A stretch of 64,000 nt of DNA, taken from Cytophagales bacterium (GTDB lineage Bacteria > Bacteroidota > Bacteroidia > Cytophagales > Bernardetiaceae). Below the pieces are notes generated by a model. That model made no database searches, was not told the DNA's origin, and saw only the letters and a program-made list of their open reading frames with translations. Below, piece by piece: positions 1-64,000 of the stretch; position 1 is the stretch's first letter; every line of letters begins with the position of its first letter. The position numbers and the translations under genes were made by a program. The DNA lies in NCBI GenBank assembly GCA_013299045.1, contig JAAFJX010000003.1, positions 62,001 through 126,000 of the forward strand, written 5' to 3'.

Positions 1-150
1 TCCCGACTTCTTTATAAGCCAAAAAACTCTGAATAAGTGCTACAAAAAGCAACACGGTCAATACAGATTTTGACGGCGCAAAGTAAACAACATAAAAGCT
101 ATACTCCAAATTTTTTTGCGTTTTTTTAGTTTAGTGCTCTCTTATTAACC
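1..150. other. Left-edge non-coding segment, possible start of a leftward gene
   Basis: No complete gene lies here. On the minus strand an open frame runs off the left edge; from a TTG at about 61 it reads as a short hydrophobic stretch (MTVLLFVALIQSFLAYKEVG) that looks like the start of a signal peptide. A CAAAGTA block at 79-85 (TACTTTG on the minus strand) resembles, imperfectly, the Bacteroidota -7 element. Only 20 codons are available, so this is a suggestion of a gene starting leftward and not a firm call. Confidence 0.2.
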
Positions 151-411
151 AGCCTTCCCTTAAAAGTCTGCATAAGAACAAGCACATCAATTGATTGATA
201 TGATTCATCTGCTTCAGGAACACCCTCATGATTTTGGGTGGCTTTTTCTCTCTACTTTTGCCTTGATGCAGAACTGAAGCGCGAGCTGAAAGTTCCGACC
301 GTAGGGCATAGCAAAAAAATCAAGCCTCGCAAAAGGCCAATTTAGATGAAAAAAAACTTTTTCATCTAAACCAGCGAATGGCTTTTTCTTGGATTCACTC
401 TCTCACAAAAC

Positions 412-910
412 AAGCTCTTAATTAACCTCTCTGAGAGATGTAAGTTTTGGAAAGCGAATAATTGTATTTTTCTAAGATAGAGGCTTTACTTTTAAAGTAC
501 GGCCAACTACGGCTATCATACGGCTATGATACGGCTATGATACGGCTATCCTATGGCTGAGGCAAAATAGGACAAAAGCAATTTTTAGGCATCAAGCGGG
601 TTTGCGACTTTATTCTTTTTTTTGTTATTGAGTACGTCTATTGGCCTGTATTTGCGTTAGAGAGGCGGCGGGTTTAGTGCGTAGCACCGAAGCGAAGCGC
701 AGCCCAAAGACGAACGACCGCGAAGCGGGAACGCCCAATAAATTGTAGAAAAACAATCATTAGTCAAAAAGTTAGATATAAGGCATTTGGCAAAAAGTTA
801 TTTGAAAACGCGAGAAAATGGCCTCTACAAGGGACAAAAGAGGGCAATTAGAACTTAAAAAACTCAAAAAGGGCTTTTTGACGACTCAAGAGAGGTTAAT
901 TTAAGAGCTT
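412..910. repeat. Family B repeat, copy B1, with 21-22 bp terminal inverted repeats
   Basis: Left end AAGCTCTTAATTAACCTCTC (from 412) is the inverted complement of the right end at 889-910, with one base of length difference. The interior matches the minus strand of 33270-33635 almost base for base, including a GC-rich block at about 665-735 built from the words CGAAGCG, CGAACGACCGCGAAGCGGG. B1 carries about 130 extra bases (about 745-885) that are missing from the other copy. Comparison with the uninterrupted family A copies at 4765-4795 and 21370-21415 suggests the whole insert spans about 413-962, so it extends some 50 bases past the right inverted repeat, with a possible ACA target duplication (410-412 and 963-965). 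Confidence 0.7.
498..562. repeat. 11-bp tandem repeat inside B1
   Basis: Five head-to-tail 11-base units of the form TACGGCTATGA, preceded by one degenerate unit TACGGCCAAC. The last units drift to TACGGCTATCC and TATGGCTGAGG. The equivalent place in the other copy (about 33522-33552, reverse strand) has only about three units, so unit number differs between copies. Units joined head to tail also form short palindromes (ATCATA...TATGAT). Confidence 0.8.
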
Positions 911-1162
911 GCTTTCGTTCAAAAACCTCCGCAACTCTGCGGAAAGGACGATTTTAATAAACGACAGAGTTGCACAGAAAATCTCACTCTCTGACCTTTG
1001 AGCCATTCGCTTTTGTCTGATGCGAGGCATGGCAGGCCGTAAGAAGCTCTTGAGGTTTTACCAGTTTTTGACAAAATAGGCTAAAATCTAAGATGTTTTA
1101 AAGATGAAATTCTTGTTTAATTTACTGACAATAAATACCTTAGATGTTTTTAAGGGAAGACT

Positions 1163-1243
1163 ATCTACAAGGTGCAAAAGAGAGCAATTAGACCTCACAA
1201 AACTCAAAAAGGGCTTTTCGACGACTCAAGAGAGATTAATTTA
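1163..1243. repeat. Partial duplicate of the right end of family B
   Basis: This 80-base segment repeats 823-905 with scattered changes; both contain the words CAATTAGA, AACTCAAAAAGGGCTTTT and GACGACTCAAGAGAG. It sits between the right end of copy A1 and the stop codon of the photolyase gene at 1258. Confidence 0.75.
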
Positions 1244-1257
1244 GCGGCTATTTATGG

Positions 1258-2553
1258 CTAATCCAGCCAGTGTTGGACGTAAAGCCCATCGGGGTCATAC
1301 AAAGCAGCTTGGCGTGGAATATTAAAGTAGCGGTCTTCGCGTGGGTCTTTGCCTACACCCGCTACATACTGCCAGTTGCACCAGTTGCTGGTGGTGTCAT
1401 AGTCGAGGAGCATCGTCTCAAAAAATTCAGCTCCCCAGCGCCAATCAACTTTTAAGTCCTTAACCAAGTAGCTTGCTACATTCTGCCTTCCTCGGTTAGA
1501 CATGAAGCCCGTTTCGGCAAGTTCACGCATATTGGCATTGATAAAAGGCTGCTGGCATTGTCCTTGGCACCAATCGCGGAAGTCTTTTAGACTATTTTTG
1601 TATGTCTTGGGGTTTTTGTGGGCCATCAAACCATTTTTATAGAAAATTCTTTGCTCATACTTCATGCCCACAAATTTGAAATAATCGCGCCAGAGTAGTT
1701 CAAAAAATAACCAGTAGGTAGAATCATTTTTAAGAATTTGCTTTTCAAAGCGCTGTATCTCCTCATATACGTAAACAGGCGAGAGCGCACCAAGCGCTAG
1801 ATAAGGCGAAAACTTTGAGGAATAGGCTTCGCCTAAAAGGCCATTGCGCGTTTCTTTATAACAGCTAAGGTGTTGGGTGTCCCAAAAATAATGTTTAAGA
1901 CGCAAAAGTGCGTGGGTTTCGCCGCCCACGAAAGGCAGAACTGCTTTAGGACTGTGGGGTAGGCTTTCTTGAGGACAATACTGGTGTTTGCTCAAAAAAT
2001 GACAACTGCTCAAATCTGGTAAGGGTGGCAGCTTTATTGGGCTTGACCAAGAGCGGCGAATGCGGCAACTAAGCTCTACCTTTTTACGAAATTCAGTAAA
2101 GATATTGGGAAGTTGCTGCACATCAAACGGAAGCGCACTGGGGGCAATGAGGGTCTGTGCCTCAAAAAAAGACAGCTTACAATGCGTGAGTTGGGAAGCC
2201 ACCGCCTTCTCTGAAGCTACCTCTTCGTAGGTGTATTCTTTTTGAGCATGAATGACAGAGGCTTGAGTAGCGGCAGCAAGAACTGGCAGTAGGCTTTCGG
2301 GTTGGCCTCGTAGAATAAGTAAGTCGCTACCAATTTTTTGTAACTTTTTTTTTAAGTCTTGTACGGTTTCGTCAAGGAACTGCCTTCTGCGTGGACTTAT
2401 GCGCGCTAAAGCAGTAAGAGGTGTTTTTTTAAAGAGCTTTTCTTCGTAGATAAAAACGGGCAATAACAGGCTTACATGGGGTGCGAGTGCGGCCAGCGCC
2501 TCGTGGTCGTGTAAACGGAGGTCATTTCTGAACCAAAGAATGTGAGTTTGCAT
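1258..2553 (-). CDS. DASH-type cryptochrome / deoxyribodipyrimidine photolyase
   Basis: A 431-residue flavoprotein of the photolyase/cryptochrome family. It uses blue light and FADH- to repair cyclobutane pyrimidine dimers, in DASH members mainly in single-stranded DNA. The N-terminal alpha/beta antenna domain starts WFRNDLRLHDHEAL (residues 7-20). The C-terminal FAD domain shows the DASH hallmarks YKETRNGL, SSKFSPYLALGALSP, ELLWRDYFKF, TGFMSNRGRQNVASYL, and NWCNWQYVAGVGKDPREDRYFN. Length is slightly short of plant DASH proteins and normal for bacterial ones. It stands alone, with repeats on its 3' side and a response regulator upstream in the same direction 110 bases away. The DASH subclass is preferred over class I CPD photolyase because of the C-terminal motif; the actual activity cannot be told from sequence. 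Confidence 0.93.
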   Translation of the reverse strand: MQTHILWFRNDLRLHDHEALAALAPHVSLLLPVFIYEEKLFKKTPLTALARISPRRRQFLDETVQDLKKKLQKIGSDLLILRGQPESLLPVLAAATQASVIHAQKEYTYEEVASEKAVASQLTHCKLSFFEAQTLIAPSALPFDVQQLPNIFTEFRKKVELSCRIRRSWSSPIKLPPLPDLSSCHFLSKHQYCPQESLPHSPKAVLPFVGGETHALLRLKHYFWDTQHLSCYKETRNGLLGEAYSSKFSPYLALGALSPVYVYEEIQRFEKQILKNDSTYWLFFELLWRDYFKFVGMKYEQRIFYKNGLMAHKNPKTYKNSLKDFRDWCQGQCQQPFINANMRELAETGFMSNRGRQNVASYLVKDLKVDWRWGAEFFETMLLDYDTTSNWCNWQYVAGVGKDPREDRYFNIPRQAALYDPDGLYVQHWLD

Positions 2554-2663
2554 AGAAGGGTAGGGGGCTTGCTGCTCTTTAACACAAAAATCTTTTGCGA
2601 GCGTTTTTGTTCTAAAGAAAGTATGTAAAATTAACAGCAGCCCTCAGTGATGTTATGTTTTGC

Positions 2664-3359
2664 TTAAATTCCTACCAACTTAAAACCTACACCATGTATA
2701 TTTTCTATGCGTATGCTGGCATCATGCTTAAAGCACTTGCGGAGTCTAGAAATAAAGACATCAAGACTTCTGCCAATGAAGTAGTCGTCATCACCCCAAA
2801 TATTATTTAAAATATCTTCGCGCTTCAAAACACGGTCTGGGTTTAGACAAAAAAGGCGCAAAACTTCTCCTTCGCGGAGCGTCAGTTTTTGTACCTCGTC
2901 AGGGTGCTTGAGTTCTAAGTTCTCAAAGTCAAAGCTGTAAGTCCCAATATCAAATATTTGTCGTGCTGGGGCAGTGCCAGCGCCTATTTTGTTACGTTTC
3001 AAAAAAATTTCAATTTTCAACACAAGTTCTTCTATACTAAAAGGCTTTGTAAGATAATCGTCAGCACCAATTTTGAGGCCATGAATACGGTCTTCTTTTA
3101 AAGACTTAGCGGTCAGGAAGATGATAGGTACTTCTTGATTACGCTGCCTAATTTTTTGAGCCAGCGTAAAGCCATCTTGCTTGGGCAGCATAACATCTAG
3201 AATACACAAATCAAAATCATTTTTTTTGAAGACCTCCTCGGCTTCTAGGCCATCAACACAATGCACAATGGCATAACCTTGCCACTCGAGATTATCTTTT
3301 GTAACAAAACCAAGACTGAGGTCGTCTTCAACAAATAATATTTTGGCTTTAGGCTTCAT
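2664..3359 (-). CDS. OmpR/PhoB-family response regulator, RprY-like
   Basis: A 231-residue DNA-binding response regulator. The receiver domain (about 5-120) has the acidic pair E11-D12-D13, the phosphoacceptor D55 in CILDVMLP, the switch threonine in FLTAK and the conserved lysine in TKPF. The winged-helix domain (about 135-231) contains LTLREGEVLRLF, SLDVFISRLRK and IHGVGFKL. The pattern KILFVEDD...DVMLPKQDGFTLA...SLDVFISRLRK resembles RprY of Bacteroides as recalled, so RprY-like is likely. No histidine kinase gene is adjacent: the next upstream gene is divergent pyrF. It is therefore an orphan by position and its kinase must lie elsewhere. Regulated genes are unknown. Confidence 0.93.
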   Translation of the reverse strand: MKPKAKILFVEDDLSLGFVTKDNLEWQGYAIVHCVDGLEAEEVFKKNDFDLCILDVMLPKQDGFTLAQKIRQRNQEVPIIFLTAKSLKEDRIHGLKIGADDYLTKPFSIEELVLKIEIFLKRNKIGAGTAPARQIFDIGTYSFDFENLELKHPDEVQKLTLREGEVLRLFCLNPDRVLKREDILNNIWGDDDYFIGRSLDVFISRLRKCFKHDASIRIENIHGVGFKLVGI

Positions 3360-3393
3360 AAGGAATGTTTTTAAGTGGCTATCATGCGCAAAA

Positions 3394-3651
3394 CTACATA
3401 TTATTTTGTTTCGTTCGCCAAATCCCTAATTTTTTATAACTCTTCCGCACCAAAACTATCATTTTTTTTATCCTCTTTGAAAAGAAATTAGTGAATGGCA
3501 TACCCGCAAACTGGGAGGCGAAAGGTTTAGGAAGCAGATGCTTTAAGAAAACGGGTACTTTCCTGCTTGAAAGCATACTAAACAAAATCAGCGAAGGTAA
3601 AATGATAAGGAAAAAATTGCCAAATACCCCACTTTTTGCAGAGATATTCAT
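3394..3651 (-). CDS. Possible small membrane or spurious ORF
   Basis: An 85-codon open frame, starting with ATG, with one hydrophobic stretch (about residues 9-27, NFFLIILPSLILFSML) followed by a basic C-terminus rich in lysine. No family is recognised. It fills the gap between the response regulator and divergent pyrF, 34 bases upstream of the former. No ribosome-binding signal or similarity supports it, and AT-rich intergenic DNA easily gives such a frame. It is listed only as a candidate. Confidence 0.2.
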   Translation of the reverse strand: MNISAKSGVFGNFFLIILPSLILFSMLSSRKVPVFLKHLLPKPFASQFAGMPFTNFFSKRIKKMIVLVRKSYKKLGIWRTKQNNM

Positions 3652-3753
3652 AGAACAATAATTTTTTCATGCCGAAACGCCGAGATTACTCTGCCATTAT
3701 CCTTTTTCTAGGTTTTTAAAACTAAATTGCAGCCATTTTTAAAAAGACAAAAA

Positions 3754-4575
3754 ATGAATAAGCAAGATTTGATAGCACAAATTAAAGCAAAACGCTCTTT
3801 TTTGTGCATAGGGCTAGATACCGACCCTCATAAGATACCCAAAGTGCTTCAAGAAAGCGAAGACCCTGTTTTTGAGTTCAATAAACAAATCATTGAGGCA
3901 ACAGCCCAATATGCGGTGGCTTATAAACCTAACCTGGCTTTTTATGAGGCACAAGGCGAAAAAGGTTGGCAGAGCCTCCGTAAAACGCTAGCCGTTATAC
4001 CGCCTCATGTTTTTATCATCGCTGATGCCAAACGTGCAGACATAGGCAACACGTCTCATCAATACGCCAAAGCCTTTTTTGAAGACCTTAAGGCCGACGC
4101 TGTTACGATTGCCCCTTATATGGGCGAAGATTCAGTCAAACCTTTTTTAAGTTATACTGAACGCTGGACGGTGTTGTTGGCACTAACCTCCAACAGCGGT
4201 AGTCAAGATTTTCAACTCAAAAAACTTGCAGACGGAAGTTTTCTGTTTGAGGAGGTGCTTAAAACCGCCATCACCTGGGGCACAGACCAAAACATGATGT
4301 TTGTGGTAGGTGCTACGAATGCGTCTTATTTGCAGCGCGTGAGGCAAATTGTACCGATGCACTTTTTACTCGTGCCTGGTGTAGGCGCGCAGGGTGGAAG
4401 TTTGGCCGAAGTAGCCCAAAATGGCCTTAATAAGGACGTTGGACTCTTGGTAAATTCATCTCGTGAAATCATTTACGCTTCAAATGGTGTAGATTTTGCC
4501 GAAGCCGCAGCCAAGAAAGCCCATAAAATCCAACTAGAGATGGCTGAACTACTACAACAAAATGAACTTTTGTGA
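3754..4575 (+). CDS. pyrF: Orotidine 5'-phosphate decarboxylase
   Basis: This 273-residue enzyme decarboxylates OMP to UMP, the last step of de novo pyrimidine synthesis. The TIM-barrel motifs are clear: CIGLDTDP near the N-terminus, FKxN-like YKPNLAFYE, the catalytic DxKxxD tetrad region [21 protein letters not shown], and the C-terminal phosphate-binding [10 protein letters not shown] followed by NSSREI. The length and the long form (over 260 residues) fit the pyrF subfamily 2 found in Bacteroidota. The frame is open upstream to a TTG at 3727; the ATG at 3754 (MNKQDLIAQ) is chosen because the family begins there. The gene is a single unit, with the repeat-filled convergent gap after it. Confidence 0.95.
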
Positions 4576-4599
4576 GCAATACACACGAAGCAAAAGGCA

Positions 4600-4971
4600 T
4601 TAAATGGCCTTTGATAGACTTCTCTTCTCTGCTTTTTGCTTTGATAAAGAACTGAAACGTGCGCTGAAAGTTCTGACCCTAGGCCATGGCAAAAAAAGAA
4701 AGATGAAGCCTCGCAAAAGGGCAATTTAGATGAAAAAAATGGCTTTTTCTCTGATTCACTCTCTTACAAAACATGATTACACAGAAAATCTCACCCTCTG
4801 ACATTTGAGCCATTCGCTTTTGTCTGATGCGAGACAGTCCAGGACTTAAAAAGCCCTTGAGATTTTGCCAGTTATTCGACAAAATAGACTAAAAACGAAG
4901 ATATTTTAAAGATGAAGTGCTTGTTTAATTCACTGATAATAAATATTTTAGATGCTTTTTAAGAGACGACT
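4600..4971. repeat. Family A repeat, copy A2, left end missing
   Basis: The segment 4620-4760 matches 255-400 of copy A1, and 4782-4971 matches 975-1162. The right terminal repeat is TTTTTAAGAGACGACT (4956-4971). No left terminal repeat is found near 4576-4620, so the copy is truncated. It has no family B insertion: the junction words CTCTTACAAAACATGATTACACAG (from about 4763, broken here by the 20-base limit only in length) run straight through, giving an empty-site reference for A1. It fills the gap between convergent pyrF and the AlbA_2 gene, and its right end overlaps the stop codon of the latter. Confidence 0.7.
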
Positions 4972-5662
4972 ATTTAAAAGCCTGCAAATCTTCTGGGTTA
5001 CGGATAAAGATGTCTTCGCCACTTTCTTGCGGAATGATTTGCAAAATTTGCGACAGCGTTAGCTTTATGAGGAGCTCGGAAGCTATTTTTTCAGTTAAGC
5101 CGCTCAGTTCAACAAAGCGCTTAAGCGTAATTTTGTGGCTTTTGCTCAAAAAAGCAAATAACCGCTGTTCTGCCTCACCAAATGAGAGCAGATTTCCCTT
5201 TTTGCTGTGCCCTTTTTTGAGAATAGCCTGCATTTCGGGGCTTGCTTGCAAGGATTTGTCTGCCACACGCACATACACGTCGCGCAGTTGTGGCGTTTTG
5301 AAAAGCGCCACAGGCTTGCGTTTGCTTTCTTGTATGGCAAATATCAAAACTTCGCTACGGTCGTTGAGCGTAATGCGATACAGCTCATAAGCAACGAGGG
5401 GTTTAATCATTTTTTTGATGGCATTTTCAAGCACAAAAATATCCTCGTCGGGGTGTTTCAAGCCTTTAATGAGGAGGTCATCACTCACACCTATAATCAA
5501 GTTGCCGCCCTTTGTATTGGCAAAAGCGACGACCTCCCGCATAATCTTGGCGGGATAGAGCGTTTTGAGTTTAAATTCTGTCTGAAGCCCCTCGCCTTCT
5601 GATACAATTTTGCGTAATTCCTTGAAAGTCATTTTAGTAAGAAGGTAGTTGGCAATCTTCAT
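4970..5662 (-). CDS. Schlafen AlbA_2-domain protein with C-terminal winged-helix-like region
   Basis: A 230-residue protein. Residues about 20-140 form an AlbA_2 (divergent AAA-4 / Schlafen-type) domain: EGLQTEFKLKT, the REVVAFANTKGGNLIIGVSDD core, and DVYVRVADKS near the end. Such domains bind nucleic acid, and in bacteria they are often joined to helix-turn-helix regions. Residues about 160-220 (EQRLFAFLSKSHKITLKRFVELSGLTEKIASELLIKL) read as a winged helix. It follows the MlaD-like gene by 97 bases in the same direction. Odd point: its TAG stop lies in the end of repeat copy A2, so the C-terminus may have been altered by that element. The start may be ATG at 5662 or the next ATG at 5632 (MTFKEL). 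Confidence 0.8.
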   Translation of the reverse strand: MKIANYLLTKMTFKELRKIVSEGEGLQTEFKLKTLYPAKIMREVVAFANTKGGNLIIGVSDDLLIKGLKHPDEDIFVLENAIKKMIKPLVAYELYRITLNDRSEVLIFAIQESKRKPVALFKTPQLRDVYVRVADKSLQASPEMQAILKKGHSKKGNLLSFGEAEQRLFAFLSKSHKITLKRFVELSGLTEKIASELLIKLTLSQILQIIPQESGEDIFIRNPEDLQAFK

Positions 5663-5759
5663 ACGCTTTGTTACAGCGCTAAATGTCCTTACAAACGAAA
5701 ATTAAGGCCATTCAGTTTTATATTTTGAAAAAAAAGTAAAACAACAGGCCCAAAGTCTT

Positions 5760-6767
5760 CTACTTTTTTTTCTTCTCTTTAGCCTCTTTATCCTTTTTGC
5801 CAAAAACAGAAATATTGGGGATATAGCGCTTTGGTTTTTCTTTGAAATCTACCAAAATAGCATCTAAATCTCGCATTGTCTGGTTTAAATTGCTGTGAAG
5901 CGAGTCTGTTTTGAGCATGAGGCCAAGCGAACCTTCGCCTTCATTGAGGGCTTTGGTGGTTTTCTCTAGCTCTGTCATCAATTTGTTGGCGCTGGCGGCC
6001 AAAGCAGCAAACTCTACACTGTTTAGTGAGTCGGCAAGGGCATTCATTTTGGCAATGATGGGACGCAACTCTTTTTCGGTTTCCAGCAAAGAGCCGCTCA
6101 TTTTGGCCATATTGCCAGTAACAGTGCCAATATTTGCACGATTTTCACTCATTGTTGCGCTGAGTGTGGCTGTAGTTTGGTCTACATTTTTGATAACCCC
6201 TTTGATGCTCTGACTCATGCCTTTGTATTCTAAAAGCAGGGCATTAATTGTTGAAACGGCGGAGTCCACTTTGTCCGTGATAGGCATCACCTTTTGGTAA
6301 ACGATGTCCGTAACACCGGCTTCAATACCAGAGGCTATGGTATCATTTTCTTCCATGATGCCGTTTTTTGTGGTCAAAACAAGCCTGAGCAACTTGCCGC
6401 CAAGCAGACCGTCATCAGCGAGGGTAATCATGGAAGCATCTCCAACAGCCACCTCCTTGTTAATGGCTAGGGTTACAATAAGCCTGTTTTTGGGCGAGTT
6501 AGGGTCTATGGCAATGCCATCAACGCGGCCTACGGGGTAACCATTAATGACAATTTGGTTAGAGATGGTAAGGCCATCCACTTTGTCAAAAATGGCGTAA
6601 TAAGTGCGGGTTGGAGAAAGGAAGTCCACGCCTTTCAGAAAATTAAACCCCCAGTAGAGGATAGAGAAAGCGACAACGGTGAGTAAACCAACTTTAAGCT
6701 CTTTAGATATGGTCACGTGCGTAATATTTTGTGGTTTAATGAGCAAGGCGCTCGTCTGAATTGGCAT
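5760..6767 (-). CDS. MlaD/MCE-family lipid-transport substrate-binding protein
   Basis: An inner-membrane anchored periplasmic MCE protein, the lipid-binding part of a Mla-like ABC transporter that moves phospholipid between the two membranes. A single membrane segment (LLTVVAFSILYWGFNFL) precedes FLKGVDFLSP. The MCE domain follows (TYYAIFDKVDGLTISNQIVINGYPVGRVDGIAI...). The C-terminal half is a long helical region, and the end is very lysine rich. The frame opens with GTG at 6782; the ATG at 6767 is used here, but GTG at 6716 (giving MTISKELKVG, the usual family start) is at least as likely. No permease or ATPase gene (mlaE, mlaF) is adjacent. Confidence 0.88.
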   Translation of the reverse strand: MPIQTSALLIKPQNITHVTISKELKVGLLTVVAFSILYWGFNFLKGVDFLSPTRTYYAIFDKVDGLTISNQIVINGYPVGRVDGIAIDPNSPKNRLIVTLAINKEVAVGDASMITLADDGLLGGKLLRLVLTTKNGIMEENDTIASGIEAGVTDIVYQKVMPITDKVDSAVSTINALLLEYKGMSQSIKGVIKNVDQTTATLSATMSENRANIGTVTGNMAKMSGSLLETEKELRPIIAKMNALADSLNSVEFAALAASANKLMTELEKTTKALNEGEGSLGLMLKTDSLHSNLNQTMRDLDAILVDFKEKPKRYIPNISVFGKKDKEAKEKKKK

Positions 6768-7006
6768 TCTGATAGAGTCCACAAAAATAGAAATCTTTTG
6801 TGTAGTTTTTCATGTTTATAAAAAATATAGATGAAGCAACCTGAACCCAGTAACTTGGGATTCAGATAATTTTCTTAAATTTTGTTTTTTTTGAAGTTCA
6901 TGCCTAATTTTTTGTGAGTATGCTCTTTTGGGGGCTAGCTTAGCCGAAACCTTTAAGTTTTAATATTCGTACCTATGCCTAAAAAACATATACTTTTTGC
7001 TTTTAT

Positions 7007-8197
7007 ATGCGCCACACGCAAATTTATAGGCATTACTCTAAGCAGCCTACTCTGTCCCTTAGCCGTTTTGTTCATGCTGCTCTAGTATGCCAGCAGGCGC
7101 TAGTTTGTTGGCGTGCGCCTATGACTGGGCGGGTGCAAGCCTTGGCCTGTAAGCCAGAAAGCATTGCAAAAAATGAAGATTTAAGACTCAAACACGGCTT
7201 TTTACTAGCTCCTTTTGCCATTAGTAGCAGCAAGGAGAGCAGTTGGCTACCTGCTGATTTCTATTTTGATGCCAGTGAGCCAAAGGGTTTTCAGTACAAT
7301 GAATTTGCCTTAACCGAAGCGGAAGTAGATAGCTTCCGACAAGCCTGCACAGGGCAGCCTATCGGTACTTTTTATGATTTGGCTGGCATGGACAATTACT
7401 ATGCCACCCAGATAGAATATGAAAACCTTGTTCAAGAATGTGTGCAACATATCAGGGACGGTGTATTTGCAAAAGCTGTAACTTCAAGAGCTGCTTTTTA
7501 TTCTCAAAAAACGGACTTCAATATTCTTGCTGCCTTCGAGGAGCTTGAGCGCGCTTATCCACACGCCTTTGTGTGTTTGTTAAGTATTCCGGGCATGGGT
7601 ACTTGGTTGTGTGCAAGTCCGGAAACACTGCTTTCTACAGACTCAAGAGGCTTTTTTAGAACTATGGCTCTTGCAGGAACGCAGCCCAAGGCAAATTTTG
7701 CCTCTGAAAAAGAGGTTACTTGGCGGCAGAAAGAAATTGAAGAGCAGGCTATGGTCAGTCGCTATATCATCAACTGTTTTAAGCAAATTCGTTTGCGGGA
7801 GTTTGAAGAAATTGGCCCTAAAACGCGCTTTGCAGCCAACTTAGCACATCTTTGTAGTGAGTTTCGTGTGGATATGGGCAATACCAATTTTTGGGAGTTA
7901 CCTAGTGTTATGTTAGAATTGCTACACCCTACTTCGGCGGTGTGTGGACTTCCTCAAAAGCCTGCCCTAGCGTTTTTGAGCACCAACGAAAAGCACAACA
8001 GAAGACTTTACAGTGGCTATTTGGGTTATGTTGGGGAAGATGCCATGCATCTTTTTGTGATGCTTCGCTGTATGCAAGTGATTGAAAAAGGCATGATTCT
8101 ATATGCTGGCGGCGGAATAGTAGAAGATTCAGAGCCTTTTAGAGAGTGGGAAGAAACTCAACACAAAATGAATACGCTTTTGAATGTGGTAAGATGA
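7007..8197 (+). CDS. menF: Isochorismate synthase (chorismate-binding enzyme)
   Basis: This 396-residue chorismate-utilising enzyme probably converts chorismate to isochorismate for menaquinone synthesis, the respiratory quinone of Bacteroidota. Family motifs in the C-terminal two thirds are FAKAVTSRA (the base lysine region), the Mg/substrate block FRTMALAGTQP, then HPTSAVCGLP and YSGYLGYVGE, and YAGGGIVEDSEPFREWEETQHKM at the end. GTQP appears where many relatives have GTRP. The N-terminal 100 residues are variable as in the family. The rest of the men pathway is not in the window. Anthranilate or aminodeoxychorismate synthase are less likely because the partner amidotransferase gene is absent. 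The start is the first ATG in frame. Confidence 0.85.
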   Translation: MRHTQIYRHYSKQPTLSLSRFVHAALVCQQALVCWRAPMTGRVQALACKPESIAKNEDLRLKHGFLLAPFAISSSKESSWLPADFYFDASEPKGFQYNEFALTEAEVDSFRQACTGQPIGTFYDLAGMDNYYATQIEYENLVQECVQHIRDGVFAKAVTSRAAFYSQKTDFNILAAFEELERAYPHAFVCLLSIPGMGTWLCASPETLLSTDSRGFFRTMALAGTQPKANFASEKEVTWRQKEIEEQAMVSRYIINCFKQIRLREFEEIGPKTRFAANLAHLCSEFRVDMGNTNFWELPSVMLELLHPTSAVCGLPQKPALAFLSTNEKHNRRLYSGYLGYVGEDAMHLFVMLRCMQVIEKGMILYAGGGIVEDSEPFREWEETQHKMNTLLNVVR

Positions 8198-8291
8198 GTT
8201 TTTATAAGAATGTCTTGATAGTGTTTCACAGAACTTACTTTTGACCTAATTATTGCTGTCTAAGCGCCACTCAAGCTCAATTGCATCTATA

Positions 8292-9824
8292 TTATTTGCT
8301 AACAGCAGTTTTGCCGTAATACATTTTACCTTCGCCAGTTGGCGCGTTATTTCGCCATACGCCCACGTACTTGTCGCCGTTTGGATAGAGCATAGTGCCT
8401 ACGCCATGGCGCTTATCGGCCAGCCACTGTCCTTCATAACGGCCTTTGTCTGGGTAAATCATTACGCCTTCGCCCTGTATGTGGCCATTTACCCATTGCC
8501 CATTGTAGTAGCTGTTGTCTGTCCAGCGCTGTGAGCCTCCTCCATGTTTTTTGTTATTCAAAAATTGTCCTGAATACACACCGCCTGTTTTCAAATAGAG
8601 CGTTCCTATGCCTGAAAACTTACCATCTTTGAAATTCCCGGTGTATTTTCCGGCTTCGCTGACTTGTTCTCCATAGCCATTTTTGCAGTTTCCTTTCAAA
8701 CAAATCCCGTTGGCGTGGTCAAGAACAGAATAAGCATCATTGAGTTTTATCTCCATGCTTTCAATGCCTTTTCGCGTATTGAAATAAATGAGCAGGTCGT
8801 AACTGCCTTCTCGGTAGTACCAGAGCGTCCCGAAACTTGATTTTTCTTCTTTGAGAGGTTTGCCCATCACATAATGGACGTAGTTCATGTCTCCCGCCAC
8901 TTGTATTTTGTCGGTCAGGGTATGCGAAAAATCCTTAAACCCAATTTTAAAAATGTGGATTTTGTATAGAAAGCCGTAGTCATCAAAGTAAAGGAAGAGT
9001 TTGTCTTGGGCAAAAGCATAGCGCATATAGTCAAAAGCCAACTGAAATTTTTGATAACCGTCTTTGTGGCTTTGCGTGAGGTCTATAATCGTTTTGCTAT
9101 CCTTATGTTTACCGAGTAGGTCGTAAAGATTGTTGGTTTTAAAAAAATTTTTACCTTTGAACTTCCCCTGCTCCCAATAGCCTTCCGTTACTTTACCGTT
9201 GGCCAAAAAGACTTTGCCGTCTCCGTGTCTTTTGCCATTGAGCCAGCCACCTTCGTAGCGGTTGCCGTCCATGTCTGTCCAAACTCCCTTACCACTTTGG
9301 CAGTTTCCGCTTAGGCAGTGCTTAAATCGTATATTCACACGAATCAATTTTGCTTTTAGTCCGTCCCCATTGAATACAAACTGCATATTGGCCAGTGAGT
9401 AATTGTATTCCAACATATTGCTTTTTTCGGCCGAGGGCAAGCCCAGTTTCAAGATAACTATTTCTTTGGTATCAATAAAGGTAACACGCTCTGGCAGACG
9501 GTTTTGGTAAGCTCTAAAGCTAATCTCATTAACCACAAAAGAGCTTCCAAAGAGATAAATACCTTCCAGAAAATTTTCTTTATAAAAATTAAGTTTAACC
9601 CCTTTTTCAGGAAAAGTTAAGGAGTTGGGCGTACTGAGCGTGGTGTTTGGCGTTCCTAATTCATTGACAAAAGTAGCCAAAGCCCTATCAGTCTTGGCTT
9701 TGCCTATAAGCATGAGCAGCTTGTTGCCGTCTGTTGATTGTGTGTGGGCATTGAAGCAAAGCGATAGGCACAGAAAAATTACGAAAATTAATGTATGTGT
9801 TTGAGTATAAGTATCTTTTGCCAT
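8292..9824 (-). CDS. Exported MORN-repeat protein
   Basis: A 510-residue protein with an N-terminal signal peptide (LIFVIFLCLSLCFNAHTQ, cleavage near residue 29). Two groups of MORN repeats are present: about 170-215 (GKGVWTDMDGNRYEGGWLNGKRHG...) and about 385-505, the latter with at least five units of the form YxGxWxxxKxHGxGxxxxPxG. Each group is headed by a matching cysteine motif, CLSGNCQSGKG and CLKGNCKNGYG, so the protein seems to be built from two versions of one module with a beta-rich spacer (about 40-165 and 220-380). MORN repeats often bind lipid or other proteins; the role here is unknown. It converges with the isochorismate synthase gene across 94 bases. Confidence 0.85.
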   Translation of the reverse strand: MAKDTYTQTHTLIFVIFLCLSLCFNAHTQSTDGNKLLMLIGKAKTDRALATFVNELGTPNTTLSTPNSLTFPEKGVKLNFYKENFLEGIYLFGSSFVVNEISFRAYQNRLPERVTFIDTKEIVILKLGLPSAEKSNMLEYNYSLANMQFVFNGDGLKAKLIRVNIRFKHCLSGNCQSGKGVWTDMDGNRYEGGWLNGKRHGDGKVFLANGKVTEGYWEQGKFKGKNFFKTNNLYDLLGKHKDSKTIIDLTQSHKDGYQKFQLAFDYMRYAFAQDKLFLYFDDYGFLYKIHIFKIGFKDFSHTLTDKIQVAGDMNYVHYVMGKPLKEEKSSFGTLWYYREGSYDLLIYFNTRKGIESMEIKLNDAYSVLDHANGICLKGNCKNGYGEQVSEAGKYTGNFKDGKFSGIGTLYLKTGGVYSGQFLNNKKHGGGSQRWTDNSYYNGQWVNGHIQGEGVMIYPDKGRYEGQWLADKRHGVGTMLYPNGDKYVGVWRNNAPTGEGKMYYGKTAVSK

Positions 9825-10357
9825 CTTTTCGTTTACACGGTTGTCTAGTAATGCCCAATGATTAGCCTACTAGCGTTTATTTTAACGACAATTATACCTT
9901 GGCGGTTACAGGCGAGTAAAAAAAGTTAGGTTTTGTTTAACTCTAAAACCTCAAAAAAGACAAAGGTGTCCTTCGCAAAAGCGAAAAACACCTTAATATC
10001 TTGCGGAAAGGTAAAGTCCTATTAGTCTTGTTCTAGCGGCGTGTGTGATTGCGCTTCTAACTCCCAACTACGGTTAAACATAAATTTATGAAATTTAAGA
10101 TAACAAGGGTAATCAAAGAAAGAACTCAACTTTTAGTGCCTCAACTTCCCGTGCGGGAAACTTCCGCATTCACTATAATGACCCAAGTGGTAAGCAAATA
10201 GTTGGAGCTATTGGTCAAAAATTTTAAGATATTTTTAGATTTAGCACTAAAATAAACGCAAGGCAATGATTTACAGCATATTAGCAAATAACAAATTTTA
10301 ACTTTTATCTGACGGTGCTTTAAAAAGTACTTTTAGTAGCTGTGAGCTAAACTAAGA
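9825..10357. other. Gene-free interval upstream of the MORN protein
   Basis: No credible reading frame is present. The interval should hold the promoter of the minus-strand MORN gene, but no clear TTTG-N19-TAnnTTTG was found. It contains a strong hairpin at 9963-9994 and a short perfect one at 10146-10159 (TTCCCG-TG-CGGGAA). The sequence is otherwise AT-rich and without recognisable features until the repeat that begins at 10358. Confidence 0.5.
9963..9994. other. Hairpin in the MORN upstream region
   Basis: AAGGTGT..TTCGC and GCGAA..ACACCTT form two stacked stems around a four-base AAAA loop. It lies about 140 bases upstream of the MORN start. No clear U-run follows on either strand, so it may be an mRNA leader structure or a binding site as easily as a terminator. 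Confidence 0.5.
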
Positions 10358-10609
10358 AGTCTTCCCTTAAAAAGTCGGCATAAGAACAAGCACGTCAATT
10401 GATTGATATGATTTATCTGCTTTAGGAACACCCTCTGACATTTGAGCCATTCGCTTTTGTCTGATGCGAGGCATGGCAGGCCGTAAGAAGCCCTTGAGAT
10501 TCTGCCAGTTATTTGACAAAATAGGCTAAAAACTAAGCGATTTTAAAGATGAAACACTTTTTTAATTGGCTGGTAATCAAAAAAAATGGCCATTTTTTAA
10601 GGGACGACT
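10358..10609. repeat. Family A repeat, copy A3, complete short form
   Basis: This is the only copy with both ends and a compact body: 252 bases from AGTCTTCCCTTAAAAA (10358-10373) to the inverted TTTTTTAAGGGACGACT (10593-10609). Left part equals 151-235 of A1 and the remainder equals 995-1162 of A1, so the central 230-990 portion of A1 is absent. It has no coding capacity. It sits 51 bases 3' of the ketolase gene. A clear target-site duplication could not be identified by eye. Confidence 0.75.
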
Positions 10610-10660
10610 AGCTACCAGCAATCATCTTGCAAAAGCAAGGTAGTACAAAGCACAAAGGGT

Positions 10661-11329
10661 TTAGTCTTTTAGAGCATGAAGCTTCCACCAAGGAGTAGCG
10701 GGTGAGTCATGATGCTCGTAATGATACCCAAAAAAATAGCAACTCAGGAATGCTAAAAAATGGTTTTTGGGCATAGAAACTGATTTATGCTTATTATCTG
10801 GGCTGTTTCGGTGCGGAATGAACGTGCCAAAATAAAACAGCTGGAAGGTGGCTAAAACAGAAGGAAGCGCCCAAAATACTGCCACTTGTGTTTGCTGCCA
10901 GAATAAGGATAAAACATTAAACAAGATAGCCATAAGCAGTATCTGCCACCAGGTAATGTATTGTTTGGCAAAGCTCCAGTACCAAAGCCAAAAAGAACCT
11001 CCATGATAGTCTGGGTCTTTGTCAGTACCAACAAACCGGTGATGCAAATGGTGTTTTCGGTTGAGCGCGGGGTAGTAGTTCAGGGCAAACAAAGCCGCAC
11101 AGAGTGTTCCGACGGCCGTATTGAGCGTCTTGTTATTGGAAACTGTCCCGTGCATGGCATCATGCGCCGTAATGAATATGCCAGTATAAAGGTGTGTTTG
11201 TACTAAAAAGCCTAAATATGGCCAAGCACTGCGCCAATCTACGTCTGTTGTGAGCCAAAAGGCCAAATTGGTAGCCCAAAGAACAAGTAAAAATATAGCA
11301 ATCAGTAAGCCGTAGTAAGGTTTAATCAT
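10661..11329 (-). CDS. crtW: CrtW-type carotenoid 4-ketolase (fatty acid desaturase superfamily)
   Basis: A 222-residue integral membrane di-iron oxygenase. The three histidine clusters of CrtW ketolases are present: HDAMHG (about 57-62), RKHHLHHRFVGTDKDPDY, and FGYHYEHHDSPATPWW near the C-terminus, together with FGTFIPHR. This order and the PWW ending fit beta-carotene ketolase, which adds 4-keto groups to make canthaxanthin-like pigments, rather than a simple fatty acid desaturase or CrtZ hydroxylase. Four or more hydrophobic segments lie between. Its start overlaps the preceding DUF4834 gene by 4 bases, so it is the last gene of a three-gene unit. No other carotenoid gene (crtB, crtI, crtY) is in the window. 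Substrate is inferred from motifs only. Confidence 0.78.
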   Translation of the reverse strand: MIKPYYGLLIAIFLLVLWATNLAFWLTTDVDWRSAWPYLGFLVQTHLYTGIFITAHDAMHGTVSNNKTLNTAVGTLCAALFALNYYPALNRKHHLHHRFVGTDKDPDYHGGSFWLWYWSFAKQYITWWQILLMAILFNVLSLFWQQTQVAVFWALPSVLATFQLFYFGTFIPHRNSPDNKHKSVSMPKNHFLAFLSCYFFGYHYEHHDSPATPWWKLHALKD

Positions 11330-11574
11330 GGCTTATGCGTAAGGTCTTCGTAGTCGTCAAATGAAACATCGGTTGGCTTTTGGCCTTTTCTAGGAATATC
11401 ATAAACACTTTCTTCTCTATTTTGTTTTTGCTGCGCCTCTATCACTTTTTTCAGCCCTTTGTTTATGAGTTTTTTGGCAAGTTTGGGTGCAAGCCAGCGC
11501 AATACTGCAAAAATAGTCCATTTCAGGAGAAAGAATCCCCCAACGACAATGATTAAAATTTTAAGAATAACCAT
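11326..11574 (-). CDS. DUF4834-like small membrane protein
   Basis: A protein of about 82 residues with one N-terminal membrane segment (LKILIIVVGGFFLLKWTIFAVL) and a charged tail ending FDDYEDL. This shape and the C-terminal acidic-aromatic motif fit the DUF4834 family of Bacteroidota, whose function is not known. The start used is the ATG at 11574; the frame is open to a GTG at 11580. It overlaps the ketolase gene by 4 bases and follows the SPOR-like gene by 15 bases, so all three are probably co-transcribed. Confidence 0.7.
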   Translation of the reverse strand: MVILKILIIVVGGFFLLKWTIFAVLRWLAPKLAKKLINKGLKKVIEAQQKQNREESVYDIPRKGQKPTDVSFDDYEDLTHKP

Positions 11575-11589
11575 ACCCACGTTTTAATT

Positions 11590-12759
11590 TTATTGCTTTT
11601 CTTGCACCCAATATTCTTTTTCAATATTAATAATGATGGCCTCCTCATTGATATTTTTTACTTTTTTGATTTCCTCTTGTGCTTTCTCTTTAGCCCAATA
11701 ATTACCGACCAAGACCATGAAAGTCAGTTCACGATTGTATTGGTCAGAGAGTACAAAAACATCTTTGTAGCCAGCCGCTTTGAGTTCCTCGCAATAGTCC
11801 AGAGCACCATCTAGTTCTTGGTAATCGCGTATATGAATCGCAAAACGGCGTTTTTCTACACGGTAGCCGTTAGCATCATACAAAAATGGATTTTTGGGGT
11901 CAAAGGAAATGTAAGGTGCAAAGTAAGGTTTTTTGGGCGCTACATTACCCGAAGTATCCTTGACAGACATAAACCAATCTGCCTCCAAGATACGGAATTT
12001 GCTCATATCCTCGTCAGAGGCTTTTACAAATAGGTAGTAAGCATTTCCTTTTTCTGAGAGTTGTGTTATTTCACCATCTTTGATAGTATAAGCAGTGATG
12101 AGATTGTAGCGGTCTAACATGGCTTGCTCTTCTTTGCTTAATTTGGCAGCATTTTCGGGGTGCTTGGGCGCTGCTCGCACAAAGTCAATGATGCCATCAA
12201 AGTTGAAATCGCCGAAGGAATCATAGCCTCCATAAGTACTTGAAAAAGAATAGGCTAAAGGTTTGTTGGGTTCGGTTATGTCATACACGTTGTAGCAACG
12301 ATAATTACAACCTTTTTGGATACAGTCTTCGCGGTAGCTAAAAAAACAAAGATACTTGCGGCTAAGGTAAGAGAACTCAAATACGTCCAAAAAATTACTG
12401 ATGTTGGTGCGTGCGCCCATTTCGATTGCACAGTAAAAATTAAACTTTTTGCCGTTAATGATAACGCCAGTCGGGTTGGGGTTCAAAATGTGGTGAAACT
12501 CCTCTCCATGCACAAAATAGACTTGCACACTCGCGGTTGAGCTGTTATAAACCGTAAAAGTAGTATCGCGCTCAGTTTTACTTTGGGCATACACCTCCTT
12601 GACTGTGCTTACATCTAGGGTTTTTGTAAAGCGAAGTGGGTCTTGTACTAGCATACTGACGGAGTATTCTTGTCCCTTTTCTTTGGGAGTTTGTGCACAA
12701 AGCACTGGCGCAAAGCACACAAAAATAGCAACAAGAAAAATCAGAATAGGATTTTTCAT
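11590..12759 (-). CDS. Secreted protein with C-terminal SPOR-like domain
   Basis: A 389-residue protein with a signal peptide (MKNPILIFLVAIFVCFAPVLCAQ). No family is recognised for residues 30-290. That part has an acidic FGDFNFDGIIDFV stretch, like a single calcium-binding FG-GAP motif, near residue 170, and six cysteines clustered around CFFSYREDCIQKGCNYRC (about 130-150). The C-terminus (about 305-385, RRFAIHIRDYQELDGALDYCEELKAAGYKDVFVLSDQYNRELTFMVLVGNY in pieces) has the spacing of a SPOR domain, which binds denuded peptidoglycan. It is the first gene of the unit leading to DUF4834 and crtW. The function is unknown; the cysteine cluster suggests disulfides outside the cytoplasm. Confidence 0.65.
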   Translation of the reverse strand: MKNPILIFLVAIFVCFAPVLCAQTPKEKGQEYSVSMLVQDPLRFTKTLDVSTVKEVYAQSKTERDTTFTVYNSSTASVQVYFVHGEEFHHILNPNPTGVIINGKKFNFYCAIEMGARTNISNFLDVFEFSYLSRKYLCFFSYREDCIQKGCNYRCYNVYDITEPNKPLAYSFSSTYGGYDSFGDFNFDGIIDFVRAAPKHPENAAKLSKEEQAMLDRYNLITAYTIKDGEITQLSEKGNAYYLFVKASDEDMSKFRILEADWFMSVKDTSGNVAPKKPYFAPYISFDPKNPFLYDANGYRVEKRRFAIHIRDYQELDGALDYCEELKAAGYKDVFVLSDQYNRELTFMVLVGNYWAKEKAQEEIKKVKNINEEAIIINIEKEYWVQEKQ

Positions 12760-12956
12760 AACAGTCTCTTTGGTTTATAATCTGAACTTAGAACGTTACA
12801 AGGCATAAAATAGGTGTGAATAAGTTGTTAAAAGCAGGTCTTCAGCACGTTTTATCTTGCTTAAAAGGAACATTTAAGTACAAAACAACTTTTTTTTCTA
12901 TTAATTTCCTAAAAAACAACACGATAATTTGCTGAAGTGCCGTCTTCTTTCCCCTT

Positions 12957-13994
12957 TTACTTAGACTTTAGCCTTAAACTTTCGTAGCGGGTGCTTACAA
13001 GGCTTTTTTGGATATCTGGTGCGTCCGTTAGCAGGTAGTGCTGGTAAAGGCTCTGTATGGCAGGCGTTACTTCTTGTAGTTCTTTTTGGCCCAAACAATT
13101 ATATAAAAGTCTAGATTTAAGAAGATTACGCACATTGCTTTCAAAGAAAAACTCTACAAAATAATAAGCCTTTTGGTAGAACAAAACAGGGTCTGTCATA
13201 TCCATATAACGCCCATTGGCTTTAAAATATTCGCTATGGGCTTTGTACTGAATGTACTCATCTAAATACTTCCAATATACAGGATTATTAGAAAGATAAG
13301 GATTACAAGCCACAAGGTTTTTTTCAAACTTAAAAAATTCGGGGTTCAAATCTACCGTTTCGCCCAACAAGAGTCTTTGAATCTGATAGTTGGCATATTG
13401 ATACTTAAAGCCAGCTATGTAGTAATCTATATCAAACGCGATATAGAGTTCGCAGCTTTCATTGATGGGGTATTTTTCTTTATATTTTTTAATGTAATCT
13501 AATCTGACCTTTTTAAGTGAGTCCGCAAATTTTTCAAATTGATTGGAATTTAGGTCTTTGAGTGCCTTCACAACAGCGTTCTGCGTGGTGGCTTCAGGAA
13601 AACTAGCAGAATAGCGCATCATAAACATATTACTTTCAGTACCAGCACCAAAAACACTAATAGGCGAAGCCCAATTTTGGTAATCAGCGACCCAGGTCAG
13701 GGCATAGTCAGGTGCAAAAAAAAGCCTTGCACTCTTTTCGGCAGAGCTTATTTCCACAAAGGTAGGACGGTCTAGCGTAAAACTTTGGTCAAAATTTCCT
13801 TCAGCATCTTTAAAAAGCTTTTTCGTTTGGTAACTGTTGTCTATCAGGCTATTCGGTATCTTAAAGTGAATAACTTGGCCGCCCGCTTTGGCTATTTGGC
13901 CGCTAAAAGTGGCTTTCTGTGCATAAGATGGGCTATATAAACCCGCCAATGTAAATATTAATAATATGGCTTTGCGCATAGCTTTTGCAGTCAT
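12957..13994 (-). CDS. Exported protein resembling the N-terminal part of TlpA-like proteins, no thioredoxin domain
   Basis: A 345-residue protein. The better start may be the second methionine (13979, MRKAILLIFTLAGLYSPSYAQ), which gives a clean signal peptide. After it comes a beta-sandwich-like region (FSGQIAKAGGQVIHFKIPNS...GNFDQSFTLDRPTFVEI) like the DUF4369-type front domain of Bacteroidota TlpA-like proteins, then a long helical region rich in tyrosine and phenylalanine. In relatives a thioredoxin domain with CxxC usually follows; here the reading ends with no CxxC motif and no continuation in any frame downstream. It is probably a natural single-domain form. The function is unknown. 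Confidence 0.65.
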   Translation of the reverse strand: MTAKAMRKAILLIFTLAGLYSPSYAQKATFSGQIAKAGGQVIHFKIPNSLIDNSYQTKKLFKDAEGNFDQSFTLDRPTFVEISSAEKSARLFFAPDYALTWVADYQNWASPISVFGAGTESNMFMMRYSASFPEATTQNAVVKALKDLNSNQFEKFADSLKKVRLDYIKKYKEKYPINESCELYIAFDIDYYIAGFKYQYANYQIQRLLLGETVDLNPEFFKFEKNLVACNPYLSNNPVYWKYLDEYIQYKAHSEYFKANGRYMDMTDPVLFYQKAYYFVEFFFESNVRNLLKSRLLYNCLGQKELQEVTPAIQSLYQHYLLTDAPDIQKSLVSTRYESLRLKSK

Positions 13995-14160
13995 TTGGAA
14001 GTAGATACGAAATGCAAATCAAAGGTTTTTTATTGAATAAAGCCTTTTTTACCTCAAAAATTTAGAGGATATATTTTTACCAAGCAGCAAAGTTTAGGCT
14101 AAATTTTTATTGTCATTGATTTCATAAATCTAAAGCGCTTTTATATAAAATGCTGCCTCT

Positions 14161-15057
14161 TCAGGGCAACTTCGGTAGTATCAGAACTTCTACACGTCTG
14201 TTCAGAGCGTGCTCTTCGCTAGAGCATTTTACGTCGTTTTCGCACTTATTTATGAGCTGCTGCTCGCCATAGCCCTTGGCAAACATACGGTGTGCGGGTA
14301 TGCCCATATCTATAAGTGCTAAACGAATAGACAGGGCACGTTTTTGAGAAAGTTCTAAATTATAGAGGTCGTCGCCTCTTGAATCCGTATGACAGGCTAT
14401 TTCTACGGAGAGTTGTGGGTTTGTTCTTAAAAATTCCAAGATGACCAATACCCCCTCGCGCACGTCTGGCACTAAAGTCTTGTTGCTGCGCGTTACAAGA
14501 TAAAGTTCGGCGCTATTAGGGCTAAAGTTGATACCGTCTATTCGGATATTCGCGCCTTCTATGACTTCTTGGAGTTTAAAAATGAGGTCTTTTCCTACTT
14601 GGGTTTTGATAGACTGCGGCTTGACATAGTAATAGTCTGGGTGGCCTACACTCACAATATAAGTTGTGCCGAGTTCCAAAGAATCAATAACATACGAGCC
14701 TGCATCATCAGTAAAAGCAGAGTCCACCACAGCGCTATCTATGGGCTGCCTGACAAGTATCAGTGCTTTTTCTATGCCCACTTTGCTATCCTCATGCACA
14801 ACGCTCCCTCGCAGTTGGCAGTAGCTTTGGGCATGAGAAAGCATACCCAGCCCCATCAAGGCGAAAAAAAAGAATAGAAATAGAGTCTTTGGTAAAATAG
14901 GTATGGCAGTACTACTCAAAACTTGGTTTTTTGAATACGCATAACATTCTTTATATTCTCTGGCTAGCATTGTTGCGGTATAACATCTTTTTTTAAACGT
15001 CATATTGCGCACATTTGTTATAAGTAGGCTATGGACTTTGACCAATGCACGTGTCAT
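14161..15057 (-). CDS. OmpA-family protein with carboxypeptidase-regulatory-like domain
   Basis: A 298-residue frame. A hydrophobic export segment at about 57-77 (KTLFLFFFFALMGLGMLSHAQ) is followed by a carboxypeptidase-regulatory-like beta domain (about 80-165, CQLRGSVVHEDSKVGIEKALI...DDAGSYVID). An OmpA C-terminal peptidoglycan-binding domain follows (about 175-295), with SVEIACHTDSRGDDLYNLELSQKRALSIRLALIDMGI and the final NRRVEVLIL. The protein probably anchors the cell envelope to peptidoglycan. The 56 residues before the signal are unusual: no ATG lies between residues 31 and 67, so translation may begin at a TTG (residue 47, about 14919) or at ATG 14970. It is divergent from the AAA+ gene. 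Confidence 0.85.
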   Translation of the reverse strand: MTRALVKVHSLLITNVRNMTFKKRCYTATMLAREYKECYAYSKNQVLSSTAIPILPKTLFLFFFFALMGLGMLSHAQSYCQLRGSVVHEDSKVGIEKALILVRQPIDSAVVDSAFTDDAGSYVIDSLELGTTYIVSVGHPDYYYVKPQSIKTQVGKDLIFKLQEVIEGANIRIDGINFSPNSAELYLVTRSNKTLVPDVREGVLVILEFLRTNPQLSVEIACHTDSRGDDLYNLELSQKRALSIRLALIDMGIPAHRMFAKGYGEQQLINKCENDVKCSSEEHALNRRVEVLILPKLP

Positions 15058-15178
15058 AATTTTGTAACATAGCTAGCTATTTTGCGTATCAAGTGTTATA
15101 TTTGCGGGCAACTATTGGGTATATACAGCAATTATTAGGCTTCATTTAAAAACATAGACAAACAACAGTATAAAAAAG

Positions 15179-17863
15179 ATGCTTTTCAAGTCCAAATCAA
15201 ACCCCATCAAACCCTACAAGTTCAGAGAACTGAAGATTTATGCTTCAACAGAATGGCTTGCAGACGGACAAAAAGCTTATAGAACTGTTTTTGACTATGC
15301 AGAAGTTTCTTATCTATACGTAGAGCTGTCATTTTATAACAAATTTCTAGACGAAGAAGACTGGAGTGCCAAAGTACAAATTGTGGCCTATCGTATAGAC
15401 CCCAAAACCTCCCGCAAGACGGACAGTATGTGCGAGATTAAAGTGGACTTGAACGCCAGCAAAACAGACCCCTTGTTGTATGTTAGAGAGGGCTGGGGTA
15501 GCCCAGAAAAAAAAGGATTCTGGGGGCCGGGCGAATATATCTGGGAAGCATCTATTGACAGAGAAATATTGGCCACACGCACCTTTCATATTGTTGATTT
15601 TACTTATCCCCTTCGCGATGGGCACGAGTCTATTTTCAGCATTAAAAAAATATTGCTTTATGAAGGTGGCAACAAACCAGCGCCAAAAAACGAGCGCACT
15701 TACCTTAAAACATTCAATAGACTTACTGCCAGATACGTTTGGGTAGAGCTTGAACTAGAAAATGAATCTGTTGATGACTGGACGGCTGAGTTTGCCTTTC
15801 AGTTTTATACGAGCTCAGGGCATCTAAAGGGTAAGACCTCAGAGGTCAAAACATTTTTAGGCAACGATTCTGATAGTGCCATTGTGGTAGAAACAGGCTG
15901 GGGGTCTGAAAACCCCGGTTCATGGCAGATTGGAGACTATACTTTACGCATCACTTGCTTAGATCTACCAATCGCCACGCTTAATTTCAGTGTCGAAGAA
16001 GTAGAAATAAAAGGAGTTATTCCTTATTATGATGCCGATGATGACGAAATTACACAGGGCGTACCTAAAGATGCGGCTAACAATCAAGATGAATCCTTAG
16101 AATCAATTTTTGATAAAATTGACTCTAAAATGGTCGGCATCAAAGCCGTCAAAGACAAGATACACAGCCTAACCAACTACCTTAAATTCATGCAGTTGCG
16201 TAAGGAAAGAAACCTTTACGCAAAGGCCAATTTACATAGCGTACTGCTCGGCAGCCCTGGTACTGGCAAAACGACCATAGCGCGCTTGCTCGCCAAGATA
16301 TACCATCATTTAGGCTTTCTTTCCAGCGGCCATCTTACAGAGGTGAGTCGGGTGGACTTAGTAGCCCAATATATTGGCCAAACCGCCCCAAAAGTAGAAG
16401 AAGTCCTTAACAAGGCCAGAGGAGGGGTACTTTTTATTGACGAAGCCTACTCCTTGGTGCGTGCCGCAGATGACTCTAAAGACTACGGGCATGAAGTCGT
16501 AGAAATGTTCGTCAAGGAAATGTCCGAAGAGAATACAGACCTTGTGATTATTGTGGCGGGTTATGACAAAGAAATGAACTTGTTTTTGAACCATAACCCT
16601 GGCTTTAAGTCCAGATTCGGGCACTTTTTTCATTTTGAGGATTTATTACCGCAAGAGCTTATTGAGGTGGTACAAACTGCTGCACAGCAACAAGATTTAA
16701 TCATTGAAGAGGAAGCACAAAAACTCTTACAAAAAATGATAACCGATGCCTTCCGAAAACGAGACAACTCCTTCGGCAATGCGCGTTACGTCAAGAATTT
16801 ATTAGAAAAAGCGGCCATCAATCAGGGAGTCAGGGTTATCAAGGAAAGAAAGTCTGAAACAGAAGAACTTGACGACAAAACTTTACGCAATATTACGCTC
16901 GCTGATGTAGAAAAAATAGATAGCTTGCAAAAGCGAGCCAAGCCCACTATTCCTATTGATGAAGATTTACTCAAAGAGGCAATCCAAGAGCTACACACCA
17001 TGACAGGGCTACGCGAAGTAAAAACACATATTGCGGACTTAGTTAGCCTGGTGCGTTTTTACAGAGATACTGAAATAAGTGTTTTGCAGCGTTTTTCTTT
17101 ACATACCATTTTTAAAGGAAACCCAGGAACAGGCAAAACCACAGTAGCGCGTATTTTGGCCAAAATTTATAGAGGTTTAGGCATCTTAGAGCGCGGGCAT
17201 TTGGTAGAAACCGACCGACAGGGGCTTGTGGCTGGCTTTGTAGGGCAAACGGCTATTAAAACACGCGAAAAGATAGAGGCCGCCATGGGTGGAGTTTTGT
17301 TTATTGATGAGGCTTATGCACTGGCCTCGGGCCAGAATGAAGGCAATGACTTTGGTAAAGAAGCTGTAGAAGTTTTGCTCAAGCAAATGGAGGAGCATAG
17401 ACACCAGTTGGTGGTGGTGGTAGCTGGCTATACAGACAATATGGATAAGTTTATTGAAATGAACCCTGGTTTAAAGTCCCGTTTTGACCGTAGCATGACG
17501 TTTGAAGACTTTAACATAGAAGAACTTGAGCGTATTGCGCTTGAAATGCTGAAAGCCGAAAATCTTAGCCCTGATGCCGAAGCCTTAGTGTTTCTGCGCG
17601 AACAAATTACTGAACTTTATAACAAACGCGACAAGTATTTTGGCAATGCACGCACTGTTCGGCGTATCATACAAGAAGCTGTACGTAAGCAACATTTACG
17701 TATGGCGCGCATAGATATGCTCCAGCGTACAGCAGACCTACTCAAAACACTTTGCATTGAAGACCTCAGAGCCGTTGATTTTAAAGAGGCTGGTCGTCAG
17801 CGTCGTGGCAAAGTGGGTTTTAGGGTTTCCGACCAGCCCACTCCAAGCCCAAACAATGTTTAA
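15179..17863 (+). CDS. Double AAA+ ATPase (CbbX/SpoVK type) with duplicated N-terminal beta domain
   Basis: An 894-residue protein. Two CbbX/CfxQ-like AAA+ modules are clear. The first has Walker A GSPGTGKTT near residue 358 and Walker B VLFIDEAY near 417. The second has GNPGTGKTT near 647 and VLFIDEAY near 706. Each is followed by the pore/arm motifs and an NARYVKN or NARTVRR sensor-2 block. Ahead lie two similar domains (about 8-140 and 150-285), both with VxLxxxN, a W-A-x pattern and a GWGS...G.W..G.Y motif, which look like tandem Ig-like beta domains; I do not recognise the family. CbbX proteins remodel partner proteins, but no rubisco is here, so the target is unknown. The next gene is an OLD-like ATPase 325 bases on. 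Confidence 0.85.
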   Translation: MLFKSKSNPIKPYKFRELKIYASTEWLADGQKAYRTVFDYAEVSYLYVELSFYNKFLDEEDWSAKVQIVAYRIDPKTSRKTDSMCEIKVDLNASKTDPLLYVREGWGSPEKKGFWGPGEYIWEASIDREILATRTFHIVDFTYPLRDGHESIFSIKKILLYEGGNKPAPKNERTYLKTFNRLTARYVWVELELENESVDDWTAEFAFQFYTSSGHLKGKTSEVKTFLGNDSDSAIVVETGWGSENPGSWQIGDYTLRITCLDLPIATLNFSVEEVEIKGVIPYYDADDDEITQGVPKDAANNQDESLESIFDKIDSKMVGIKAVKDKIHSLTNYLKFMQLRKERNLYAKANLHSVLLGSPGTGKTTIARLLAKIYHHLGFLSSGHLTEVSRVDLVAQYIGQTAPKVEEVLNKARGGVLFIDEAYSLVRAADDSKDYGHEVVEMFVKEMSEENTDLVIIVAGYDKEMNLFLNHNPGFKSRFGHFFHFEDLLPQELIEVVQTAAQQQDLIIEEEAQKLLQKMITDAFRKRDNSFGNARYVKNLLEKAAINQGVRVIKERKSETEELDDKTLRNITLADVEKIDSLQKRAKPTIPIDEDLLKEAIQELHTMTGLREVKTHIADLVSLVRFYRDTEISVLQRFSLHTIFKGNPGTGKTTVARILAKIYRGLGILERGHLVETDRQGLVAGFVGQTAIKTREKIEAAMGGVLFIDEAYALASGQNEGNDFGKEAVEVLLKQMEEHRHQLVVVVAGYTDNMDKFIEMNPGLKSRFDRSMTFEDFNIEELERIALEMLKAENLSPDAEALVFLREQITELYNKRDKYFGNARTVRRIIQEAVRKQHLRMARIDMLQRTADLLKTLCIEDLRAVDFKEAGRQRRGKVGFRVSDQPTPSPNNV

Positions 17864-18020
17864 GGCAGATGCAGCAGCCTTTTGGTGCTCTCTAGCTAAA
17901 GCTTGGCAAAGCGAACTGACACAAACAACTTTGGTTTATACCCTAATGCCTATCCATCAGCAGCGTTTAAAAGCTGTTGGTCTTCTACAAACTAATTTTG
18001 TATGGTTATTTCAAACATAA
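17856..18020 (+). CDS. Candidate small ORF overlapping the AAA+ gene end
   Basis: A 54-codon frame starts at an ATG inside the stop region of the AAA+ gene (overlap of 8 bases) and contains tryptophan and glutamine-rich text with no recognised family. The overlap resembles translational coupling, but nothing else supports it. The rest of the 17864-18188 gap holds a TATATTTG at 18087-18094, a possible -7 promoter element for the following ATPase gene, without a convincing -33 partner. Confidence 0.2.
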   Translation: MFKADAAAFWCSLAKAWQSELTQTTLVYTLMPIHQQRLKAVGLLQTNFVWLFQT

Positions 18021-18188
18021 CTTTGTGCATTGTGAGCTACCAGCAGCAAATTATAAAAAAAAGCTAGTCAAAACGAATTAAAATGCTATATTTGGGCATT
18101 CAATACAATTTTTTTGATACATTGTAGCGTTTATTTGCGCCCAGAGAGTTTCTTATAGCATATCACCACACCGTTGAGCCATTTGGAT

Positions 18189-20516
18189 ATGAGGCTGTTA
18201 GCATTCCGAGTTACAAATTTTAGGTCTGTCAAAGACAGTGGCTGGCTACACACCGACCAGCTAAGTTGCCTTGCGGGCGCAAACGAGTCTGGAAAAACCA
18301 ATTTGTTGATGGCGCTCTGGAAGCTAAAACCGGCCAACGACGAGCCTATTAATCCACTTGCAGACTTTCCGCGCAAATATTTTGCCCAGTACCAAAGCAA
18401 GGGGCAAGAACTTACCTTCATTCGCGCTATTTTCCTCTTATCTTTAGAACTTGCTCAGCAAACAAGCCAAGAACTCGGTTTTCTGCCTGTTTTGTGTACA
18501 CGCATACAGGTAGAGCGCCTTTATAGCGGCCAGTATGTAGTTCGCCTACCCATGCTGCCCCTCAACGACTTACTGGCAGTGGTTATCGAGCATTTGCAGA
18601 TGCAGGAACTAAACCACCCTCAGGGAATTCGCCAGAACGCTGCCAAGCATCTGCTGCCAGTCCTAGAAAAGATTGTTCTAGACGAAGAAAGCACCACCGA
18701 TACTCTTTTTGAGGTTATCTCTACCGAGCTAGATGCCTTTGAATATGCCCTCAATACCGAAGACGAAGCGCTGCTGCGGCATCTAACAGATTTACGCTTT
18801 TTGCTCCAACGTTGCCGCGAGTATGCCGACTGCGACCCTATAGAGGGGAAATTGGCCGAAAAAATGCTAGAGAATATTCCTAGCCTGCTTTTTTATAGCG
18901 ATTATGGCAACTTAGACTCCGAAATATATTTGCCACACGTTGTAGAAAACCTAGAACGAAAAGACCTCAGTTTTAAAGAAAAAGCCAAAGTAAGAACCTT
19001 AAAGGTGCTTTTTGACCTGCTCGGTATGCAGCCACAAGCCATGCTGCCCACCGAAGCCAATGCCCAAAACTTAAAAAAGCACGCCCAAGACAACCGCCAA
19101 AAGGAGGTACTTTTGCAAGCCGCTTCGCAGCAAATCAGCGAAAAGTTCAACGCTTGGTGGAGGCAAAGCCGTTATAAGTTCCGCTTCCAGAACGACGGCT
19201 TTTTGTTCCGAATTTGGGTAAGCGACGAGCTCCGGCAGGAAGAAGTAGAACTAGAAAATCGCAGCCGCGGACTTCAATGGTTTTTTAGTTTCTTTCTGGT
19301 TTTTCTTACAGAAAGTAAAGCGGCTTATAGCAATTGCATTCTGCTACTGGACGAAGCCGGTCTCTCTTTGCACCCACTCGCGCAACGCGACCTTTTGGGA
19401 GTTTTTACGCGCCTATCGGTCAAAAACCAAATTATTTATACGACCCATTCGCCTTTTTTGGTGGATTCTAGCCGTTTGGTGGACGCAGGTACGGTTTATG
19501 TAAACCAAGAAGGGTACACCTCCCTAAACTACGGCTACGGAAACGGCCTCAAACAAGCGCGAAAGTCCATGTATCCGCTTTATTCTGCTCTCAATGCCCA
19601 AATTATGGAAGCCCTTACACCGCGCGTGGAGGTGGTTTTGGTAGAAGGGAGCTTAGAGCAAATTGTGTTGCTGGCTTTTAAAAATGCCCTGATTCGTTAC
19701 GGTCTTTTTAGACCCCTGCGCGACGTTCTTTTTGTGCCTTTTAGCCATTTGCAGAGCCTAGAGCGAATTTGTAGCCTACTTGGGCTGCCTCAAGACGAAG
19801 CCCCTCTTCTCCTGTTGCTTTCCAAACCACAAGAGGCTGATTTGGCCTGGTTACAGAGCAAATACAGAGAGCAATCAGAACGCTTTTATGCCCCCTCTGC
19901 CCCAAATGATTACAACGGCTGGGCTGGGCTTTTTCCTGAAAGTTGGCTCAAAGAAGAACTACAAGCCTTGTTAGAAGCCCAAGAAGTTGAAGCCAAATTT
20001 AAGCCCAAAGACCCTAAAAATAGCCTGACCGAATTTGAACAATTCCAAGCCAAACAAAAAATAGAGTGGCGCTTTAATTGGCAGCTAGCCCTAGTCAATA
20101 AACTTACTAAAAGGCTTGAACAAGAAAATGATGCAGAGATTTTAAACGCCATTTTAACAAACATATTGCCTATTTTCAAAGCCATTCCTCAGTCTGAAGT
20201 GCTGCTTGCTCCTAAGGGCACTGCATCGGCTGGTACAGACTCTTTTGGAACTTTGTTACAAAAAGTAAAATCAAAAATTGCATTTTTTGAAGATGAACTA
20301 GAAGATAACAGCTCAGCAGAAGCTGCCAAGCATCTCAAAGATATGCAAAAGCTCAAAAAGGGCTTAGAAAAGGTGGAAAACAGCGCCCAGATGCAAGAAT
20401 CTGGTGTTTATGAGCGCTTACATAAGTTTCAGAAATTTTTGAAAGGCGAAGGCATTTTGATTGATGAAGACATAGCCCAAGATGCCTTGGAGTTGTCTGA
20501 AAAGCTGATGGCTTAA
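18189..20516 (+). CDS. OLD-family-like ATPase with degenerate Toprim region
   Basis: A 775-residue protein. The N-terminus has an SMC/OLD-type ATPase start, FRVTNFRSVKDSG, and Walker A GANESGKTN. A long helical middle follows, then signature and Walker B text NRSRGLQWFFSFFLVF...LLLDEAGLSLHPLAQ and the H-loop IIYTTHSPFLVD. This matches overcoming-lysogenization-defect nucleases. The usual Toprim domain follows at about residue 480: LVEGSLEQIVLLAF keeps the glutamate, but the later DxD strand reads LLLLLSKPQEADL, so the metal-binding aspartates seem lost. It may therefore act as an ATPase without nuclease activity. The C-terminal 200 residues are helical. The frame opens with TTG at 18174; ATG 18189 (MRLLAFRV) is the natural start. 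Confidence 0.8.
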   Translation: MRLLAFRVTNFRSVKDSGWLHTDQLSCLAGANESGKTNLLMALWKLKPANDEPINPLADFPRKYFAQYQSKGQELTFIRAIFLLSLELAQQTSQELGFLPVLCTRIQVERLYSGQYVVRLPMLPLNDLLAVVIEHLQMQELNHPQGIRQNAAKHLLPVLEKIVLDEESTTDTLFEVISTELDAFEYALNTEDEALLRHLTDLRFLLQRCREYADCDPIEGKLAEKMLENIPSLLFYSDYGNLDSEIYLPHVVENLERKDLSFKEKAKVRTLKVLFDLLGMQPQAMLPTEANAQNLKKHAQDNRQKEVLLQAASQQISEKFNAWWRQSRYKFRFQNDGFLFRIWVSDELRQEEVELENRSRGLQWFFSFFLVFLTESKAAYSNCILLLDEAGLSLHPLAQRDLLGVFTRLSVKNQIIYTTHSPFLVDSSRLVDAGTVYVNQEGYTSLNYGYGNGLKQARKSMYPLYSALNAQIMEALTPRVEVVLVEGSLEQIVLLAFKNALIRYGLFRPLRDVLFVPFSHLQSLERICSLLGLPQDEAPLLLLLSKPQEADLAWLQSKYREQSERFYAPSAPNDYNGWAGLFPESWLKEELQALLEAQEVEAKFKPKDPKNSLTEFEQFQAKQKIEWRFNWQLALVNKLTKRLEQENDAEILNAILTNILPIFKAIPQSEVLLAPKGTASAGTDSFGTLLQKVKSKIAFFEDELEDNSSAEAAKHLKDMQKLKKGLEKVENSAQMQESGVYERLHKFQKFLKGEGILIDEDIAQDALELSEKLMA

Positions 20517-20578
20517 ATGATGCTCCCCCACAAACGCTAACTGCTAGTAATTCAAATGAAACGATTGAATGTAACACC

Positions 20579-21268
20579 ATGAATAAAAGAACTTTCCTCA
20601 AAAAAATGGCATTGGGTGCAGCTACTGTGGCCTTTACACCGTCCGTGAGTTTTAGCGCCGCACACGAACCTGTAGCCTTTGTACTGCCCGCCTTGGACTA
20701 TCCCTACAATGCGCTAGAACCTCATTTTGACTCTGTTACTATGGAAATTCACCATAGCAAGCATCATGCGGCTTACGTCAAAAAACTCAACGAGGCTGTC
20801 CAGAACACAAATTATGTAGGACTTTCATTAGAAAAACTACTCAAAAAGATAAAACCCACCGACTTGGCTATCCGTAACAATGCAGGCGGACACTATAACC
20901 ACAGCCTTTTTTGGCAGTTGCTATCTCCTAAACCTGGTGCTGCACCTGAGAGCCTCCTCAAGGTCATTTCAGAGAACTTCGGAAGCATGGAGGATTTTCA
21001 AGATGCCTTTACGAAAGCGGGCTTGGCGCATTTTGGTTCGGGCTGGGTGTGGCTTGTTCAAGACAAGAAAGCGCTCCGAATCATGACAACTCCTAACCAG
21101 GATAATCCTTTGATGGAAAACATTTTGGAACAAAAAAAAATAAAGCCACTCATTGCCCTAGACGTTTGGGAACACGCCTACTACCTCAAATACCAGAACA
21201 AACGCACCGACTACATCAAGGCTTTTTGGCAGGTGCTTAACTGGGAGGCTGTAGCGAAACAGATGTAG
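20579..21268 (+). CDS. sodB: Iron/manganese superoxide dismutase with export signal
   Basis: A 229-residue enzyme that dismutates superoxide to oxygen and hydrogen peroxide. Metal ligands are visible: the H of EIHHSKHHAAYV, the H of GGHYNHSLFW, and D and H of ALDVWEHAYYLKY. The core GSGWVWLV is also present. The first 30 residues, NKRTFLKKMALGAATVAFTPSVSFSAA, form a signal with a Tat-like KRTFLK motif followed by a mild hydrophobic stretch and an AxA-like site, so the folded, metal-loaded enzyme is probably sent to the periplasm. Choice between iron and manganese cannot be made with confidence, so the symbol is tentative. It follows the OLD-like gene by 62 bases. Confidence 0.93.
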   Translation: MNKRTFLKKMALGAATVAFTPSVSFSAAHEPVAFVLPALDYPYNALEPHFDSVTMEIHHSKHHAAYVKKLNEAVQNTNYVGLSLEKLLKKIKPTDLAIRNNAGGHYNHSLFWQLLSPKPGAAPESLLKVISENFGSMEDFQDAFTKAGLAHFGSGWVWLVQDKKALRIMTTPNQDNPLMENILEQKKIKPLIALDVWEHAYYLKYQNKRTDYIKAFWQVLNWEAVAKQM

Positions 21269-21370
21269 TGTTTAAATTTCCGAGTTAGCAAGACAACAAC
21301 TTCTTGCTGACCATTTCTATTGTTCTATTGCTAAGACTAAGCCTGTATCGTCTGCAATAGCCTCCATCAG

Positions 21371-21520
21371 AGAGTGAGATTTTCTGTGTAACTATGTTTT
21401 GCAAGAGAGTGAATCAGAGAAAAAGGCATTCGCTGGTTTAGATGAAAAAAGACTATTTTTTCATCTAGATTGGCCTTTTGCGAGGCTTGATTTTTTTGCC
21501 AAGGCCCACGACCTCTCGCA
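21371..21520. repeat. Family A repeat, copy A5, internal fragment in reverse orientation
   Basis: On the minus strand this segment reproduces the A1/A2 order: GGCAAAAAAATCAAGCC, the hairpin, the CTGATTCACTCTCTTGCAAAAC word and ACAGAAAATCTCACTCTCTG. The hairpin at 21439-21467 has 12-base arms (TAGATGAAAAAA and TTTTTTCATCTA) around a five-base loop, and could act as a bidirectional terminator in this convergent gap between sodB and the mutase gene. No terminal inverted repeats remain. Confidence 0.65.
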
Positions 21521-21543
21521 GACCTTGGTTCATGATACAAAGG

Positions 21544-24500
21544 CTACATATTTCGGCGATATTGCCCACCTACTTCAAAGAGGGCGCTTGTAATTTGCCC
21601 CAGAGAGCAGTATTTGACGCACTCCATCAATTCACGGAAAATATTTTCGTTGTTCACTGCCGCAAATTGCAGTTGGCGTAAACAAGCATCGCTCTTGGCC
21701 TTATGCCGGTTATGCAGAGCGTTCAGGCTATCAATTTGGTACATTTTTTCCTCTTCGGTGGAGCGAATGACCTCTCGCGGAATAATGGTGGGCGAACCTT
21801 TTGAGGATAGAAAAGTATTTACGCCAATAATTGGGTACTCTCCTGTGTGCTTGAGCGTTTCGTAATAAAGGCTTTCTTCTTGAATTTTAGACCGTTGGTA
21901 CATTCTTTCCATAGCGCCCAGTACGCCTCCGCGTTCCGTAATGCGGTCAAACTCACTCAAAACAGCCTCTTCTACGAGGTCAGTCAGCTCGTCAATGATG
22001 AATGCCCCTTGTAATGGATTTTCATTTTTGGCCAAACCAAGTTCTTTATTGATGATGAGCTGAATAGCCACCGCCCTCCGTACCGACTCTTCGGTAGGCG
22101 TGGTAATGGCCTCATCGTATGCGTTGGTATGCAAAGAGTTACAGTTATCGTAGATGGCATAGAGCGCCTGTAGAGTGGTTCTAATGTCGTTAAAATCAAT
22201 TTCCTGAGCGTGCAGCGAGCGGCCAGAAGTTTGAATGTGGTATTTTAGTTTTTGAGAGCGCTCATTTGCTTTATAAAGATACTTCATAGCTTTAGACCAA
22301 ATTCTGCGCGAAACGCGGCCAATAACAGCGTATTCAGGGTCTATGCCATTTGAAAAGAAAAAGCTCAGATTTGGCGCAAAATCATCAACCTTCATGCCGC
22401 GGCTCAGGTAGTATTCTACAAACGTAAAGGCGTTGGAAAGCGTCAATGCAAGCTGTGTAATAGGATTTGCGCCCGCTTCTGCAATGTGATAGCCGCTAAT
22501 GGATACACTGTAAAAGTTCTGAATTTTCTTTTCAATGAAGTACTCCTGAATGTCGCCCATCAGTTTCAAAGAGAACTCTGCACTCATAATGCAGGTATTT
22601 TGGGCTTGGTCTTCCTTGAGAATATCGGCCTGAACCGTCCCGCGCACGGCAGAGAGCGTTGCGTTGCGGATTTTTTCATAAACCTCTGCTTCCAGCACCA
22701 TGTCGCCGCTTACACCAAGCAGCATCAGCCCGAGGCCATCATTGCCCTCGGGCAGGCCACCATAATAACTTGGTCTTGTTACGCCATAGTCTTCATAAAT
22801 CTTTGCAATTTTGGCTTCTACTTCGGCTTGTAGGTCATTTTCCTTGATGTACTTTTCGCATTGTTGGTCTATGGCTGCATTCATAAAAAAGGCGCAAACG
22901 GCAGCCGCAGGGCCATTTATGGTCATAGAAACCGATGTTTTGGGGTCGGCCAAATCAAAACCAGAATAGAGCTTTTTGGCATCGTCTAGGCAGCAAACGC
23001 TCACACCAGAGTTGCCAATTTTACCGTAAATATCCGGACGCAAATCAGGGTTTTCGCCATAGAGTGTTACGGAATCAAAGGCGGTTGAAAGGCGCGTAGC
23101 AGGCATTCCCTTGCTGAGGTAATGAAAGCGCTTGTTGGTGCGTTCGGGGCCGCCTTCGCCAGCAAACATACGCGTAGGGTCTTCTTCGGTACGTTTGAAA
23201 GGAAAAACGCCAGCCGTAAACGGAAACTCACCAGGGAAATTTTCTTGCAACGACCAGCGCAGAATATCGCCCCAGGAGCGGTAGCGCGGCACGGCTATTT
23301 TCGGAATTGGGTTACGCGACAGCGACTCCGTTGTTGTTTTTACCCTAATCTCTTTGCCACGTACTTTATAAACAAAAAATTCGCTTTGATAATTCTGAAT
23401 TTTACCAGACCACTCCTCTAAAATTTGCTTATTCGCGCCGTCCAGTTTGCGTTCTGTTTGGCCATAGAGCGCTTGGAGTTCTTTTTGTATGCTCTGCCTA
23501 AGCGTTTCGTTTAGGCCAGAACTTTGCTCTAAAGTTTGCATGGTGCGGTGCAGGCTGTAAAGTTCGTCTGCAAGGTCAGCTTGTTCTTTGGCCCAAGCAT
23601 CATAACGACGGTTATTTTCGCTGATTTCGGACAAGTAGCGCACACGGCTAGGTGGAATGATGTACTGTTTTTCGGACATGGCCTTGGTCAGTTCATAAGC
23701 AGATTTGAACTGAACCCCTGCTTTTTCGTTGATTTTGTCAATGATAGCCCTGTATAGTGCATTCGTGCCTGGGTCGTTGAATTGCGAAGCAATAGAGCCA
23801 AAAACAGGCAGGTCGTCGTCTGGTGTGTCCCATAATTGGTGATTGCGCTTGTACTGCTTTTTAACGTCTCGGAGGGCATCTAGTGCCCCTTTTTTGTCAA
23901 ATTTATTGATAGCGATGAGGTCTGCAAAGTCCAGCATATCAATTTTTTCTAGCTGTGTGGCAGCTCCATATTCTGGGGTCATCACATAGAGCGAAGCGTC
24001 TGAGTGGTCAATAATTTCGGTGTCGGACTGCCCAATGCCAGAGGTTTCAAGGATAATTAGGTCAAAATTAGCGGCTTTTAGAATATCAATGGCTGACTGT
24101 ACGTATTTTGAAAGTGCCAAATTAGACTGTCGCGTGGCCAAGGAGCGCATATATACACGAGGGTTGGAAATGGCGTTCATGCGGATACGGTCGCCGAGCA
24201 GTGCGCCGCCTGTTTTGCGTTTAGAGGGGTCTACAGACACTACTGCCAATTTTTTGTCTTTAAAATCAATCAAAAAACGACGAATTAGCTCGTCCACCAT
24301 GCTGGATTTGCCGGCCCCCCCTGTGCCCGTAATGCCCAACACGGGCACTTTACTGGTTGTTTTAAGATGCTCTGTAATCTTGCTGAGCAAAGGCGCGACC
24401 AGTTCCGGAAAATTTTCGGCAGCCGAAATAGCTCTGGCCAGTGTGTAATGCTCTTGGGTTATGAGCTTTTCTATGGTAATGTCGCCAATGCTGTCGCCTG

Positions 24501-24948
24501 TTGGGAAATCGGACTGCTGCAAAAGGTCGTTAATCATGCCCTGTAAGCCCATTCGGCGGCCATCGTCTGGGTGATAAATTTTGGTAATGCCGTAATCATG
24601 AAGTTCTTGAATTTCGGAGGGCAAAATAACGCCGCCGCCGCCGCCAAATATTTTAATGTGCCCGCAGCCCTTTTCTTTGAGCAGGTCGTGCATATACCTA
24701 AAGTACTCGTTATGACCACCTTGATAGGAGGTGATGGCTATGGCCTGCGCGTCTTCTTGTATGGCGCAATCTACAATTTCAAGAACGGAGCGGTTGTGGC
24801 CGAGGTGTATAACTTCCGCGCCCGAAGATTGGATAATGCGGCGCATGATGTTAATGGCGGCATCGTGCCCATCAAAAAGCGCGGCAGCCGTAACAATGCG
24901 CAGTTTGTTTTTGGCTTGGTAGGGTGTAGTAGCTTGTCCGTTGTTCAT
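21544..24948 (-). CDS. icmF: IcmF: fused isobutyryl-CoA mutase with G-protein chaperone
   Basis: This 1134-residue adenosylcobalamin enzyme interconverts isobutyryl-CoA and n-butyryl-CoA (some members also act on pivalyl-CoA), with its own GTPase chaperone built in. Order of domains: B12-binding domain at 12-145 with DGHDAA (H28 is the lower cobalt ligand) and FGGGGG; MeaB-like GTPase with Walker [10 protein letters not shown] (207-215) and a NKFD specificity motif near 355; linker; then the mutase TIM-barrel (about 570-1134) with [30 protein letters not shown]. This order is the reverse of ordinary methylmalonyl-CoA mutase, where the B12 domain is C-terminal, and is diagnostic for IcmF. No B12 riboswitch or partner gene was recognised nearby. 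Confidence 0.95.
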
Positions 24949-25389
24949 TGGGCTAGTAGCTTTTATAAAATTCTTGAAATTATTTGTCCTGCCTCAAAAC
25001 ATTTTCTTAGTTTTAATTTTGTCAGAAACTGATTGGTAGGCTCAAAAACAAATCAAATTTTGTTCTTATCTAAAATGATTATTTGGGCGCAATATAATGA
25101 ATTATTTTTTGTGCGTGTCCATTTAGGCAGTTTAAAAAGGTATTTCTTGTAAAAAGACTCTGATGGGCTAAGAGCGGCTTGCTTACTAGGGCTATGTTGC
25201 TACTCTAACGCCAAAGAGAGGTGCACCGCCTATTCAAAAACTGTATTTGGATACACGAATAGCCCATTTTGTTGAGGACTTTTTTTTCTAGTTACATAAA
25301 TCTAAAAAAAAATAGGGCAAAACAATTTTAGTATCTCCAAAAAAAGATTTACCTTTGAAAAAATGTTAGCATTGATTGTTTTTTAGGTA
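24949..25389. other. Divergent intergenic region without recognised elements
   Basis: This 441-base gap separates the divergent IcmF and TIP30-like genes and must contain promoters for both. It is AT-rich. No complete TTTG-N19-TAnnTTTG promoter, strong hairpin, riboswitch or repeat copy was recognised. Confidence 0.4.
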
Positions 25390-26052
25390 ATGAGTAAGAG
25401 TAAAAAAGCGGTTATTGTAGGCGCAAGTGGGCTTGTAGGAAAAGCTCTCTTGGATATGCTGCTCAAAGACGCAGATTATGCGGCTGTTTTGCTATTGGTG
25501 AGGCGTGAACTACCCTTCAGCCATCCTAAACTTGTGCAGAAAGTTATTGACTTTAGGCGCATTATTCAACTTGCGGAGCTTGTAGAGGGCTATGACGTGG
25601 GTTTTTGTTGTTTAGGGACTACCATGAAGCAAGTTAATGGCGAAAAAGCGGCTTTTTATGAAGTGGATTATACCTTTTGTGCGCGTTTTGGCGAACTCTG
25701 CGAGAAATGTGGCGTGGCTCAATTTGTCATAGTTAGTGCAATGGGAGCAGATGAAAAATCTGTATTTTATTACAATCGTGTTAAGGGACAGACTGAAAAC
25801 TTTATCAGAAAACTGGTATTTGATGCTGTTTATATTTTTCGTCCATCTTTGTTACTTGGCAATCGCTCTGAGAAGCGTTCTGGCGAAGATTTTGGAAAAT
25901 CATTGATGAATACTTTTAGCTTTTTGATTCCTGAAAAATACAAAGGTGTAGAGGCTTTGAAAGTAGCCCAAGCCATGCGTTTGGCGGTTCAGAGTCATAA
26001 AAAAGGAATTTTTGTTATAGAGTCTGCTGCCATCAAAAACACGCCTCTCTAA
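25390..26052 (+). CDS. TIP30/HTATIP2-like NAD(P)-binding oxidoreductase
   Basis: A 220-residue atypical short-chain dehydrogenase. The dinucleotide fold starts AVIVGASGLVGKALL (residues 7-21), with a basic residue pair after the second strand (VRREL), which suggests NADPH. FCCLGTTMKQ, VSAMGADEKSVFYYNRVKGQTE (the active-site YxxxK, YNRVK) and FRPSLLLGNR are typical of the HTATIP2 group found widely in bacteria as predicted oxidoreductases. The substrate is not known. The stop is directly followed by the next gene's frame, suggesting co-transcription with the peptidase gene. Confidence 0.85.
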   Translation: MSKSKKAVIVGASGLVGKALLDMLLKDADYAAVLLLVRRELPFSHPKLVQKVIDFRRIIQLAELVEGYDVGFCCLGTTMKQVNGEKAAFYEVDYTFCARFGELCEKCGVAQFVIVSAMGADEKSVFYYNRVKGQTENFIRKLVFDAVYIFRPSLLLGNRSEKRSGEDFGKSLMNTFSFLIPEKYKGVEALKVAQAMRLAVQSHKKGIFVIESAAIKNTPL

Positions 26053-26076
26053 TTGAAAAGCCATGCTACTGATGGT

Positions 26077-27153
26077 ATGTTTTATACGGACAAATCTTCT
26101 CTAAAATTTTCTTTTTCAAAGAGGTATTTATCCTTTAGTGCATGGAGCATAACAGCCTTTTTGTTATTTCTGTTTTTATGGTACGCCGAACTGCTCTTAT
26201 ACGCTTATAGACAAGGCGTTGGGCAAGGCAAAATACTCTGGGGTGCAGAATCTATAGATGAGGTATTAAAACAGGATTTGACCAACGATAGCCTAAAAGC
26301 AAAACTAGAGTTCGTTCTAGACGTAAAAGAATTTGCAGAGCAAGAATTGGGGCTTACAAAAACCGAAAGTTTTACCAGTCTTTATGACCAAAAGGGTCAG
26401 CCCTTGCTTTGGAACGTTACTGGTGCAGAGAAATATGCACTCAAAGCTTATGAATGGAATTTTCCTATAGTGGGGCGTGTGGGTTACAAAGGTTTTTTTG
26501 AAGAAAAACTAGCTAAAGATGAAGCTAAAAAATTAGCATTAATGAGTTATGATACAAGTATTTACACAGTGTCTGCATGGTCAACGCTTGGCTATTTTAA
26601 CGACCCCATTCTTTCTGAATTTCTCAAACGCAGCAAAGGCGAAGTAGCCGAACTGATTATACATGAACTAACACACGCCACGGTCTATTATGCTGATAGT
26701 GTGGAATTTAATGAAAATTTGGCCACTTTTATTGGAGAAAAAGGAGCTGCTCTTTATTTAAAAAGCCGCTACGGAGAAGAGTCCGCTGACTATCAAGGCT
26801 ATATGGAGGCTTTGTATGATGCCAACTTGTTTTTGGAGTTTATGCTTAAAGCAGCGAATTTTATGGATACCAACTACCGTCAAATGGCTGCGCAAAAGAT
26901 GGCTCTGACGCACAGAGAAGTGCGCAAACAGACTTTACTTAAGCAAATAAAAATAGCCCACGACACCCTCAAATACCGAACAGATGTGTATAGAAATTAC
27001 GTAGCAATGGAAGAACTAAACAATACCTTTTTTATGAATTATTTGCGCTATAACAACACACAAGGCTATTTGCATGAAATTTATGAAACACAATGTCAAA
27101 ACAGCTTAACTAGTTTTGTACGTTACATCATCTCAGATGAAGCTAAACAGTAA
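26077..27153 (+). CDS. Membrane-anchored putative aminopeptidase (PF10023-like) with HELTH motif
   Basis: A zinc peptidase-like protein of 358 residues. One N-terminal membrane segment (SAWSITAFLLFLFLWYAELLLYAY) anchors it. The middle reads VGRVGYKGFFEEKLAKDEAKKL, a motif of the predicted aminopeptidase family PF10023. The zinc site VAELIIHELTHATVYY supplies HExxH, and NENLATFIGEKGA supplies the third ligand glutamate about 20 residues later. The C-terminal half is helical. The frame is open to a TTG at 26053 directly after the preceding stop; ATG 26077 is preferred. Enzyme activity in this family is predicted rather than well proven. Confidence 0.82.
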   Translation: MFYTDKSSLKFSFSKRYLSFSAWSITAFLLFLFLWYAELLLYAYRQGVGQGKILWGAESIDEVLKQDLTNDSLKAKLEFVLDVKEFAEQELGLTKTESFTSLYDQKGQPLLWNVTGAEKYALKAYEWNFPIVGRVGYKGFFEEKLAKDEAKKLALMSYDTSIYTVSAWSTLGYFNDPILSEFLKRSKGEVAELIIHELTHATVYYADSVEFNENLATFIGEKGAALYLKSRYGEESADYQGYMEALYDANLFLEFMLKAANFMDTNYRQMAAQKMALTHREVRKQTLLKQIKIAHDTLKYRTDVYRNYVAMEELNNTFFMNYLRYNNTQGYLHEIYETQCQNSLTSFVRYIISDEAKQ

Positions 27154-27157
27154 GCAG

Positions 27158-27733
27158 TTAGGCATCTAAAAGAATATCCAAATGCGCTAAAAGACCCTTG
27201 ATGTTCTGCTGCGAAAATCGTGCTTTTTTCAGCGAATTTTTGTTTGGATTAATGCGAAAATGAAGTGCGTAGCGGAAATCTGCACCGTCTAGTTTGGTGT
27301 TGTCAAAAATTGCGTTGAGCAACTGGCTTCCTTCAAAATTGGCCTTGTTGAGGTCTGCTGCTGAAAAATCTACGGCTTCTAAGGAGCAGTTTTTGAAAAG
27401 AATGCCCTTTATTTTTAGACTATTAAAAGAAGAATAATTGAGCGCACAGTCTGTAAAATTGGCCGAGAATAACTGCTGGCTACAGTGCTCAAAATGCACC
27501 CCCACTATTTTACAGGCTTTAAAGTGGCAATTTTGCAAAGTCCAGTGGCTGGTTTGTACCATACTCAAATTACAGTCTGTCAGTTCACAATCAATAAAAC
27601 TACAGTCCGAAAGACGTTGTTCTGTAAAATTACAGCCTCTAAACTGGCAGTTTTCATAAACGCCTTTTTCTAGGCAGTCTTGCGTAAAATCTATGTTTAG
27701 GAATGTTTGCTCTTCAAAAAAATGCTTTTTCAT
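27158..27733 (-). CDS. Pentapeptide-repeat protein
   Basis: A 191-residue protein. From about residue 20 to 160 it repeats a five-residue A/C(D/N)(L/F)xx pattern (ENCQFRGCNFTEQRL, CELTDCNLSM, AADLNKANFEGSQLLNAIFDNTKLDGADF), which folds as a right-handed quadrilateral beta helix. Many cysteines take the central small-residue place. Related bacterial proteins include Qnr-type gyrase protectors, but most pentapeptide proteins have unknown roles and no Qnr-specific feature is evident. It follows the outer-membrane protein gene by 6 bases on the same strand and converges with the peptidase gene with only 4 bases between the stops. Confidence 0.88.
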   Translation of the reverse strand: MKKHFFEEQTFLNIDFTQDCLEKGVYENCQFRGCNFTEQRLSDCSFIDCELTDCNLSMVQTSHWTLQNCHFKACKIVGVHFEHCSQQLFSANFTDCALNYSSFNSLKIKGILFKNCSLEAVDFSAADLNKANFEGSQLLNAIFDNTKLDGADFRYALHFRINPNKNSLKKARFSQQNIKGLLAHLDILLDA

Positions 27734-27739
27734 GCTTTT

Positions 27740-28492
27740 TTATCTGCTTAGGCCATAAAAAAAGTTCAAATAAAGCATACCAAATGAGCTGCGGGCAGGA
27801 GCAAAAGCCATGATAGGAATTTTACGGGAGTATAAATCAGCATTGTAACCCGCCTCAAAACCAAGATAACTTCTGCCGCTGAGGCCCAAAAGTGCCGTGA
27901 GGGCCAATTTTGCGCTGACTCCTGGCGCTAGCTCTGTACCATTTATAGCTGTGGTGGGGCTTAGCGCTCCTTGTATATTCTGAAAATTTGGGTGCTTCTG
28001 TGGGTCATACTGCTCCACAACAAAGTTACCACCCCCGCCTCTTGCATCATATTTGATGATGTAAGGCATAATCAAGCCCAAAGAAAGCCCACCCAAGACT
28101 GAGCCACTTAAACGTATGCCACGCTCCGAACTCGGCTCAAAAAACAACCACTCCTGACCATACTGCGCACGTACACCAAAGAAGTGATTGAGCTTACCTG
28201 GTACGAACAACTCGCGTGTAACCGTGCTGGTGCTGCGTATCTCTTTGGGGTCGCGTATATCCAATATATCAAGCGCAAAGGTATGATAGCGGGAATCTTT
28301 GGCAAAAACACTGCCTCTAAAAGCCAAGCCGCCCATAAAACCACTTCGTGTATTGAAATTGATACCATACGAAAACATAGAGCGAACAGAACTACCAAAA
28401 TCTTGTGCTAAAGCGCTTTGATACGTACAGACGACAAGGAAGCCCAAGCTGAGTGCAGCCCAATATTGCCGAAAAACTCTGTTGGATAGCAT
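27740..28492 (-). CDS. Predicted outer-membrane beta-barrel protein
   Basis: A protein of 250 residues from the ATG at 28492 (MLSNRVFRQYW); the frame is open to a TTG at 28552. The signal peptide ends near SALAQ. The rest alternates hydrophobic and polar residues with many glycines and aromatic residues and a C-terminal GMLYLNFFYGLSR, a typical barrel ending with an aromatic girdle strand. No specific family is recognised. It is the first gene of a probable two-gene unit with the pentapeptide protein. Confidence 0.65.
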   Translation of the reverse strand: MLSNRVFRQYWAALSLGFLVVCTYQSALAQDFGSSVRSMFSYGINFNTRSGFMGGLAFRGSVFAKDSRYHTFALDILDIRDPKEIRSTSTVTRELFVPGKLNHFFGVRAQYGQEWLFFEPSSERGIRLSGSVLGGLSLGLIMPYIIKYDARGGGGNFVVEQYDPQKHPNFQNIQGALSPTTAINGTELAPGVSAKLALTALLGLSGRSYLGFEAGYNADLYSRKIPIMAFAPARSSFGMLYLNFFYGLSR

Positions 28493-28552
28493 ATCTTTTT
28501 CTTTTGATTCGCAAAGATAGAAAATTTTGTTGAGTAACGGGAGTTCGTTCAA

Positions 28553-29006
28553 AGATATTGTAGGGCTTCCGAATCAAGATATAGGTGTCCTAAAAGCTAA
28601 ATGACTGGCTACTCTCTCTTAAAAGCGCATATTTTTTATACGACATACATAAAGTCTTCGTTGCCAAATGATTGTGCTAAGCGGGAATGATTTTTTGAAG
28701 CAAGTACACCTAACATAAAAGATGCTTTTCATTCCCTCATCATTTTTTTGAAGGGGAAAACAACTGCCGCCAGCATGATATTGGTATCATCGTCCATCAT
28801 AGTTATTTTTTCATAGGCTATTATACAACTGGCAGAGAGGCGCTCATGAAAATTTAAATGGACTATCGGACATTGAACTCACCTTCTTAGTTTAGTTCAA
28901 GCCTATTTAAAAGCACTTTTTTAGGCATGACTATATAACTTTGTATACCAGATACTATTTGCACGCACAAACAAGTAAATAACTGATAGTAAATAGGCAA
29001 CAAAAG
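28553..29006. other. Gene-free interval upstream of the outer-membrane protein
   Basis: No credible frame, strong hairpin or repeat copy was found. A short stretch near 28905-28935 (TTTTTTAGGCATGACTATA) faintly resembles a family A end but the match is too weak to call. The interval lies between the start of the outer-membrane protein gene and the 3' end of the tRNA gene. Confidence 0.4.
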
Positions 29007-29093
29007 CAGAGAGAGGGGGATTCGAACCCCCGATGCAGTTTCCCACATACACACTTTCCAGGCGTGCTCCTTAAACCACTCGGACACCTCTCT
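29007..29093 (-). tRNA. tRNA-Ser (anticodon GGA)
   Basis: Read on the minus strand, the 7-base acceptor arms AGAGAGG and TCTCTCT pair with one G-T, the discriminator is G, and CCA is not encoded. The T arm is GGGGG-TTCGAAT-CCCCC, and the D arm region reads GTCCGAGTGGTTTAAGGAG. The anticodon loop CTGGAAA gives GGA (complement at 29057-29059), which reads UCC and UCU. The long variable arm is as expected for serine. No tRNA or gene follows closely on the same strand. Confidence 0.96.
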
Positions 29094-29252
29094 GTATTTT
29101 TCTGAGGCGCAAAGGTAATGTTAAAACGCCGTTTTGTCAAAAAATAATCTTTTTTTTTCTATTTTGTTGGTGCGCTAAAAAAAATAGTACGTAATTTGAT
29201 TAGTATTCCTTGCACTTTGAATAAAAGCCCCTTCTACGCCCTACTAACTCCC

Positions 29253-29861
29253 ATGCTCAACGAAACAGAAATACTACTCCTAAAGCACGACGAATTGGTT
29301 CAGACCAAACTTGAGCAGCTTAGACAGGAATTCATAAGCATCAATCCTGATTTAAAACTGAGCCTAGACGATATTCTTGCGCTTGTGCTTATTGCGCCTG
29401 CGGTAGGCGTAGCTTTGGCCAACGAAAACATGAGCATCTTTGAAGAGTTAAGTTTAGAGAATAAGCTCAAACAGTTTACGCGCCGTCGAGACCTAACCGC
29501 AAAAGATGATGTTCTGAAAGCCTATCAAACTGTTTTGGGGGACTTTTATACATGGGAAAACAAACTCTATCATGTACTGCGTTATGTAGTAAACTTTTCA
29601 TTAGACAAACAAAAAGAGGTCAAAGAATTGCTCTTTAACGAAGACCTTAGCAACACCGAATGGGGCATTGCGGCCATGAACGCCCCCTACTACCTCATCA
29701 AAATTTTGAACCTTATATTTCTGGCAGACGACAAAAACATGACGAGCGAAAAACGCATTCTGCCCATAGAACTAAAAAAAATTTATGCTATCGGCGAGGT
29801 TATTGATTTGGCTAATATGCCCATCTTCATTAAGTTTTGTAGTACATTCAAATTGAAATAA
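29253..29861 (+). CDS. Hypothetical helical protein coupled to the TPR protein
   Basis: A 202-residue predicted cytoplasmic protein from the ATG at 29253 (MLNETEILLLKHDELVQTKL); an upstream TTG at 29196 is unlikely. It is almost entirely helical, with a charged N-terminal helix and a hydrophobic patch LALVLIAPAVGVALANE. No family is recognised and no catalytic motif stands out. Its TAA stop shares the A with the ATG of the next gene (29861), so the two are translationally coupled and probably work together. Confidence 0.75.
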   Translation: MLNETEILLLKHDELVQTKLEQLRQEFISINPDLKLSLDDILALVLIAPAVGVALANENMSIFEELSLENKLKQFTRRRDLTAKDDVLKAYQTVLGDFYTWENKLYHVLRYVVNFSLDKQKEVKELLFNEDLSNTEWGIAAMNAPYYLIKILNLIFLADDKNMTSEKRILPIELKKIYAIGEVIDLANMPIFIKFCSTFKLK

Positions 29862-32800
29862 TGCAATATCGTATTTTCCCCCTAAGTCCTAAAAATATGC
29901 TTTTCTGTTCGTTAAGATATTTATTAATTTGTTTTTTGTCGTTTTTGGCGCTGCCTCTTTTTGCACAAACTGGCATGACCGAAAACACCGAAAAAGAAAA
30001 CTTCTTGATTAAATACAATATAACGAACAATATCTATTTGAACGATATACTGAACCGTCTGGCACAGAGCAATGGAAAAGCCCTGAACACAGTAGAACTG
30101 ACCATTAGTTTGGAAAAATACGTTCGGGTAGCGCTGGAGGGCCGTGCGGGTATCAATTATGAAACTAAAATACAACTCAAACCATTGGAGATAAAAGGTG
30201 AAACTTCTTACCGAGGTTTTGATATCAGTAATTTTTTAGTCCCATCTGTTTATTCCTTTGAAGTACAAAAAGATGTGGGCAGTACTGAAACTGTCCTCAA
30301 AGTGTTCAGTAACTCTCCGGCAAACGACCAGGGCGTGTTTTCTACCTTTGTGCCTTTTATTGAGAGCAGTGCGGAGCTCAGCAAAATAAAAATCAAACTC
30401 CAGAAGCTATCCATTGGCTACGATGCTAAAGCCAAAGAACATTTTGACTTTATTACAAAGCTTGTAGACGCTTACTACGAACAGAAAATCGGTATGACGG
30501 AGCTACGCCAGAAAATTCAGAACTTGAATTTTAACGACCCATCGCGCCTAGAGAACAACCAACGCGAACTCGTTTTTTTGGAAAGACAAGTGCAAAATTT
30601 ACAGCGTTTTTCGCAAGACCTCGATTTAAATTCTTATGACCCCATTAACTTTTTGGGCGAGTATGCCCTGTTACAGCAGTTTCTGAATGATAAAAAAAGT
30701 GCTCTGGAATCCGTTAAGCAAAATGCGCATGAGGTTTACTACCAGCAGGCCATGACACAACTCAATAATGGCAACGATAATGCAGCTACCCAACTTTTCC
30801 AAAAGGCCATTCAACAAAAAGAAAACTTTGCCTTGGCGCACTTTCAGCTAGCCCGCATTGCCTATATGAACGGCGATTTTGAGGCAGCAGAGCGCAAACT
30901 GGACTATACTCGCCGAAATACTGACGTGGACTACCAAGCAGAAGGTTTTATTAATGACCTCTACAGCGACCTCTGCTCCTACCACATCAACAAGGGGGGA
31001 AAGGAATTCCGCGACTTGGAGTTTGACAAAAGTATGAAAGAATACGAGCGAGCCAGCGAAATTTGCGAAAAGATATATGGCTACCGCAACTGCAAAGAGG
31101 AAATTCGCGAGAAAATTACCCAAACCGCTAGCGGAAAATTGGAGTATATAGTTATGCAAGTTCGTGAGGAAATTTTTGCTGAAAACCTCAGCACTGCCTC
31201 GGTAATGCTTGGCGAAGCCAAAGATTATTTGAACCAGAACAAACAAAATATCCCTGATTATACTATTCTTTTGGAAGTTTACAAAGAATTTTTTGACGGC
31301 GCTATGGCACGTGCCGAAGCTCAGAAAAACAAAAAGCAATACAAACTTGCCCTTGACGATTTAAGCATTGCAGCACAGGTTTGCGCTCAGAATATGCTAC
31401 AAGAAAAGTGCGACGACCGCGTTTTGAAGATGATTTCTGTTGTTAAAATTGCCCAATACAATGAGATATTAGACAAAGCCAGCCAGAGCATCAGTAGCTA
31501 TGACTTCAAGGCCGCCGAGCAACAGTTGAAGGCCGCCAAAGAGTTCCGCGAGGGCAATGAAGAAGAAGTAAAAGATGTAAGCCGCTACAGCAAGCTCTTG
31601 CAAGACTGCTATACTGCACAAATTGCGCTCGCTGACAAAAAGATTCAAAGCAAAAACTTTCAAGAGGCCACTCAAATATTGGCCGAGGCCGAGAGTTTCG
31701 ACAGCCAGCATGAAGAGGTAAAAGCCGCCCCAAACCTTCAAAACACAATTTATGCAGCCAATGAAGGCCAGTACAATACACTTTTGGCAACAGCCACTCA
31801 AAAACGCAAAACAGGCCAAACACAAGCTGCCGCAGATGCTCTTTTGGCTGCAGAAGAGTTTTTGCAAAAGAACAATAGCAAATTGCGCAGCGCCAAACTG
31901 AACGCTGTGGGCAATGAAAACACACTTATTTATGAAGATTTATTATTGAATGCCGCCAAGCAGGTAGCCAACAAATCTTTTTCTGATGCCCTCAAAGTAC
32001 TAGGACAAGCCAGTCAAATCAAGGAAGTGCAAATTCGTGATGAGTCCAACGTCAGATTCCAACGCACGACTTTTCAGGCCCATAGCGGCCTAGCCAAACA
32101 AGCCCAAAGCGCTCAAGACTATAATACTGAAATAGAACATTTGAACATGGCCAAAAATGCCGTTTCGGGCAAGATTACTGCCACAGACTTCGGAAAACTC
32201 GGCAATGAAGCCCGCGACGGCATGGTTACAGCCTACGACAAACTCATTCAAAAGGAGATTCCTGTTTTGCAAGCACAAGCCAAACAAACCAACACACTGA
32301 GTTTAGCTATGAGCAAAGTCCGTTCTATTCTGGAACTGGGCAAGAAAAATGGTATTCAGCCAAGCGCTAGTACGGCCAAGTCTTTTAAAGAGACAGAAAG
32401 TCAAATACAGCAGAAGTATTGTGAGCGCGTAACCGCCGATATTGAGACTAAAAAAACTCTGGCCGAGAATCAGATGAAGGCCAAGCAATTTGATTTGGCT
32501 TTAAAAACTACAGATGAGGCTCTGGCCTTATGCCAAGCTAATCCTGACTGCCCAGCAGACCAAAAAGCGCTAGAAAAATTGCGCAGCGAGCATCTGGACG
32601 CAGCCGACTACCAGACCATGCTCACGCAAGCGATTGTGGCCTGTAAGCAAAATGCCCTTTCTGATGCTTTCAGCCGTTATGAAAAAGCTGATTTGTTTTT
32701 TACGGAACGCCAACTCAAAGCCCGTTTTGGCTTACTGCATTTGCAGATGCCCGAATGGCTTGCCCAGAACGGCACTGTGGAGTTTATGCAATTTTCAGCA

Positions 32801-33037
32801 GCAGAACTTTGCCGACGAGACCTCAAAGCGAGTTTGCAGATTCTTAACCTTATTGCCGCACGCAGCAATAATAGCTATGACCTTTTACGTGCGGGTGAAC
32901 TTATTGCTGCTAAGGAATTCAATGCGAGCGTTAAGTCCAAAGACGTACTGGCCAAATACCCCATGCCGAAAGGCGATGCTAGCAAAAAATTTGCACAGGG
33001 CTTCAAAAGTAAGTGGAAAAGCATGGGTGGCAAATAA
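29861..33037 (+). CDS. Large exported TPR-repeat protein
   Basis: A 1058-residue protein with a signal peptide (LRYLLICFLSFLALPLFAQ, cleavage near residue 36). Residues about 45-165 form a beta-rich opening domain. From about 270 to the end it is helical with repeated TPR-like units, for example YYQQAMTQLNNGNDNAATQLFQKAIQQKENFALAHFQLARIAY and many (A/E)xxLxxA repeats, several related at roughly 70-residue spacing. It probably acts as a scaffold in the periplasm or at the outer membrane. The partner is unknown. It is the second gene of a coupled pair and ends before the family A/B repeat remnants. Confidence 0.78.
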   Translation: MQYRIFPLSPKNMLFCSLRYLLICFLSFLALPLFAQTGMTENTEKENFLIKYNITNNIYLNDILNRLAQSNGKALNTVELTISLEKYVRVALEGRAGINYETKIQLKPLEIKGETSYRGFDISNFLVPSVYSFEVQKDVGSTETVLKVFSNSPANDQGVFSTFVPFIESSAELSKIKIKLQKLSIGYDAKAKEHFDFITKLVDAYYEQKIGMTELRQKIQNLNFNDPSRLENNQRELVFLERQVQNLQRFSQDLDLNSYDPINFLGEYALLQQFLNDKKSALESVKQNAHEVYYQQAMTQLNNGNDNAATQLFQKAIQQKENFALAHFQLARIAYMNGDFEAAERKLDYTRRNTDVDYQAEGFINDLYSDLCSYHINKGGKEFRDLEFDKSMKEYERASEICEKIYGYRNCKEEIREKITQTASGKLEYIVMQVREEIFAENLSTASVMLGEAKDYLNQNKQNIPDYTILLEVYKEFFDGAMARAEAQKNKKQYKLALDDLSIAAQVCAQNMLQEKCDDRVLKMISVVKIAQYNEILDKASQSISSYDFKAAEQQLKAAKEFREGNEEEVKDVSRYSKLLQDCYTAQIALADKKIQSKNFQEATQILAEAESFDSQHEEVKAAPNLQNTIYAANEGQYNTLLATATQKRKTGQTQAAADALLAAEEFLQKNNSKLRSAKLNAVGNENTLIYEDLLLNAAKQVANKSFSDALKVLGQASQIKEVQIRDESNVRFQRTTFQAHSGLAKQAQSAQDYNTEIEHLNMAKNAVSGKITATDFGKLGNEARDGMVTAYDKLIQKEIPVLQAQAKQTNTLSLAMSKVRSILELGKKNGIQPSASTAKSFKETESQIQQKYCERVTADIETKKTLAENQMKAKQFDLALKTTDEALALCQANPDCPADQKALEKLRSEHLDAADYQTMLTQAIVACKQNALSDAFSRYEKADLFFTERQLKARFGLLHLQMPEWLAQNGTVEFMQFSAAELCRRDLKASLQILNLIAARSNNSYDLLRAGELIAAKEFNASVKSKDVLAKYPMPKGDASKKFAQGFKSKWKSMGGK

Positions 33038-33187
33038 ACATTTTGTATTGCCGTTTCATAGATATTGCCAATACTGGCCCATGATTCCAAGCAAAAACGA
33101 GCGACCAACTTGCTTCGTTTTTTGGTTTCGGATACGCTAAGAAGTCTTATTATTGTTGAAGTGTTAATTTTTAAAGATTGACTATCT

Positions 33188-33635
33188 AGTCGTCCCTTAA
33201 AATATATTTAAGGTGTTGTTTATTAAAACCGTCCTTTCCGCAGAGTTGCGTGGGTTTCTGAACGAAATCAAGCTCTTAAATTAACCTCTCTTGAGTTGTC
33301 AAGACGCATTATTGTTTTTGTATAATTTTGTGGGCGTTCCCGCTTCGCGGTCGTTCGTCTTTGGGCTTCGCTTTGCTTCGGTGCTACGCACTAAACCCGC
33401 CGCCTCTCTAACGCAAATACAGGCCAATAGACGTACTCAATAACAAAAAAAAGAGATAAAGCGGCAAACCCGCTTGATGCCTCAAAATTGCTTTTGTCCT
33501 ATTTTGCCTTAGCCCTAGCACGACCGTATCATAGCCGTAGTTGGCCGTACTTTAAAAGTAAAGTCCCTGTCTTAGAAAAATACAATTATTCGCTTCCTAA
33601 AACTTACATCTCTTAGAGAGGTTAATTAAGAGCTT
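33188..33635. repeat. Copy A4 end plus family B copy B2
   Basis: AGTCGTCCCTTAAAA (33188-33202) is a family A end in reverse orientation. After a short spacer, family B lies at 33270-33635, 366 bases, bounded by inverted repeats at 33270-33291 and 33615-33635. B2 matches the reverse complement of B1 across its full length apart from a missing block of about 130 bases and fewer 11-base units. The spacer 33203-33269 also matches the B1 flank 911-962, including the small hairpin CCGCA-ACTC-TGCGG. The block fills the gap between convergent genes (TPR protein and ydcF-like). Two copies in opposite orientation 32 kb apart could recombine to invert the region between. Confidence 0.75.
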
Positions 33636-33657
33636 ATTTTCAAGAGTGCTTTGTTTA

Positions 33658-34440
33658 TTAAGAATAGCCCATGCACTTATAGATTACGAAGCCCACTAGT
33701 TCGCGGCAAAAGACCGAGAGCTTCCAAAAGGCTTCTTCGGAAGGCATAAAGGATTTGAACTCAAAAACACGTTCGTTGGAATAAAAATCTACTGAAAAAG
33801 GTTCAAAAGTAACCTCCTGTTTTTCAAAACAAGCCATGGCTCGCGGCAAATGAAACCCTGATGTAATGAGTAAAACCTCTTTTCCACTCCAATTTACTAT
33901 TGTTTTGTTTTTGGCCTTGAGCATTTGCGCTGTAAAGAACGCATTTTCATAGGTATTTTTGGACTGGCTCTCTAAAAAAACAGCACTATCAGGCACTCCA
34001 CAATCCAAAAAAGCACGGCGCATATCGCTTTCATGGGTATTAACGCGCCCCAAACGGTCAAAATCTGTAGCACCACTAATCAAAATCTTTTTTATTTTGC
34101 CTAAGCGATAGAGCATGACTGTGTGTGTGAGGCGGTCTCCACCTTTATTGAAATAAGTGCGGTCTTTGGGTATCTTATTGGTTTGTGTTACGCCTGTTAG
34201 CACTACACCCACTTCATGGTAGCCCACTTCCGCCAAGCGCGTGGGGGGCACTTCCCACCAAAGCAACAGTTCATTCACTAAAAAAGGATTAGTAAAACAC
34301 AATAAAAGCGTCAGTGTAGTTCCTAAAAGCCGCTTTTTATGAGTGGGGTTCTTGGCCCACGTTGCCCAAAGCAGCAGCGCAAGCACCCACGTAACGGGCA
34401 TAAGAAGGTAGTAGAGCGTTTTAGAAAGGATAAAAAACAC
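33658..34440 (-). CDS. YdcF/SanA-family (DUF218) membrane protein
   Basis: A 260-residue protein with two N-terminal membrane segments (about 4-26 and 38-56). After these comes a DUF218 domain: VGVVLTG (residues about 78-84), TYFNKGGDRLTHTVMLYRLGKIKKILISGA, the acidic NTHESDMRRAFLDCGV, ESQSKNTYENA and LLITSGFHLPRAMACFEK. These are the ElyC/SanA/YdcF family motifs; ElyC in E. coli affects envelope polysaccharide and peptidoglycan homeostasis. The start codon is GTG at 34440, preceding FFILSKTLYYLLMP. It stands alone; the repeat block lies just 3' of it. Confidence 0.87.
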   Translation of the reverse strand: MFFILSKTLYYLLMPVTWVLALLLWATWAKNPTHKKRLLGTTLTLLLCFTNPFLVNELLLWWEVPPTRLAEVGYHEVGVVLTGVTQTNKIPKDRTYFNKGGDRLTHTVMLYRLGKIKKILISGATDFDRLGRVNTHESDMRRAFLDCGVPDSAVFLESQSKNTYENAFFTAQMLKAKNKTIVNWSGKEVLLITSGFHLPRAMACFEKQEVTFEPFSVDFYSNERVFEFKSFMPSEEAFWKLSVFCRELVGFVIYKCMGYS

Positions 34441-34662
34441 AGAAAGGTCTGTTTGGTTTCAGAAGAGAATTGCGCGAGAAAGCACCTTTGCAAAGATAGA
34501 GTTTGGTATGGTAGAAAACAATTTTTTTTATCCTGTAAATGAATTTGTCAATAGCGCCTTGAGGCTCTCTACCAAAAAAGCAACATTTTCCTTAACAAAA
34601 CGCCAGCCGTATTGTTTTTTAGTCTATATTTCGCACTTAAAACGCTAGTTAATCTAATTTTT

Positions 34663-35874
34663 ATGGCCTCTGAAGATAAAAAACCTAGTTTGCAGGAAGT
34701 TGAATACGCCAATGCGCTCACCACGCTCAACCTTGGGCCTACGCACCCTGCTACACATGGAGTTTTTCAAAACATTTTGAAAATGGACGGCGAAACCATC
34801 ATAGAGGCCGAGCCAACTATTGGATACATTCACCGCGCTTTTGAAAAATTGGCCGAGCATCGCCCTTTTTATCAGATTACGCCCATAACCGACCGTCTCA
34901 ACTATTGCTCGTCGCCTATCAATAATTTGGGCTGGCACATGACAGTTGAAAAACTGCTGGGCGTGGAAGTGCCTAAGCGTGCGCAATATATGCGTGTAGT
35001 GATGATGGAACTAGCCCGAATAGCAGACCATCTCATTTGTAATAGCATTTTGGGTGTAGATACAGGCGCACTTACAGGTTTTTTGTATATGTTCCAAATG
35101 CGCGAACACATCTACGAAATTTACGAGGAAGTCTGCGGCGCAAGGCTTACTACCAACATGGGGCGCGTAGGAGGCATGGAGCGCGATTTTACGCCTAAAG
35201 CGATTGCTCAAATCAATAAGTTTTTGGGCGACTTGGCCGCTACCATGAAGACCTTTCAGAGCCTGCTAGACCGTAACCGTATTTTTATTGACAGGACGAC
35301 CAACGTTGGCCCTATATCTGCCGAAAGAGCGCTCAACTATGGCTTTACTGGCCCTAATTTGCGTGCGGCGGGTGTGGACTACGACGTGCGTGTCATGAAC
35401 CCATATTCTTCTTACGAAGATTTTGATTTTGAGATTCCAATAGGCACAAACGGCGATACTTACGACCGCTACTTAGTGCGTAATGAAGAAATTTGGCAGA
35501 GCATCAGCATTATTAGGCAAGCCATGGAAAAATTGCCTTCAGGGCCTTTCCATGCAGACGCTCCACACTACTATCTGCCACCTAAGGAAGAAGTTTATAC
35601 CAAAATGGAAGCGCTCATTTACCATTTCAAAATAATTATGGGCGAGATTGATGCACCAGTAGGCGAAGTTTATCATGCTGTAGAGGGTGGCAATGGCGAG
35701 CTGGGTTACTATCTCATCAGCGACGGTGGCCGTAGTCCTTACCGTTTGCATTTCCGCCGTCCTTGTTTCATTTATTATCAGGCTTACCCAGAAATGATTA
35801 AAGGTTCGCAGCTCTCAGATGCCATTCTGACGCTTAGTAGCCTTAATGTAATTGCTGGTGAGCTTGACGCTTAG
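34663..35874 (+). CDS. nuoD: NADH-quinone oxidoreductase subunit D
   Basis: This 403-residue 49-kDa subunit forms, with NuoB, the quinone-binding chamber of complex I. Motifs include TLNLGPTHPATHGVFQ, EPTIGYIHRAFEKLAEHR, NRIFIDRTTNVGPIS, NYGFTGPNLRA, DAPVGEVYHAVEGGNGELGYYLISDGG, and the C-terminal SLNVIAGELDA with the final conserved D. The ATG at 34663 (MASEDKKPS) is chosen over a TTG at 34612. The usual partners nuoC and nuoE are not adjacent: the upstream gene is divergent and the downstream gene converges, so this nuoD is a single-gene unit followed by a strong terminator. Confidence 0.96.
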   Translation: MASEDKKPSLQEVEYANALTTLNLGPTHPATHGVFQNILKMDGETIIEAEPTIGYIHRAFEKLAEHRPFYQITPITDRLNYCSSPINNLGWHMTVEKLLGVEVPKRAQYMRVVMMELARIADHLICNSILGVDTGALTGFLYMFQMREHIYEIYEEVCGARLTTNMGRVGGMERDFTPKAIAQINKFLGDLAATMKTFQSLLDRNRIFIDRTTNVGPISAERALNYGFTGPNLRAAGVDYDVRVMNPYSSYEDFDFEIPIGTNGDTYDRYLVRNEEIWQSISIIRQAMEKLPSGPFHADAPHYYLPPKEEVYTKMEALIYHFKIIMGEIDAPVGEVYHAVEGGNGELGYYLISDGGRSPYRLHFRRPCFIYYQAYPEMIKGSQLSDAILTLSSLNVIAGELDA

Positions 35875-35897
35875 CAACTCTAAAAATTATTCTAGCC

Positions 35898-35936
35898 AAA
35901 ACGCTCATAAGCTTTTAAAGTCCTATGAGCGTTTTT
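35898..35936 (+). terminator. Rho-independent terminator after nuoD
   Basis: AAAACGCTCATA and TATGAGCGTTTT form a 12-base stem with a 14-base loop, followed by a T run. As the arms begin with A4 and end with T5, it can work in both directions and so also serve the converging DUF3857 gene. Confidence 0.85.
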
Positions 35937-35973
35937 GGATTTTAAGCAGTTTGATTAATTTTGATTGCACCTA

Positions 35974-37914
35974 TCATCGATTGCTCACTAGTACAATCTT
36001 TGAGGCATCGGCTTTCGCTATTTTGTTTAAAAAATCTAGCAGTTCGCGGTATTTTTCTTTGGATTGAACGCTGTTGTTATAAAAACATTGCCGAACGAGC
36101 ACTACCTTGTTTCCAATAATGCTCACTTTCATATCATAAGTGCCAAAGACGGATTCAATACGTGTGCTTTTGGCCTCTGCCTCAATGCTGTAAGTATCGG
36201 GCAGCACAAATTCAATGGAGTCTATGGTCTTGAAGGAAGTATTGGTGAACTGCACGGGAAACAAACGCGCCTTAGTTGTATCAGGATTAGCGACGAATCT
36301 GCTTTTATATACATTGATGGGTAAGAATAAGCGCTTACCAGACTTTTTGGCATAGGCGCTAAAGTTGAGCTTTACGTTCTCTTCCACTTCGGGCAGTCGT
36401 TTACGGCGATAGATGTACTCTAATTTTTCAAGTTTATAGTTAGAAAGACCAACGTTGTCATGAAAGAAGTTTTCTTTGTCGGCTACAGAAAAATCACAGA
36501 CGGACACGTAGTTATCTGAGGTCAAGCCTACATAACGTGTGTTCATGATGCAGGCGGCAGCGCCTTCGCTACTGACTGCGAAAGAGGCTTTTCTTACAAT
36601 CTGATTCTGTTCTTCTGTATAGGTTGGTGTTCGGGTAATAATACCTCCGGTTTCGGTCATCAGGAGTGCTTCCCGATTGCCAGTGAACGTTCCCATATAA
36701 CCGATGGGATTATCCTGACTAGTACATTCTAGCCACACGGTGTCTTTTTCCATGGGCACAGAAAGAATAACATGATTAAAATTTGAGGACACAAAATTCT
36801 TATCCAGAGGTAGGAAATCATTTCCTGCGCTAACACAAACGACATAAGATTTTACACCCACAGCATTCAACATCGCCTTGGTGTAGTTGGTCAGGGCTTT
36901 GCAATCGCCATACTTTTTGGTATGCACCTCTTGCGCCAGCATAGGCTGCCACCCCCCTATTCCTAGCTGTATGCTGATATAGCGCATATTTTTTTGGACA
37001 TAGCTGTATATTTTTTCAATCTTGCATTCGGGCGTAGTGCAATCTTTTACTAGGTTATTGGCATCAGCAATAGCACTTTGTGGCAGTACATCTCTGCCTT
37101 TGTAAAGTTGGTTTTTGAATGCGCCAAACTCTTGCCATGTTTTCATGTTTCCAAAATAACCATCTACTTGAAACCTATTGGGTGCAAGCAGTAAATGAGG
37201 AGCGCATATAGCTGAGTTCTGCTCCGCTGCAAAATTTTCTACATACATTTTGCGCAGGTTTTTTACCTCCCAGTACCAAACGCTCATGTTTGCGCTATTG
37301 CTTTTCCGTGGTTCTGGTAGCTCTTGTATCTTGTAGCGTAAACCCATACCAGCAGCAGTTCTAACTGTTATTGCTGCTTTTTCTACGGCAATGTCATCTC
37401 GGTAGAGTTGTGGACTCCAACGCGGATAAAACATGGTATTGGTATGACTGGCTTCGCTCATAAACACCACCGTTACAGGATAGCTGATGGGAGTGAACTT
37501 GGTAAACTTGTATCTGTTATCAGAGGCAATGCTAAAGCCATCATCATAGGCGTAATCGTTGATATCTTTGCTTTTGAGCGTTTTGAGCAGATTGCCGCCC
37601 GCGTCGTACATACTGGCTTCAATATCTGTTACCTTTGTAAACATATCATAATAAACGCGGTAGGCCGTCAGGGCTTTGGCTTGGTCGTTGAGCAGTGTAA
37701 CCGCGTAACGTTCCCATTCTACATATTTTTTCTCGGACTCAACGGTTATAACGGTGGAATACTCCCTGATGACAGCATTTGTCCCCTCTTCAATCAGAGA
37801 ATCAGGTATGTTAGCCACCCTGTATTTTGAAACGTAGTCCTGCGCCGAGAGCCTTCCGTAAGCAGACATGAGAGCTATAAAAAGCGGCAGCATTCTAAAA
37901 AAGAAAATACGCAT
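35974..37914 (-). CDS. DUF3857 and transglutaminase-like domain protein
   Basis: A 646-residue exported protein (signal peptide MRIFFFRMLPLFIALMSAYGRLSAQ, in two pieces before DYVSKY). The N-terminal DUF3857 beta domain spans about 45-220 (RYAVTLLNDQAKALTAYRVYYD...KFTKFTPISYPVTVVF). A transglutaminase-like core follows at about 280-400: IYSYVQKNMRYISIQLGIGGWQP, then VHTKKYGDCKALTNYTKAML, with C in YGDCK as the nucleophile. A histidine in NHVILSVP and an aspartate-like position follow. The C-terminus is beta-rich. The family is common in Bacteroidota and is thought to act on envelope peptides, but substrates are unproven. It is the last of five minus-strand genes with short gaps (72 bases from the astacin gene). 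Confidence 0.87.
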   Translation of the reverse strand: MRIFFFRMLPLFIALMSAYGRLSAQDYVSKYRVANIPDSLIEEGTNAVIREYSTVITVESEKKYVEWERYAVTLLNDQAKALTAYRVYYDMFTKVTDIEASMYDAGGNLLKTLKSKDINDYAYDDGFSIASDNRYKFTKFTPISYPVTVVFMSEASHTNTMFYPRWSPQLYRDDIAVEKAAITVRTAAGMGLRYKIQELPEPRKSNSANMSVWYWEVKNLRKMYVENFAAEQNSAICAPHLLLAPNRFQVDGYFGNMKTWQEFGAFKNQLYKGRDVLPQSAIADANNLVKDCTTPECKIEKIYSYVQKNMRYISIQLGIGGWQPMLAQEVHTKKYGDCKALTNYTKAMLNAVGVKSYVVCVSAGNDFLPLDKNFVSSNFNHVILSVPMEKDTVWLECTSQDNPIGYMGTFTGNREALLMTETGGIITRTPTYTEEQNQIVRKASFAVSSEGAAACIMNTRYVGLTSDNYVSVCDFSVADKENFFHDNVGLSNYKLEKLEYIYRRKRLPEVEENVKLNFSAYAKKSGKRLFLPINVYKSRFVANPDTTKARLFPVQFTNTSFKTIDSIEFVLPDTYSIEAEAKSTRIESVFGTYDMKVSIIGNKVVLVRQCFYNNSVQSKEKYRELLDFLNKIAKADASKIVLVSNR

Positions 37915-37986
37915 AAAACTTTCGTTTTAATCAGATTAAGACGGATTAGAAAGTGGCAATAATACAAAATTTTTCTTGAAAAGGAA

Positions 37987-39153
37987 TCAATTTTCGCAAG
38001 CGTCCAAATAAACCTTAAACCACTCGCGATTGATGTTGTCGCCCATATAAACACTCATGCAACTACTTTTCCCTAAACGGATTGTGCCGCTTCCGAAACC
38101 TTTTTGTACGTCATAAACACGCCTGTTCGTATAACGTTCGCCGTCCCAAACTCTTTTTTGGTTTTCAAAAGTGATGGTCGTTCTAATTTCGTACTTGTGT
38201 GCGCCTTGTGGCAAATTGAACGTAACTTTACCCCAAGTATAACCGTTGGTGTCCAAACGGAACATTTTAGTAACGCCATTAATCGTTATGTAGGTAAGCT
38301 CTTTAACCTGGTTGCCACTCAGAGCATTCTTGACGGTCAGAGCGCCAGTAACAACAATTTCTTCTCTTTCTCGCTCTCTTTCTTTGTTATCGGGGTTGTT
38401 TTCTACTCCTGGGTAGGCTTTACGAATGAACTGAATGTCTTTATCAGACAGTTTGGAGTTCCAACCTACCTCAAAATCGCCTTTTGTGAGCTGATTAGGA
38501 ACAGAATAGTGCATGATTGAGTTGCGGTCATAGCTGGTGTATTGTGTGTGGCTGGTGTTATAGCGCTTCAAAACGTTATCGTAGGTGTACTCTTTGCTCC
38601 AGCCTTGTTTGGCGTAGTAGTCATAAACTGCGTTTTCGTCCCAGGGAATGCCGCCAGTGCTGTGTTGATGTTCATGCAAGAGACCGAGTGCGTGGCCAAA
38701 CTCATGCAAAATGACTCTTCTAAACTCGTTCTCGTCTGTATTGTCATAGAGCCAGCCAAAGTTCATGGTAGGCTCGCTCTGCGCGATGTTTTCAGCATCT
38801 TTGCCTATATAAGACCAAGAACCGCTGTTACGCTTGAATGCAATACGAATATCGGCATTACCAGATTCTACAAAGACAAACTTGACGTTGGCGAACTTAC
38901 ACCATTCGCGGGCATATTGGCGCACCTTCTCTCGGACGTAGGGCGTTCCACCTATAAAACGCACTTTCAACGAAGAACCAGTCTCCCAATAGTAACCATA
39001 TTCGGCATCAAAAGCGACTGCCGAAAACACGTTAGGCGGCAGGTCTAGTTTATCCTCAATTTTAGGAATAAGCTCCGTACAAAGTTTAATCGGTTCGTTT
39101 TGGTCTGCTTTTAAAAACAGAGCTAACAAGCAAGTTAAAAGTAAGTAGTGCAT
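37987..39153 (-). CDS. Secreted astacin-like (M12A) metalloprotease
   Basis: A 388-residue zinc endopeptidase. After a short signal peptide (MHYLLLTCLLALFLKA), the catalytic domain shows HEFGHALGLLHEHQH with zinc ligands H150, H154 and H160, catalytic E151, and the Met-turn SIMHY (212-216), whose tyrosine Y216 fits the fifth ligand of astacins. KVRFIGGTPYVREKVRQYAREWCKFANVKFVFVE is the typical entry region. Residues about 250-388 form a separate C-terminal region starting with a charged linker (NKEREREREEI), perhaps a binding domain, not recognised. No obvious long propeptide is visible, so control of activity is unclear. It lies 69 bases after the YwqK-like gene. Confidence 0.9.
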   Translation of the reverse strand: MHYLLLTCLLALFLKADQNEPIKLCTELIPKIEDKLDLPPNVFSAVAFDAEYGYYWETGSSLKVRFIGGTPYVREKVRQYAREWCKFANVKFVFVESGNADIRIAFKRNSGSWSYIGKDAENIAQSEPTMNFGWLYDNTDENEFRRVILHEFGHALGLLHEHQHSTGGIPWDENAVYDYYAKQGWSKEYTYDNVLKRYNTSHTQYTSYDRNSIMHYSVPNQLTKGDFEVGWNSKLSDKDIQFIRKAYPGVENNPDNKEREREREEIVVTGALTVKNALSGNQVKELTYITINGVTKMFRLDTNGYTWGKVTFNLPQGAHKYEIRTTITFENQKRVWDGERYTNRRVYDVQKGFGSGTIRLGKSSCMSVYMGDNINREWFKVYLDACEN

Positions 39154-39222
39154 GATGGGGGATAGGAAATATTTTGAGTCAAAGTAATATGCTACGTTTA
39201 CGCAGACTTTCTCAAAAAGATG

Positions 39223-40143
39223 CTATTTACCAATAACTTTTCCTTTGTTATCATACTCTTTGAGGACAACAGGGGCTTGGGCTTTCTCTAGAAAAGTGTC
39301 GCCGTATTTTGTTTCGCGCTTCCTTACGCCGTTTTCGTGGTACTCCGTCCAAACTCTGATAGGCACATCTTCTTGGTAGTAACCGCGTTCGCGGATAGTG
39401 CCGTTTGGAAAAAAGGCTATGTATTGACCATTTTTATAGCCGTCCACCACACTAATAATCTCTTTGATTTTTGTTTTTTTGTCGTCGTAATAAACAAAAA
39501 CAGACTCGTATGGCAGCCCTTTGTTGAAAGTTTCTTTTTGTTGTAAATAGCCTTCTTTTTTATGAAATTTCTCCCATCGCCCATGTTTTGTCCCCACGTA
39601 GTACTGGCCTTTTTCCACAGTTTTGTTATTGATGCGTTTAACGTATTGGCCGTGCAGAGGTAAGCCATCTTCTTTAGGAATATTAGCTCCATGTGCTAAC
39701 TTGCCATTTTTGGTATTAAAATAATGCTTGGATTCAATGTAAGCAAGAGGCTCTTTGTAGTCTGGTAGAAGCTGAAAAACCTCTACGACGACATCGCTGC
39801 CGTCTTCATACTTCAAAACCATTTGTTTGGTTTTAAGACCCATATAATAGCCTTTTGGCTCTTTTTTAGTCTTTTTCTTTTTGGGGAGTTTTACATCTTT
39901 GAGTAGGGCTTGGGTTTCTTTGAGGTCATCTTGAATACCCTTGACTCGGTCTTTGGCATCATTGAACGCACCCAAAAGAGGTATTCGTGAAGCTCTTTTG
40001 GCCTTACCCACCTCAATAACTGGCCTAATGTCTGACTTGAGCTTATCATCGGCAGCTTTTAGCAAGGCGGAGTCGGGCTGCTGCGCATACAAGACGGGCA
40101 GCAGAATAAAAAAACTGATACAAAAAATGAGGGCGTTACGCAT
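39223..40143 (-). CDS. Exported YwqK-like MORN_2-repeat protein
   Basis: A 306-residue protein with a signal peptide (LIFCISFFILLPVLYAQ). From about 100 on it carries MORN_2/YwqK-type repeats: HYFNTKNGKLAHG, KHGRWEKFHKKEG, YKNGQYIAFFPNGTIRERGYYQEDVPIRVW, and YHENGVRKRETKYGD. Databases often name this repeat family toxin-antitoxin YwqK antitoxin, but an exported protein like this is unlikely to act so. A basic linker KKKKTKKEPK precedes the repeats. Its ATG overlaps the end of the deoxyribosyltransferase-like gene by 8 bases, which suggests coupling. Confidence 0.8.
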   Translation of the reverse strand: MRNALIFCISFFILLPVLYAQQPDSALLKAADDKLKSDIRPVIEVGKAKRASRIPLLGAFNDAKDRVKGIQDDLKETQALLKDVKLPKKKKTKKEPKGYYMGLKTKQMVLKYEDGSDVVVEVFQLLPDYKEPLAYIESKHYFNTKNGKLAHGANIPKEDGLPLHGQYVKRINNKTVEKGQYYVGTKHGRWEKFHKKEGYLQQKETFNKGLPYESVFVYYDDKKTKIKEIISVVDGYKNGQYIAFFPNGTIRERGYYQEDVPIRVWTEYHENGVRKRETKYGDTFLEKAQAPVVLKEYDNKGKVIGK

Positions 40144-40531
40144 TCTGGTTCAAATAATCGACAATTTCATCAAGATTTTGACACCATTTACCGCCATTTT
40201 TTTCTATCATTTTACCTATTGCTATCATGGATTTATGCTGTGGTTTCTCGAACTCAATGCCACCGTCTTCGCTTAAATAACAATAAATAGTTTTTTCGGG
40301 TCGCACGTGAGAGTCGTCTACCACTTCGGCAATAGAGTAAAAACCTTTCATTCGGGGCGTAATAACGTACAAACAAAAATCGCAATTTTCACGTTGATAA
40401 AGCTCTTCACGGTAGGCTGCATCATTCCATGTAGGCACAACAGGGTTAAAAAAGGCAATACGAAGCCGCGGCATGACATAATCGCGCCACCTGGAATCGC
40501 TGGTGGTTCCACCCAAAAAGACTTTTTTCAT
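40136..40531 (-). CDS. Nucleoside 2-deoxyribosyltransferase-like protein
   Basis: A 131-residue protein from the ATG at 40531 (MKKVFLGGTT); an upstream ATG at 40558 would add nine residues. KVFLGGTTSDSRWRD is the nucleotide-binding start, FFNPVVPTWNDAAYREE follows, CDFCLYVITPRMKGFYSIAEVVDDS includes the YSIAE strand with the candidate catalytic glutamate, and the C-terminus is helical. This fits the small PF15891-type nucleoside deoxyribosyltransferase family, related to the enzymes and sensors seen in nucleotide-centred conflict systems. It follows the SLATT-like two-TM gene by 66 bases from this ATG (39 from the upstream one) and overlaps the YwqK-like gene. Whether it cleaves or only senses a nucleotide is unknown. 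Confidence 0.78.
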   Translation of the reverse strand: MKKVFLGGTTSDSRWRDYVMPRLRIAFFNPVVPTWNDAAYREELYQRENCDFCLYVITPRMKGFYSIAEVVDDSHVRPEKTIYCYLSEDGGIEFEKPQHKSMIAIGKMIEKNGGKWCQNLDEIVDYLNQNA

Positions 40532-40597
40532 ACGTGTTTTAACGGAATTGCTTATCATAAAACTAGTCGGGGTTTTCTTAAAAGAATAAAGGCATGG

Positions 40598-41227
40598 TTA
40601 AAGTGGAGTTAATGGGTTGTTGTCTAAATCACTGAAATTAATTGGTGCATTTGCATTATTGCCAGCATTTGCCGCACTGCTTGCCGCAGCGTTTTGCTGA
40701 GTATTGGTGTTCATTTGCTGCCAACGCTGCTTCTCGTCACTTAATATGGTTTCAACACGCTGCACGAGCAAACTAAAGGCTTCCCGCTCGCCTATATCGT
40801 AAGGTGCAACCTTTGTATAAAAGCAAAAGCGCTCTTGCACAAGCATTTCAGAGGTAGCACGGTATTCTTTCCAATAGCGCAAGTATTCGTGGAGCTCTAG
40901 CTGCTTACTGATAACAACCAATAAAATACCACCAATAGCAGAGAAAACCTGTAAAACATGGCCAAAACTGACTGGCACATTACCTACCGTGAACATGGTT
41001 ACGCTCATGGCGGCCATCGTGCTCAAACTGATAGCAACTGGCACTGAAGCTGATATCCAGAACTCTATGTTTTTTAACTTTTTATACTGCGTTTGGCACT
41101 CGCGACTTTTATTACTAAACCACTTCATTTGGCCTTCTAGCCGGTCTTTGATATAAGTAGGGGCCTGCATGATGAGGCTCTGCCCCATTTCGTTGAGTTG
41201 GTTATTTATCTTTTCAGGATTGTCCAT
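40598..41227 (-). CDS. SLATT/DUF4231-like two-transmembrane protein
   Basis: A 209-residue membrane protein from the ATG at 41227 (MDNPEKINNQ); a TTG at 41245 is possible. An amphipathic N-terminal helix (QMKWFSNKSRECQTQYKKLKNIEFW) leads into two membrane helices (about 62-86 and 95-114 in the longer numbering). A long helix with KQLELHEYLRYWKEYRATSEMLVQERFCFYT then follows. This architecture is that of DUF4231/SLATT proteins, predicted pore-forming effectors paired with nucleotide-sensing partners in conflict systems. The C-terminal tail (about 180-210) is rich in N, A and Q and looks disordered. It is the first gene of a five-gene minus-strand run, directly before the deoxyribosyltransferase-like gene. 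Confidence 0.8.
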   Translation of the reverse strand: MDNPEKINNQLNEMGQSLIMQAPTYIKDRLEGQMKWFSNKSRECQTQYKKLKNIEFWISASVPVAISLSTMAAMSVTMFTVGNVPVSFGHVLQVFSAIGGILLVVISKQLELHEYLRYWKEYRATSEMLVQERFCFYTKVAPYDIGEREAFSLLVQRVETILSDEKQRWQQMNTNTQQNAAASSAANAGNNANAPINFSDLDNNPLTPL

Positions 41228-41245
41228 ATTGGCTAATGACAGCAA

Positions 41246-41642
41246 GAACTGTCTATATCATTTTTAATGCTTTGCTTAAAGTTAAAACGCTAAAGACTTG
41301 TCTTTGTTTTGTGTTCATAAATAATCCTTTAAAACAAAACAAGCCCATCACACGTTGTGATTTTAATTCTGTAAGAACCGTAAATATTGCCATTATTTAT
41401 CAAAACTCAAAATGAACATAGGTAATTTTTTTTTGATAAATGAATTCACCTACTATAATCCATCATTGGGTTTAAAACCTTATCATGCTTCTTTTGTGGG
41501 TAGTATCCTACGAGCGAGCATGGCCATGCGTGAATCTAAGATACAATACAACTCTACTTACAAGCGTGTTCAGAGTTTTTGACAAACAAGCCAACAGTCA
41601 AGCCATTTATTCACTATCTTTGCTGCCAAAAACAGAGATTGT
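41246..41642. promoter_or_regulatory. Divergent promoter region between SLATT-like and muramidase-like genes
   Basis: This AT-rich gap serves genes in both directions. A good -7 box TATCTTTG lies at 41615-41622, 20 bases before the proposed GTG start of the rightward gene; the -33 TTG expected near 41593 is not present, so strength is uncertain. Nothing else is recognised. Confidence 0.4.
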
Positions 41643-42284
41643 GTGGGTTCAGAAACAGTCAAAACTACATCTGCTTTAGTAAAAATTTGGTGGGCCTGCG
41701 TCAAGGTTAGCCTCCTTGTGTTGTTGCTTTATGTTGCATTTGGCAAATTAAGGCACTTTCGCCATGCCAGCGCCGAAAGTTTAGTTCGTAAGCACTATGC
41801 CAAAGAGATAGACCGTATTTGTGAAGCAGAAGACCTCCCGTCTGCCTATTTTAAAGCCCTTATCATGCTTGAATGTTCGGGCAGAAAACCTGCCGGAAGC
41901 CGCTTTGAGGCTCATATTTACGGCAAGCTCCAAATGGTAAAAAAGGGGGAAAGCCCTCATTATATGAATATTACAACTGAGCAACTCAAAAATATGAGTG
42001 ATGCTACCCTGCGCCAGCTTGCTACGTCTTGGGGGCCGCTCCAGCTAATGGGTTATCATTGCCTTGCTTTAAAAATACCGTTAGACGACTTAAAAAACGA
42101 AAATAGCCTAAAAAACAGTATTTTATGGTGCAAAAAAAACTACGGTTCTTACCTTGAAGCAGGAGATTATAAAAATGCTTTTCATTTACACAATACAGGG
42201 CGTTTGCACCCCCAATTTTGGTTTGCTCTTACGCACGACCCCAACTATGTCAATAAAGGTTTGAACTACATGGACGAGTTCTGA
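41643..42284 (+). CDS. Membrane-anchored lysozyme-like / muramidase protein
   Basis: A 213-residue protein. One N-terminal membrane segment (VKVSLLVLLLYVAFGKL) is followed by a lysozyme-fold domain: LPSAYFKALIMLECSGRKPAGSRFEAHIY, with the probable catalytic glutamate in MLECSG, then TSWGPLQLMGYH and ILWCKKNYGSYLEAGDYKNAFHLHNTGR. This matches N-acetylmuramidase-type (lytic) proteins that cut the glycan of peptidoglycan. There is no ATG in the first 70 codons, so GTG at 41643 is taken as the start; it lies 20 bases after the TATCTTTG box, which is short for a leader. The gene stands alone. Confidence 0.75.
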   Translation: MGSETVKTTSALVKIWWACVKVSLLVLLLYVAFGKLRHFRHASAESLVRKHYAKEIDRICEAEDLPSAYFKALIMLECSGRKPAGSRFEAHIYGKLQMVKKGESPHYMNITTEQLKNMSDATLRQLATSWGPLQLMGYHCLALKIPLDDLKNENSLKNSILWCKKNYGSYLEAGDYKNAFHLHNTGRLHPQFWFALTHDPNYVNKGLNYMDEF

Positions 42285-42424
42285 AACAAATAAATTTAAT
42301 CGCTAAACTTGTAATTTTGTACAAGAGGCGCTACATTTACAGAAAAGTTTGTTCTTTTTGAAAGCGCAAAAATTAAGAGGTATTGACACCAATAAAATCA
42401 TAAAAGCATTTAGCTTAAAGTCAA

Positions 42425-43519
42425 ATGAATAACACGCAAAACAACTACGTCGTTATCATGGCGGGGGGAATTGGCAGCCGTTTCTGGCCATTTAGCAGAA
42501 GCAATTATCCTAAGCAATTCCAAGATATACTGGGTGTAGGCAAGTCCTTGCTCCGTCAAACTTTTGAGCGCTTTCTGGCAGTTTGTCCTGCTCAAAACGT
42601 GTATATTGTTACTAATAAAAGCTATTTGGGTTTAGTCAAGAAACAACTTCCTGAACTGGCCGATGAGCAAATTCTACTAGAGCCTTATATGCGCAATACA
42701 GCTCCCTGCGTAGCATATGCTTGCTATAAAATTCATCAGCGCGACTCTAAAGCCAACGTGGTGGTAGCGCCTTCAGACCACATTATCCTAGAAAAAGAAG
42801 CTTTTATTGATAAAATACGGCTCGCGCTGGCTACTACAGCCGCTAATGACCTTATTCTTACACTGGGCATTACGCCTTCGCGCCCCGATACTGGCTATGG
42901 CTATATTCAGGCGGAGTCGGAATCCAGCAATCTTCACCCCGATATACGCCGGGTGCGGACTTTTACAGAAAAGCCAAACTTAGAACTAGCCGAGGCTTTT
43001 TTAGAGAGTGGAGATTTCGTCTGGAACGCAGGCATTTTTATTTGGAACGCTCAAACGATTATCAAAAGTTTTGAAACTTATCAAAGTACCATAGCAGAAG
43101 CCTTTGAGGACATCAGCGATAAGTTTTATACGTCCGAAGAGCAAGAAGCTGTTTTGAAAGCATATACCCAGTGCCACAGTATTTCTATTGACTATGCCAT
43201 CATGGAAAAAGCTGACAATGTGTTTGTGTTGCCCTGCGAGTGTGGCTGGTCTGATTTGGGCACATGGAAATCCTTACACGAACTCGCTGATAAAGATAGC
43301 AAGCAAAACGTCGTTAATGCTCATGCCTTGCTCTATGACACGCAAAACTGTATTATCAGAATGCCAGAAGACCATCTGGTGGTTGTTCAGGGCTTATCCA
43401 ACTACATTGTGGTTCAGTTTGATAAGGTATTACTGATTTGTAAAAAGGACGAGGAGCAACTTATCAAGAATTATCTTGATGAGGTTAAGAAAGATAAAAA
43501 GAACATCTATTTTGTGTAA
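42425..43519 (+). CDS. manC: Mannose-1-phosphate guanylyltransferase
   Basis: This 364-residue nucleotidyltransferase makes GDP-mannose from mannose 1-phosphate and GTP for surface polysaccharide and glycoprotein. The signature VVIMAGGIGSRFWPFSRSNYPKQF lies at residues 9-32 (activation loop GGxGSRxWPxSR and PKQF). Further motifs are VVAPSDHIIL, TPSRPDTGYGYI, FTEKP, FVWNAGIFIW and CGWSDLGTW. Length fits the single-domain form without the phosphomannose isomerase extension. Carbonic anhydrase follows by 36 bases on the same strand and may be co-transcribed. Confidence 0.95.
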   Translation: MNNTQNNYVVIMAGGIGSRFWPFSRSNYPKQFQDILGVGKSLLRQTFERFLAVCPAQNVYIVTNKSYLGLVKKQLPELADEQILLEPYMRNTAPCVAYACYKIHQRDSKANVVVAPSDHIILEKEAFIDKIRLALATTAANDLILTLGITPSRPDTGYGYIQAESESSNLHPDIRRVRTFTEKPNLELAEAFLESGDFVWNAGIFIWNAQTIIKSFETYQSTIAEAFEDISDKFYTSEEQEAVLKAYTQCHSISIDYAIMEKADNVFVLPCECGWSDLGTWKSLHELADKDSKQNVVNAHALLYDTQNCIIRMPEDHLVVVQGLSNYIVVQFDKVLLICKKDEEQLIKNYLDEVKKDKKNIYFV

Positions 43520-43555
43520 TTAACTGCCTTGTTTCACTCTCATTTAAGGACTCAC

Positions 43556-44197
43556 ATGGATTTTAAAACTATTTTTGAAAATAACTGCGCCTGGATTGCG
43601 CAAAAGACGGAGTCTGACCCCAGCTACTTTGAAAAACTAGCCAAAGGTCAAAACCCCGAAATTCTTTATATTGGTTGTTCTGATAGCCGCGTAACCGCCG
43701 AAGATTTGATGGGTATGCAGCCTGGGGAGGTGTTTATTCACCGCAACGTAGCCAATTTGGTTGTGAGTACTGATAGCAATTTGAATGCAGTAACCCAATA
43801 TGCTGTACAATACTTGAAAGTAAAGCACATTGTTATTTGCGGGCATTATGAATGCGGGGGCATCAAGGCGGCACTGCACCCTAGCGATATGGGGCAGCTC
43901 AACAGTTGGCTACAAACCCTGCGCGATGTGTATAGACTACACCAAGCCGAGCTAGATGCCATTACTAATGAGCAAGTTAAGTTTGACCGTCTCGTAGAGC
44001 TAAACGTTCAGGAGCAGTGCATGAACATTATAAAAATTGACCACGTACAGCGTGCATGGTATGCCACGGGCTTTCCACGCATACACGGCTGGGTCTTTGA
44101 TGTGCGGACAGGGCGTTTGAAAGACTTGGAGCTAAAAGTAGAAGAGCTCTTTAGTGAAATACGCGGTATTTATGACCTTAAGCCAAATTTAACCTAG
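43556..44197 (+). CDS. can: Beta-class carbonic anhydrase
   Basis: This 213-residue zinc enzyme hydrates CO2 to bicarbonate. Zinc ligands are in YIGCSDSR (CxDxR) and the pair HYECGG (HxxC), with FIHRNVANLV and DSNLNAVTQYAVQYLKVKHIVICGH between. C-terminal LNVQEQCMNI and GWVFDVRTGRLKDL are usual for the clade. The frame is open to a TTG at 43529, but ATG 43556 (MDFKTIFENN) matches family starts. A terminator follows at 44227. Confidence 0.95.
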   Translation: MDFKTIFENNCAWIAQKTESDPSYFEKLAKGQNPEILYIGCSDSRVTAEDLMGMQPGEVFIHRNVANLVVSTDSNLNAVTQYAVQYLKVKHIVICGHYECGGIKAALHPSDMGQLNSWLQTLRDVYRLHQAELDAITNEQVKFDRLVELNVQEQCMNIIKIDHVQRAWYATGFPRIHGWVFDVRTGRLKDLELKVEELFSEIRGIYDLKPNLT

Positions 44198-44226
44198 AAC
44201 GGCCTCCGTCCGAGAATTATTTGTAG

Positions 44227-44262
44227 AAACCTATAAGGTCTTTGAGGTCTTATAGGTTTTGT
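44227..44262 (+). terminator. Terminator after carbonic anhydrase
   Basis: AAACCTATAAG and CTTATAGGTTT form an 11-base stem with an 11-base loop, followed by TGTT. It lies between two convergent genes and may work for both. Confidence 0.8.
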
Positions 44263-44310
44263 TATCATTGTTGTCAATAGACTGGTCTGCTTTTCTCATT
44301 AAAATCAAAC

Positions 44311-45537
44311 TTATACCAAAGGCTGTACTGCCTGCTCAAAGGCTTTTTGTGCAATGCCGTATCGGCTGTTGTGTTCTAATGTAACACGGCGCAAGGCATT
44401 GGCAATGGTGTCGGATACGTCTTTGAAAATGGCAGCGTCGCTGGTATCCACATAGTCTTGGCTCATTAAATAAGCAAAAACACGCGCCATACCGCAGTTG
44501 GCAATAAAATCTGGGATAACAGACACCTTGCTGTCGGCATAAACTCCCGTAGGGCCGAAGAAAATTTCAGGGTCTGCAAAAGGGACGTTCGCACCACAAG
44601 AAATGACCTCAAGGCCACGTGCGGCCAATCTTTCTATTTGCTCTTTAGTTACTAGCCTAGAAGCCGCAGCAGGGATAAAAATTTCAGCGCCTATGTCCCA
44701 AATTCTTTCGTTGATGTAGTCAAAAGGCTGCATTTCGCTGGTGTTCAGAGCATTTCCGTTTCGTTCTATAAAAAGCCTACGCACGTCTTCTAAACCAAGC
44801 CCTTGAGGCGCAAGAATGCCTCCGTTTCTATCTATGATACCGATTATTTGCACACCACTCTGCGCCAGATAATAGGCAGCAGCAGCGGCTACATTGCCCC
44901 AGCCCTGAATAATAGCGCGCTTGCCTGTCATACCCCCCCAGTAACCGTAATAGTGTGTTACTGCTTCCGAAACGCCATAACCGGTAATCATATCGGCCAC
45001 TGTATAGGCGCGCTTCAGGCTTGGTGAAAAAGCCTCATCTTGGAGTGGCTTGATAACTCCCTTACGCAACTGACCAATGCGAGCAATCTTTTGAAATTCA
45101 GTAGGTTGATAGTGCCCTTGTACAACTCCCTCCTGAGGATGCCATATTCCGCAGCGCTCTGTTATCGGTATGACTTCATGAATTTCGTCAACGTTGAGGT
45201 CGCCGCCTGTCCCGTAATAATTTTTTAATAAAGGGGTTACGGCCTTATACCATCTCTTTAAAACGCCCTCTTTGCGTGGGTCTTGGGGGTCAAAATTAAT
45301 GCCTGATTTAGCTCCGCCAATGGCAGGGCCAGCCACTGTGAACTTAATTTCCATTGTTTTTGCCAAAGATAACACCTCATGCTTATCCAAGCCCTTGCGC
45401 ATGCGTGTACCACCTCCCGCAGCCCCTCCGCGAAGGGAGTTTATGACCACCCAGCCAATAGCCTCTGTTTCAGGGTCATGCCATTCAAATACTATTTCAG
45501 GTGCTTTTTTTTCAAATTTGTCCAAAAGGGCTTTCAT
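44311..45537 (-). CDS. Glu/Leu/Phe/Val dehydrogenase family protein
   Basis: A 408-residue NAD(P)-dependent amino-acid dehydrogenase. N-terminal substrate motifs: GGAAGGGTRMRKGLDKHEVLSLAKTMEIKFTVAGPAIGGAKSGI, where the second lysine (in AGPAIGGAKSG) aligns with the catalytic one, and YGTGGDLNVDE. The Rossmann part has IIQGWGNVAAAAAYYLAQ (residues about 215-232). The C-terminal half carries FIPAAASRLVT and VSVIPDFIANCGMARVFAYLM. Glutamate versus leucine specificity cannot be set by eye, so no symbol is given. An intrinsic terminator separates it from the upstream gene. Confidence 0.9.
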   Translation of the reverse strand: MKALLDKFEKKAPEIVFEWHDPETEAIGWVVINSLRGGAAGGGTRMRKGLDKHEVLSLAKTMEIKFTVAGPAIGGAKSGINFDPQDPRKEGVLKRWYKAVTPLLKNYYGTGGDLNVDEIHEVIPITERCGIWHPQEGVVQGHYQPTEFQKIARIGQLRKGVIKPLQDEAFSPSLKRAYTVADMITGYGVSEAVTHYYGYWGGMTGKRAIIQGWGNVAAAAAYYLAQSGVQIIGIIDRNGGILAPQGLGLEDVRRLFIERNGNALNTSEMQPFDYINERIWDIGAEIFIPAAASRLVTKEQIERLAARGLEVISCGANVPFADPEIFFGPTGVYADSKVSVIPDFIANCGMARVFAYLMSQDYVDTSDAAIFKDVSDTIANALRRVTLEHNSRYGIAQKAFEQAVQPLV

Positions 45538-45567
45538 AGCGAGTTGTGTTAAGAAATTTTATTATTT

Positions 45568-45608
45568 ATTAAACAAAAAGGCAGCCCTCCATGAAGAACT
45601 GCCTTGTT
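45568..45608 (-). terminator. Intrinsic terminator for the 45725 gene
   Basis: On the minus strand AAGGCAG and CTGCCTT form a stem followed by TTTTTGTTT. It ends the message of the upstream secreted-protein gene before the dehydrogenase gene starts. Confidence 0.75.
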
Positions 45609-45724
45609 AAAATAGTGGGGCATTAGTAGTCTTTTTAAAATCTACTTGGCTATCTTCGTTCTTGCAAATGTAATTTTATGGACAGAAAGAACAAAGGTTA
45701 TAAGCAATTTTTATAATTTTCTTG

Positions 45725-46336
45725 TTATTTATTTACTTTGGCTTTTAAGTCAGAGAGCATTTGAGCTTTTACAGTGCGGATTTGCTTTTCTTGCTCTTCC
45801 ACCCACTTCAACTTTGGCGTTTTGCCGTCTGGCGATGCGTCCTTATAAGGCACAAACTTGAGGCCATAGTCCGCAAACATATCGCGGTACATATCTTCTA
45901 GAATCGTGAAATTTTCGTTGATGTTTTGCTTGAGCGAAGCCACTTCTTCTTGTTCTTGCATGATAATGGCTTCGGCGTTGGCAAGCTCAGAGTGCGATAA
46001 TTTATCCATTTTAACGGTGCTGGCTGTGGCTGTTCCTGAAACAGTACCGTTGTTTGCTGTTTCGGCTAGGTCGCTTCCGCCGCTGAGCTTATTGAGCAAA
46101 AGTTTTTGTTTTAAGATGTTCATTTGAGCTTTTTCCTGAGTGGCCATCTCCGAAAAACTTTTTCCAAAATATTCTGCCCACAACGCATTATCGCTGGGTG
46201 TATTGCTCAGTTTTTTCCAAAGAGCGGGCTTATTCAAGGGGTCTTCACGATTGAGTTCTTGAGCAGAAACCAACTCAAACGACACAAGAAACACAACAAG
46301 AGTAGTAAAAAAGCGGAGCATTTTGTTGCTAAACAT
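45725..46336 (-). CDS. Hypothetical secreted helical protein
   Basis: A 203-residue protein with a signal peptide (MLRFFTTLVVFLVSFELVSAQ). The mature part is mostly helical and charged, with NKPALWKKLSNTPSDNALWAEYFGKSF near its start and coiled-coil-like text (NAEAIIMQEQEEVASLKQNINENFTILEDMYRDMF) near the middle. No family is recognised. It is divergent from gldD and separated from the dehydrogenase by a terminator. Confidence 0.65.
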   Translation of the reverse strand: MFSNKMLRFFTTLVVFLVSFELVSAQELNREDPLNKPALWKKLSNTPSDNALWAEYFGKSFSEMATQEKAQMNILKQKLLLNKLSGGSDLAETANNGTVSGTATASTVKMDKLSHSELANAEAIIMQEQEEVASLKQNINENFTILEDMYRDMFADYGLKFVPYKDASPDGKTPKLKWVEEQEKQIRTVKAQMLSDLKAKVNK

Positions 46337-46775
46337 AAGAAGATGGCTTTGGTAATTGTTGATAAATTCAGAATAAATGACTGTTGATAGTGCAAAATTA
46401 AAGAGAAAATTTTATTAAATCCAAACATCACCAAATAAAATACTTATGTCTATCTATTTTCTTTTAATAGTTCAAAAAAACAGCAGTAAAGTTATAAAAT
46501 ATGCTAATCACTAGGTCTTGGCGTGGCTCATATCATTGAGAGCTCCCGCATTAAAAGCACCCTTTTCTGAGCCTTATTTGAGCGATTTGAGAGCTTGGTG
46601 CTGCAAAACACAGTCTTTAGAATTTGCATAGTAGCAGCATCGCCCACCTTCCAGAAACACCTTTGGTTTATTTCATTACCGATACAAAAATTGTATTGGT
46701 AGCCATGTTTTATACTTTTTTCACTACCTTTGCATCAAAAGGATTAATACCAGAACTTTTTATCAATTTACTCAA
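46337..46775. promoter_or_regulatory. Divergent upstream region with gldD promoter box
   Basis: TACCTTTG at 46725-46732 is a good Bacteroidota -7 box and lies 43 bases before the gldD ATG. No TTG stands exactly 19 bases upstream. The closest is at 46696, 26 bases from the box. The rest of the 439-base gap shows no hairpin or repeat. Confidence 0.5.
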
Positions 46776-47411
46776 ATGCACCTGCATCAGCTTGTCCGTA
46801 CTATTTTTAGTTTACTGTTAATCAGCACTTTATTCTCCTGTAGCGGGAGCGACGGCTTTGTGCCTAAGCAGCGTGGGTTTTATAGAATTGAGCTACCGAA
46901 AGCCGATTATCGTATGCTGCCAGATAGTTTTCCTTACAGCTTTGAACTCTCAAAATTCACACGCATTCAGGAAGATACCTCTGCCATTGCCGAACAGTTC
47001 TGGATACAGCTCAACTATGAGCCTGTGGCTATGGCTAGCATACATATTTCCTATAAGGCCATTAAAAACAAGCAAGATTTATTTGAAGACTACATCAATG
47101 ACACTTATAAATTGGCCGCAAAGCATAATATCAAAGCCTCATCCATAGAGCAAACCGTTCAGAAAACCCCTAAAGGGTATGGCTTGACGCTCTATGAAAT
47201 AGAAGGCGATGTACCTACCACCTTTCATATTGCCATCACGGACTCGGCCAAGCATTACTTTCGTGCGGCACTCTACGTACCTTCTTCAACGCTCAACGAC
47301 TCACTCGCACCTGTGCTGGAGTATGTGCGTGCAGACATGATGCGCATGATAGAAACTTTTGAGTTCAAGGAGGAGGTCAAAACGCCTTTTCCTTATTTCC
47401 GAACGCGGTAA
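46776..47411 (+). CDS. gldD: Gliding-motility lipoprotein GldD
   Basis: A 211-residue lipoprotein with lipobox LFSC (C22). The body matches GldD: KQRGFYRIELPKADYR, FPYSFELSKFTRI, FWIQLNYEPVAMASIHISYKAI, DYINDTYKLAAKHNIKASSIEQ, and the C-terminal FHIAITDSAKHYFRAALYVPS. GldD is required for gliding and for the linked type IX secretion process in Flavobacterium. In Flavobacterium it sits beside gldE, ssb and mutY; none of these is next to it here. It converges with hemW with 8 bases between the stops. Confidence 0.93.
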   Translation: MHLHQLVRTIFSLLLISTLFSCSGSDGFVPKQRGFYRIELPKADYRMLPDSFPYSFELSKFTRIQEDTSAIAEQFWIQLNYEPVAMASIHISYKAIKNKQDLFEDYINDTYKLAAKHNIKASSIEQTVQKTPKGYGLTLYEIEGDVPTTFHIAITDSAKHYFRAALYVPSSTLNDSLAPVLEYVRADMMRMIETFEFKEEVKTPFPYFRTR

Positions 47412-47419
47412 AGGGGCCT

Positions 47420-48547
47420 CTAAACAATAAAAAAGTACTGTGCAATCATGTCCGCAACAACTTTTCCTGTTTGTGTTAGCACTAAATAGCCATCTGAGAT
47501 TTGGATAAGTCCACGTTTTTGGTATTCGTCCAAAGTATCTGCATGGTTCTGTAGGAGGTCGTAACCGAGTTCACGCAAGTAGGCCAAAGAAATGCCTTCA
47601 GAAAGTCGTAGGTTCGTTAGCAAATATTCGTTGGTGCGGTCTTCCTGACTCAAGTCTTCGGCTAAGCATACCAAACGACCAGATTTAAGGCCATCTATGT
47701 AGTTTTTATTGATGGGCGGATTCAAAAAACGCTGATGGGGTTTGTAGCTATGCGCCGACGGGCCTATGCCCAGATAAGGCGAACCATGCCAATAAGCAGC
47801 ATTGTGTACAGCCCTAAAGCCACTTTTTGCAAAATTAGAGATTTCATATTGCTCATAACCGTGTGTTTGCAGGGTTTCCATGGTGTACTCCATTTGCCAA
47901 AGCTCGGCAGACTCATTGAGCGTTTTGAGTTTACCTAGTTTCTTCTGCTTGCCAAAATAGGTATTTTTTTCAATGGTTAAATTATAAGCCGAAATGTGTG
48001 GACTTTGAATGGCCAAAAATTGCTGGAGTTCTGCCTTAAAAGAGGTTTTGGTAAAGTGCGGAAATCCATACATTAAGTCTATCGTAAAATTTTGGAAATC
48101 AGATTTTTGTATCCATTCAATCGCATTTAGCGCTTGTTGCGCAGAATGGGCACGGTTCGCCCATTGCAGAACTGCATCGCTAAAGGACTGTATGCCTAAA
48201 CTCAAACGATTGATACCCATTTGATGCCATGTAGCCAGTCTTCCTAGACTTACATCGTCCGGATTAGCCTCCAGGGTAATCTCTGCCTTTGCTGAAATGC
48301 CAAAAAGCGTATCGGCAAGTGCTAAAAACTCCTCTATTTCAGCTTCATGCAACATAGAAGGAGTCCCGCCGCCAAAGTAAATGCTCTGCAAGGGCTCTTT
48401 TAGAGGGAAAAAATGCTGTTGTAAACGCATTTCTTGGTGCATAGCCTCCAGCATTTGTTTTTTGTTGCGTAATGACGTTACAAAATGAAAATCGCAATAG
48501 TGGCAGGCTTGCTTGCAAAAAGGAATATGAATGTATAGACCAGGCAT
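47420..48547 (-). CDS. hemW: Radical SAM heme chaperone HemW
   Basis: A 375-residue protein. The Fe4S4 radical-SAM motif is KQACHYCDFHF, with an N-terminal GLYIHIPFCKQ giving the C-x3-C-x2-C arrangement plus the fourth HemW cysteine-like position (CDF). Further markers are SIYFGGGTPSML, ITLEANPDD, RLSLGIQSF, NFTIDLMYGFPH and SAYNLTIEKNT. The C-terminal winged-helix part has EYLLTNLRLSEGI. HemW binds heme and delivers it to respiratory enzymes; older annotations called it an oxygen-independent coproporphyrinogen oxidase. It is upstream-facing to gldD and stands alone. Confidence 0.94.
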   Translation of the reverse strand: MPGLYIHIPFCKQACHYCDFHFVTSLRNKKQMLEAMHQEMRLQQHFFPLKEPLQSIYFGGGTPSMLHEAEIEEFLALADTLFGISAKAEITLEANPDDVSLGRLATWHQMGINRLSLGIQSFSDAVLQWANRAHSAQQALNAIEWIQKSDFQNFTIDLMYGFPHFTKTSFKAELQQFLAIQSPHISAYNLTIEKNTYFGKQKKLGKLKTLNESAELWQMEYTMETLQTHGYEQYEISNFAKSGFRAVHNAAYWHGSPYLGIGPSAHSYKPHQRFLNPPINKNYIDGLKSGRLVCLAEDLSQEDRTNEYLLTNLRLSEGISLAYLRELGYDLLQNHADTLDEYQKRGLIQISDGYLVLTQTGKVVADMIAQYFFIV

Positions 48548-48563
48548 AAGGTGAGTTCTTTAC

Positions 48564-48604
48564 AAAAAAAATCGCGAACAGAGAGTTCTGAACGCGATTT
48601 TTTT
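48564..48604 (-). terminator. Terminator after rplY
   Basis: ATCGCG (48571-48576) and CGCGAT (48593-48598) pair, extended by the A and T runs and by inner pairing of CAGA with TCTG. On the minus strand it is followed by seven T residues, so it ends the rplY message. Confidence 0.9.
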
Positions 48605-48631
48605 AACGGAACGATTACACTAAACAATAGC

Positions 48632-49192
48632 TTAGCTAGTACGCAAAGAACGCGGAATTTCTATGGTAACAATCGTAACAAGCGGGCTGTTCAGAATCTC
48701 AAAGCCTTCCACTTTTAGTTCTCCCACTTTAGTAGATTTGCCCAAATCCAAGGCACTAACATCTACAGGTACAAAATCTGGCAGATTTTTAGGCAAAGAC
48801 TTCACTCTAACAGTGCGAAGTTTTTGTAACAATTTTCCACCTTTTTGAACACCTACAGAAGAGCCAGTTAATTTGATAGGCACATTCATTTTTACAGGCT
48901 TGTCATCTTCTAGTTCAAGGAAGTCAGCGTGTAAAATAGTTTCACTAACTGGGTGGTATTGAATATCTTGAAGGATAACATGGCGCATTTCGCCTTCAAT
49001 ATTCAGCATGACAGTGCTTACAACTGGAGTGTAAACCAAGTCGCGGAACTGAATCATGGGGACATAAATCTGTTTAGGTTCTTTGCCCGCACCATACACA
49101 ACAGCAGGCACACAAGCTTCGCGACGGAGTTGTTTGGCCGTTTTACTACCTAATTCTTTGCGATTAAACGCTACAATTTCTTGGGTTTTCAT
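48632..49192 (-). CDS. rplY: 50S ribosomal protein L25/general stress protein Ctc
   Basis: This 186-residue 5S rRNA-binding protein is of the long Ctc form: an N-terminal L25 domain (AFNRKELGSKTAKQLRREACVPAVVYGAGKEPKQIYV, MRHVILQDIQYHPVSETILHADF) and a C-terminal TL5-like beta domain (VNVPIKL-type MNVPIKLTGSSVGVQKGGKLLQKLRTVRVKSLP). Length is typical of Bacteroidota, whose L25 is longer than that of E. coli. The gene stands alone with its own strong terminator. Confidence 0.95.
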   Translation of the reverse strand: MKTQEIVAFNRKELGSKTAKQLRREACVPAVVYGAGKEPKQIYVPMIQFRDLVYTPVVSTVMLNIEGEMRHVILQDIQYHPVSETILHADFLELEDDKPVKMNVPIKLTGSSVGVQKGGKLLQKLRTVRVKSLPKNLPDFVPVDVSALDLGKSTKVGELKVEGFEILNSPLVTIVTIEIPRSLRTS

Positions 49193-49328
49193 AACAAGAA
49201 TATCTATAAAATGTTCATAAACGCGATAATCCTAACTTTTTGATTATCATGCCGCAAATGTAGAAAGAATACTCCTGAAAACCAACAAACTACATCAATA
49301 AAAAAATACTAGTGGGCTAAAAGCAAAA

Positions 49329-49357
49329 CCCTCAAAATGTTGGTGCTATTTTGAGGG
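49329..49357 (-). terminator. Terminator after siaC
   Basis: CCCTCAAAAT and ATTTTGAGGG form a perfect 10-base stem with a 9-base loop; the minus strand continues TTTTGCTTTT. It ends the siaB-siaC message. Confidence 0.85.
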
Positions 49358-49387
49358 CTTTGAGTATAAACAACAGAGCAAAGGAAT

Positions 49388-49768
49388 TTAGCCCTGGATG
49401 ACATTCATAACGATAGGTACGTCAATAATTTCCTGAAAATCCTCGCCAGACTCCTGCATATCTTCGTCATCCTCTTCGTAGAACCAGTTAATTTGTACAT
49501 CATAGCCGTGCGCTTGTGCTTTTTCAAGTTTGCGGAATATTTCCACCAAGCACTTAGAAGAACTAGTATTAAAATACTCGAGTTTCACTTCTAGAACAGT
49601 TTTTTGCTTAGGGGCTTGAACGTAAGCATCTAACCACTCAAAAAGCGGCTTATAGTACTCAATAGAGTTTTCGGGAATAGAACGGCCTTCAATTAAGAAA
49701 GAACCAGTGTCGCCATTAAATTTTAGCTCTGGTGTTTTTGTTGAGCCTTCTAAGAAGAAATTTTCCAT
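49388..49768 (-). CDS. SiaC-family (DUF1987) regulatory phosphoprotein
   Basis: A 126-residue protein of the DUF1987/SiaC family. The phosphorylation region reads EYFNTSSSKCLVEIFRKLE (about residues 66-84), where SiaC of Pseudomonas is phosphorylated by its partner kinase SiaB. The N-terminal part has TPELKFNGDTGSFLIEGRSIPENSIEYYKPL, a strong family mark. The SiaB-like gene lies 47 bases upstream, so the two form a partner-switch module. No SiaA phosphatase or SiaD cyclase gene is adjacent, so the output is unknown. Confidence 0.88.
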   Translation of the reverse strand: MENFFLEGSTKTPELKFNGDTGSFLIEGRSIPENSIEYYKPLFEWLDAYVQAPKQKTVLEVKLEYFNTSSSKCLVEIFRKLEKAQAHGYDVQINWFYEEDDEDMQESGEDFQEIIDVPIVMNVIQG

Positions 49769-49815
49769 TTCGCTTTGAGTCTATATGTTGATTTTTTTAT
49801 TTGTTACTTAAAAGA

Positions 49816-50349
49816 TTAAGCAGAAATTTTAACAGTCAAACTAAAAAAAGAACTACCATTATTGTAGTCTTTGAACTCATAGGCCAAAGGCTGCCCCGAA
49901 CGGCGCGCAATGTCAATAATTCCCAAACCAGCACCTCCCTTAGAGGAGGTTTCGCCGTTGTCCAAAGTAGAACGATAAAGCTCTTTAATTTGTTCTGTAT
50001 TGAGAGAGTTGATTTTATCAATTTGGGCTTTAAGATGGCCTACTTCCTCCGAACGGACAAAGTTACCTGTCAGTATAACATATCCTCCTTCACTGTTGCG
50101 AGCCAATATACACATAACAGCAGAGTTGTCATCTTTGCTATTGTAGTCGTAGTGATGATGAATGTTTTGTAATACTTCTACCAAAATATGATAAACCTTC
50201 TTCCTGAGCTTAGACTGCGTTTCTAGTACAGAAAGTTTATCATCAGCCACAGTCAGTAGGTCATCAAGGAAGCCCGTAGAAGGCGCACCCTTATAGGACA
50301 CTATGATGTCGGTCGGTTGCATACGATTTTTATAAACGTCCAAATCCAA
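49816..50349 (-). CDS. SiaB-family protein kinase
   Basis: A 177-residue histidine-kinase-like ATPase fold protein with serine/threonine kinase activity in relatives. YKGAPSTGFLDDLLT starts the domain; VLQNIHHHYDYNSKDDNSAVM contains the N-box-like asparagine (QNIHHH) and GGAGLGIIDIARRSGQPL the glycine-rich lid. It phosphorylates SiaC in Pseudomonas. The frame opens with TTG at 50349 (MDLDVYKNRMQP); the next ATG is at 50322. Family alignments usually have residues before SYKG, so TTG is kept. It is the first gene of the siaB-siaC unit. Confidence 0.85.
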   Translation of the reverse strand: MDLDVYKNRMQPTDIIVSYKGAPSTGFLDDLLTVADDKLSVLETQSKLRKKVYHILVEVLQNIHHHYDYNSKDDNSAVMCILARNSEGGYVILTGNFVRSEEVGHLKAQIDKINSLNTEQIKELYRSTLDNGETSSKGGAGLGIIDIARRSGQPLAYEFKDYNNGSSFFSLTVKISA

Positions 50350-50681
50350 CGCTATTATACAATTTTGGGTCTCACTTAAAATCTAAGCAAAGAAGCTATT
50401 ACACATTCAAAAACAAAACAGAAACTATACCAAAGTAAGTTTATTATGACCTACCTGACTATAAAATTAATGCTTTATGCCGTAAAGTTAATTACAAAAC
50501 TTATAGTTGCAAATAATTTTTAGCTTTTTTTTGAAACAATCGCTTTTTCATAAAATGCCAAATTCCATACCAAAAAGACTCACTCTATATCGTTTTTATG
50601 TACAAACGGCTTTTTTTGCGACCAACGCCATTGTTTTTGCGACAAAAAGCTAAGATTGCAGGACACTGCCAGCCAAAAAAA
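50350..50681. other. Gap upstream of the SiaB-like gene
   Basis: AT-rich DNA without credible genes. It should hold the promoter of the siaB-siaC unit, but no full consensus was found. The rplT terminator adjoins on the right. Confidence 0.4.
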
Positions 50682-50718
50682 AATTGGGTTTGCAGTTAGA
50701 AAAACCACAAACCCAATT
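50682..50718 (-). terminator. Terminator of the infC-rpmI-rplT unit
   Basis: AATTGGGTTTG (50682-50692) and CAAACCCAATT (50708-50718) form a perfect 11-base stem. The minus strand continues with eight or more T residues, as expected for an intrinsic terminator just after rplT. Confidence 0.93.
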
Positions 50719-50745
50719 CTATTATGCTTATACAAACTGTGCTAT

Positions 50746-51096
50746 TTAGGCGTTCTTTACTTTTTCTACAACGGCCTTGAAAGCATCAGGGTGGTTCATA
50801 GCTAAGTCTGCCAGTACTTTACGGTTGAGTTCTAAACCCGCCTTATTGGCCTTACCAATAAAAACAGAGTAAGACATACCATATTCGCGTACACCAGCAT
50901 TGATACGCTGAATCCAAAGCGCGCGATATTCGCGTTTTTTGAGCTTACGGCCTTTGTAAGCGTAGGTTAAACCTTTTTCAACGGCATTTTTTGCTACCGT
51001 CCAAACATTTTTTCTGCGTCCCCAATAACCTTTGGCTAATTTTAGGACTCTCCTGCGGCGCTCTCTTGACGCTACGGAATTGACTGATCTAGGCAT
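50746..51096 (-). CDS. rplT: 50S ribosomal protein L20
   Basis: A 116-residue 23S rRNA-binding assembly protein. Family text is complete: [71 protein letters not shown] and [17 protein letters not shown]. In many bacteria L20 represses its own operon by binding the leader of rpmI; no such leader could be confirmed by eye in the 86 bases before it. It is the last gene of infC-rpmI-rplT. Confidence 0.98.
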
Positions 51097-51182
51097 TTTG
51101 TGTTAAATTTTTTTAGGTTTCGGCGGTTGTTTACACAACGCTTTGAAATGAATAAATTAGAATGGCCTGTACCTTTGCGGTT

Positions 51183-51377
51183 TTACGCAAGAAGCATTGC
51201 TTTAATAGCACGTTCGTCAGACGGGTGCACCAAGGCGAATTGACCCAACACGCGTTTGCGTTGCTTGGATTTTTTGGTCAGGATGTGGTTATGAAAAGCG
51301 TGTTTGCGCTTTACTTTACCTGTTCCTGTCAGTTTGAAGCGCTTTTTGGCTCCAGACTTGGTTTTTAACTTAGGCAT
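51183..51377 (-). CDS. rpmI: 50S ribosomal protein L35
   Basis: A 64-residue protein, the usual size. [27 protein letters not shown] and [13 protein letters not shown] are the family's conserved basic segments. It lies 59 bases after infC and 86 bases before rplT in the standard order. Confidence 0.98.
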
Positions 51378-51436
51378 AGCAGTTTCTTACCAACTGTTGA
51401 AATGAAATGAACTGTAAACTGTTTTTGAGTACAAAT

Positions 51437-52063
51437 TTAGCCTTCTTTTTCGTTTTTGTCTGCGCTTGGTTTGTTGGTCTCGGTTTTTTCAGATTTTTCC
51501 AGCTTTTTGCTTACTACTTTCTTAGGCGAAAGTATGGCTATCATTCGCTTACCTTCCATCATAAAAGGGCCGTCTGCTTTGCCGTACTCATCAATCACCT
51601 CCATAAAGCGATTCAAAAGCGTCAATCCTCTGTCTTTGAACACAATAGCGCGCCCCACAAATTGAACATAAGCCTTCACTTTGTTTCCTTCTTTCAAAAA
51701 AGAAATAGCGTGCTTGCACTTGAACTCAAAGTCGTGGTCATCAGTATTCGGTGTAAACCTAATTTCTTTAACAACTACTTTGATGTTCTTGGCCTTCAGC
51801 TCCTTGTCTTTCTTTTTTTGCTCGTACTTGAACTTTGAGTAGTCCACAATCTTACAAACTGGCGGCTCAGCATTAGGCGATATTTCTACCAAATCTAATT
51901 GCTGCTCTTCAGCCATTCGGATAGCATCTTCTCTGCTATAAACACCGGGATTGGCTACATTATCACCCACCAAACGAACTTCAGCAGCTTTTATTCTGCG
52001 GTTTATTTTATGGGCATCTTCTTGTACTCTATTATTTGGGAAACGCGGTTGAAATGGCTTCAC
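51437..52063 (-). CDS. infC: Translation initiation factor IF-3, GTG start
   Basis: A 208-residue factor that prevents early subunit joining and checks start-codon choice. NRRIKAAEVRLVGDNVANPGVYSREDAIRMAEEQQLDLVEISPNAEPPVCKIVDYSKFKYEQ spans the N domain; VVKEIRFTPNTDDHDFEFKCKHAISFLKEGNKVKAYVQFVGRAI starts the C domain. The last 30 residues are a lysine and glutamate-rich tail typical of Bacteroidota. A TGA stop lies in frame directly before the GTG at 52063, and no ATG occurs before residue 49, so GTG must be the start. Use of a non-ATG codon fits the known self-control of infC by start-codon discrimination. Confidence 0.97.
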   Translation of the reverse strand: MKPFQPRFPNNRVQEDAHKINRRIKAAEVRLVGDNVANPGVYSREDAIRMAEEQQLDLVEISPNAEPPVCKIVDYSKFKYEQKKKDKELKAKNIKVVVKEIRFTPNTDDHDFEFKCKHAISFLKEGNKVKAYVQFVGRAIVFKDRGLTLLNRFMEVIDEYGKADGPFMMEGKRMIAILSPKKVVSKKLEKSEKTETNKPSADKNEKEG

Positions 52064-52291
52064 TCAAGCAGGTTTTGGGGTTTAACAAATTGGAATTAAG
52101 GGTATAGCACTTAAAAACACACAAAAGTAAGGTATATAAACGTATCTGCCAACTTTTTCTCTCTTTTTTTATCATGTTTTAAAAAAAGTATAAATAAATA
52201 TCCAAGAGATACACCTCAAAACAGATAATTTCTAAGCCAAAGAAAACATTATCAACGCGCTGTTGGCGCTTAATTGCTGATAGCCACAAAA

Positions 52292-52335
52292 AAAATAACA
52301 GTTCAAATGTTTAAGCGCATTTGAACTGTTATTTT
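52292..52335 (-). terminator. Terminator between rpsJ and infC
   Basis: AATAACAGTTCAAATG and CATTTGAACTGTTATT form a perfect stem of 16 bases or more around an 8-base loop; the minus strand continues with a run of T. It ends the rpsJ message, so rpsJ is its own unit. The remaining 228 bases to infC (52064-52291) must hold the infC promoter and leader. Confidence 0.93.
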
Positions 52336-52370
52336 GATTTGCAAACAATGCAGACAATTCAATTTAGAAA

Positions 52371-52676
52371 CTAAACCTTGATTTCTACATCTACGCCACT
52401 CGGCAATTCTAACTTCATGAGTGCATCTACTGTTTTAGGGCTAGTAGAATGAATATCCAACAGGCGCTTGTAGGTACAAAGCTGGAACTGCTCACGAGAT
52501 TTTTTGTTTACGTGTGGAGAACGCAGAACCGTAAAACGCTCTATTTCAGTTGGTAGCGGAATAGGGCCGCGTACATCTGCCCCTGTTGCTTTCACTGCAC
52601 GAACGATTTTTTCAGCAGACTTATCAACCAAGTTGTGGTCGTAAGATTTGAGTTTGATACGAATTTTCTGTGCCAT
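52371..52676 (-). CDS. rpsJ: 30S ribosomal protein S10
   Basis: A 101-residue protein of normal length. [62 protein letters not shown] is the conserved core. S10 also forms part of transcription antitermination (NusE). It normally lies between fusA and rplC at the head of the S10 operon; here the upstream neighbour is a divergent methyltransferase gene and the downstream side is a terminator followed by infC, so it has left that operon. Confidence 0.98.
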
Positions 52677-52859
52677 AAATGCAGAGTATTTAAAAGAACT
52701 TTTTTGTTCCTCGAACAGTTTGATTTTTGGTGGAAGATACCAAAAATGGTGATTGATTATTTCGGCTGCAAAAGTCTGATTTTTTTACTAACTTTGCAAC
52801 AAAAACAAATAAAAAAATTTACAAATACATATCTTCCTTCTAAATTAGACTATAACTTT

Positions 52860-53615
52860 ATGAGCGTCTTGAATAATGCGCCAAACAAAGAATGGTATAA
52901 ATCTTGGTTTAACACGCCTTACTACCACTTGTTGTATCATAACAGAAATTGGGCAGAGGCACAAAATTTTGTAGATGCTTTGCTTTTGTTTTTGAACCTA
53001 CCAGCCCCTGCTCGTGTGTTAGACGTAGCCTGTGGACGTGGCAGGCACGCACACCGTATTAGTGAGCATGGCCACTACGTGTGGGGAACAGACCTTTCGG
53101 AAGCCAATATTGAGTATGCCAAACAATTTGAAGATGAGAGGCTTAAGTTTGCGCAGCATGATATGCGCCAGGTGTTTAAATCTAAGCATTTTGACCTTCT
53201 TACTAACCTATTCACTAGCTTTGGTTACTTTGACAACGACGCTGACAATCTGGCTGCTATCTCTGCTTTTGCGGCTAACTTGAAGCCCGATGGGCGCTTA
53301 ATCATGGATTTTTTGAATGCTCAAAAAGTCCGTGAAAATCTTATAGCAGAGGAGTTCAATCAGTTTGAAAATGCTACATTTAGAATAAAACGCCGCATAG
53401 ACGCACATTTTGTTTTTAAAGATATTGAATTTGAAGATGAGAAAGGAAAACAGTTCTTCAGTGAGCGGGTGCGTTTGTTAGAACTAGCCGATTTTGAGAT
53501 TCTTTTTGAGCGTGCAGGATTACATATTTTGCATACATTTGGCGATTACAGCCTCAGGCACCCATACTCACCAGAAAAAGCCGAGCGCCTTATTCTGGTG
53601 GCAGGCAATCTATAA
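52860..53615 (+). CDS. Class I SAM-dependent methyltransferase
   Basis: A 251-residue methyltransferase from ATG 52860 (MSVLNNAPNKEWYKSWFNTPYYHLLYHNRNW). SAM-binding motif I is RVLDVACGRGRHA, followed by GTDLSEANIEYA and LLTNLFTSFGYFD. The opening WFNTPYYHLLY pattern is a known Bacteroidota group without a proven substrate. The frame is open upstream to 52635 but overlaps rpsJ there, so the ATG is correct. A TAACTTTG box at 52789-52796 is a likely -7 promoter element, 63 bases upstream. Confidence 0.87.
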   Translation: MSVLNNAPNKEWYKSWFNTPYYHLLYHNRNWAEAQNFVDALLLFLNLPAPARVLDVACGRGRHAHRISEHGHYVWGTDLSEANIEYAKQFEDERLKFAQHDMRQVFKSKHFDLLTNLFTSFGYFDNDADNLAAISAFAANLKPDGRLIMDFLNAQKVRENLIAEEFNQFENATFRIKRRIDAHFVFKDIEFEDEKGKQFFSERVRLLELADFEILFERAGLHILHTFGDYSLRHPYSPEKAERLILVAGNL

Positions 53616-53636
53616 TCAAACAGAGATTTTAAAAGT

Positions 53637-55778
53637 ATGACAAAAAAAAATTTGCTACTTACGCTGAGTTGTTTGTTTATCTTTTACAGCCTTGCGCAGG
53701 CACAATGGCAACACAGACCCGACGTAAAGATTCTAAACACAGACGGTACACGCTTTGAAATAGGCGCTTCCTCTGGCCTGAATGCGCCACAGATTTCTAT
53801 GCTAGATACAAACGGAGATGGACTTGAAGAGCTTGTTGTTTTTGACCGTACGAGCAGTAAAATATCCGTTTTTGGCTGGACAAGCAAAGGTTGGGCCTAT
53901 ACTCCCCAGCACGAAGCACTTTTTCCACAGGTGCAGGACTGGTGCTTGCTGGTGGACTTTGACCGCGACGGCCACAAAGATTTGTTCACTTCTAGCAGAA
54001 TCGGAATCCGAGTTTTTAGGAATGTGCCTAAAGACGGAAAGGCTGACTTTAGGCTTTTCCGCGACCCAGTGCGTACCAAAGGCGTAAGTGGCTCTCTCAT
54101 TAGCCTACAAATTGATGTTACTGATATTCCAATTCTCAAAGACTTTGATTCGGACGGAGACTTGGACATTTTATCTTTTGCAGCCTCTATTGGGCAATTT
54201 GTTGAGTACAACCAGAATTTTAGTGTGGAGCGCTTTGGCAGGCCAGACTCCCTCATCTTTGAAAAGGTGGAAAGCAAGTGGGGAAACATCAAAGAATGCC
54301 TCTGCGATGCCTTTGCTTTTAATGGAAGCGACTGCCGCCTGAGCCGTTTACAACACGCTGGCTCAACGATGCTGGCTTTTGACCAAGGTCAGGACGGAGA
54401 TTTGGATATTCTGATAGGCGATGTGGATTGCCCCCGTGCTACTTTTTTAGAAAACTTTGGTACAAATACACGCCCCTTTTTTAGCCGTTTGGACAATAAC
54501 TTTCCGCCCGAATCGCCTGTTTTTATGCCCACTTTTCCAGCTTTTTTTTACGAAGACCTTGACCAAAACGGTGCAAAAGATTTGCTCGTAGCGCCCAATA
54601 CCTATTTCAATGAAGGGAACAAAATAGATTTTAGGCAGCCACTGCATTTTTATAAAAATATGGGCAAAGACGATAACCCTAGTTTTGCTAAGGCCGATAC
54701 AAACTTTTTAAGCCGTCATTTAATAGATTTAGGAGAAGATACGCAGCCTGCCGCCGCTGACTTTGATGCTGACGGCGACGATGACCTGGTTGTTGGTTAC
54801 AGAGGTTTGCCGCGTTCAGATGGACTTTTTGCTGGAGGAATGGCTTATTTTGAAAATACAGGCACTAATTCCGAACCGAGCTTGGCACTCCGTAGCACGG
54901 ATTTCTTGAACCTACAAAGCCGACTTACTCTGGGCGTTAAGCCCTTTTTTGCAGATTTAAACAAGGATGGCATATTAGATTTGGCTTTTTCGGACACTTC
55001 CGCCACAGCCATCAAGTTTTGGCCAAACCTAGCCAGCCAGTCAGAACCTTTACGCTTTGAACCCAACACCCTTCTGCGCCTGCCCCTCGGTGTAAGCGAC
55101 CTCTATCATGCAGTAGGCTACGATTTTGATGGCGATTCTGACCAAGATTTACTAGTGAGTTTACGGCGCGGTACTTTGCTTTTGCTAGAAAACAAGGCTG
55201 ATGACGGTTTTGTGCTTAAAGAAAGCAACTATTTGGGGCTTTCTGATAATTTTTTAAAGCGCGAACCTAGTTTGGCGCTGGTAGGCTTGCGTGAAAGTTC
55301 TTCGCCGTCTCTTATGGTGTTGGACGTTCAGGGTTATCCAACTTTTTATCAGGATTTTGAAACAGGAAATAGCAATTCGGAAGTATTAGACGTGAAAAAT
55401 AGCCGAAGCAATCCTCGCGGACATCATTTTGGGCAGCGAGCGGGAGGCTGTCAGTTAGGCGACTTTCTGGTTTTTGGTGGACGAGGCGGTGGTTTGCACT
55501 TTCTGGCTAAAAATGAGCCTACTGGTTTGCAACAGGATATGTCCAGCAGTATTTTAGGCGAGATTCTTCCCAATCCGTTTCAAGATTATTTACAAATAAA
55601 GACCTTTAAAAAGCTGCACTACAAACTTTTGAACAGTAGCGGGCAGTGTGTGCTTGAGGGCTATCTACAAGCGCAACTCACGGAAGAACTATCTACCTTA
55701 AAACTACCCTCAGGGCTTTATTTCTTAGTTTTAGAAAGTCAAAATCATATTCAAAGCTTTAAACTTGTTAAAAACTAA
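53637..55778 (+). CDS. Secreted FG-GAP/VCBS-repeat protein with T9SS sorting domain
   Basis: A 713-residue protein with a signal peptide (LLLTLSCLFIFYSLAQAQ). Repeated calcium-binding motifs of the form DxDxDGxxD occur at several places: DTNGDGLEELV, DFDRDGHKDLF, DFDSDGDLDIL, DQGQDGDLDIL, DFDADGDDDLVVG, DLNKDGILDLAF, DFDGDSDQDLLV. They mark an integrin-like beta propeller. The C-terminal 75 residues (LPNPFQDYLQIKTF...LPSGLYFLVLESQNHIQSFKLVKN) form a type A T9SS sorting domain, so the protein should cross the outer membrane by the gliding-linked system. It follows the methyltransferase by 21 bases. The ligand is unknown. Confidence 0.9.
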   Translation: MTKKNLLLTLSCLFIFYSLAQAQWQHRPDVKILNTDGTRFEIGASSGLNAPQISMLDTNGDGLEELVVFDRTSSKISVFGWTSKGWAYTPQHEALFPQVQDWCLLVDFDRDGHKDLFTSSRIGIRVFRNVPKDGKADFRLFRDPVRTKGVSGSLISLQIDVTDIPILKDFDSDGDLDILSFAASIGQFVEYNQNFSVERFGRPDSLIFEKVESKWGNIKECLCDAFAFNGSDCRLSRLQHAGSTMLAFDQGQDGDLDILIGDVDCPRATFLENFGTNTRPFFSRLDNNFPPESPVFMPTFPAFFYEDLDQNGAKDLLVAPNTYFNEGNKIDFRQPLHFYKNMGKDDNPSFAKADTNFLSRHLIDLGEDTQPAAADFDADGDDDLVVGYRGLPRSDGLFAGGMAYFENTGTNSEPSLALRSTDFLNLQSRLTLGVKPFFADLNKDGILDLAFSDTSATAIKFWPNLASQSEPLRFEPNTLLRLPLGVSDLYHAVGYDFDGDSDQDLLVSLRRGTLLLLENKADDGFVLKESNYLGLSDNFLKREPSLALVGLRESSSPSLMVLDVQGYPTFYQDFETGNSNSEVLDVKNSRSNPRGHHFGQRAGGCQLGDFLVFGGRGGGLHFLAKNEPTGLQQDMSSSILGEILPNPFQDYLQIKTFKKLHYKLLNSSGQCVLEGYLQAQLTEELSTLKLPSGLYFLVLESQNHIQSFKLVKN

Positions 55779-55802
55779 GGACTTCCTGTTCAGACACAAG
55801 CG

Positions 55803-55945
55803 CGGTCTGCCACACCTCGCACCAAACAAAAGCGAATGGCTCAAATGTCAGAGTGTGAAATTCTTTGTGCAATCATGTTTTATAAAAGAGCCAATCAAAG
55901 AAAAAGCTACTCGCTGGTTTCATCGTATCAAAGCAGTAGCGATAG
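55803..55945. repeat. Family A repeat, copy A6, decayed
   Basis: The segment reads like the reverse complement of A2 and A1: ACAAAAGCGAATGGCTCAAA, TGTCAGAGTGTGAAATTCT, AATCATGTTTTATAAAAGAG and AATCAAAGAAAAAG can be aligned in order with several substitutions. No terminal repeat or hairpin is left. It fills the gap between two convergent genes. Confidence 0.6.
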
Positions 55946-55972
55946 AGCTTCGTTTACCAAGCGAACAAAAAC

Positions 55973-57019
55973 TTACAAACGAACTGGCCCAGAACCGGCG
56001 CTGTCCGCAATGTAACGCCCATCAACACAAAATTTGAGGAGTTCTTCTCTGATAAAGTGCATACAAGCGGCATGGTGGCTTTTGGGAAACAACAAATGCG
56101 CATTAGAGCCAGCATCTAGTGTAAAACAAAGCGGAGTGCCTGTTGCAGCACGAAACTCCCTGACGGCCAAAAGGACTGATAAGGTTTGAGGCTTCATGAG
56201 AATAAACGAGGGGTGCGAGGTCATCATAAGTGCGTGCAACGTGAGTGCCTCTTCTTCCACAAGGCTTATGAAGCGCTCTAGGTCGCCGTTTTCTAAGCAG
56301 CCCAACACGCTTTGTAAATTCTGACGGGCTTGTGCGTAACGCTCTGTTGCAAAGCGATTTGTATTCATTAAGGCATGGCCAGCCGTGCTGGAAACTTTTT
56401 TTGTGCCTGCATCAATGATAAGAATAACGTCATTGAAATCCTCGTAAATGCTATGAACAGGCTGCTGGGTAGGAATGGCAAAATTATCAGAACTTTGCGG
56501 AATTGCAGCACTCTCGCCCCAAATTGCCCAAGGCCCATAAATAGACCTAGAAGCGCTCCCAGAACCCAAACGCGCATAAAAAGAGGCTTTTTCAAAAAAA
56601 TAACTGTCGTCTTCAAAAGCTCTCAGGCCATGCAAACGCGCCATACTACACACACACAAGGCCAGCGCGCCCATGCCCGAGGCAGAGGAGGCAATGCCTG
56701 AAGAATGCGGAAAACTGTTGGTGGAATCAATTTGATAATCATAGTTGCGCAGAAAAGGAAAATCGGCAGCAATGGACTCAAAAAAATGGACAATCTTTTG
56801 CGCAAAAGCAGCATTGGCTACCCCAGCCAGCGTAAAATTCACGTTGATGTTGCTACCTGCTCCCCTTTTGCTGTTATAAGCTAAATTCGTTTGCGTATGA
56901 CAGTTTTTGAGGGTCATGCTGACGGAAGGGTTCATGGGGAGTTGGCGGCCATGCTTGCCCCAATACTTGACGAGCGCAATGTTAGACGGGCACTGCCAAG
57001 AAATGGAATTGGTATCCAT
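55973..57019 (-). CDS. mvaD: Diphosphomevalonate decarboxylase
   Basis: A 348-residue GHMP-superfamily enzyme that converts mevalonate diphosphate to isopentenyl diphosphate with ATP. The start SWQCPSNIALVKYWGKHGRQLPMNPSVSMTL is characteristic, NSFPHSSGIASSASGMGALALC is the ATP-binding loop with the catalytic serine region, and ASFYARLGSGSASRSIYGPWAIW the substrate loop. The C-terminal CFTLDAGSNAHLLFP carries the catalytic aspartate (TLDAG). This shows that the organism makes isoprenoids by the mevalonate route. No other pathway gene is adjacent. It faces a converging gene through repeat copy A6. Confidence 0.95.
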   Translation of the reverse strand: MDTNSISWQCPSNIALVKYWGKHGRQLPMNPSVSMTLKNCHTQTNLAYNSKRGAGSNINVNFTLAGVANAAFAQKIVHFFESIAADFPFLRNYDYQIDSTNSFPHSSGIASSASGMGALALCVCSMARLHGLRAFEDDSYFFEKASFYARLGSGSASRSIYGPWAIWGESAAIPQSSDNFAIPTQQPVHSIYEDFNDVILIIDAGTKKVSSTAGHALMNTNRFATERYAQARQNLQSVLGCLENGDLERFISLVEEEALTLHALMMTSHPSFILMKPQTLSVLLAVREFRAATGTPLCFTLDAGSNAHLLFPKSHHAACMHFIREELLKFCVDGRYIADSAGSGPVRL

Positions 57020-57081
57020 GCGGAAGGCATTTTTTTTGAATGATGCAAATACGATGCTGCAAAGGTAGTAGTTTTTTGGTT

Positions 57082-57111
57082 TTGAAAGATGTTCTCTTTT
57101 TACTACCTTTG
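57082..57111 (+). promoter_or_regulatory. Bacteroidota-type promoter for the DUF2071 unit
   Basis: TTG (57082-57084), a spacer of exactly 19 bases, then TACCTTTG (57104-57111) match the sigma-ABfr consensus TTTG-N19-TAnnTTTG. The ATG of the DUF2071 gene lies 62 bases on. On the opposite strand TACCTTTG occurs again (complement of CAAAGGTA, 57060-57067), positioned for the divergent mvaD gene. Confidence 0.75.
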
Positions 57112-57172
57112 TGAAAATACTGCTTTTAGTAGACCAGCCCTCACAAAAAAAATTCTATCTTAATTTTTTACT

Positions 57173-57925
57173 ATGTTGGATATATTAAGAACGCATTTGT
57201 TTGGTGTAGAGGCTTTTTTTGAAAAGTCCCTTGTCCTGACTTATGCACTACGGCCTGAACAGTTGCAGCCGCACATTCCTGAGTGCCTCAAGTTGGATAC
57301 TTTCCGCGACGAGTGGGCTTTTTTGGCGGTGGCTATGGTACAAACGCGCCACTTGCGTCCCAAAGGCTTTCCTCAATTCATGGGCAATGACTTTTTTCTG
57401 ATAGGCTACCGCGTTTTTGTGCGTTATGAGAGCAACTCTAGCAACCGCAATTTTCGTGGATTGTATATCTTGCGTTCCGAAACAGACAAAATTAAGATGC
57501 AGTTATTAGGCAATCTGTTTACAAGCTACAATTACAGAACGATAGACATAACCGAGTCGCATTTGGGAGCACACACCGAAATCATCTCACAAAGGGCCAA
57601 TTTTAGAGTTATTACCCAAGATTCGCCGCTTGATGTGCCACTTCCGCACAACTCGCCGTTCGCAAGTTGGAAAGAAGCCCGTAAATTTGCAGGCCCAATG
57701 CCTTTTACATTTACCTACAACCGCAAAAAGCGTGAGGTACTACTTATTGAGGGCGTTCGCCAGAATTGGCGGCCTGCACCAGTAAATGTTGTGGAGCATC
57801 ATGTGGGTTTTTTGGACGAGCTGGGTCTAACAAATGCCATCTTGGCCAATGCTTTTGTTATCGAGAATATACCCTATTATTGGCGCAAAGGCCGTACTGA
57901 GCGCTGGCTATCGCAAACCCTATAA
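57173..57925 (+). CDS. DUF2071 (YqjF-like) protein
   Basis: A 250-residue protein. FFEKSLVLTYALRPEQLQPHIPECLKLDTF and DEWAFLAVAMVQTRHLRP match the DUF2071 family start, and GLYILRSETDK, SPFASWKEARKFAGPMPFTFTY and VNVVEHHVGFLDEL the rest. The family folds like acetoacetate decarboxylase, but no function is established. It is the first gene of a tight unit with a methyltransferase 3 bases after it and a small membrane protein. Confidence 0.8.
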   Translation: MLDILRTHLFGVEAFFEKSLVLTYALRPEQLQPHIPECLKLDTFRDEWAFLAVAMVQTRHLRPKGFPQFMGNDFFLIGYRVFVRYESNSSNRNFRGLYILRSETDKIKMQLLGNLFTSYNYRTIDITESHLGAHTEIISQRANFRVITQDSPLDVPLPHNSPFASWKEARKFAGPMPFTFTYNRKKREVLLIEGVRQNWRPAPVNVVEHHVGFLDELGLTNAILANAFVIENIPYYWRKGRTERWLSQTL

Positions 57926-57928
57926 CAC

Positions 57929-58711
57929 ATGAAAAATGAAAGAGGCCCACTGCAAGGCGTTCTAAACATTGTTCGCTTTAATTGGCACTTTTACGTCCTT
58001 TTTTTTGTAATTTTTGGCCTTTGTCTGTTGATGGTTATTCATTGGGCTACTTTTTTGGCTAGCTATGTTTGGCTAAAAATGGCTATTTGGCTAGGGCTAG
58101 CGGCGGCGGCTACTTCTACATTTATGAGTTTGGCTATATCATGGTATGTGTATGACAAAAGCGGCCTCTACAATCTTAAATGGCTTGACGATTTTAAACT
58201 GCCTTCCAAAGGTTTTTTTTTGAATATTCATGCGGGTTTTGATGAAACGAGCGTACTTTTGCAAGCCAAATTCCCTGCTGCCACTTTGCAGGTTCTGGAT
58301 TTTTATGACCCCATCAAGCATACCGAAGTGTCTATAAAACGCGCCAGAGCGGCCTATCCGCCTTATCCCAATACACAACACGTGCGCACAGAGCATTTGC
58401 CATACGCAGATGAAAGCGTCAGCCTTGCATTCGCTATTTTTTCGGCGCATGAAGTCCGAGATGAAGCAGAGCGTTTGCTTTTTTTTAAAGAGATAAGGCG
58501 AGTTTTAGCACCCAATACCCAACTTGTTTTAGTAGAACACTTGCGCGACTGGCCTAACTTTATAGCTTACAGCATTGGTTTTTTGCACTTTTATAGCCTT
58601 AGCAACTGGCAAAGTACTTTTAAAGGCAGTGGTTGGCGAATAGTTACTCAAAAAAACCTGACACCCTTTGTTAAATGTTTTCTTCTTGAAGCCCATGCTC
58701 ATTCAAATTAA
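57929..58711 (+). CDS. Membrane-anchored class I methyltransferase
   Basis: A 260-residue protein. Two N-terminal membrane segments (about 17-40 and 48-72) come before a methyltransferase domain: GFFLNIHAGFDETSVLL in the place of motif I, VLDFYDPIKHTEVSIKRAR, EHLPYADESVSLAFAIFSAHEVRDEAERLLFFKEIRRVLAPN and VLVEHLRDW. Motif I lacks the usual GxGxG, with IHAGFDET in its place, so SAM binding may be altered. It lies 3 bases after the DUF2071 gene and its end overlaps the next start by 17 bases. The substrate is unknown, and the membrane anchor suggests a lipid or quinone-like molecule. Confidence 0.75.
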   Translation: MKNERGPLQGVLNIVRFNWHFYVLFFVIFGLCLLMVIHWATFLASYVWLKMAIWLGLAAAATSTFMSLAISWYVYDKSGLYNLKWLDDFKLPSKGFFLNIHAGFDETSVLLQAKFPAATLQVLDFYDPIKHTEVSIKRARAAYPPYPNTQHVRTEHLPYADESVSLAFAIFSAHEVRDEAERLLFFKEIRRVLAPNTQLVLVEHLRDWPNFIAYSIGFLHFYSLSNWQSTFKGSGWRIVTQKNLTPFVKCFLLEAHAHSN

Positions 58712-59099
58712 ATTTGTTGGTATATTTTTTATTATCTTGGCGCTTGTCCATGTCATATTTCCGCGCTATTTCAAGTGGGACGAGGAGCTAAAATCTTTGA
58801 GCCTTATTAATCGTGAAATGACTTATGTTCACACCTTTTTTATTGCTTTAATGGTTTTTTTAATGGGTTTGCTCTGTTTATTTTGTGCAAATGACCTTGC
58901 AGAAACACCTTTGGGAAGGCGAATAGCTGGTGGGTTATGTTTTTTTTGGGCTTGCCGATGGGTCATGCAGTTTTGGGGCTATTCCGCCGCAAACTGGCGC
59001 GGTAAAACCTTTGAAACTTGCATACATATTCTTTTCAGCATCCTCTGGACTTATCTGGTTTGGCTTTTTGCTTCAGTAGCAGGTTTTCCGTATTTTTAG
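58695..59099 (+). CDS. Small four-helix membrane protein
   Basis: A 134-residue protein from ATG 58695 (MLIQIKFVGIFF), overlapping the methyltransferase gene by 17 bases. Four hydrophobic segments are visible (about 2-20, 44-66, 78-98 and 111-131), with the motif VIFPRYFKWDEELKSLSLINREMTYVHTFFIAL between the first two. No family is recognised with certainty. It is the third gene of a co-transcribed unit. Confidence 0.7.
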   Translation: MLIQIKFVGIFFIILALVHVIFPRYFKWDEELKSLSLINREMTYVHTFFIALMVFLMGLLCLFCANDLAETPLGRRIAGGLCFFWACRWVMQFWGYSAANWRGKTFETCIHILFSILWTYLVWLFASVAGFPYF

Positions 59100-59214
59100 A
59101 CGTGCAATCCTGAAAAAGCAGAGTAGTTTTTTTTCTTTACAAATAAGTTTACATAATTTTGCGCTAGCGGTGTTCTGACCTACTGAAGGTTCTATTCCCG
59201 CATTCTAAACAAAG

Positions 59215-60144
59215 ATGCGCATACTTATAACAGGCGGAACAGGTTTTTTGGGCAAACACAGCGTCAAGCTGTTTTGCGAAAGGGGATACCGTGTACGTGT
59301 GTTGGCGCGTGAAGCCATTATTCCTGCCGAAATAGCTACTCATAGCCCTGATATTGAATGGGTTGTAGGTGAGTTATCAGATAAAGCAATTTTACTAAAA
59401 GCCTGCCAAAACTGCCAAAGTATTTTGCATTTGGCGTGGTCTAGTGTTCCGCAAACTGCTGCCCAGAATCCTCAAAATGACGTAGTGAATAATCTCATCG
59501 GCACGCTCAATCTCCTAGAAGCAGGGGTAGCAGCTCGCGTAGAGCTTTTTTTGTTTATATCCTCAGGAGGCACTGTTTATGGCGTTCCACAGCAAAATCC
59601 TATTCACGAAAGCCACCCAATGCAGCCGATAACGCCTTATGGCATCAGCAAAGCAACTATTGAGCATTACCTGGCATTTTTCAATAAAAAGTATGGCTTA
59701 GATTACCGCATTTTGCGTGTTTCTAATGCTTATGGTAAATACCAGAATATGGATAAGCCTCAAGGAGTTATTGGGCACTGGTTGCGCGCAGTCGTGCGGC
59801 AAGAACCCATACAAATATGGGGAGACGGCCATGTGGTACGCGATTATGTGTATGTGCAAGATGTGGCGCAAGCGCTCTGGCAGGCAGCTACTACACCTAC
59901 AGTGGCGCAAAAAACATTCAATATTGGCAGCGGCCATGGGTTATCATTGCATGAATTAGCAGCTACCGTAGAAAAGGTTACTGGCCTGCCCTTGCAGTTG
60001 GCTTTTCGAGAAGCACGCCCAGATGATGTCCCACAGAACGTATTGGCTATTGATTTGGCGAAACAAGCATTGAATTGGACACCCAAAACTCCGCTAGAAC
60101 TTGGTCTCTTACAAACATGGAACTGGCTGAAGACCATAAAATAG
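59215..60144 (+). CDS. NAD-dependent sugar epimerase/dehydratase
   Basis: A 309-residue extended short-chain dehydrogenase. The NAD motif is MRILITGGTGFLGKHSV (GxxGxxG), with LHLAWSSVP, ISSGGTVYGVPQQNPIHE, and the active-site YGISK (YxxxK). RVSNAYG and PIQIWGDGHVVRDYVYVQDVAQA follow, as in UDP-glucose 4-epimerase and related enzymes. It probably makes a nucleotide sugar for surface glycans. No sugar-pathway genes lie directly beside it, apart from a glycosyltransferase two genes on. Confidence 0.88.
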   Translation: MRILITGGTGFLGKHSVKLFCERGYRVRVLAREAIIPAEIATHSPDIEWVVGELSDKAILLKACQNCQSILHLAWSSVPQTAAQNPQNDVVNNLIGTLNLLEAGVAARVELFLFISSGGTVYGVPQQNPIHESHPMQPITPYGISKATIEHYLAFFNKKYGLDYRILRVSNAYGKYQNMDKPQGVIGHWLRAVVRQEPIQIWGDGHVVRDYVYVQDVAQALWQAATTPTVAQKTFNIGSGHGLSLHELAATVEKVTGLPLQLAFREARPDDVPQNVLAIDLAKQALNWTPKTPLELGLLQTWNWLKTIK

Positions 60145-60344
60145 CCTGATAACCAACAGATACCAACTAATTGATGTAGTCTTACCTTTCTGTTAGTCAT
60201 TTTTATCGAAAGCAAATAAAAAGTCTTTTTGATTTTAAGTTCTATCTTATCAAAAATTACTCTAAATTTGCGCCGCTATCAAGCAAAAATTATTTTACAT
60301 GGTTTTAATTGATTTAAAAAAAAATCTATCTTTATCATATTCCT

Positions 60345-61031
60345 ATGAAAGCACTCAGTTTCTTCTTGGCCTTGGCATTGTCCACTAACCTTTTAATTTC
60401 TTGTAATTCAGGCGGTTCTGAAAGCACAAGTGCAGCAGATAGCACAAGCACTTCCGCTACAGACACCACAGCACTCGCCACCAATGGCGCAGGCGTAGAG
60501 CTCCCAATAGATGTGGCAGCAAGCATGGTGGGCTGGAAAGGCACAAAAACAAAAGCAGGCAAGGAAGAAAGCCATAACGGTACAGTAGGCATTCAGAGCG
60601 GCTCGCTATATGTAGAAAACGGCAAAATATCTGGTGGTACTTTCACAATAGATATGGCTGCTATGAAAAATTTAGACATAAAAGACCCTGCAGACCAAGC
60701 AAAACTTATCAAACACCTCGGCGAAGCAGACTTCTTTGACGTAGCCAAATACCCAACGGCGCAGTTTGAAATTACAGAAGTAAAAGAAGGCGCAGATGCC
60801 AACGCAGCAGGCGCTACGCACACCATAACAGGTAATTTGACTATGAAGGGAAAAAGCAATCCTGTAACTTTTCCAGCAAAAATAGAAGGCAGCGACAAGA
60901 ACTACTCGGCAGCCGCTACATTTAGCGTTATGCGCAAAGATTGGGGACTTACTGGAGGTATTTTTGACAAAATATTCTTAAAAGATAATTTTGATTTCAG
61001 CATTCAACTCAAAACTGCTGCTGCTCAATAA
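60345..61031 (+). CDS. YceI-family lipoprotein
   Basis: A 228-residue lipoprotein: signal MKALSFFLALALSTNLLISC with lipobox LISC (C20). A low-complexity Ser/Thr/Ala linker (about 23-48) leads to a YceI beta-barrel domain that holds a long hydrophobic chain in relatives (MVGWKGTKTKAGKEESHNGTVGIQSG, GTFTIDMAAMKNLDI, FFDVAKYPTAQFEIT, TITGNLTMKGKSNPVTFPAKI, FSVMRKDWGLTGGIFDKIFLKDNFDFSIQL). The ligand is probably isoprenoid or lipid. A strong terminator follows. Confidence 0.92.
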   Translation: MKALSFFLALALSTNLLISCNSGGSESTSAADSTSTSATDTTALATNGAGVELPIDVAASMVGWKGTKTKAGKEESHNGTVGIQSGSLYVENGKISGGTFTIDMAAMKNLDIKDPADQAKLIKHLGEADFFDVAKYPTAQFEITEVKEGADANAAGATHTITGNLTMKGKSNPVTFPAKIEGSDKNYSAAATFSVMRKDWGLTGGIFDKIFLKDNFDFSIQLKTAAAQ

Positions 61032-61062
61032 GTTCGCTCTTTTTTTAAGTCGTTCCTTGATA

Positions 61063-61108
61063 AAACTAGCTTTGTCTTGCGTCTGTGCATGATAAAGCTA
61101 GTTTTTTT
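61063..61108 (+). terminator. Terminator after the YceI gene
   Basis: AAACTAGCTTT (61063-61073) and AAAGCTAGTTT (61094-61104) form a perfect 11-base stem followed by more T residues. It separates the YceI gene from the glycosyltransferase gene. Confidence 0.92.
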
Positions 61109-61129
61109 CTAACCTAAGCACTAAAAAAA

Positions 61130-62281
61130 ATGCCTTTCAAAAAAATTTTGATAGCCTCCGTGCTAAAACCAGTTGACGACAACAGACTCTACCACAAGAT
61201 AGCCTTAGGGCTGGCACCCCATTATGAAGTTCATTTAATTGGCTATGAGGGACATACATTAAATTCTGCATATCAAAATATTCATTTGCACGGCGCGTTT
61301 AGATTTGGACGCACAAGCCTAGTACGCTGGACAGCCATACCCAGACTTATCAAATGCCTCAATGAAATAAAGCCAGATTTCTTAATCATCTCAGCCGTTG
61401 AGTTATTACCCATTGTATTTTACCTAAAAATAAAAGCAAATAAATTAAAAAAAATAAAAATAATTTATGATATTCAGGAAGATTACTTCAAAAATATCAT
61501 CTCTCAAAATGTATATCCAGGCCTCTTAAAGCCTATTTTAGCTACTTTTTTGCGCCTATTAGAAAAAAAAACAGCAAAATATATCTCTTTGTATGTTCTG
61601 GCAGAAAAAAATTATAAAGACGATATAGCTTTTTTGAAAACGGCTCCTAGTGGAAGCGTGATAGTACTGGAGAATAAATTGCCAAACTCTATTGGTACAA
61701 GTAAAAAAGAGATTAATATTTCGTATAAAGAAAAAACAGAGCTAAAAATATTAATTTATGGAAATATTTCAGAAAACTATGGAACTGAAAAAGCTATTTT
61801 AATTATTAATCAATTAAATCTTATTCAAACTGATTGTATCTATACACTAACTATTGTAGGAAATTGTTTTATAGAAAAATATTTAGAAAAATTAACAGAG
61901 TTAGCATCTATTTATAAATATATTCATCTCAATATTAAAAATAAGCCAATCAAATATGAATTAGTTTTAGACTATTTGAAGCAATCAGATATAGTTTTAA
62001 TGCCTTATCAAATTAATGAAAGTAATAAAGATAGAATCCCTACAAAATTTTATGAGTGCCTTGCCTTTCATAAGCCTATGTTAATTAGTTTAAATTCTTA
62101 TTGGAAATCTTTTTTAGAACCTCATCAATGTTCTATATTTTATAATTTAGATAATTTAAACTTTTTTAAACTTCATATTCAAATAAGAGAGTCTATTTTT
62201 TATCCTTATGAAATTAAAGAAAATACTTATTCAAGCAAAAATGATTTAAATTATTTAGTAGAGTGCATCAAAAAATTATAA
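61130..62281 (+). CDS. Glycosyltransferase, GT4-like
   Basis: A 383-residue protein of the GT-B type. The start KILIASVLKPVDDNRLYHKIALGLAPHYEVHLIGYEG is like GT4 enzymes; KIIYDIQEDYFKNI follows, and ELKILIYGNISENYGTEKAI and the donor-site motif DRIPTKFYECLAFHKPMLIS (about 330-349) close the nucleotide-sugar pocket. The donor and acceptor are unknown. From about codon 105 the gene becomes markedly more AT-rich, with many AAT, ATT, TTA and AAA codons, unlike its first 300 bases and its neighbours. This suggests acquired or recombined DNA. It has no partner glycan gene next to it. Confidence 0.82.
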   Translation: MPFKKILIASVLKPVDDNRLYHKIALGLAPHYEVHLIGYEGHTLNSAYQNIHLHGAFRFGRTSLVRWTAIPRLIKCLNEIKPDFLIISAVELLPIVFYLKIKANKLKKIKIIYDIQEDYFKNIISQNVYPGLLKPILATFLRLLEKKTAKYISLYVLAEKNYKDDIAFLKTAPSGSVIVLENKLPNSIGTSKKEINISYKEKTELKILIYGNISENYGTEKAILIINQLNLIQTDCIYTLTIVGNCFIEKYLEKLTELASIYKYIHLNIKNKPIKYELVLDYLKQSDIVLMPYQINESNKDRIPTKFYECLAFHKPMLISLNSYWKSFLEPHQCSIFYNLDNLNFFKLHIQIRESIFYPYEIKENTYSSKNDLNYLVECIKKL

Positions 62282-62550
62282 TAGTTATTAAGTAAAATAT
62301 TTCTGAGAATAAGACTTTTATTATTAGTCATAAAATCAAGAACACATCTGCTATTTATCTAAAAGGCTATATGGAGCGCCTAAACTTTGGTAGTCTTTTA
62401 AGCCAAAGACACCTGTTTGTGTATTAAATAGAGCCTCAAACAAGGCAAAGATAAAAAAAATAAAATTTTTTCGTCTTAATATTTAGTTTTTACAAAAAAA
62501 AGAATAAGATTTGCAGACGGTAATTACTAAACACAAAGGTTGTAGTCAAT

Positions 62551-63321
62551 ATGAAGCCCCTGTTTACCTATTTAGTTTGCGCAATAGTGTTTATCGCCTT
62601 GCTTTTCCTTTCCGAAGGGCAAGTCGCTTCTGCTGTTGTTGATAACAAGTCTTTGATAATTAGGGCTATAGGTAATAATCCTTCGGGTAAGGACAGTGTT
62701 TATTTTGTGAGTGCTGCAGAAATTAATCAACTTATTTTGCAGCAGAATAGTGGCTACCGACTAGCAGGCGCACTCGCTAAGCAACTCAATGTAACAGCTT
62801 TAGAAGAAGCCTTGCGCCAGAATCCGTTTGTAGCCAACTGTCAAGTATCATTGGGTGCAAACGGAAAAATTTTTGTAGATATTCAAGAACATAAGCCGCT
62901 TGCTAGAATACTAAAACCTGATGGGTCAGGCTGTTATGTAGGTAAAGATGGCAGACTCATGCCCTTATCTAGTCGTCATACAGCGCGTACTCTACCCCTT
63001 GTGGGAAGAGATGCTCCCTTCATGATGCGCCCTGAATACTGGCGTAGCAATGATGGCCAGGTTTTGCTAGATATGCTCGTCTTCATTCATGATACGCCTT
63101 TTTGGGCCTCAATGATAGCAGAACTAAGTGCTCAGAATGGACAAATTTCTCTGCTGCCGCAAGTAGGGAATCAGACCATCTTGTTTGGAACTGCAGCAGG
63201 TTATATTTCTAAATTTCAAAAATTAGAGCTTTTTTATAAAAAAGTGCTTCCGCGAAAAGGCTGGAGTGCTTACAAAACAATCGATTTGGCTTATAACAAT
63301 CAGCTTGTTTGCAGTCAGTAA
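62551..63321 (+). CDS. ftsQ: Cell-division protein FtsQ
   Basis: A 256-residue membrane protein. One N-terminal membrane segment (LVCAIVFIALLFLSEGQVAS) precedes a POTRA-like part (about 45-115: VYFVSAAEINQLILQQNS...LNVTALEEALRQNPFVANCQVSLGANGKIFVDIQEHKPLARI) and a beta domain. The Bacteroidota FtsQ/DivIB pattern is clear, and ftsA follows by 48 bases, as in the dcw cluster. The usual upstream gene murC is not present; the AT-rich glycosyltransferase lies there. Confidence 0.88.
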   Translation: MKPLFTYLVCAIVFIALLFLSEGQVASAVVDNKSLIIRAIGNNPSGKDSVYFVSAAEINQLILQQNSGYRLAGALAKQLNVTALEEALRQNPFVANCQVSLGANGKIFVDIQEHKPLARILKPDGSGCYVGKDGRLMPLSSRHTARTLPLVGRDAPFMMRPEYWRSNDGQVLLDMLVFIHDTPFWASMIAELSAQNGQISLLPQVGNQTILFGTAAGYISKFQKLELFYKKVLPRKGWSAYKTIDLAYNNQLVCSQ

Positions 63322-63369
63322 CAAAAAAAATTACTAGTCTATTCAATTCTATCTTTTAGTTCATTTCTT

Positions 63370-64000
63370 ATGCAAAAACAGTCGCGTATCGTTGCAGGTT
63401 TGGACATTGGCACTACCAAAATCTGCGTTATCGTTGGCCAAATGAATGAGTTTGGCAATCTAGACATCTTAGGCATGGGCACTGCCGTGTCTGAGGGGGT
63501 TAAAGATGGTGTCGTTATTAACATAGCCAAAACAGAGCAGGCTATTTTACAAGCCCTTGAAAGCGCCCAAAAGGCTGCCAATGTGGACATAAAGCGTGTG
63601 AATGTGGGCATAGCGGGCAAGCACGTTAAGAGTTTTGTCAAAAATGGCAGCATTACGCGCTCTTCGCACGATGGCGAAATTTCGCAGGAAGATATAGAGC
63701 GTCTCACCAATGATATGTATCGCACTGTTACTGAGCCTGGTAACGAAATTATACACGTCTTGCCGCAATACTACAACGTGGACTCTGAAGCACACGTAAA
63801 AGAGCCAGTAGGTATGGCAGGGGTGCGCCTAGAGGCTAATTTTCACATCATTACGGCCTCTCCCAACTCTATTCGCAACATCAAAAAATGCGTAGAGCGC
63901 TGTGGTTTGGTCATAGACAATCTTATCTTAGAGCCTATGGCTTCTAGCTTGGCCGTGCTGACCAACGACGAAAAAGAAGCAGGTGTTGCCGTGGTGGATA
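63370..64000 (+). CDS. ftsA: Cell-division protein FtsA, cut by the window end
   Basis: The first 210 codons of FtsA, an actin-like protein that tethers FtsZ to the membrane. The start MQKQSRIVAGLDIGTTKICVIVGQ has the phosphate-1 motif; VNVGIAGKHVKSF and the SHDGEIS loop follow, then IIHVLPQYYNVD and LEANFHIITASPNSIRNIKKCVERCGL (the 1C subdomain), and LEPMASSLAVL. The frame is open to the end of the window, where ftsZ should come later. The ATG at 63370 lies 48 bases after ftsQ. Confidence 0.95.
   Translation, partial: MQKQSRIVAGLDIGTTKICVIVGQMNEFGNLDILGMGTAVSEGVKDGVVINIAKTEQAILQALESAQKAANVDIKRVNVGIAGKHVKSFVKNGSITRSSHDGEISQEDIERLTNDMYRTVTEPGNEIIHVLPQYYNVDSEAHVKEPVGMAGVRLEANFHIITASPNSIRNIKKCVERCGLVIDNLILEPMASSLAVLTNDEKEAGVAVVD

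Follow-up and report, generated by a model that had tools for sequence, protein, structure and literature searches.

What might a bacterium without rubisco do with a protein that joins two ATPase units resembling the rubisco activase CbbX to a pair of N-terminal domains of no recognised family? This question was raised by an open reading frame within the window, the whole stretch of 64,000 nucleotides that was analysed. The frame is open throughout from an ATG start to a stop and encodes 894 aa. Its features are given below with window positions, strand and residue numbers.

15179..17863, + strand: whole gene for a protein with two beta domains and two AAA+ units, 894 aa; architecture found in 79 of 81 beta-bearing ORFs
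15215..15601, + strand: beta domain 1 (beta-1), Ig-like beta-sandwich with eight strands, residues about 13–141 (AlphaFold2 model, hhalign, strand register)
15614..16006, + strand: beta domain 2 (beta-2), second copy of beta domain 1, residues about 146–276 (AlphaFold2 model, hhalign, strand register)
16097..16933, + strand: AAA+ unit 1 (AAA1) of the SpoVK/CbbX/EccA clade, residues about 307–585 (Pfam, NCBIfam, CbbX/EccA alignment, tree)
16250..16273, + strand: Walker A of AAA1, GSPGTGKT, residues 358–365 (K364 and T365 in 55/55 sequences)
16367..16387, + strand: pore-loop-1-like stretch of AAA1, QYIGQTA, residues 397–403 (position 398 is Y in 47/55 and F in 8/55)
16430..16450, + strand: Walker B of AAA1, LFIDEAY, residues 418–424 (D421 and E422 in 55/55)
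16961..17788, + strand: AAA+ unit 2 (AAA2), residues about 595–870 (Pfam, NCBIfam, CbbX/EccA alignment, tree)
17117..17140, + strand: Walker A of AAA2, GNPGTGKT, residues 647–654 (K653 and T654 in 55/55)
17234..17254, + strand: pore-loop-1-like stretch of AAA2, GFVGQTA, residues 686–692 (position 687 is F in 29/55, Y in 25/55 and W in 1/55)
17297..17317, + strand: Walker B of AAA2, LFIDEAY, residues 707–713 (D710 and E711 in 55/55)

The source genome (4.06 Mb, 99.8% complete) contained one full-length copy of the gene. Two further matches in this genome were weak and lay in AAA+ stretches (33% and 29% identity). No signal peptide was seen when the 894-aa protein was inspected by eye. In the aligned sequences, the domains had mean majority-residue frequencies of 57–68% (beta-1: 65%, beta-2: 57%), compared with 23% for the linker between the beta pair and the AAA+ units. 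A full-length structure model reached a pTM of 0.42, which leaves the relative arrangement of the domains undefined.

The first-pass annotation had proposed that the N-terminal domains, placed at about 8–140 and 150–285, share a GWGS pattern and arose by internal duplication. GWGS was present in both (residues 105–108 and 240–243), and the borders were refined to about 13–139 and 153–273. With the repeats taken from a 59-sequence alignment (A2), hhalign matched repeat 1 to repeat 2 over 119 columns with a probability of 98.9 and 20% identity. An AlphaFold2 model of the N-terminus made with the 59-sequence alignment (pLDDT 93.1, pTM 0.86) consisted of two all-beta domains, and when the halves were compared, the eight strands of the first paired one to one with those of the second. 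The strand or non-strand state was the same at 112 of the 119 aligned positions, compared with 35–76% after a shift of 2–12 residues, a measure of shared topology in register that gives no RMSD. The profile–profile probability and the strand pairing together confirmed that the duplication is real: beta-1 and beta-2 repeat the same eight-stranded Ig-like domain. When 34 single domains were placed in a tree, the beta-1 copies of seven proteins with two beta domains and two AAA+ units (the double form) made up one clade (support 100/99) and their beta-2 copies another (99/99). The duplication therefore predates the spread of the sampled family. This tree joined the two beta domains of the double form to each other at weak support (83/74).

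The family of this domain had been called unknown, which held in all searches made. Residues 1–290 had no match in Pfam, NCBIfam or PHROGs and none among PDB sequences at E 10, and the A4 profile gave no match to the PDB better than E 0.56. When the 34 domain copies were compared with Pfam, there were 10 stray matches, each from one copy, the best being to DUF3859 (E 0.0021). A distant protein of 661 aa with two beta copies (L183) matched DUF3859 (PF12975) at 18.2 bits, under the gathering cut-off of 24, and PapC_N (PF13954) over 32 residues at 23.8 bits (E 4.7e-5), under the cut-off of 27. A sequence search for DUF3859 matched 0/198 genomes, but likewise 0/14 controls. By structure, Foldseek placed RbmA and factor XIII tails first for the N-terminal model, at query TM-scores of about 0.25–0.31 that mean tandem Ig-like domains only. 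A viral structure library returned nothing informative for the protein.

With VIA-align, the beta domain matched Ig-like sandwiches at Z about 10 over ~100–110 residues (rmsd 2.1–3.3). The tied top matches included the carbohydrate-binding domain of the O-antigen protein Wzt, AlkC and the Ig-like domains of GH2 glycosidases. These matches would suit a beta pair that serves as an oligomerisation or scaffold module, or as a membrane or glycan anchor, leaving the choice of client to the AAA+ pore. In the same direction point stand-alone pairs, proteins of 275–306 aa with two beta domains and no ATPase (L181, L182, L199, L249, L250), as well as L183; L181 and L183, the two inspected by eye for this trait, had starts resembling signal peptides. 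However, Ig-like folds are widespread, and a Z near 10 here marks the fold and implies nothing certain about function. Moreover, in each of the 81 beta-bearing ORFs on the best 80 of at least 464 related public loci, the beta domain directly preceded the AAA+ units, which is the usual place for substrate recruitment in the clade according to the available part of PMC10659427. We therefore regard the scaffold or anchor role as possible, if doubtful. Among short proteins, L198 (153 aa) had one weak match to the beta profile (E 1.4e-6).

The remainder of the protein had been described as a double CbbX-like ATPase, and PF00004 and AAA_lid_6 each matched it twice. The closest solved sequences to both units were CbbX (E 1e-56 for AAA1 and 7e-53 for AAA2) and EccA1 (E 2e-40 and 4e-47). 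The stretches QYIGQTA in AAA1 and GFVGQTA in AAA2 are what we take to be pore loop 1. Signatures of the SpoVK/CbbX/EccA clade, as given in the available part of PMC10659427, are GY at sensor-1, an Asn four residues ahead of the first arginine finger and a sensor-2 arginine finger. Sensor-1 read AGY at 460–462 and 749–751, with Tyr in 55/55 sequences at both sites. Positions 473 and 762 were Asn in 55/55 (N473, N762), but at N+4, where this signature places the finger, Lys prevailed (AAA1: 46 K, 8 R, 1 S; AAA2: 34 K, 10 R, rest others; n = 55), and the Arg found in 55/55 in both units stood at N+6. The GNAR Arg (R536 and R825) was likewise present in 55/55 and aligned with FANAR of CbbX; partly on this ground and partly from general knowledge, we take it to be the sensor-2 arginine. 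Since the catalytic motifs were intact throughout (Walker A and B, sensor-1 GY, Arg at N+6 and GNAR Arg identical in 55/55 in both units), the two ATPases look active, judging from sequence. AAA1 and AAA2 belong to the SpoVK/CbbX/EccA clade.

The three named members of this clade were compared with the protein in turn. Each unit alone scored 213–267 bits against the SpoVK (TIGR02881) and CbbX (TIGR02880) models. The similarity of the AAA+ sequences to CbbX would, taken by itself, speak for a rubisco activase. It also resembled CbbX, the red-type activase (3syk, 3zuh), in AAA+ core and lid (37–39% identity in Foldseek) and in the motif set. However, CbbX has one AAA+ unit and no beta domains and adjoins rubisco in the three plasmid records examined, whereas the protein studied here has two of each and is encoded in a genome without rubisco. 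The absence of rubisco, which the first-pass annotation had asserted, was borne out: the large subunit (PF00016) was not found in the 99.8% complete source genome, and the control search matched 5/14 genomes. The CbbX score was 435.5 bits for the whole protein and 237 and 213 bits per unit, under the equivalog cut-off of 459, and the CbbX references formed a clade of their own. A role as rubisco activase was rejected as extremely improbable.

SpoVK, the sporulation chaperone for MurG, was the best NCBIfam match of both units (253 and 267 bits) and, in the available part of PMC10659427, belongs to the same clade of dedicated chaperones. Neither unit alone reached the SpoVK equivalog threshold (423 bits); the protein as a whole, at 505.6, exceeded it only because two sub-cut-off units add up. 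The same part of PMC10659427 reports SpoVK from sporulating Firmicutes only, with a short N-terminal domain. EccA of type VII secretion shares the clade, and relatives of our protein with three AAA+ units have TPR-like repeats in front. It differs from the double form, which scored 427.6 bits against TIGR03922 (equivalog cut-off 467), was placed outside EccA in the tree and has beta-sandwiches and no TPR in residues 1–290.

For the full-length model, the top Foldseek matches were CbbX structures, followed by the double-ring proteins Drg1 and Cdc48/p97. In the latter, too, an N-terminal domain is followed by two AAA+ units; this domain is a different one, the likeness is one of layout only, and both proteins presumably lie on another AAA+ branch. 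A protein from Streptomyces (L265) resembled the double form in that two AAA+ units of the clade follow an N-terminal beta structure, annotated as a right-handed parallel beta-helix. Because its units grouped together (100/91), its two-unit layout is probably the result of a separate duplication. A beta-prism in some CbbX-like proteins is mentioned in the available part of PMC10659427; the model of our protein resembled Ig-like sandwiches.

The layout fits the clade: both ATPases are intact and suited to two stacked rings, the N-terminal module is conserved and sits where recruiting domains are placed, and the linker behind it is poorly conserved. At the outset, the protein had been taken for a remodelling factor that binds its targets through a new front end. 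This suggestion is partly supported. It fits the family, because the characterised clade members are described as dedicated chaperones that differ in their N-terminal recruiting domains, and the available part of PMC10659427 reports no protease association for them. Neither of the outcomes named beforehand as speaking against it was seen, as the two N-terminal halves corresponded strand by strand and no known sequence family covered them. No client was found, however, and the beta domain is not tied to remodelling, because it also occurs in small proteins without an ATPase; its role is not necessarily to read clients. We nevertheless consider it fairly probable that the protein works in the cytosol as a remodelling chaperone of the SpoVK/CbbX/EccA clade of AAA+ proteins and is specific for its client. 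It would probably assemble as a hexamer whose ATPase units stack as two rings, with the tandem Ig-like domains projecting from the AAA1 side. The beta pair may recognise and grip one conserved client or complex, an exposed tail or loop of which would be pulled by the aromatic pore loops of the two rings. Such pulling would activate, assemble or release the client and not degrade it.

In the order of the source genome, 54/194 genomes encoded a protein with two beta domains and two AAA+ units (match below 1e-200), two of these being contig-end pieces (G096, G124). In three further genomes (G061, G064, G144), the beta pair was combined with a single AAA+ unit. The copy in G121, which belongs to the genus of the source genome, was 75% identical. 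When public genomes were scanned with the N-terminal alignment, at least 464 relatives were confirmed, of which the best 80 loci were examined. These came from Bacteroidota records (Cytophagales, Saprospiraceae, Chitinophagales and others) and one 'Ignavibacteriales' MAG. Among their 81 beta-bearing ORFs, 79 had the order beta–beta–AAA1–AAA2 (three cut by contig ends) and two were without AAA1. The family is thus widespread in Bacteroidota, and it adds to a chaperone clade with few members (CbbX, SpoVK, EccA) of known client or system. Phage or plasmid cargo was rejected as a reading, as the searched phages and plasmids had no beta-domain match and 31 stretches of viral contigs that matched a pattern included no true relatives.

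The beta domain was also found in other architectures, namely in triple-AAA proteins, in the stand-alone pairs and in L183. Across the phylum, 27 of 395 genomes were positive with the N-terminal profile; by frame length, 19 of them had other proteins and the remaining 8 the double form or a variant of it with one AAA+ unit. In one class, 46 of 197 genomes were positive: 29 with the triple form (including the shortened G321 and G272), 15 with the double form (10 checked on sequence, the other 5 judged from frame length and the presence of two matches) and 2 with a stand-alone pair only. Triple and double form occurred together in none of these 46 genomes. The triple form has about 1,300 aa, with N-terminal TPR-like repeats (Pfam TPR E about 1e-5, below the cut-offs, in L184 and L192, which were scanned), one beta domain and three AAA+ units of the clade. 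Its single beta domain matched repeat 1 and repeat 2 alike in hhalign (98.6 and 98.2). Some triple-form units have lost motifs; L186 keeps both Walker motifs, as searched for, in AAA1 only.

An unrooted tree of 85 AAA+ domains, which held no verified Bacillus SpoVK, joined AAA1 of the double form with unit 1 of the triple form as sister groups (99/96), and likewise AAA2 with unit 2 (100/96). Units 1 and 2 of the two forms are thus orthologous. CbbX, EccA and the other plasmid references fell outside both groups. Of the single-unit proteins, four retained unit 2 (L067, L068, L112, L119) and one unit 1 (L069). This looks like one old protein with gains or losses of AAA+ units, TPR-like repeats and beta copies, the direction of which an unrooted tree leaves unsettled. 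With one beta domain and three AAA+ units, two and two, or two and one, the natural variants make the roles of extra rings and reader domains testable.

The gene neighbourhoods of the double form had no conserved partner. Across 39 neighbourhoods, three of which were without beta domains (L043–L045), at most four had one gene in common, and a neighbouring OLD-like ATPase was rejected as a partner since it was absent from the common neighbours listed. On the best 80 of at least 464 loci there was no conserved operon partner either, the most common neighbour being present at 10/80. Genes near up to 10/80 loci were ferredoxin-, UbiA-, Maf- and HAD-like by eye, on the opposite strand and about 0.1–6 kb away, and they look like chromosomal backbone. 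At 10 more double-form loci from another class, the listed gene clusters were common to at most 3/10. As the double form is without a conserved neighbour, context does not name a client. Identifying the client would reveal a remodelling step conserved across a large phylum. Nearest to an operon was a small membrane-type protein encoded 6–13 bp downstream on the same strand at 5/80 loci (L088, L092, L113, L120, L126).

Neighbours of the triple form were counted at 33 loci in 31 genomes. They were named with Pfam on single representatives (L190 for the ABC pair, L184 for DUF2807, L186 for GroEL/Cpn60) and otherwise by BLAST clustering. At 18/33 loci, 14 of them in host family f36 and 4 in f54, genes for an ABC ATPase and for a PF16949 permease followed downstream on the same strand; the ABC gene lay at −40 to +130 bp in 17 of these and 606 bp behind a shortened gene in one. 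A divergent DUF2807-type gene was located just upstream at 19/33 loci, and the available part of PMC11237479 counts DUF2807 in the Toastrack domain set linked to envelope stress. Both neighbours would suit a service to membrane or envelope complexes, in transporter assembly or envelope stress. However, the DUF2807 arrangement came from two host families only (f36, f65), and the ABC–PF16949 pair was not among the common neighbours listed for the double form (39 and 80 loci). PF16949 was found in 0/194 genomes of the order of the source genome (control: 1/14 genomes matched). The ABC exporter was therefore rejected as the client of the double form in this order, and it is not a universal client. 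Such an envelope service appears unlikely for the family.

AAA+ machines also serve contractile injection systems, and a ClpV-like recycler was considered as well. A sheath match at E 0.001 or better was found in 60/194 genomes of the order, the source genome included (33 over the Pfam cut-off). However, such matches were present in 14/54 carriers of the double form and 46/140 other genomes, and this co-occurrence without enrichment led us to reject the link as very improbable.

No description of the beta front end, its duplication, the two- and three-unit forms or the stand-alone copies was found in the open-licence literature that was searched; an earlier notice is possible in PMC10659427, which was available in part. 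The AAA+ part is of a known kind, and the N-terminal beta pair is apparently undescribed. It defines a beta-sandwich domain that no tested Pfam model covers.

In four of the 33 triple-form loci, from three genera (L186, L192, L200, L232), groEL lay 110–133 bp upstream on the same strand, which agrees with a folding role. More speculatively, Bacteroidota and relatives may hold an undescribed lineage of two- and three-ring AAA+ chaperones that would read their clients with a new Ig-like domain. It could act as a bacterial functional counterpart of Cdc48/p97 and, in some lineages, belong to the GroESL operon and thus to the general folding network; we put this forward tentatively, as a somewhat improbable extension of the client-specific chaperone. 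The link to groEL was confined to host family f54, and 28/33 triple-form loci had no groEL within 1.5 kb. In a fourth genus (L193), the triple form was located 1.5 kb downstream of groEL, and in L188 7.9 kb downstream. Upstream of groEL, groES was present in L186, L192, L193 and L200.

In the single-domain tree, the second Ig-like beta-sandwich (beta) domain of the window protein (15614-16006) had a branch length of 1.27, versus 0.07 for its nearest relative. This long branch suggests that the second domain seems to have evolved fast in the window's lineage. One Saprospiraceae contig (L085) carried a tandem pair of genes for the double form, the protein with two beta domains and two AAA+ units (3150-5765 and 7968-10616); their beta regions were 30% and 43% identical to that of the window, respectively.

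The beta domains and the ATPase units of the SpoVK/CbbX/EccA clade also occurred in other arrangements at loci from other genomes, public records and plasmids:
L181:9026-9862, L182:9475-10311 and L199:37-873, 278-aa proteins with two beta domains only
L265:984-4292, protein from a Streptomyces plasmid, annotated as having a beta-helix and carrying two AAA+ units of the clade
L186:9332-13177, triple form (TPR-like repeats, one beta domain, three AAA+ units) directly following groES-groEL

The two AAA+ units of the plasmid protein paired with each other in the AAA+ domain tree, and it is therefore probably an independent doubling of the same ATPase. In the L186 triple-form protein, both Walker motifs, as searched, were retained in the first AAA+ unit only; pseudo-ATPase rings are possible. 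The beta domain may also be at work beyond the cytosol. By eye, the L181 beta-pair protein had a secreted look. Near the beta-pair genes lay TsaD/MltG-like genes, likewise named by eye, and, in L181, a Kelch-repeat gene.

Two further window genes were noted:
18174-20516, + strand, 780-aa ATPase, first gene 3' of the double-form gene
8292-9824, - strand, MORN-repeat-like protein

In PADLOC the ATPase matched AriA, AbiLi and Old, with a best E of 4e-20; it is an OLD-like protein, possibly of the defence type. It was absent from the neighbour genes listed as recurring among 39 compared neighbourhoods. Among the best 80 of at least 464 relatives, five public loci (L088, L092, L113, L120 and L126) encoded, on the strand of the double-form gene and 6-13 bp 3' of it, a small membrane-type protein (117-126 aa), a possible partner of the double form. 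In the 8292-9824 product, recurring GxYxGxWxxGxxxGxG stretches resembled MORN repeats by eye.
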